Shown here one piece after another: positions 1 through 23,234 of a stretch of 23,234 bases of DNA. The stretch's first letter is position 1, and every line of letters starts with the position of its first letter. The notes under the pieces were generated by a model, which worked only from the letters and a program-made list of their open reading frames with translations, had not been told where the DNA came from and made no database searches. Source of the stretch: a virus. Location: positions 1-23,234 of the IMG/VR virus record IMGVR_UViG_3300020074_002410; one strand, written 5' to 3'. The translations under genes were made by a program, and so were the position numbers.

Positions 1-1
1 T

Positions 2-259
2 CTACCCCGCCCTCGGCCTCGCCGGGAAGCCGGCGAGGTCTGCGAGCAGATCAAGAAGTCCATCCGGGACGACCGAGGGATTATCACGCCCGAGAGGAAG
101 TTGGCACTCACCAAAGAGCTGGGGGATGTCCTCTGGTACCTGGCGGCTCTGGCCACGGAGCTGAACCTTTCCCTCGAGCACATCGCCCGGCAGAACCTGG
201 ACAAGCTCTGCTCCCGGCAGGAGCGCGGCGTGCTCCATGGATCGGGGGACGACCGCTGA
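2..259 (+). CDS. mazG: MazG-like nucleotide pyrophosphohydrolase, C-terminal part, apparent frameshift
   Basis: MazG-type enzymes hydrolyse nucleoside triphosphates to monophosphate and pyrophosphate; phage copies are thought to adjust host nucleotide or (p)ppGpp pools. The gene enters from the left edge, so the N-terminus is missing. The visible part carries the family hallmarks: EAGEVCEQIKK, then KELGDVLWYLAALATEL with its acidic metal-binding residues, and a C-terminal RQERGVLHGSGD. The upstream half of the motif (YPALGLAG) is readable only in another frame, at bases 3-26, and the rest in the frame used from base 26. One extra G in the run at 24-26 would restore YPALGLAGEAGEV. Either the gene is broken here or one base was lost in sequencing. 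The stop TGA overlaps the next start (TGATG). The family call is firm; functionality is uncertain. Confidence 0.85.
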   Translation, partial: LPRPRPRREAGEVCEQIKKSIRDDRGIITPERKLALTKELGDVLWYLAALATELNLSLEHIARQNLDKLCSRQERGVLHGSGDDR

Positions 260-624
260 TGTTCCACGTGCTGCTCGTTCAACCTCGAGGCCACGCGGGC
301 GTCTTCCTGGTCACGAACGACGACGGTCAGGTCGAGACCGCCCGCAGTCGCGCGGAGCATGTCGAGCCGTTCCTGCGAGTCTTCGACGACAAGATTCGCC
401 GTGGTCAGGAGGCTGCTGTCGCCATCTTCCTCGTGCAGTGCGATGTCCGCGTGGCACGGTTCCGGTCGGAGGTCGCCTTGCGGGCCGCCGTTCCCAGGCG
501 CTACCAGCGTTACCATCTCGTCGCAGGCAACTGGTGGGCGAGCGCCATCCGGCTGCGCAGGGGAAAGCACCTGGAGTGGGAGAAGGCCTGGCCGCTCGCG
601 CAGGTACTGGAGGACTTGGTGTGA
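259..624 (+). CDS. Unrecognised 121-residue protein in the mazG-radical SAM cassette
   Basis: I do not recognise this protein. It begins at the ATG that overlaps the mazG stop and ends with a TGA that overlaps the GTG start of the radical SAM gene, so it is locked between them and probably co-translated. Residues 1-20 (MFHVLLVQPRGHAGVFLVTN) and a later AVAIFLVQ stretch look like beta strands. The C-terminal third is rich in Arg and Trp, with a WWASAIRLRRGKHLEWEKAW patch. There is no signal peptide, membrane segment or cysteine cluster. The small size and mixed alpha/beta pattern suggest a compact soluble domain. Its tight coupling suggests a role with the radical SAM enzyme, for example as partner or substrate-handling protein, but that is inference only. 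Confidence 0.6.
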   Translation: MFHVLLVQPRGHAGVFLVTNDDGQVETARSRAEHVEPFLRVFDDKIRRGQEAAVAIFLVQCDVRVARFRSEVALRAAVPRRYQRYHLVAGNWWASAIRLRRGKHLEWEKAWPLAQVLEDLV

Positions 625-1298
625 TCGTCCGCATCACCTCCCGCTGCAACATGCGCTGCCTGCACTGTGCCTACTCCTGCACGGCCAAGGGAGAGGACAT
701 GTCCCTTGCCACGTTCCGGCGCGTCGTCGATGTAGCGGTCGCTGCGAACGACGACATCACGATCAGCGGAGGCGAGCCGACGCTCCATCCCCGGCTGCTC
801 CGGTTCCTCTGGGAGATCGAGCCACGCCGCAGGGACGAGATGTGCGTTAGCCTGCTCACGAACGGGACCTGCGGGGAAGCCCTGTGGAAGCGCCTGCTCC
901 GGGAGTCGCACTGGATCGACATCGGCGTCTCCACGGACCTGTTTCACAACCCGCGACGGCTCCGGCCCTGGGTCCGTGAGTGGCTTGCGGACAAGCTGTG
1001 CCTCGACACGTCCATGATCGTCCAGCGACAGGGTCGAGGAGAGAACATGCGGAAGCTCCGGGCCTTCGCAAGACGGCATGGCCGCAGGCTGGTGTTCACG
1101 CCCCCGCACTCTCTTGGTCAGATCACCGTGGACCCAGACGGGGTCGTCTGGAGCGAGGAACATGGAGGGCATCTCGCCGGAGACCCACTCTCCTGGGAGC
1201 GCTTCGCACAGGCCTACCGAGCCGTGGAGCAGACGTACCACGCGGAAGAGATCGCAGACAGGATCTCGCAGGCTCCTTCCCTCTCTCCAGCTCCCTGA
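621..1298 (+). CDS. Radical SAM protein with four-cysteine N-terminal cluster
   Basis: This is a 225-residue radical SAM enzyme, expected to cleave S-adenosylmethionine with a [4Fe-4S] cluster and start a radical reaction; the substrate is unknown. Cys9, Cys13 and Cys16 form the CX3CX2C cluster motif (SRCNMRCLHCAYSC), and Cys20 is an additional nearby cysteine. GGEP at residues 50-53 is the SAM-binding glycine motif (ISGGEPTLHP), and VSTDLFH near 103-109 matches a core strand motif of the fold. The C-terminus has no cysteine-rich SPASM or auxiliary-cluster domain. The start is the GTG at 621, preceded by GGAGG 7 nt upstream and overlapping the previous stop by 4 nt; an ATG at 237 in the same frame would add sequence that overlaps the neighbouring gene. 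It could be a small base- or peptide-modifying enzyme. A QueE-type role is possible, but the motif context does not look like QueE. Confidence 0.88.
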   Translation: MIVRITSRCNMRCLHCAYSCTAKGEDMSLATFRRVVDVAVAANDDITISGGEPTLHPRLLRFLWEIEPRRRDEMCVSLLTNGTCGEALWKRLLRESHWIDIGVSTDLFHNPRRLRPWVREWLADKLCLDTSMIVQRQGRGENMRKLRAFARRHGRRLVFTPPHSLGQITVDPDGVVWSEEHGGHLAGDPLSWERFAQAYRAVEQTYHAEEIADRISQAPSLSPAP

Positions 1299-1661
1299 TC
1301 CCACTGACCTGATCCCCAGAAAACCGACAGCCCCGCCTTCGCCGGGCGGGGCTGCCAGTGTTCCATGCACGAGATCAAGTAACAGGCTTCCCTTCGGCGG
1401 CAGGCTCCTATGCTCGGGTTGGGGTTCGCACCGTGAACCCTTCCAGGCTGACCGGGAACTTCGGGAAGATCAAGGGTGTGAATCCACGCAGGATGTCCCA
1501 CCTCTGCCCCCCCTATCCCCTCTCCTCCTCCCCCCCAACCCGGCATCCAGGCTACAGGAGATTTCTATTCTTGTCAACGGGAGAGTGCAATGGACCTTGG
1601 AAGTGCCCGAAGGGAGACGGAAATGGGGAGCAGGAAAGGGAGCAGGAACGAGAGGACGACC
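1299..1661. other. Convergent intergenic region with C-rich/G-quadruplex-prone tract
   Basis: This 363-bp stretch lies between the ends of the radical SAM gene and the receptor-binding-protein gene and shows no credible gene. It holds the hairpin at 1328-1354 and, at 1507-1541, four C-runs of 7, 4, 7 and 3. On the minus strand these are G-runs separated by loops of 2, 9 and 3 nt, a G-quadruplex-compatible arrangement within the 3' untranslated part of the tail transcript. Bases 1600-1661 are purine-rich on the plus strand, with a short repeated GGGAGCAGGAA-like word. No tRNA or promoter is seen. Confidence 0.6.
1328..1354 (-). terminator. GC-rich hairpin terminator in the convergent gap
   Basis: A perfect 10-bp stem (CAGCCCCGCC with GGCGGGGCTG) encloses a 7-nt loop. 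Read on the minus strand it is followed by TCGGTTTTC, a short U-rich tail, so it best serves the leftward tail transcript, about 300 nt after the last tail stop codon. On the plus strand it lies 29 nt after the radical SAM stop but lacks a U-tract, so termination in that direction would be weaker or Rho-assisted. Its place between two converging transcripts suggests a bidirectional insulator. Confidence 0.7.
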
Positions 1662-3494
1662 TTAGACAGCGTCGGCGTTGAGCTGCGCCTCGCCGACGAT
1701 GACCTGGTCGATGTAGATGTTCTTCTGCGCTCCAGCGCCGGCGCTGTTGTTGATCTCGATGAGGAACACGAAGCCGGCCGGGTCGAAGGCATCGGGTGCG
1801 ATGTTCAGGTCCACCCAGGAGCCCGTCCCGAACTGAGATTGGATCTGGAAGGAGGCGGCGCCGTCGCCGGTGATGGTGCCACGAACGGTGTACCAGCGGT
1901 TCGCGACGAGGTCAGGGGCAGCGAGGACATCGAAGTCCGTGGTAGCGCCGATACCCGCGATGACTCCTCGGATCTTGGCATCCACGGAGGAATCGAAGCT
2001 CACGTAGGCTCCGGAGGTCGCGCCCGTGTTCTTCAGTCCCATGCCGAACCGGACATCCGTGATCGAGGACACGCGGAACCGGACGGAGAAGGCGACGAAG
2101 GGAACCTGGCTCGGATCGAAGAAGGCCGAGTACAGGCTCAGGCCCGGGTCATAGCCCAGGATGAGCTGGACGTGGTCGTTGAGCAGACCGGCCGTGGCCA
2201 GCCGTGCGATGCCTCCCATGTAGGGAGTCCCCGGCCCGACGGCGGGGCCCATGATCTGGAGGACTCCCGTGCCCACGACGTGCCGCTTTCCCCACTTGTC
2301 TCCGCCGTCCCAGGCGCCTCCGCCCGCCGGGGTGTTCGTGTACAGGAAGGGCTCGACGAGCATGTTGGGGAGGGAGAGCTGCCCGTACTTCCGCCCGATC
2401 ATGAACTGGCTGACCGAGGCCGCCAGCAAGTTCTTGATGTCGATGAGTGCTTTCGTGGCATTCAGGTTGGCCGGGTCCATGATCCAGCCGCTGAAACCTG
2501 CCACGGGCTGGATGGTGTCTCCCCCTCGGGCAGCTTTCTCGTTCACGGCGTCCAGCAGGGCCAGGAGTGCGGCCGAGAGATCCCCTGCCGAGAGCGCCTT
2601 GGGCGTGAAAGCTTGGTAGACCGCGCCGGCCCCTGCCATGGCCGGTGATCCGATCAGGCTGGTCGCCGGGGGCCGTGTCCCGGCCGTGTCCCGCTGGAGA
2701 TCCTCGAGGATCTGCGCGAGGACCCCACGCGCCGTGCCGCGCCGGAGGGAAATCCCCTCGGCGTCGAACCTGGGGTACTTCGTGGGATCCTCGTCGGCGG
2801 CGAACCAGTCGGACCTGCGGCCGGTGAGGTTGGCGTAGGTCCCGCCGAGGTCGTCCCAGTCCTTGTAGGTGGTGCAGATCCCACCGGCCACGGCTTCCAT
2901 GGTGCCCGCGTTGTTCGTGAGCACGACATCGGCGAGCAGTACCTTCCCGTTGGCCGTGGCCGCGCGGGAAGGAGTCACTCCCGGAGGGTGCGCGAAGGAG
3001 GTGGAAATCTCCAGGGAGAACTTGAAGCTCTCGTCGATCTGGAAGTAGACCGTCGAGCTGCCGGCGTCCACGCGAGGATCCGACAGGAGCTCGTCGTACA
3101 CCGCGAACAGGGACAGGATGATCCGCTGGCCGGCAGGGCACGAGGACGTGATCAGGGCACCGTCCCCCGTGGCGTCCGAGGAATCCCCGACGGTCGTGAC
3201 CCCAGCGTTCGTCACCTTCACCGTCGAGGCGGGGATCTCGATGCACCTCCCCTGGTCATCCGTGGCCTCCCCGATCGAAACGCCCAGCAGCTTGTTCACG
3301 GCATCCCAGGTCACCGTGAGCCCGTAGGTGATCCCCCCGAACTCCGCCGGGCCAGGCACCATCGTCGAGCTCTGCTGGGCCAGCCCCATGCCGGTCTTCA
3401 GGTTGTACTCGGTCGCCTCGATCCCGTCCTCGAGCGCGTCCAGGTCCGCCTCGCCGACGAGTTGACCGAGGTACCAATTGTAACGGGTCCGCAT
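1662..3494 (-). CDS. Probable tail fibre / receptor-binding protein with lectin-like C-terminus
   Basis: This is a 610-residue structural protein at the distal end of the tail operon, where receptor-binding proteins usually sit. The N-terminus (MRTRYNWYLGQLVGEADLDALE) resembles the baseplate-attachment start of phage fibre proteins that begin with a short aromatic segment followed by a helix. Residues about 50-230 are beta-rich, the middle is Gly/Ala-rich with helical stretches, and the last ~185 residues look like a LamG or concanavalin-type jelly roll (VPFVAFSVRFRVSS, then RWYTVRGTITGDGAASFQI, then NIYIDQVIVGE). The role proposed is binding of a host surface sugar or protein. It follows the gpI-like gene by 21 nt. 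Start ATG with GTGAG 6 nt upstream. The receptor-binding role is inferred from position and fold pattern. Confidence 0.7.
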   Translation of the reverse strand: MRTRYNWYLGQLVGEADLDALEDGIEATEYNLKTGMGLAQQSSTMVPGPAEFGGITYGLTVTWDAVNKLLGVSIGEATDDQGRCIEIPASTVKVTNAGVTTVGDSSDATGDGALITSSCPAGQRIILSLFAVYDELLSDPRVDAGSSTVYFQIDESFKFSLEISTSFAHPPGVTPSRAATANGKVLLADVVLTNNAGTMEAVAGGICTTYKDWDDLGGTYANLTGRRSDWFAADEDPTKYPRFDAEGISLRRGTARGVLAQILEDLQRDTAGTRPPATSLIGSPAMAGAGAVYQAFTPKALSAGDLSAALLALLDAVNEKAARGGDTIQPVAGFSGWIMDPANLNATKALIDIKNLLAASVSQFMIGRKYGQLSLPNMLVEPFLYTNTPAGGGAWDGGDKWGKRHVVGTGVLQIMGPAVGPGTPYMGGIARLATAGLLNDHVQLILGYDPGLSLYSAFFDPSQVPFVAFSVRFRVSSITDVRFGMGLKNTGATSGAYVSFDSSVDAKIRGVIAGIGATTDFDVLAAPDLVANRWYTVRGTITGDGAASFQIQSQFGTGSWVDLNIAPDAFDPAGFVFLIEINNSAGAGAQKNIYIDQVIVGEAQLNADAV

Positions 3495-3515
3495 GATTTA
3501 CTCACTTTCCCAGAT

Positions 3516-5294
3516 TTAACTGAGAATGGTTCCCTCTCCCAGCAGGCTCACTCCCAGGATCCAGTACACGGGGATCACCGGGGCGCCCGGTACGAGCATA
3601 GAAGGTTCTACTAGGCGAAGTAGGTGCATATTCATTGGGTCGGCCCACTCGGCGATCTGCCGGATGATGTTCCGCTGATTCACTGTCAGGTCGATGGGCG
3701 AAACGATCTCGTAGCAGTTCCTGTGGAATGCCGTCGAGGGGCCGAGCACCGTGGTGTAGCCCAGGACGGACCAGGTGGGATTGTTCAGGGTCCACTGCGA
3801 GGAGGTGACGTAGACGCGGATCTCCACGTGGATGCCGAGCACCGTGAAGATCATCTCCTTGATCGCAGAGGCCAGGCCCACCTTCTTGTACAGCTTGGGC
3901 AGCGCCAGGGGCAGCTTCCGCAGCGTGCGCTGGTCGTCGAGGGAGAACCGGAAGGGATTCCCCGACGTGTAGACCCAGTGCTGGAGCCAGTCCTCGGGGC
4001 ACCGATGGGGCTCCAGCAAGTTCTCGATCACCTGGTTGTGCCAGAGCAGGCAGTTCAGGGCGTCCTGGAGCACGACGCAGATCCGGCGGAGCTCGCCGGA
4101 GTGCTCCATGTCCCACTGGGGATCCCGTGGCGCGATGATCCCCGAGGACCAGAAGCCCAGCCGACTGCCAGGGATTCCCCACGAGGGACTCGTGAAGTCC
4201 AGGGCGTCGTCGGCCATGGCGTTTCCCCAGGCGTCCTCCACCTTGACTCCATCCAGGGTGTACTTCCGTCCGAAGGAGATCAGGTCGTGCACCTCCAGGT
4301 ACACGTACTGCCGGGGATCGGCACCGGAAGGGAGCTCGACTGCGGGAACGGTGCGAACCTCCACGATGACGGGCTCGTAGGCGCACTGGATGCGCAGGGG
4401 GTCCAGGTTGGTCTTTCCGATCTGCTCCTGGTCCAGACGCGCCCGGATCCGGAAGGACGAGATTCCTACCCGGAGGTTCCGCCGCCGGAACAGCTTCCCG
4501 TCGTCGGTGAGGTCCCGCCCGTCGTCCGGGGTCATCTCGCCCCTGTCCCCGGTGGTGTCCAGCGTGAGGATCTTCGTTGAGGGAGACACCCCCGTGATCT
4601 TCCGGTACCCGTTGTTCCAGGGATAGCAGGACCCGGCGAGGCCCAGCCAGCACCCGATCCAGGAGCTGGACAGCGTGAGCCCCGAGACCAGGACCTGGTT
4701 CGCCGACAGGACCTCCACGCCGCCCAGGGCGTGCTGGTAGAACAGAGAGCCCCCAGGGGAAGCCGACTGGGAAACCACCTCGTCGAACTTGACCCGGGCC
4801 AGGGTGGGCTCGATCCAGAAGATTTCCTCCAGCTCGGGCGCGGTGATGTCCTCGATCGTGAACCGGTAGCTGACCTGGATGGGGTTCTCGGCGCCCCCGC
4901 CGACGACCTCGAAGGACACGTCCACGATGATCGTGTCCAGCGACGTGAAGGGGATGGGGGGCACGATCTCCAGGGCCAGCTCGTCGTTGACCCCGGACAG
5001 AGGGGAAGCTCGCAGGACGGCCGTGCCGGTGAACGGCCCCTGGAACCCGCCGGCCGCCAGGTCGTAGGCCAGGATCCGCAACCCATCGGATAGCCTGGTG
5101 AGCCAGACCTGGCAGACGTTGGAGAGCGCCCCGATGAAGGAGACCACCGTGAGCTTCACGGGGATGGACACGGACACGTCCGTCTCGCCCTCGGCCGGGA
5201 TGGTGTTGATCACCGCCCCGGACGGGACCGGCGTGACGTACCGGAGCCCATCGACGTAGAGGGCTCCCAGACGTGCCCGGATCTCGTTACTCAC
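3516..5294 (-). CDS. gpI-like baseplate wedge protein with N-terminal Ig-like extension
   Basis: This 592-residue protein matches the P2 gpI (Tail_P2_I) family in its C-terminal part. Around residues 405-500 it has a helical block (VVLQDALNCLLWHNQVIENLLEP, then CPEDWLQHWVY, then RRKLPLALPKLYKKVGLASAIKEM-like helices) of the sort that links baseplate wedge to fibres. The first ~390 residues are unusual for gpI. Residues 27-52 (NTIPAEGETDVSVSIPVKLTV) look like a Big_5 Ig-like strand set, a second beta unit starts near 152, and residues 215-250 hold a P-x-NNG beta module. The start is GTG at 5294, with AGGGAG 9 nt upstream. Likely function: wedge tip and fibre anchor. The family call for the C-terminal part is fairly good; the role of the N-terminal domains is inference. 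Confidence 0.7.
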   Translation of the reverse strand: MSNEIRARLGALYVDGLRYVTPVPSGAVINTIPAEGETDVSVSIPVKLTVVSFIGALSNVCQVWLTRLSDGLRILAYDLAAGGFQGPFTGTAVLRASPLSGVNDELALEIVPPIPFTSLDTIIVDVSFEVVGGGAENPIQVSYRFTIEDITAPELEEIFWIEPTLARVKFDEVVSQSASPGGSLFYQHALGGVEVLSANQVLVSGLTLSSSWIGCWLGLAGSCYPWNNGYRKITGVSPSTKILTLDTTGDRGEMTPDDGRDLTDDGKLFRRRNLRVGISSFRIRARLDQEQIGKTNLDPLRIQCAYEPVIVEVRTVPAVELPSGADPRQYVYLEVHDLISFGRKYTLDGVKVEDAWGNAMADDALDFTSPSWGIPGSRLGFWSSGIIAPRDPQWDMEHSGELRRICVVLQDALNCLLWHNQVIENLLEPHRCPEDWLQHWVYTSGNPFRFSLDDQRTLRKLPLALPKLYKKVGLASAIKEMIFTVLGIHVEIRVYVTSSQWTLNNPTWSVLGYTTVLGPSTAFHRNCYEIVSPIDLTVNQRNIIRQIAEWADPMNMHLLRLVEPSMLVPGAPVIPVYWILGVSLLGEGTILS

Positions 5295-5313
5295 GAGAGC
5301 TTGCTCCCTGAAC

Positions 5314-6141
5314 TCACGAGAGCACCTCCAGCTTCATCTCGAACTTCACCTCGATCGAACCTCCCCCCAGCTTGGACAGGTTCATGGCCAGGTTTCCCCG
5401 GAAGGCCGTGTGCCCGGGCGTCTCCGAGTGGGACAGGTACTCGACCCAGCCCCCGCCCACGTCGAAGTACACCCGCGCGGTCCATCGCAGACCGTGGACG
5501 CGGAGGGTAACCCCGGGGTCGTTCAGGGACTCGGTCAACGCGGAGTCGATCCCGATCCGGTCTCCCCCCGTGACGACCCCGTGGTCCATGGGCACGGAAC
5601 AGATCCGCTTCACCCCGTTGTTCCCTGGCACCACGGCCCCGGACACGGTCACGAGCTGCTCCCAGTCCGCCGAGGTGAAGACCGACAGGGGAACCCCGTG
5701 CACCAGGATCCCCTTGCTCCCGTCCGTGGAACCGTCGATGAACCTCGCCGTGCCCGCCGGCCAGCTCGCCGAGGGACGAGAGATCAAGCCCCCGTTCAGG
5801 AAGGAAACCTCCCCCCCGGAAACGATGTTCCTGGACACGGGAAGGGCGGGATGCCGCATGTGCCAGCAGAAGGACAGGAGCCGGGGGTTCCCCGTGGGCG
5901 TGAACGCCTGCTCGACGGACAGGGAGTCCCCGGGCTGGAACCGGTACTCCGGCATGGGCTCCTCGTCGGTGCCCAGGCAGAACACGTGCTCGTCGGCGGA
6001 GTAGTAGTAATAGGAGGGGATCGTGTACCAGTAGGGGTAGTAGTAATACCCGCCGGCGCCGCAGGGATTGGAGTTCAGAGGCTGGATCCGTCCCTCCAGG
6101 GTCCCTGGGAATTTCCAGACCGGCTTTGCCAGCGCTCCCAC
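5314..6141 (-). CDS. Beta-rich tail-associated protein with Tyr-rich N-terminus
   Basis: This 275-residue protein is not firmly recognised. A striking low-complexity aromatic patch lies at residues 32-49 (GYYYYPYWYTIPSYYYYS). The remainder reads as beta sandwich, with a P-G-NNG-x-KRI motif also found in the neighbouring gpI-like protein and a C-terminus of alternating strands (SIEVKFEMKLEVLS). The start is GTG at 6141, with a near-perfect AGGAGG 7 nt upstream; a TTG at 6145 in another frame opens an Arg-rich overlapping frame that looks spurious. It lies between the lectin-like protein and the gpI-like protein, so it is probably a baseplate-periphery or fibre component. The aromatic patch may be a sugar-binding or packing surface. 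Confidence 0.65.
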   Translation of the reverse strand: MGALAKPVWKFPGTLEGRIQPLNSNPCGAGGYYYYPYWYTIPSYYYYSADEHVFCLGTDEEPMPEYRFQPGDSLSVEQAFTPTGNPRLLSFCWHMRHPALPVSRNIVSGGEVSFLNGGLISRPSASWPAGTARFIDGSTDGSKGILVHGVPLSVFTSADWEQLVTVSGAVVPGNNGVKRICSVPMDHGVVTGGDRIGIDSALTESLNDPGVTLRVHGLRWTARVYFDVGGGWVEYLSHSETPGHTAFRGNLAMNLSKLGGGSIEVKFEMKLEVLS

Positions 6142-6162
6142 TCAAGGGCCTCCTGTCACGCG

Positions 6163-6885
6163 CTAGGGACTGATCTGCCGGAGCGGCTCGATCTGATCGA
6201 ACAGGGACACGGCCCCGGACGCGCTCTCGGTGTAGTGCCCGTACACGAGGTAGAACCCCTGGAGATAGGGCGACGTCCCCGAGAGGATCCCGATCGCGTC
6301 ATCGGTGTAGTCGGCCATCCCCGCCACGGCCGACCACACGGGCGCGGCGATGGTCCCCGTGTTCAGCTTCGTGGACAGGACCACCTCCCCATGCGGGTTC
6401 ACCAGGACGTCCAGCCGCAGGTGGAACCACCCGGAAGTCCCGTCCCCGTAGTTGGTGTACCCCTGCGTGGACTGCCGCAGGACCCCCGCGTCTCCGGCGG
6501 AGAGCCCTCCAGTGAGCAGGCCCTTCTTCAGGATGATCCGGTAGCTGACGTCGTCGGATAGGGAGAGGAAGTAGCCGTAGCTCGACGACACGTCCACGCC
6601 GACCAGGAACCCGAAGAACGGGGCGTAGACCGAGGTGAGCGACGAGGCCGTGTACTTCTTCATCACGGCGGACATCCGGCCGCACTTCTTCGTGCCGGTG
6701 ATCGGCGCGGTCCCGGCGATGTTGCAGACCTTGCCCGCCACACCCGTCGAGGTGTCCAGGGACTTGAACCCGTAGACGAAGCTGCCTCCCCCGGTGGGGG
6801 GCGTGAGCGCGTTGGTCACCCCCCGGTTCACCTTGCTGGTGTCCAGGGCCGGGCTCGCCAGGTCGTTCCAGTTCGCTTGCGACAT
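6163..6885 (-). CDS. Lectin-like beta-sandwich tail protein
   Basis: This 240-residue protein has an N-terminus, MSQANWNDLASPALDTSKVNRG, that looks like a short attachment segment. The rest reads as a concanavalin/laminin-G-type jelly roll: SFVYGFKSLD, then a central APFFGFLVGVDVSSSYGYFLSLSD, then GWFHLRLDVLVNPHGEVVLSTKL and GFYLVYGHYTES. Such folds in tail proteins usually bind carbohydrate or decorate fibres. Start ATG at 6885, with GGGAG about 8 nt upstream, 28 nt after the repeat-protein gene. It has no membrane segment or signal peptide. The family assignment rests on the strand pattern only. Confidence 0.6.
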   Translation of the reverse strand: MSQANWNDLASPALDTSKVNRGVTNALTPPTGGGSFVYGFKSLDTSTGVAGKVCNIAGTAPITGTKKCGRMSAVMKKYTASSLTSVYAPFFGFLVGVDVSSSYGYFLSLSDDVSYRIILKKGLLTGGLSAGDAGVLRQSTQGYTNYGDGTSGWFHLRLDVLVNPHGEVVLSTKLNTGTIAAPVWSAVAGMADYTDDAIGILSGTSPYLQGFYLVYGHYTESASGAVSLFDQIEPLRQISP

Positions 6886-6913
6886 CGTCGATCTCCCGTA
6901 CCTGCAGGCTCCC

Positions 6914-7528
6914 CTACAGGTTCAAGGTCTCAAACCACTCTTCCTCGAAGTCCTCCACCGGTTCGGGGACTCCCGAGTCGAACGAGATGGCCACCAGGTC
7001 TCCTCCCCCAAAGGCGGCCTGCGCGAGCTGATTGTTCGACCACTCTTCCTCGAAGTCTTCTAGTGGCTCAGGCACGCCCGTGTCGAACGAGATGGCCGTC
7101 AGGTCCCCTCCGGTGAAGGCCGCCTGGGCAAACTGGTTGTTCGACCATTCTTCCTCGAAGTCCTCTCGAGGTTCGGGTGTACCCGTGTCGAACAGGACCT
7201 GGAGCAAGTTCGAGGTGTCAAATGCTGTCAGGGCCTGGTGGTTGTACGGCGGCCCCGATCCCGTGGGATCACCCCAGGAGACCTCGAAGTCTTCCCGTGG
7301 GCGCGTGCCTCCCTCGAACAGGACCTGCACCAGATCGAGGGTGTCGAAGGCAGACTGCCATCCCGTGGCCCACCCGTTGTCGAAGTCTTCCCAGGGGAAC
7401 AGCTCGCCAGGATCTCCGTCGAAGATCACGGCCTCTTCCGTGCCCGTGTCCTGGGTGTCATACCAGGCATCGGCATGCCCCTCGGAGGCGCCGATGACTT
7501 CAAAGCTGGGGTTCTGGAGATCGGGCAT
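6914..7528 (-). CDS. Acidic repeat protein with five EDF-x3-W motifs
   Basis: This 204-residue, strongly acidic protein is built of repeats. The EDF-x3-W motif occurs at residues 47, 79, 122, 157 and 192, giving spacings of 32, 43, 35 and 35. The last two full units are nearly identical (SNNQ-x-AQAAF-x-GGDL and then ISFD-x-GVPEP), differing at only a few positions. The N-terminus (NPSFEVIGASEGHADAWYD) resembles the first strand of carbohydrate-binding modules found in surface proteins. It is encoded between the gpJ-like gene and the lectin-like gene, with AGGA about 10 nt before the ATG. A decoration, spacer or adhesin role at the baseplate edge is plausible. No enzyme motif is seen. Confidence 0.7.
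   Translation of the reverse strand: MPDLQNPSFEVIGASEGHADAWYDTQDTGTEEAVIFDGDPGELFPWEDFDNGWATGWQSAFDTLDLVQVLFEGGTRPREDFEVSWGDPTGSGPPYNHQALTAFDTSNLLQVLFDTGTPEPREDFEEEWSNNQFAQAAFTGGDLTAISFDTGVPEPLEDFEEEWSNNQLAQAAFGGGDLVAISFDSGVPEPVEDFEEEWFETLNL
6956..7165 (-). repeat. Tandem 105-bp coding repeats
   Basis: Two adjacent 105-bp units (7061-7165 and 6956-7060) encode the 35-residue repeats that begin at residues 122 and 157 of the acidic repeat protein. A third, truncated unit starts at 6955 with the final EDFEEEW. The units are highly similar at base level, including GAACGAGATGGCC (plus-strand reading), which points to recent duplication. Older, diverged units lie upstream in the same gene. Confidence 0.75.
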
Positions 7529-7551
7529 AGTGGGTTTTCCTGGGATCCCCG

Positions 7552-9117
7552 TTACATCAGGATTCCTCCGTTATCCATGTCATACAGGGATATAGTGGAA
7601 AGCCGGGGGAACTCCTTGGCCAGCAGGGTCACGTCGCTCCGGTTCCCGCCGAGGAGCAGACCGTCCACGGCCGGGGAAATCTTCCGCACCCCGACGGTGT
7701 CCTTGATCGCGTCGAACACGTCGGACCAGGCGATGGTGTAGTCCGGATTCCCGTCCGCTCCGATCAGGCGGCAGCCGAAGTCCACCCGCGTGTTCAACGC
7801 GCCGTTCGCGTCGGCGACGGCGAAGAAGTCCTGGAGGGACCGGGTCACGTTGGTCTTGACCTGGGCCGCCGTGTAGCCGGACGCCTTGTACAGCTTGCAG
7901 GCGACCGTGATGTCCTTGAACGCGCCGGTCAGCACGGTGACGTCCACGCCCATCAGGGCCTCGAAGCCGCCGTCCTCGGCGAGCAGGTCCTGCACCTCGC
8001 TGATCTGCGTTGCCGTCGGGGAGGCCGGGGAGAAGGATCCGGAGGCGTACTGCGCTCCCTCGGCCACGAGGTACAGGTAGGCGCTGTCCTCCTGCACCGT
8101 CGCGTCGTCCTCGGAGGTCACGCACAGCGCCCGGACCACGCCGGCCACCGTGGTCGCGGCGTACTCGGCGTCGTTCTCGTTCACGGTCCGGGCGAGGGTC
8201 CGGTAGCCCAGCGGGCCGCGCACCCGGGCTTCCTCCACGGACATCTGATCGTCTCCGGCGGACGAGGCCTGCGCGTTGGTCAGGACCAGGTTCACCGGGT
8301 TGCCGTTCACATCGTAGATGGAGTCCAGGATCTGCCAGGACGCCCCGATGGACACGGCGCCGGTGCGCCCACCGCCCGTCTTGTAGGATATCGTGACCGT
8401 TCCTCGAGGGACGGCCCCGTACACGGAGCTCCCGAACAGGACGTGCCCGTACCCGTAGTTGTCCACGATGAGGATGAACCCCAGCGTGTCCGGGGTCATC
8501 TCTAGGAAGCTCTGGTACTTCTGTCCCTGCACGTTGCGATTGGAGTACGTCCCGTTCCCGGCCACGACCTGGATGGTGTCCTTGATGTAGGGAGCGTAGG
8601 ACAGCCGGACGTGCCAGTTGCTCTCCTCCGTGGACTGGATGGACTCTTGCTGCGCCTCGGCGTTCTCCATCAGGGCCGTGACCGTGGTGTTCCCCGTGGC
8701 CAGGGTGGCCGCCACGGCAACCCGGTAGATCACCGAGCCGGCCTTGGCCCGCGTGCCCACCGGGATGGAGATGTCCTTCGTGTGGGTTCCACCCCCGGCC
8801 AGGGTGAAGACCCCGGTGACCGTGGGGGCCTCGGCATCGCCCATCTCGAAGCCGTAGGGCCGGCCCATCCGGATGGCCGCTAGGCGATCGGTCACGAGGC
8901 TCCAGGAAAGCTGGCGCACGAGCTCCCGGGAGTTCTCCACGGCCCCGGATACCAGGAGGCCCATGCCCTCGAGGATCAGGTTCTCCGGGTAGGCGATGGA
9001 GAAGTCCCTCCACTGCGGGCGCACCTGGTTGAACAGGTACTGCAGCCGCTCCGTGAGCCCGATGCGGGACAGGTCGGTGAGGTCCAGGTCCTCGGTAGGC
9101 AGCAGGGGAAGTGGCAT
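7552..9117 (-). CDS. Baseplate J-like wedge protein
   Basis: This 521-residue protein is a member of the P2 gpJ / T4 gp6 baseplate family, which forms the wedge ring that carries the fibres and triggers sheath contraction. The N-terminal ~80 residues are helical (LTERLQYLFNQVRPQWRDF, then RELVRQLSWSLVTDRLAAIRMG). Then comes a beta domain with the typical IPVGTRAKAGSVIYRV motif near residues 119-134, a middle section with SVEEARVRGPLGYRTLARTVNENDAE-type sequence matching the conserved ARxxxP...RxVT/NxxD region of the family, and a C-terminal domain with FGCRLIGADGNPDYTIAWSDVFDAI. Length is within the usual range for larger gpJ-like proteins. Start ATG preceded by AAGG. It follows the gp25-like gene as in other contractile tails. 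Confidence 0.87.
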   Translation of the reverse strand: MPLPLLPTEDLDLTDLSRIGLTERLQYLFNQVRPQWRDFSIAYPENLILEGMGLLVSGAVENSRELVRQLSWSLVTDRLAAIRMGRPYGFEMGDAEAPTVTGVFTLAGGGTHTKDISIPVGTRAKAGSVIYRVAVAATLATGNTTVTALMENAEAQQESIQSTEESNWHVRLSYAPYIKDTIQVVAGNGTYSNRNVQGQKYQSFLEMTPDTLGFILIVDNYGYGHVLFGSSVYGAVPRGTVTISYKTGGGRTGAVSIGASWQILDSIYDVNGNPVNLVLTNAQASSAGDDQMSVEEARVRGPLGYRTLARTVNENDAEYAATTVAGVVRALCVTSEDDATVQEDSAYLYLVAEGAQYASGSFSPASPTATQISEVQDLLAEDGGFEALMGVDVTVLTGAFKDITVACKLYKASGYTAAQVKTNVTRSLQDFFAVADANGALNTRVDFGCRLIGADGNPDYTIAWSDVFDAIKDTVGVRKISPAVDGLLLGGNRSDVTLLAKEFPRLSTISLYDMDNGGILM

Positions 9118-9149
9118 CGTGGTACCTTAACCCTAACCTTACCCTCACG

Positions 9150-9560
9150 TCATCGGGACACGTCGGTCACCCGCGTGGCGGAGACCGCGTCCCCCGTGCC
9201 CAAGGATACCTGTGGGCTCCAGTGGATGTCCACTCTGAGCGTCTCGGATTCCAGGGGCCGGTAGCTCATGTCGGCCTCCACGGACTGGACGGAGACCTCG
9301 GGGAGGTAGGCGCGGGCTCCGCCCTCGATGTCGGCCTGGAGCTGGTCGGCCCGGGACTGGGAGATCCCCTGCGTCCGGCACTCCTCGTAGATGGTGCCGA
9401 AGCGAGGGTCCACCAGGAGCGCTCCCTTGGGAACCTCCACGAGCCGCTTGAGCCCTGCGTCCAGCCGCCAGGCCAGGCTGGCCCGGGTCCACCCGGCGCC
9501 GCCGCGCTGGAGAGGCCAGACGCAGTTCTCCCGGAGGTGGTTTGTGTCTCGAGCTGCCAT
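9150..9560 (-). CDS. gp25/gpW-like baseplate wedge protein
   Basis: This 136-residue protein is of the T4 gp25 / P2 gpW family, a small wedge component that helps initiate sheath polymerisation around the tube. Residues 38-65 (LKRLVEVPKGALLVDPRFGTIYEE) and the later DIEGGARAYLPEVSVQSVEAD correspond to the family pattern of a first helix, an R/D-F-G turn, and a helix and strand before the conserved EPRV-like segment. The strict EPR motif is not obvious and is replaced by YLPEV, so the copy is divergent. Position between hub/spike and gpJ supports the call. AAGGGAG lies about 9 nt before the ATG. Confidence 0.78.
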   Translation of the reverse strand: MAARDTNHLRENCVWPLQRGGAGWTRASLAWRLDAGLKRLVEVPKGALLVDPRFGTIYEECRTQGISQSRADQLQADIEGGARAYLPEVSVQSVEADMSYRPLESETLRVDIHWSPQVSLGTGDAVSATRVTDVSR

Positions 9561-9593
9561 CGGGATTCTCTCCCTTCTCGTCCGCCCGCTGGA

Positions 9594-10490
9594 TCAGAAG
9601 TTCACGAACGCGGGCGTGGTCCGGGTGTGCAGCTCCTGCCGCCCGATGATGGTCCCGACCGTGTTGTGTGCCAGGACCAGCGCGTTCCGCGCCTGGTTCA
9701 GGTTCTCGAAGAGATTCCCCATGGGCGGCAAGGGGCACTTCACGTGCTGCGGCCTCACCGGCGTGGTGAACCCTGGGAGCTCCGGCAAGGGCAGGCCCGT
9801 GCCCAGCAGGGCCACGGCCTTCCGGTTCCAGGTCTGCGCCTCCTGGTACATCTTGATGGCCTTCTTCAGGGACTCGGACGGGATGTACTCAATGAACATC
9901 TCGTTGAGCACGTCCGCCGCTGGCTGGATCAGAAGGAGCAGGGGCTGGATGTTCTTCACCAGGGCGTTGATCTCCGAGAACCCACAGTTGGCCGAGATCT
10001 GGAGCTCCAGGTCGTTGTACAGCAGGGCCTCTTCCCAGAGAGCGATGAGCCCCGTGATCCGCTTGTCGAGGTCCACGAACAGGGAGATGATCTCGTCGAT
10101 GACGCCGACTAGGTACTCCAGGACATCCAGGGCCATCGGGATGTAGGCGAGGGGCGGCACCCAGCCGAACAGGGTGATGATGGCTTTGGCCAGCTTCTTC
10201 AGGCACTGGAAGAGCTGCGTCGGGTCCGGGGGCAGGATGGACTTGGGCAAGGACATCATGCAGTCGTAGATGGCCTTGATCGCTTCGATGAGCTCCAGGA
10301 GCTGCTTGATGGGCGCCAGGGCGAGCTGGACGTTGTCCATCATCTGGGCGATGTACTCGCTCGGATCGGGGATCCGCCGGATGGCCGCCCGGGCCTTCTC
10401 CAGGATCCCGTAGGTCGGGATGTGCAGCTTCTCCGGGTCGGGCGGGAGCGACCAGGTGCTGCAACGGATGATGAGGGGACCCATGGGCAT
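9594..10490 (-). CDS. Hydrophobic helical protein between spike and gp25, function unknown
   Basis: This 298-residue protein matches no family I recognise. It is almost entirely helical and unusually hydrophobic. Residues 97-150 form a long hydrophobic stretch (KKLAKAIITLFGWVPP, then YIPMALDVLEYLVGVIDEI), and residues 178-192 form another (VKNIQPLLLLIQPAADV). The N-terminus is Pro-rich (SLPPDPEKLHIPTYGI), and the C-terminal third has a second Pro-rich linker (LPLPELPGFTTP) followed by a polar helix. Its place between the spike gene and the gp25-like gene is normally held by PAAR-like tips or baseplate components. It could be a baseplate plug, a tip-associated protein or a membrane-inserting factor released on injection. 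The start and reading frame are well supported by position (27 nt after the spike stop); the ribosome site is weak. Confidence 0.65.
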   Translation of the reverse strand: MPMGPLIIRCSTWSLPPDPEKLHIPTYGILEKARAAIRRIPDPSEYIAQMMDNVQLALAPIKQLLELIEAIKAIYDCMMSLPKSILPPDPTQLFQCLKKLAKAIITLFGWVPPLAYIPMALDVLEYLVGVIDEIISLFVDLDKRITGLIALWEEALLYNDLELQISANCGFSEINALVKNIQPLLLLIQPAADVLNEMFIEYIPSESLKKAIKMYQEAQTWNRKAVALLGTGLPLPELPGFTTPVRPQHVKCPLPPMGNLFENLNQARNALVLAHNTVGTIIGRQELHTRTTPAFVNF

Positions 10491-10516
10491 GACAGGATAT
10501 CTCTCTGATCTTGATC

Positions 10517-11137
10517 CTAGATGTCGCTCTTCCCGAGGGAGCTCACCCGGCGTCCCTGGATGCGGACTTGGCCGTCCGCCGAGAGGTCCAGGAGCCCCTT
10601 GCTGTAGAGGAAGATGGCCGTGGCGGACTCGATCGTGATCACCTCGGAGTTCCCGTTGGGGCCAGACGCGGCGTCCAGCTCGATCACGGAGCCTCGCGTC
10701 TTGCTCTGGATCACGACGCGCCGGTCGTCGGCCTCGGAGACGACCATGACTTGCACCTTGTCATCCTCCCAGAGGACGGTGCGCTGCCTCGCCTTCTCCG
10801 GCGTGGCGCCCTGGGAAATCCCCGAGGGTCCGATCCGCACGCCCGCTTCCGTGCCGTAGTACCCGGTGTAGTACACGGCCTCGACGTGCTCCCCCCGGTA
10901 GACCCCGCCGATGAACTGGATCAGGACCTGCGCCCCTACCGGTGGTGGCGGGTACTGGGAGCCCTGTCCCTTTCCTCCAGCCCCAGGCCAGCCCATGGGC
11001 AGGATCGGGAAGGGCGTCTTGGGATCGTAGACCCCAGGGATGAAACACCAGACCCTGCCCGTCGCGGTGGCATCGTCGTTCTCCACGACCACGCCCCACA
11101 CGGGACCGAACAGGATATCGTCGAGGTTGCGGCTCAT
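10517..11137 (-). CDS. gpV-like baseplate spike (OB-fold)
   Basis: This 206-residue protein resembles the gpV / gp5 N-terminal OB-fold family that forms the trimeric central spike. Residues 8-90 carry the OB pattern: LFGPVWGVVVENDDATATGRVWCFIPG, then the GWPGAGGKGQGSQYPPPPVGAQVLIQFIGG stretch, where Pro-rich turn and VLIQF strand are typical. Residues 120-206 read as successive short strands (VQVMVVSEADDRRVVIQSK, then SEVITIESATAIFLYS, then LDLSADGQVRIQ), matching a beta-helix spike. It lacks the lysozyme domain of T4 gp5. AAGGA precedes the ATG by 9 nt. It follows the hub gene as in P2 and Mu-type tails. Confidence 0.8.
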   Translation of the reverse strand: MSRNLDDILFGPVWGVVVENDDATATGRVWCFIPGVYDPKTPFPILPMGWPGAGGKGQGSQYPPPPVGAQVLIQFIGGVYRGEHVEAVYYTGYYGTEAGVRIGPSGISQGATPEKARQRTVLWEDDKVQVMVVSEADDRRVVIQSKTRGSVIELDAASGPNGNSEVITIESATAIFLYSKGLLDLSADGQVRIQGRRVSSLGKSDI

Positions 11138-11164
11138 CTAGGTGATCCTTGTCTCGTCTCCGTC

Positions 11165-12568
11165 TTACCTCGCCCGGAGCGCGGGGGGCGCCTTCTCCGC
11201 GCGGTAGGCTCCAGGGTCTCCCTTCACGTACACGGTATCATAGGCGACCTTGCCCGTGCTATCCGTATATGCTTCGTCCCCGGTCAGGTAGGGCGCGGTC
11301 TTTCCCCCGGTGATCCCTGCCTTGGGGGGCTGCTTCAGGTGGAGCTGGCACCGGTAGTCCTCGCCCATGTACATGTGCCGGACCTCGTCGATGCGCCAGA
11401 CCCGATCCACGAACGGGGAGTTGGTGCCCTTGATCTGGACCAGGTATCCCGCGAGGAGTCGAGGATTGCCCACGGTCTCCACGTTCAGGACGAACGCGCG
11501 GAGGTGTCGATCCAGGAACCTGCGCTTGGCCTTCTCGCTCATGGTGGCCTGGGTTCCCGTGGACCAGAACTTATCCTCCCGGGAGAGGGCTTCCCAGGCG
11601 CTCGGGTTCTGCTGCCGGATCTTCTCGTAGACTATGTCCAGGTTCACGTCGGCCACGCCCCGGTCCAGGGCCGCGATGTCTCCGGTCAGCATGACGCGCA
11701 CGTCCGGGTTCCAGCCACGCCCCTTGATCGTGCGGGGCAGGGGAAGCCGGAAGTCCGCGTCGATGGAGAGACTGAGAATGTCGGGGCCGGCCCCGTAGGT
11801 GAACAGCTCCACGATCTCGTGCTTGGCCCCGGGCCAGGTGGACTGGTGAAAGTGGAACCCCTTGTCGTCGATCTTGTACACGTACCCGAGCTTGCGGGCC
11901 ATCATCTCGACGAACTGGCCATCCGTCATGCCCTCGGGGATCAGGACCTGGCCCCCTTGCACGGTGTCCGGGGCGTCCTGGATCTTCTGGTACTCCCGGT
12001 CGAAGCCGTTGCGCGTGGCAATCTCCTGGATCAACTGGCCAACGGTCCGTCCGGATACCTGCCTGGGGCCACTAGACTTCAGAAGGAAGTCCCGCCCGGC
12101 CAGGTCGCTCGTCGGGGGATAGCCCTTCTTGGCCCGTGGCTTCTTGGCCATGGACTCGGGAGGGACCCTGTTCTTCCAGGAGAGCTTGGTGGGCGACCCA
12201 CCCCCGGGCGCGTTCCGGTTCCTCCCGAAGTAGGTGAGCCTGCGCTCCCCCTCGCCGACCATGGGGTTCTCGACCCCGTACACGCCCACGCCTCCACGGG
12301 CCCTGTTGACGATGAAGGTCTTCCAGGGGAAAGCCCCGTCGAGATAGCCGATGCGGATCTGAACGACCAGGCCCGCCATGAGGGTCTCGACCTGCGTGAA
12401 CTGCCCGTCCCAGTTGTCTAGGACCCACTCGATGTGATCGAACTCCCGGGTCCGGTCTGTGTAGATCAAGGACAGGGTCCGATCCCGGAGCAAGCTCGGG
12501 TCGAGCTCCCCTCCCGGCACGGAGATGTGAAGCTGCCGGTTCCAGGTATCGAAGTCAGTGACCGGCAT
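11165..12568 (-). CDS. gp27/VgrG-like baseplate hub protein
   Basis: This 467-residue protein has the layout of gp27, P2 gpD and the N-terminal half of VgrG, the trimeric hub that adapts the sixfold tube to the threefold spike. It starts with MPVTDFDTWNRQLHIS and a tube-like beta barrel (residues ~10-110), followed by a Lys/Pro-rich linker (~145-165). A LysM-like/late-control segment (TVGQLIQEIATRNGF, then VLIPEGMTDGQFVEMMARKLGYVYKI) at about 190-250 is characteristic of phage late control D proteins. The C-terminal half returns to barrel strands (RVWRIDEVRHMYMGEDYRCQLHLKQ) near 405-430. Usual length for the family is 350-470. It sits between the LysM-like protein and the spike, as expected. 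Confidence 0.82.
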   Translation of the reverse strand: MPVTDFDTWNRQLHISVPGGELDPSLLRDRTLSLIYTDRTREFDHIEWVLDNWDGQFTQVETLMAGLVVQIRIGYLDGAFPWKTFIVNRARGGVGVYGVENPMVGEGERRLTYFGRNRNAPGGGSPTKLSWKNRVPPESMAKKPRAKKGYPPTSDLAGRDFLLKSSGPRQVSGRTVGQLIQEIATRNGFDREYQKIQDAPDTVQGGQVLIPEGMTDGQFVEMMARKLGYVYKIDDKGFHFHQSTWPGAKHEIVELFTYGAGPDILSLSIDADFRLPLPRTIKGRGWNPDVRVMLTGDIAALDRGVADVNLDIVYEKIRQQNPSAWEALSREDKFWSTGTQATMSEKAKRRFLDRHLRAFVLNVETVGNPRLLAGYLVQIKGTNSPFVDRVWRIDEVRHMYMGEDYRCQLHLKQPPKAGITGGKTAPYLTGDEAYTDSTGKVAYDTVYVKGDPGAYRAEKAPPALRAR

Positions 12569-12594
12569 CCGGGTGTCTCTCTACCTATATCTCC

Positions 12595-12981
12595 CTACAA
12601 CTGGGGATACTCCGCCAGGGAGTCTCCCAGGCCCACGGTTTCGATGTAGTCGATGGGGGGAATCAGCACCGTCCTTCCGGCAGGGATAGGCTCCAGCGGG
12701 TCCAGGATGGGGAAGGGCTGGAACTGTTGGATGGCCAGCGCCCGGGATACCGGGTCCCGATAGAACCGGCGGTAGTACCGGGAAGCCAAGTGGTAGACCG
12801 TGTCCGACCCGCTGGAGACGTGCTGCACGACGCCCGGGATATCGAGATAGGGCAGTCTCTCGGGGAGCGTCAGGTGGAGCACCCCCGTGGCTTCCTTCAG
12901 GTACGCGCGGCCATGCCGGGCGAAGCCGGGGAGGATCACGCCCAGGGAGGTCACTTCGAGGGAATCCAGGGGGGTTGCCAT
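12595..12981 (-). CDS. LysM-like baseplate protein
   Basis: This 128-residue protein has an N-terminal beta segment (residues 1-50) and a LysM-like module at about 52-108: a VQHVSSGSDTVYHLASRYYRRFYRD opening, where D-T-V-Y-x-L-A-S-R-Y-Y replaces the usual D-T-L-x-x-I-A, and an IPAGRTVLIPP ending that matches the family's I-x-x-G-x-x-L-x-I-P. In contractile tails such proteins (T4 gp53-like, Afp7-like) link wedges to the hub rather than bind peptidoglycan. It follows the CIS-tube-like gene by 6 nt. Confidence in the LysM-like fold is good; the wedge role is inferred from position. Confidence 0.72.
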   Translation of the reverse strand: MATPLDSLEVTSLGVILPGFARHGRAYLKEATGVLHLTLPERLPYLDIPGVVQHVSSGSDTVYHLASRYYRRFYRDPVSRALAIQQFQPFPILDPLEPIPAGRTVLIPPIDYIETVGLGDSLAEYPQL

Positions 12982-12987
12982 CTACCG

Positions 12988-13611
12988 TTATTCCTCGTTG
13001 ATGTGCACGCCCCCGGGCAGATCACTCACGGGCATGTCATGGTCCCCCACGTCGCCCACCGTCGTGTTGTACAGGCTGTCCCCCAGCATGCCCCTTCCCT
13101 CATTGAACCGGTGATCCTGCCAGGTCTTGAAGTCCTTCCGGATCTCGACGAGGTTCACCTGAACGGAGGCCACGACCGTCCGCAGGTCCACGTTGAAGCG
13201 GGACCTGTTCGTGCTCCAATCCAGGACGATGACGTTCTTGGTCCGCGTGCGAGGCCAGAGGAGTCGCAGGATAGGCGGGGCCTTTCCTAGCGAACGGGGG
13301 AACACGCATCCCTCGAGCCAGGAGATGGCATCCTCGATGAACAGGTTTCCCATCTTGTGGAAGGCATAGAGGTACTGTGAGAAATAGATTTCCACCGAGA
13401 ACCGCTCTGCCCGCGTGTACCCGGATTGGATGATAGGCGAGCTCCATCCCACGGGCTGCAGCTCGCCGATCACTTGACCGCCCGTGCCCTGGAGAACCGT
13501 CGGGTTGCACAGGCACTCCAGCTTGTTCGACGGGAGATCCACGTCGATGAACTGCACTCGCGCCAGCGCTCGGGTCGGATCGTACTGGAACTTGCCGTTC
13601 GGATCGGCCAC
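12988..13611 (-). CDS. CIS-tube-like tail hub/tube-initiator protein
   Basis: This 207-residue protein resembles the contractile-injection-system tube protein family (CIS_tube), placed beside the tube initiator in eCIS and myophage clusters. Seen here are an ARVQFIDVDLPSNKLECLCNPT strand pair, GWSSPIIQSGYTRAERFSVEIYFSQ (the W-x-x-P...R-x-x-F-x-V/I-x-x-F pattern), then PPILRLLWPRTRTKNVIVLDW and a final FNVDLRTVVASVQVNLVEIRKDF, matching the closing strand pattern of that family. The start is GTG at 13611, with AGGAG 6 nt upstream; the previous gene stops 3 nt earlier. It probably forms a ring at the base of the tube around the hub. Confidence 0.75.
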   Translation of the reverse strand: MADPNGKFQYDPTRALARVQFIDVDLPSNKLECLCNPTVLQGTGGQVIGELQPVGWSSPIIQSGYTRAERFSVEIYFSQYLYAFHKMGNLFIEDAISWLEGCVFPRSLGKAPPILRLLWPRTRTKNVIVLDWSTNRSRFNVDLRTVVASVQVNLVEIRKDFKTWQDHRFNEGRGMLGDSLYNTTVGDVGDHDMPVSDLPGGVHINEE

Positions 13612-13614
13612 GAG

Positions 13615-16600
13615 CTACTCCTGCGTCTGGGATCCCGCTATGGGGTCCCCTTCCTTGATGTTCGTGACCCGGACCTCGGGGTTCTGCACCCACTTCGCCA
13701 GAAGAGGGATAAGCTGGCTCAGGACAGGGGCCAGGGCAGTCCCGAGGGCTGCACCTCCGACGGCAGCCAAGGCCTTGGGACGTCCTCCTCCAATAGCTTG
13801 AATGGCCTCCCAAGAGGATCCCTCTTGTGGAAGGTAGGCCTCAGATCCGGGTTCTCCTCGCAATCTACCGGCCAGCCCGATAGCCTCGGCCAGGACTGCC
13901 GGCATATCCGGGATAATCCCGCCGATCCGGCCCAGCCACTGCGACGAGATTGGCCGGGCTCCAGTCATGGGAGACTTCCCGCCCCGCACACCAAGGAGCC
14001 CCTCTGCGTATAGCAACCCTTCTGGGCCGGATTGCGCCCAGGGCGTCGCGTACTTTCCGCCGAAGCCCCTGTACCCTTCACGGGTTATACCCAGTCCAGG
14101 CTCCCGTTGTGCGATATCCACGCCCGCGATGTAGGCCATGCCCATCTGCCGCAGGATCGTTTCTCGCTGCTCGGGAGTGAGCGGCCTACCCGCGCGATGG
14201 GCCTCGGCCAGGGTGCCTCGCACGGCCTCCATCGCGCCGACGCCCCCGGTAAGCTGCTGGAGGTTGGCCATGGCCTCGCCGAAGCCGCCGTACTTGCCCG
14301 TGGCGACCATGCGAGCGATTCGTGCTCCGGCTGCCCCCTTGGCCCGGGTCATCTGCCGGTAGTACCGCTGCTCGTACTTGGCCTCCGGGGTCGGGGGCTC
14401 GTACCCGAACAAGCCCTTCCACTTGTTGAGCACGTTATCCATTTCCTTGGTGCCCATCTGGAGATATCCGTAGGCGTCCTTGAAATGGCTCACGAGGTCT
14501 CGGCCCATGGCCTTGAAGCCTTCCCAGATATCGCGTGCCGTCTCCTTCTGCCGCTCGTAGAGTTCCGTCTGGATCCGGGCTATCCCTTCCGCGAGGGCCT
14601 TCCGTCCCTTGTCGCCGAAAGTTGCTTCCGCCGTATATTTCTCCACGTAATACTGCGGCGTGTAGATCAGCTTCCCGGCAGCCAAGGATCTGGCACGCAC
14701 GTCTGCCAAGGCCTTGGCTCGTCGCTCCTCGTCGTAGGCAGACATCTTGCCCGTCATGCGCATCAGGACTTCTGCCGCAGCGCCGACGATGAATACGGGA
14801 ATGATTGCCTTTCCGGCCGCGAGGGCTGCAGATCCAAGCCCCTGCATGGCACCTTGTGCCTGGGACAGCATGGCCCCGATGCTCCCTTGAGGCGGCGGGG
14901 CCACCTGCCAAGGAGTCTGCGTCAGCCTCCTTCCAAGCTGTAGCGGAGCCATGCCCGCGATGGGAGGTGCCATGGGGGGTGGAACCATAGGAGCCATAGG
15001 CCCTGGAGACCACGCGGCTGGTATTGGATACCTGGATAGGACGGCGGCTTCCCTCTGCGCCTCGAGAGCTGCCATCTGTTGCTGCCTGGAGGCCTGCCAC
15101 AGGGAAGCACGGCCTGCAGCTTCTTGGCGTGCCGCTTGCGAGACTGGAATGCTCCAACCGGCTGCACGGGCTTGTCCTGCCAGGAGAGCCTGGACATTGA
15201 CGGGGAAGCCTTGCGGGATTCCTCCCCTTGCTCCTTGCGAGGCGGCGGATCGAGAAGCCGAAGCCCCCATAGCAGCCGCTGCGGCCAGAGCTGCCGGAGA
15301 CGTGGCCGCAGCGAGCCCCCCGGCTGCGGCAGCGGAAGCACCCGCAGCGGCTGCGACGGCAGCTCCAGTCCCGCCTGCGGCTGCGCTGGCCCCGGCGCCC
15401 CCGGCTCCAGCGGCCCCGGCGAAGAGACTCCACTCCCGGATGTTCGCGGTGACGTTGGCCGCGATCCGGCCCACGCCCCAGAGTGCGGCCTTCAAGGCCC
15501 AGGCGGCGGCCGAGACGGTGCCTATGACCAGGGCCCACTTGATCATGGTGCCGTAGATAGGATGCTCGACGAGAGCCGTGAGCGCGCTCACGATGGGAGA
15601 GAGGGTCCTGGCCAGCTTGTCCAGCATGGGGAGGAGCTTGTTCCCCAGGGCTACGGCCAGGGTGTAGAAGTTCTCTCGAAGCACTTCGACCTGGGCGCCG
15701 GCGGTCTGTAGGTACTCCTCCTGGGCCTGCTTGATCGATCCGCCCGACTCGCGCAAGGTCTCGTTCAGGAACTGGTAGGCCTGGACGCCCTTGCGGACCT
15801 TGCCCTCGTTGTCCACGATGCCCTTGGACAGAGAACCGAGCATGGCCAGGACAGGCTTCGCGGCGGCCGTGCCCATGGATTCCCGGATGACGTTCCGGAC
15901 CAGGACCGGGCTCTCCTCGTACCTGTTGGCCATCTCGAGCATGATCAGGCTCATGTCTCGCACGCGGCCCGTGACGTCCGTGACCTCGATCCCGAGCTGG
16001 CCCAGGCCCGCCCGCGTCTTGGGCGAGCCCAGCTCCGTAGCCAGCCGGATTATCTCCGTGGCTGCCCGCTCCGAGGAGGGCATGGTCCGTCGAGCCAGGA
16101 GCATGGACTTGAGCATCGCGTCGAAGGACTGGCCTCCGGCCGTGGCTGCCATGCCTAGCTTGCCCATGATCTTGGACAGGTCCTGGATCTGGATGCCCAT
16201 GCCTCGAGCTCCGGCATAGACCTTGTCGGCGGCAATCTCCGCCGCGTCCCCGGTCATGCCGAAGCCCTTGATGATGTCACCCATCATTATGGCCGCGCCC
16301 TCCGGGGTAACCTTCCCGAAGCTGGCCATGGCCAGGCCCAGCGTGGCATGCAGGTTCTTGATGGCAGCTTCCGAGGAGCCCGTGGCCTGCCGCAGCCGGA
16401 GCATGGACTCCAGGGTTTCCTTGGGCCCGTAAGGCGTCACACGGGCGGCTTCCTTGGCCGCCTTGTAGAACTTCTCCATCCCCTCTGTGTTCTCCCGGAC
16501 GAGGGTCTGCAACCGGCGCATGACCATCTGGACGTCCATGGCCGGCTTGACGAGGGCGGTCAGGCCCCGAGCCACGTACCGGGCGGCCATGACGGCGGTG

Positions 16601-16749
16601 AAGGCACCGGCGAGCTGCCGCAGACTGCTGTTGAGGTGAGTCGCTGCCTGCCCCGCTTGCTGCGCCGCGCCGCTGAAGCTCATGAGCTGCCGGCTGGCGT
16701 CGTCCCGGGCGACAAGGCGAATGCTGGCAGTCCAGAGGTTCAGGGCCAT
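13615..16749 (-). CDS. Tail tape measure protein
   Basis: This 1044-residue protein sets tail length and is threaded inside the tube. The N-terminal ~390 residues are helical with the pattern of phage minor-tail tape measures (IMGKLGMAATAGGQSFDAML, then RAGLGQLGIEVTDVTGR near 247-262). Residues 397-430 are hydrophobic and probably membrane-seeking, residues 442-505 are an Ala/Gly low-complexity stretch, residues 573-600 are Pro-rich, and a second hydrophobic segment lies near 640-662. The C-terminal ~350 residues hold Lys/Arg-rich helices. At roughly 0.15 nm per residue it would specify a tail of about 155 nm (family rule of thumb, not measured). The start ATG has no good ribosome site and lies 14 nt after the stop of the -1 frame of the chaperone gene. 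Confidence 0.88.
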   Translation of the reverse strand: MALNLWTASIRLVARDDASRQLMSFSGAAQQAGQAATHLNSSLRQLAGAFTAVMAARYVARGLTALVKPAMDVQMVMRRLQTLVRENTEGMEKFYKAAKEAARVTPYGPKETLESMLRLRQATGSSEAAIKNLHATLGLAMASFGKVTPEGAAIMMGDIIKGFGMTGDAAEIAADKVYAGARGMGIQIQDLSKIMGKLGMAATAGGQSFDAMLKSMLLARRTMPSSERAATEIIRLATELGSPKTRAGLGQLGIEVTDVTGRVRDMSLIMLEMANRYEESPVLVRNVIRESMGTAAAKPVLAMLGSLSKGIVDNEGKVRKGVQAYQFLNETLRESGGSIKQAQEEYLQTAGAQVEVLRENFYTLAVALGNKLLPMLDKLARTLSPIVSALTALVEHPIYGTMIKWALVIGTVSAAAWALKAALWGVGRIAANVTANIREWSLFAGAAGAGGAGASAAAGGTGAAVAAAAGASAAAAGGLAAATSPAALAAAAAMGASASRSAASQGARGGIPQGFPVNVQALLAGQARAAGWSIPVSQAARQEAAGRASLWQASRQQQMAALEAQREAAVLSRYPIPAAWSPGPMAPMVPPPMAPPIAGMAPLQLGRRLTQTPWQVAPPPQGSIGAMLSQAQGAMQGLGSAALAAGKAIIPVFIVGAAAEVLMRMTGKMSAYDEERRAKALADVRARSLAAGKLIYTPQYYVEKYTAEATFGDKGRKALAEGIARIQTELYERQKETARDIWEGFKAMGRDLVSHFKDAYGYLQMGTKEMDNVLNKWKGLFGYEPPTPEAKYEQRYYRQMTRAKGAAGARIARMVATGKYGGFGEAMANLQQLTGGVGAMEAVRGTLAEAHRAGRPLTPEQRETILRQMGMAYIAGVDIAQREPGLGITREGYRGFGGKYATPWAQSGPEGLLYAEGLLGVRGGKSPMTGARPISSQWLGRIGGIIPDMPAVLAEAIGLAGRLRGEPGSEAYLPQEGSSWEAIQAIGGGRPKALAAVGGAALGTALAPVLSQLIPLLAKWVQNPEVRVTNIKEGDPIAGSQTQE

Positions 16750-16763
16750 GATGGATCAGTCTA

Positions 16764-17090
16764 TCACGGCAGTCTCCGAGGAGACACACTTGCCATAGGC
16801 ATTTCCATGTCCTCGCCGGCCATGGGAGTCACAGGGGGCTCTCGACCCTTCTTGTCCCGGGTCGCGCGCTGGCGCTGGATGGCCAGCTCGTTCATCTCCT
16901 CGATCAGCCAGAGGGGCAGCTTGCGGATCTCCGAGTACCCCCCGAAGTCCACGTAGCCGCCCATCGGCTCCCGCCACATCAGGTCCAGAACTGTCCCAGC
17001 GTAGTCGGTGGGGTGGATCCGGTGCCCGAGGAGTAGCTCTGCCGCGACCGTAGCCTCTTCTCGGGATCCACACCGAAGAAGGCCATGTCC
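16764..17090 (-). CDS. -1 frame extension of the tail assembly chaperone (GT-type)
   Basis: A second reading frame overlaps the end of the chaperone gene and runs on to a TGA at 16764. Entered by a -1 slip at 17090-17096 it adds 108 residues to the first 277, giving about 385. It encodes a coherent, helical, acidic domain (EEATVAAELLLGHRIHPTDY, then a WREPMGGYVDFGGY segment and LPLWLIEEMNELAIQRQRAT), unlike the Ser/Thr-rich tail of the unshifted frame. This is the arrangement of lambda G/GT and of many phage chaperones upstream of the tape measure, where the shifted product tethers to the tape measure. There is no credible independent start, so expression by frameshifting is inferred. A join at about 17057-17062 (after DPE/K) would also give a continuous product. 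Confidence 0.75.
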   Translation of the reverse strand, partial: GHGLLRCGSREEATVAAELLLGHRIHPTDYAGTVLDLMWREPMGGYVDFGGYSEIRKLPLWLIEEMNELAIQRQRATRDKKGREPPVTPMAGEDMEMPMASVSPRRLP

Positions 17091-17920
17091 AAAGGGAGCA
17101 CCGTGGTCTGCTTCCTCGTGCAGTGGACGCACTCGAAATCCATGGAGGTGTCCACCCCACCGAAAAGCCGGTCCACGTCCTGGTCGAGCTGCTGCTGGAA
17201 CGACCACGGGGCCGTCTTCCAGAACTGGAGCAGCGGGTGCATCCCCGTGATCGTGCGCGACCCGACCTGCAAGCTCTCGATGTGCACGCAGGTCTGGATG
17301 GCAATGGCCCTCGAGGGCTCCGCCCCCTGCTGCTTGGCCATCTGGATGGAGTCCGCTCCCAGGATATCCCGCAGGATCACGGTGATGATATCTCCTTCAC
17401 CCTTGCCCTCACCCTTGCCCTTGCTCTCTCCCGTGGTCTCCTTGGTCTTCTCCTTGGCCTTGCCCTTGGCGCGGCCGGAGCCCCTGGGAGGCCCCTGGGA
17501 CAGGTCGTCCAGCACGTACTGCCGGGCGATGCCCTTGCCCGTCTTGAGGGCCTCCAGGGCTTCCTGGGAGTAGGGGATGATGGTGAAGTCCCGGAGGTCC
17601 ACGTCCTTCACGCCCGCGCCCTTGCCACAGAAGCGGCAGCTCGGCTCCAGCTCCAGGGTGGTCGGGGGCGTGGCCGCCCGGACCGCGATGTTGGCCAGGG
17701 TGATGTCGCTGTGGGAGACCTTGTTCAGGTCCACCTGCTCTCCCACGGGCAGGGTGAGGTAGGGCCCCGGGTCGAGGACCTTGCCGGCCACGAGCCGGAG
17801 CATGAGCAGGGGCAACGGAGGGGAATCCTCGCTGGTGGAACCCAGCAGATCCTCGATGTCCCCGAGGTTCCAGGGACGCGCCTCGAAGACGAGACCGGTC
17901 AGACACTTGATGGGAAACAT
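16979..17920 (-). CDS. Zinc-ribbon tail assembly chaperone / T4 baseplate-type protein
   Basis: This 313-residue protein sits between the tube and tape-measure genes, where tail assembly chaperones lie. It has two CxxC knuckles, Cys95-x2-Cys98 (SCRFCGKG) and Cys264-x2-Cys267 (FECVHCTRK), followed by VLPLDMAFFG, which matches the end of the T4 baseplate (gp26/gp51-type) family with its zinc ribbon and LPL-x-x-x-FF motif. Residues 148-176 form a Lys/Gly/Glu-rich linker, probably disordered, that is unusual for the family. AAGGAG lies 7 nt before the ATG. The last ~25 residues (RSRQSYSSGTGSTPPTT) are low-complexity. A slippery heptamer at codons 276-277 leads into the -1 frame. Function: probably binds and delivers the tape measure during tail assembly. 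Confidence 0.72.
   Translation of the reverse strand: MFPIKCLTGLVFEARPWNLGDIEDLLGSTSEDSPPLPLLMLRLVAGKVLDPGPYLTLPVGEQVDLNKVSHSDITLANIAVRAATPPTTLELEPSCRFCGKGAGVKDVDLRDFTIIPYSQEALEALKTGKGIARQYVLDDLSQGPPRGSGRAKGKAKEKTKETTGESKGKGEGKGEGDIITVILRDILGADSIQMAKQQGAEPSRAIAIQTCVHIESLQVGSRTITGMHPLLQFWKTAPWSFQQQLDQDVDRLFGGVDTSMDFECVHCTRKQTTVLPLDMAFFGVDPEKRLRSRQSYSSGTGSTPPTTLGQFWT
17090..17096 (-). promoter_or_regulatory. Programmed -1 frameshift site CCCTTTG
   Basis: The mRNA heptamer C CCT TTG is in the exact X_XXY_YYZ register of the chaperone frame (codons 276 CCT and 277 TTG). After a -1 slip both tRNAs re-pair with CCC and TTT. An imperfect hairpin can form downstream, with TTCGG at 17073-17077 facing CCGAG at 17060-17064 around an 8-nt loop, about 12 nt after the heptamer. 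Site and register are seen directly; slippage is inferred. Confidence 0.65.
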
Positions 17921-17944
17921 GAGTGAGCTCCTTGAACGTTGTCA

Positions 17945-17961
17945 GGGACCCGGGAGGTCCC
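17945..17961 (-). other. Small hairpin between tube and chaperone genes
   Basis: A 6-bp stem (GGGACC with GGTCCC) with a 5-nt loop lies in the 74-nt gap after the tube gene. It has no U-tract, so it is not a classical terminator. It might protect the highly needed tube message or reduce read-through to the chaperone gene; it could equally be chance in GC-rich DNA. Confidence 0.3.
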
Positions 17962-17994
17962 CTGTGTCAAGCTCTGTGTCGAGGACTTGTGATT

Positions 17995-18474
17995 CTAGGA
18001 CTGCCTCTCGAAGTACCAGTAGGTGATGGTCATGGACTCGATGGTGACCTCGTCGGAGCCGAAGTTCCAGTCCCCCGGGGTGTAGGCCACGGGGAAGGCC
18101 GACCGGAGGACCCACGAGTTGACGTAGGCCCCGGTCCGGTCCATCTCGTACAGGACGATGTCCTGGGCTAGGTCCTTGTGCTCCAGGCCGGACCCGATGG
18201 GCAGCTTCGCGGCCATGTTCACGTTCTGGAGGATCCAGTTGTGCATGGCGTAGTCCACGCCCACGCCCCGGGTGAACGAGACGTCCGCGAAGGTAGCCTT
18301 CATCGGCTCCTTCATCGGCGCCATGGCCCCGCCCTCGCCGTAGCTCGCGGCGGCGACGGTCATGCTCAGGCCGCTGAAGGTCTGGAATGCCATCCAGCCC
18401 CCGAAGTGGCTGGGCATCTGCACCTGGAACCGGTAGGCCGACCGGAACTTTCGGTTTCTCGCCTGTGCGCCCAT
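17995..18474 (-). CDS. Tail tube protein, T4 gp19 family
   Basis: This 159-residue protein is clearly of the T4 gp19-like tail tube family, which stacks as hexameric rings inside the sheath. Typical signatures are seen: SAYRFQVQMPSHFGGWMAFQTFSGLSMTV near the start (family F-x-V-x-I...F-x-x-V-S-G-L), YGEGGAMAPMKEPMKATFADVSFTRGVGVD at residues ~45-74 (family Y-x-E-G-G...G-x-x-x-x-P/x-K-x-x-F-x-D-I/V-T/S-x-x-R-G), and W-I-L-Q-N-V at 80-85. The same fold is used in extracellular contractile injection systems. AAGGAG lies 9 nt before the ATG. It follows the sheath gene by 62 nt. Confidence 0.92.
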   Translation of the reverse strand: MGAQARNRKFRSAYRFQVQMPSHFGGWMAFQTFSGLSMTVAAASYGEGGAMAPMKEPMKATFADVSFTRGVGVDYAMHNWILQNVNMAAKLPIGSGLEHKDLAQDIVLYEMDRTGAYVNSWVLRSAFPVAYTPGDWNFGSDEVTIESMTITYWYFERQS

Positions 18475-18536
18475 CTTGATCTGCTCCTTGGTGCTCGTCT
18501 CCTACCTGGGCTCCCTTGCTGCCTTCACTCCCTGGC

Positions 18537-20813
18537 TCAGGTGGTGCTGCCCTGGCCGGTCAGGGCGGCCTGGATATACTGCTGCAGCTTCCGGTCGTCC
18601 TTGTAGATGGTCAGCTCGCCGAACCGGCCGGCCTCGGACAGGGCCAGGCCGACCAGGACCTTGTAGGTCTCGGCCGCCTGCACCTGCGGGTTGTTGATGC
18701 TCTCGCCCTCGGGGTCCGTGTCCACCTGGAACGCCTCGGAGGCGTCCTCGGAAGCGAACACGTCCGTGCCGACCCACTGGAGCAGCTCGCCCTCGATGCG
18801 GAGCTTGAGCTCCCGGCGGAAGCGCTCGCTCATGCTCTGCGTGCGGACGGCGTTCATGTAGATCTTGCAGAGCTTGATCACGTAGGCGACGAACCGGATC
18901 TGGCCCACGCTTTTCCAGTTGCCCGTCGCCTTCCCGGACATCACGTCGTCCATCCAGACGCTGAAGCCGCCGGTCTCCGGATTCGTGTCCGCGACGATCG
19001 GGTTCACCCGGTAGTCCGTGAGGTAGTCCCGCACGGCGGGCGCATTCACGGAGGTATCCTCCACGCCCGTGGCGATGTTCAGGGCCCCGAAGTTGTGGTT
19101 GCCGGGCTGCTTGCCCATCTTCTCCCGGTACAGCTCGGAGTTCTTGACGTAGCGCCCGACGACCGCGCCGGACGGCGCGACGGTGATCGTGTCCCCCTGG
19201 CCGTACACGGTCTTGTCCGGGTTGGCCATCTTGATCCAGGGCCAGTACAGGGACGTCCTGGACTCCGAGGCCGTGAGGGAACCCGCGTGCGCACACACGC
19301 CCTGGTAGTCCAGGCTCGCGGGCGGGTCGGGCACGAACACCACGGTGCCCTGCTTGTCGTCCGAGCACCAGAGGGTGGCGGCGTTCTGGAACGCGGCCGA
19401 GGTCTCGTCCGGGCAGATCAGGAGGTCCCCGTCGATCGTGTCGTCGAACAGATGCAGGCCCGTCCGGTAGGTCTCGGACCCGATGAAGTCGTTGTAGTCC
19501 AGGGCGGAGAGCCCGTCCTGCCCCCCGGTGAGCGCCTGCGCGGTCACGTTCGTGGGCCTGCGCTCGAGCTCCGTCCCTCCCGCGCTCAGGTCCGTGACCT
19601 CGATCAGCTTGGACCCGCCGCCCTTGATGTTCACCTGGGTCACCACGTAGTCGGGCGACGTGGCGAGCATCGTGCAGTTGGGATACCTCTTCTGGAACAC
19701 CCCGGCCCGGTACTCCACGAGGTCGAACCGGGAGGGTACCCCGCTCGTCGCGGCCTCGATGGTGGTGGTGATGGTGTTCCCTCGGGACCCGTAATACTTC
19801 CCGTCGATCCGGATGGTGCTCTGGGAACCGGCGTTGAGCCCGGCGTGGAGGTCGTTGTCCAGCCCCAGGTCCGTGTCGGCCGTGGAGATGGCCTGGATCT
19901 GGATGCTTCCCGCAGCGCCGGCCACGTTGGTCCGTACGGTGAGGTAGCCCCCGGAGCTGCCCACGGTGATCCCGCCGATCCCCGCCTCGAGCCAGGTCTT
20001 CACCTCGGCGAGGGTCACGGAGAAGTGGTTCGCGCAGTTGCCCGACCCCGTCGAGGCGGACACGGGGAACTTGAGCTTGGAGTTCGCGTCGGCGCCGTAG
20101 GCGCCCGCGCCCTGCGCCACGCACTGGATGGAGGACCCCGTGCCCTTCTGAAGCGTGGTCACGCGGACCCTGCCCGTCGCGACCGTGGCCACGACGCCGG
20201 ACACCTGGGCGTTGATCACGGCGGCCACCTCGGCTGCCGTCGCCACGGTGATGTCCACGAAGTCCCCGGAGACGAACGTGACGGTCTGGTTCGACCCGCC
20301 GTTCACCTTGAGGACGAGGCTGTCCCCGTTGGCCAGGGCATAGGTCTCGCTCTCGAAGGAGTCCATGGTCGCGGCCACGGCCGAGAAGGTGGCCGTGCCC
20401 GGGGCGCCTCCGTCCACGGCCGCACGGATGGTCTCCCCGTGATCGATAGAGAAGGGCGCGGCCACGGTGCCTGTGACGGTGCCGTAGGTGATCGTGCCCG
20501 TCGCGGTGGTGAAGTTCCGGGTGGCCTTGGCCGCCGAGGCCGGGTTGGCCCCGCTCATGTGCACGACGCGGCCGTACAGGAGCTTCTTCAGGCCCATGTC
20601 GAACAGGTTCTTCACCGCGATGGGAGCCTGTCGCCCGGAGATGAGCCCGCCGTACATCTCCTGGAACTGAGGGTAGCTCCGGATTTCCTGGCGGGTGAGC
20701 GGGCCCCACTCGGTGACCCCGAGCATGAGCAGGACGTCGATGTCGAGGAAGACGCTGCTGGGGATCGTGGAGGTCCCCGACTTCACGTCCACGCGGCTGC
20801 GACCGGTTGCCAT
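18537..20813 (-). CDS. Contractile tail sheath protein with large inserted beta domain
   Basis: This 758-residue protein is the sheath subunit that contracts to drive the tube through the host envelope. The C-terminal half has the conserved sheath core: GVCAHAGSLTASESRTSLYWPWI at ~505-527, RDYLTDYRVNPIVADTNPETGGFSVWMDD near 595-623, FVAYVIKLCKIYMN at 641-654, and a helix-strand C-terminus (ETYKVLVGLALSEAGRFGELTIY) that makes the inter-subunit strand exchange. Residues ~100-330 are an insert not needed for the core fold. It carries copies of an adhesin-like beta module (ALANGDSLVLKVNGG, then DITVATAAEVAAVINA, and a later SVTLAEVKTWLEAG). AAGGAG lies 9 nt before the ATG. The sheath assignment is firm; the insert's role is open. 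Confidence 0.93.
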   Translation of the reverse strand: MATGRSRVDVKSGTSTIPSSVFLDIDVLLMLGVTEWGPLTRQEIRSYPQFQEMYGGLISGRQAPIAVKNLFDMGLKKLLYGRVVHMSGANPASAAKATRNFTTATGTITYGTVTGTVAAPFSIDHGETIRAAVDGGAPGTATFSAVAATMDSFESETYALANGDSLVLKVNGGSNQTVTFVSGDFVDITVATAAEVAAVINAQVSGVVATVATGRVRVTTLQKGTGSSIQCVAQGAGAYGADANSKLKFPVSASTGSGNCANHFSVTLAEVKTWLEAGIGGITVGSSGGYLTVRTNVAGAAGSIQIQAISTADTDLGLDNDLHAGLNAGSQSTIRIDGKYYGSRGNTITTTIEAATSGVPSRFDLVEYRAGVFQKRYPNCTMLATSPDYVVTQVNIKGGGSKLIEVTDLSAGGTELERRPTNVTAQALTGGQDGLSALDYNDFIGSETYRTGLHLFDDTIDGDLLICPDETSAAFQNAATLWCSDDKQGTVVFVPDPPASLDYQGVCAHAGSLTASESRTSLYWPWIKMANPDKTVYGQGDTITVAPSGAVVGRYVKNSELYREKMGKQPGNHNFGALNIATGVEDTSVNAPAVRDYLTDYRVNPIVADTNPETGGFSVWMDDVMSGKATGNWKSVGQIRFVAYVIKLCKIYMNAVRTQSMSERFRRELKLRIEGELLQWVGTDVFASEDASEAFQVDTDPEGESINNPQVQAAETYKVLVGLALSEAGRFGELTIYKDDRKLQQYIQAALTGQGSTT

Positions 20814-20834
20814 CGGATCAGACTCCTTCGAGGG

Positions 20835-21137
20835 TTACTCCGCCGAGACCCGGGTGATCTCCGCCGGGAGGTCCGTGATCACGGCCAGACCGCGCTCCAC
20901 GGCCGTCTTGACCTGGGGAAGCAGCCGGGCAGCCGCCGGGATCTCCGGAGAGGTCTCCCCGGGCTGGAGGCGCACCTGCTTCGGCTGATGAACCACGACC
21001 GGCTTGGCCTGCCCGGGCACCTGCTGGCGGACCACCGTGCAGGTACACTCCCCCGTGCGGGCGCACACCACGTCGTGCTCCAGGCAGAAGTCCAGCGGCA
21101 GGTGTTTGCTGGTGTTCGTGACGGTGATCTTCTTCAT
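20835..21137 (-). CDS. Small cysteine-containing protein upstream of the sheath
   Basis: This 100-residue protein is not recognised. It starts at MKKITVTNTSKHLPLDFCLEH; GGAGG about 10 nt upstream fixes this ATG, although a TTG 57 nt further upstream is in frame. Four cysteines cluster near residues 18-33 (FCLEHDVVCARTGECTC), which suggests a small metal-binding or disulfide module. The middle is Gln/Pro/Val-rich, and the C-terminus (LPQVKTAVERGLAVITDLPAEITRVSAE) looks like a helix and strand. It ends 21 nt before the sheath gene. Because the gene lies between the tail-terminator candidate and sheath, it may be a neck or sheath-assembly accessory factor. Confidence 0.6.
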   Translation of the reverse strand: MKKITVTNTSKHLPLDFCLEHDVVCARTGECTCTVVRQQVPGQAKPVVVHQPKQVRLQPGETSPEIPAAARLLPQVKTAVERGLAVITDLPAEITRVSAE

Positions 21138-21219
21138 GGGGTGCTTCCCTCCAGGCTCCATGCTCATGCTAGAGCACCAGGGGCAGACGAGCAAGATTTC
21201 CCGCTGGTTCCCCGCAACC

Positions 21220-22215
21220 TCACGAGGTGAGCACGCTCCTCTCCAGCAGGTTGTCCCCCTCGATGTTTCCTAGGATCATGTAGGGAGTCATGGCCGGGTA
21301 GACCAGATCGTCCGGAGCGTCCCGGATCACGGGGATTCCCCGCACGCGGAGCTGGAGGCTCCAGGCCATGATCTTCGCGTTGCCCACCACGTTCCCCTGC
21401 GTCGGGTCCTCGGAGATCTGAAGCTCGTACTCGTTCGTCTCCCCCGGGTACAGGTCCGGGTCTCCCTCCACGACCAGGTACGGCCACTGCTCCACGCACT
21501 CCAGGAAGGCATCCAGCAGGTAGCTCGACTCCGTGATCCCTCCCACGTCGGAGCCCCCGGCGAGGATCGTGTCCAGGACCAGCATCCGGGTGACCTGGTT
21601 CCAGAAGAGCTGGCGGGGCAGCGTCGAGGATCGTTCCACGTCCTGGTTGTCCGGGAACCCGAACTCCCGGTCTCGAGGCCAGGACACCCTACGGAACACC
21701 ACGCAGGGCACCGTGGCCAGAATGGTCGCCGTCGCCCCGGATTCCCCGTACTCCCCGCTCGTGGCCAGAGAGACAGGCACGACCAGCTCCCGCTCCAGCC
21801 GGGCGATCAGCGCCTTGAGCACCCGCAGTTGCACGGGTTCCTTGCGTGGAGCGCGGAGCCCCCACCTCTGGTAGGTGTAAGCCCCAGAGAGAGTGGCCCG
21901 CTCCAGGGGCTGAACAGGAGTCGCTCCATCCGCCTGGAGGTTGGTGACCACGACGGCAACAGGAGGATGGCTCGCCTCCCGGTAGGCCCCCGTGTAGGTG
22001 GGGACCTTCACCCGGATCCGCGTCGAGCTCTCCACCCGGATGATCGAACAGGCGATTCCCCCGAACGTCACGGACACCCGCACCGGCCACGCCACCAAGG
22101 GAACCGTCACGGTCCCGGTCTGCACCTGGAAGTTGGTCCCCGTGATCGTGACCCAGTTGTGCCCCGTGGCTGGGCCCACTGCGGGGGATATCTGTGTGAT
22201 CGTCGGCTGCGCCAT
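21220..22215 (-). CDS. IPT/TIG-domain protein, probable tail terminator or neck protein
   Basis: This 331-residue protein has two parts. Residues 4-115 form an IPT/TIG Ig-like domain: PTITQISPAVGPATGHNWVTITGTNF opening, VTFGGIACSII and STRIRVKVP middle strands, and an ATLSGAYTY ending. The rest (about 120-331) is mixed alpha/beta, with a helix LRVLKALIARLERELVVPV and later strands (YELQISEDPTQGNVVGNAKIMAWSLQLRVRGIPV), of the sort seen in tail terminators. It lies directly before the sheath block, where Mu- and T4-type terminators sit. The IPT fold is well supported; the terminator role is inferred from position. A weak -10-like TAGGAT lies at 22229-22234, 14 nt before the ATG. Confidence 0.65.
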   Translation of the reverse strand: MAQPTITQISPAVGPATGHNWVTITGTNFQVQTGTVTVPLVAWPVRVSVTFGGIACSIIRVESSTRIRVKVPTYTGAYREASHPPVAVVVTNLQADGATPVQPLERATLSGAYTYQRWGLRAPRKEPVQLRVLKALIARLERELVVPVSLATSGEYGESGATATILATVPCVVFRRVSWPRDREFGFPDNQDVERSSTLPRQLFWNQVTRMLVLDTILAGGSDVGGITESSYLLDAFLECVEQWPYLVVEGDPDLYPGETNEYELQISEDPTQGNVVGNAKIMAWSLQLRVRGIPVIRDAPDDLVYPAMTPYMILGNIEGDNLLERSVLTS

Positions 22216-22259
22216 GGGATCCCGAAAGATCCTACCCCGTCGAGAGGAGAAGCGGAATC

Positions 22260-22295
22260 AAAAAAAGAGAGGCCCAGGGGTAGGCTGGGCCTCTC
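22260..22295 (-). terminator. Strong intrinsic terminator between neck and tail operons
   Basis: A perfect 11-bp stem (GAGAGGCCCAG with CTGGGCCTCTC) around a 7-nt loop is followed on the minus strand by seven U residues. It is a textbook rho-independent terminator, about 90 nt after the stop of the upstream minus-strand gene and 44 nt before the IPT/TIG gene. It implies a separate promoter for the tail block, or regulated read-through. Confidence 0.9.
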
Positions 22296-22383
22296 ACAGG
22301 AGGGACCTCGACCGTGCAGGGTCAATGCAGAAGATCGAGGACGGGCAATGGCAAGGGAGATGGTAGCAGTCCGAGACGGGAAG

Positions 22384-23115
22384 TCAATCAGAAGAAGAGG
22401 AAGAGGGAAGCAGGAACGTGGCAACCCGTCTTCCCCCGTACTGCGAGGCGAAGCGGCCCAGGTGATCTCCCAGGTCCTGCGTGTACCTCTGGAAGAAACG
22501 CCCCACGTGCTCCGCCACCTCTCCCCAGACAGGAACCCTCGTGGGGGACAGCACGATGGGGCTCCCAGAAATCTCGATGTCGGGAAGGTGCCCTCGCTTG
22601 CCCTTGGGGTTCCCTCCCTCCCCCCGGCTCAAGGCCTGGAGGTAGCCCACCATCCGGTGCGTCCGGCGCAGGGACACGACCGGCGGCGGACTCTCCAGGA
22701 AGTTGGCAAGCATCTGAAGAGATTTCCCTCGCCAATCCCGCGCCGCGGGCTTGATCCGGATGGTGTAGACCCGGAGATGCTTGGACGGGATAGCGTCCAT
22801 GGAGACTTGCACGTTTTGCGCGAATTGCTCGTAGCTCCGGTCAATCCACTGCGGGGCGGGATCCCAGGGCGGGTTCACGGCGCCCGGGGCCTTGCCCTGC
22901 CGCTTGGACTGCGCCGTGATCAGGTGGTCCCGCTGCTCGTACCGGCGATATCCCCGACGGACAGCGGCGCCGATCTTGCGGGCCATGTTGTAGGCGGCGC
23001 GGCTGTTCATCTCCACGAGGGCCCCGCGACCCAGGTCCCGCGCACAGGCCACGAACTGGTCGATGACCCGTTGGAACTCGCGCTCCCCCTTCTCGGTGAT
23101 GACCCCGTGGGCCAT
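22384..23115 (-). CDS. Probable neck or head-tail completion protein
   Basis: This 243-residue protein is very basic in its N-terminal half. The first ~110 residues are helical (EREFQRVIDQFVACARDLG, then EMNSRAAYNMARKIGAAVRRGYRRYEQRD), resembling the HK97 gp10 or minor head/neck proteins that lie just upstream of tail terminators. The middle has VSMDAIPSKHLRVYTIRIKPAARDWRG, and the C-terminus ends in a poly-Ser stretch (LLPSSSSSD). It begins at ATG 23115, 12 nt after the stop of the preceding gene, with no clear ribosome site, so translational coupling is likely. Family identity is not certain; the assignment rests on position and helical-basic character. Confidence 0.55.
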   Translation of the reverse strand: MAHGVITEKGEREFQRVIDQFVACARDLGRGALVEMNSRAAYNMARKIGAAVRRGYRRYEQRDHLITAQSKRQGKAPGAVNPPWDPAPQWIDRSYEQFAQNVQVSMDAIPSKHLRVYTIRIKPAARDWRGKSLQMLANFLESPPPVVSLRRTHRMVGYLQALSRGEGGNPKGKRGHLPDIEISGSPIVLSPTRVPVWGEVAEHVGRFFQRYTQDLGDHLGRFASQYGGRRVATFLLPSSSSSD

Positions 23116-23127
23116 GATCGGTACCGG

Positions 23128-23234
23128 TCACGCGGCCAGGGGATATGCCGTGCGCTCCGTCGTGTAGACGATGTGCAGGTCATATCCGTCGGGGCCCATG
23201 CCCCAGGAAGCGGGGAGCACGGCGTAGACGTAGA
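23128..23234 (-). CDS. C-terminal end of a truncated gene
   Basis: The last 34 or so residues before a TGA at 23128 are seen (YVYAVLPASWGMGPDGYD, then LHIVYTTERTAYPLAA). The gene runs off the right edge. The reading frame stays open to the edge and the spacing to the next start is 12 nt, as in a phage operon. In this position a head-tail connector or capsid-associated protein is expected, but nothing here identifies one. Confidence 0.55.
   Translation of the reverse strand, partial: YVYAVLPASWGMGPDGYDLHIVYTTERTAYPLAA

Follow-up and report, generated by a model that had tools for sequence, protein, structure and literature searches.

From the sequence comparisons described here, it is very probable that a single gene of the phage yields two tail assembly chaperones, one short and one long, through a -1 ribosomal slip, and we hold it highly likely that the heptamer CCCTTTG is the site at which that -1 frameshift is used. 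The gene lies on the minus strand of the window (i.e. the whole 23,234-nt stretch of viral DNA that was analysed), where the order is tail tube, chaperone and tape measure, and the predicted sheath gene at 18537-20813 indicates that the tail is contractile. An independent relative from another metagenome, G003 (IMGVR 3300033150_001001), was reached via its major capsid protein (78% identical) and has a tail module collinear with that of the window. The features of the region are as follows.

18537-20813, minus strand: tail sheath protein (phrog_15814, 1.8e-78; weak tblastn matches to annotated tail sheaths)
17995-18474, minus strand: tail tube protein of T4 gp19 type, directly upstream of the chaperone (PF06841, 6.6e-19; phrog_4542)
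16979-17920, minus strand: zero-frame chaperone gene, an open frame of 313 aa (45-52% identical to G003; gp26-type by profile)
17627-17638, minus strand: zinc-ribbon-like motif, first Cys pair, C95-x-x-C98 (both Cys conserved in G003)
17120-17131, minus strand: second Cys pair, C264-x-x-C267 (both Cys conserved in G003)
17090-17096, minus strand: candidate slippery heptamer C_CCT_TTG, re-pairing as CCC TTT (in register; identical in G003)
17060-17080, minus strand: conserved zero-frame FFGVDPE, with Phe-Phe as TTC TTC, not slippery for -1 (G003 alignment)
16977-16981, minus strand: TGATG, the zero-frame stop overlapping a -1-frame ATG (G003 has no start codon at this place)
16764-17096, minus strand: -1 frame after the slip, predicted C-terminal extension of the long form, 108 aa past the slip codons (open in the window and in G003)
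13615-16749, minus strand: tape measure protein, directly downstream of the chaperone (PF10145, 6.6e-15; phrog_28, 3.6e-22)

The family phrog_15814 is listed as of function unknown; from the weak matches to annotated sheaths and the position before the tube gene it is probably a tail sheath family.

In the proposed mechanism most ribosomes would stay in the zero frame and yield the 313-aa zinc-ribbon chaperone of T4 gp26 type, presumably the commoner product. A minority would slip back by one base, with tRNA-Pro and tRNA-Leu on C_CCU_UUG re-pairing on CCC UUU, and would then read 108 further codons as a C-terminal domain to give the 385-aa long form. Judged by the parallel with lambda G/GT and gp26/gp51, coating of the tape measure may fall to the short form and recruitment of the tube or hub to the long form.

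The zero-frame protein and its extension

The sequence-only reading had described the zero-frame product as a zinc-ribbon chaperone of T4-baseplate type, and profile comparison bears this out. Searches of the chaperone against Pfam, PHROGs and PDB sequences returned no family, and tblastn against phage records gave weak matches only. Starting from the sheath, the comparison passes through BRock (a Streptomyces phage) and SP-15 (a Bacillus phage) to cyanophage gp26; in these two phages the annotation of the gene that separates tube and tape measure is baseplate or hub protein. A gp26-type protein profile compared with the chaperones of the window and G003 scored 94.4% over 210 columns (hhalign), with 12 other window proteins at ≤1.0% and the reversed chaperone at 0.3% as controls. 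On this profile evidence the zero-frame protein is a relative of the T4 gp26-type (TAC-N) chaperones, and it shares with them the two CxxC-type Cys pairs. A Lys/Gly/Glu-rich low-complexity insert at chaperone residues ~139-176 (window 17395-17505) is missing in G003.

The extension showed no detectable likeness to gp51-type domains (TAC-C) in hhalign (0.2%), a comparison that had just two window-type sequences to draw on. AlphaFold on two-sequence alignments gave mean pLDDT values of 43 and 46, too weak for a fold search. The coherent, helical and acidic domain that had been ascribed to the -1 frame thus stands in a weaker form, i.e. it is slightly acidic only (16 D/E versus 14 K/R), and it looks helical in weak models (mean pLDDT 46). 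The T4 proteins gp26 and gp51 can be aligned to one another, with an additional C-terminal domain in gp51 (L043, 4803-6229), the pattern that would be expected if two genes replace a frameshift and one consistent with the work cited in PMC10885494.

The heptamer and its conservation in a diverged relative

As first read, the heptamer is exactly in register: the zero frame (17920-16979) reads it as C CCT TTG and the -1 frame, which is the frame of the interval first noted (16764-17207), reads it as CCC TTT. CCCTTTG occurs once in the window (17096-17090, minus strand) and is the only in-register XXXYYYZ near the end of the chaperone gene, with none between it and the zero-frame stop. Both frames are open for ~230 nt, the figure originally given, when counted from the GTG at 17207, and for ~415 nt when counted from the preceding -1-frame stop at 17399. 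The -1 frame runs for 110 codons without a stop and, as described earlier, ends just before the tape measure, at 16764, 14 nt ahead of the tape-measure ATG (16749). The joined product computes to 277 + 108 = 385 aa, in agreement with the ~385 residues proposed. No RNA structure downstream of the heptamer beats shuffled sequence in folding without pseudoknots (z-scores near 0 in both the window and G003). Stimulatory structures of this sort are frequent in tail chaperones of the G/GT kind, though not universal.

Because 2.2 copies of CCCTTTG are expected in the shuffled window against the 1 present, and because long open frames are common at 65% G+C, the heptamer alone does not go beyond chance. 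On the aligned sequences, the excess over chance lies in its conservation in G003 and not in its mere presence. In G003 the heptamer recurs in register, the zero-frame stop falls at the corresponding position and the -1 frame is likewise open; the -1 frames of the two viruses match (tblastn, E 9e-15), and the two parts are not fused in frame there. The longest identical DNA run of the region between the two is 17 nt, CGGTGCTCCCTTTGGAC, and contains the heptamer. Across 12 genes aligned between the window virus and G003, the codons at conserved residues are 62% identical overall. In the same alignments only 1/19 of the CCT codons at conserved prolines is also CCT in G003, and only 1/9 of the TTG codons at conserved leucines is also TTG. 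Since the chaperone has a conserved CCT-TTG pair at the heptamer, the sole conserved CCT and the sole conserved TTG are the heptamer codons themselves.

This conservation evidence comes from one independent relative, G003, the only relative found that reaches the chaperone gene; the heptamer is kept in it, as the check proposed earlier had asked of relatives. Another contig, G001 (IMGVR 3300020222_002989), comes from the same virus: it shares 11.2 kb with the window at 99.97% and is identical at the chaperone site. Viral contigs scanned with the chaperone, extension, tape measure and sheath returned the same virus only, and alignments of the two sequences (window and G003) used as queries gave no additional relative. 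Neither G002 nor G004 matched the window's chaperone. A contractile-tail locus in a Chloroflexi assembly (L027), taken up as a genome contig match, was rejected with no tblastn match to the window's chaperone. For the phage lineage no close cultured relative was found in these sequence searches. In G003 the counterpart (17785-18604; L017, ~10786-11605) of the window gene at 9594-10490 is split over two frames by either an assembly error or a real frame change, and the window's gene is unsplit.

Alternative readings of the two frames

The frame under conservation changes along the region. Upstream of the heptamer the zero frame is conserved at 23/39 positions between the window and G003, and from the heptamer to DPE it is conserved at 10/12 versus 5/12 for the -1 frame. 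From DPE to the zero-frame stop the three frames are about equal (BLOSUM 1.2-1.5 per residue), and past that stop the -1 frame alone is conserved (local score of 85 versus a shuffled mean of 22.5, sd 4.1), so that as the sole conserved frame there the extension bears the mark of selection as protein. The conserved frame therefore switches ~36 nt past the heptamer and not at it, which is a point against a slip at the heptamer. The imperfect re-pairing of the tRNA-Leu from TTG on UUU is another, and the folding result downstream of the heptamer, the single independent relative and the missing likeness of the extension to gp51-type domains weigh on the same side. The simplest reading of the alignment is that the short product needs its ...FFGVDPE end and that the first post-slip residues of the long product would be a free linker.

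The place where conservation switches could itself be the site of the slip, near GAT CCC GAG (17060) and ~36 nt downstream, in which case the long product would keep FFGVDPE and run into EEATVAAELL. A second join near 17060 had been raised in the sequence-only reading, and the part of it that stands is the change of conserved frame, with the zero frame ahead up to DPE; other gp26-type genes also have their site at the Phe-Phe motif. The part that fails is the signal, as there is no slippery sequence at 17060 and no in-register XXXYYYZ from the heptamer to the stop. Moreover, CCCTTTG is conserved with rare codons, and zero-frame conservation up to its own end is explained by the short product. 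We regard a slip at 17060 as unlikely. If ribosomes reinitiated at TGATG (16981-16977), or began at some other internal start, the -1 frame would yield a separate small protein with no frameshift; this would accord with the TGATG overlap present in the window and with related phages in which the extensions are annotated as separate genes. In G003, however, the -1 frame has no ATG, GTG or TTG until 183 nt past the heptamer, beyond much of the conserved domain, and reinitiation leaves the conservation of the heptamer unexplained, so that we give this reading very little weight. One added G after GAG at 17060 would join both conserved parts, as would befit a single in-frame gene split by an assembly or sequencing error, but G003 has the same split in the same register in another metagenome and the overlapping contig G001 is identical at the site, which makes such an error barely credible. 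Taken together, the same split in G003 and the conservation of the -1 frame alone past the zero-frame stop render both assembly error and reinitiation unlikely.

Candidate frameshift signals in other gp26-type genes and known systems

The gp26-type genes that were inspected end at Phe-Phe (or Leu-Phe, or Phe-Leu-Phe) and have a further helical domain in another frame. Members of the -1 type have T TTT TTC (S-RIM8, S-CAM9, S-SSM5, S-H34, PA5oct, Atu_ph07 and LR756511) or T TTT TTT (phiM19 and XacN1). In SP-15, LIS04, GXN1, BRock, LuckySocke, pSt2308, GiJojo, LR756508 and Mel-JY01, as read from their sequences, a +1 shift would be needed to join the C-terminal domain (+1-type loci L030, 3700-3930; L031, 12690-12944; L033-L037; L039; L040). 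The motif in these +1 members is CTG TTT CGC (BRock, pSt2308 and GiJojo), TTT CAG (LuckySocke), GAA TTT TTT CAC (SP-15), GAG TTT TTT AGT (LIS04), TTC TTT CGT (GXN1), AAC TTT TTT TGG (Mel-JY01) or AAC TTT CTA TTC CCT (LR756508). The codon that precedes the Phe motif has T as its last base in 9/9 of the -1 members and in none of the +1 members. In cyanophage-type gp26 the terminal FF is TTTTTTC in 80/80 viral contigs (79 distinct proteins), counts that are not independent as the 80 loci (L052-L131) are related to each other. TTTTTTC is absent from every other FF site in these genes, and TTT accounts for 74% of their other Phe codons. From the cyanophage TTTTTTC a -1 shift would lead, in register, to the frame of gp51, and that frame is already conserved ahead of the point annotated as the gp51 start; gp51 of cyanophages is thus probably the terminal part of a fused gp26-gp51 product.

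The Phe-Phe codons of the window and G003 are TTC TTC/TTT, preceded by C or G, which is no slippery sequence for a -1 shift; the window's predicted slip site CCCTTTG lies four codons upstream of them, unlike the sites at the Phe-Phe codons elsewhere in the family. We lean, by somewhat more than an even chance, towards the terminal Phe-Phe being the footprint of a frameshift signal, and towards lineages having switched between -1 (T TTT TTC/T) and +1 (without a T in front) as the neighbouring base changed. The window's signal would on that account have moved to the upstream CCCTTTG, leaving a long form without the motif, unlike the others. From the wider comparison a testable rule suggests itself for gp26-type genes, in which the direction of the shift, -1 or +1, would go with the base that precedes the Phe-Phe codons. 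On the same comparison, small ORFs now listed as genes of their own, such as cyanophage gp51, BRock gp135 and SP15_046, may well be frameshifted ends of the preceding gene.

The combination had been called less described, a claim that has to be given up in part: it is less unusual than that, since gp26 (TAC-N) and gp51 (TAC-NC) of T4-like phages are already published as chaperones (Vladimirov et al. 2022, Virology 566:9-15, as cited in PMC10885494 and PMC12846349). As those two papers report it, the mechanism proposed in 2022 was a non-frameshift one with a short gene and a long fused gene. We accordingly dropped the T4 gp26/gp51 pair as a new observation, PMC10885494 and PMC12846349 citing Vladimirov et al. 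2022 for it. The literature also holds -1 GTTTTT sites in other myovirus chaperones, with poly-T sites mentioned in T4-like ones (PMC12846349), a +1 shift proposed at TTT-CGC in HF1-like viruses (PMC7230728) and a two-gene form without frameshift (PMC2147016). Atkins et al. 2016 (PMC5009743) describe G-T frameshifting as common among long-tailed phages, T4 being the exception. Among the papers searched, none was found that deals with CCCUUUG as a frameshift site in phages. Since both frameshifting of tail chaperones and the gp26/gp51 pair of T4 are already known, what is new is a probable CCCTTTG version of that mechanism. Supported by conservation at the codon level, it would add to the phages with frameshifted tail chaperones a lineage for which no close cultured relative was found.

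Like the T4-like gp26/gp51, the window has a profile-related zinc-ribbon chaperone with a predicted short and long form, but its two frames overlap in one gene, whereas T4 has two separate genes. In cyanophages, too, gp26 lies ahead of a gp51 frame and of the tape measure region; its terminal FF is encoded by TTTTTTC, and that of the window by TTC TTC. The likeness to lambda G/GT drawn in the sequence-only reading holds as one of arrangement, i.e. two frames that overlap immediately ahead of the tape measure gene, with a short form and one extended by a -1 shift (PMC5009743, and Xu et al. 2004 as cited there). The window's version differs from lambda in being a zinc-ribbon protein of a contractile-tailed phage with another heptamer, and a sequence relationship is not expected. 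Vandenendeviridae and Andersonviridae (PMC12846349) share the contractile tail, the -1 shift before the tape measure and a stop-free -1 frame; their slippery motif is GTTTTT and not CCCTTTG. HF1-like haloviruses (PMC7230728) have a frameshift pair between tail tube and tape measure and a contractile tail, but their shift is +1 at TTT-CGC. The HF1 chaperone is without the zinc-ribbon cysteines and was set aside as a homologue. The TTT-CGC motif of the HF1-like viruses is also present in Streptomyces phage BRock.
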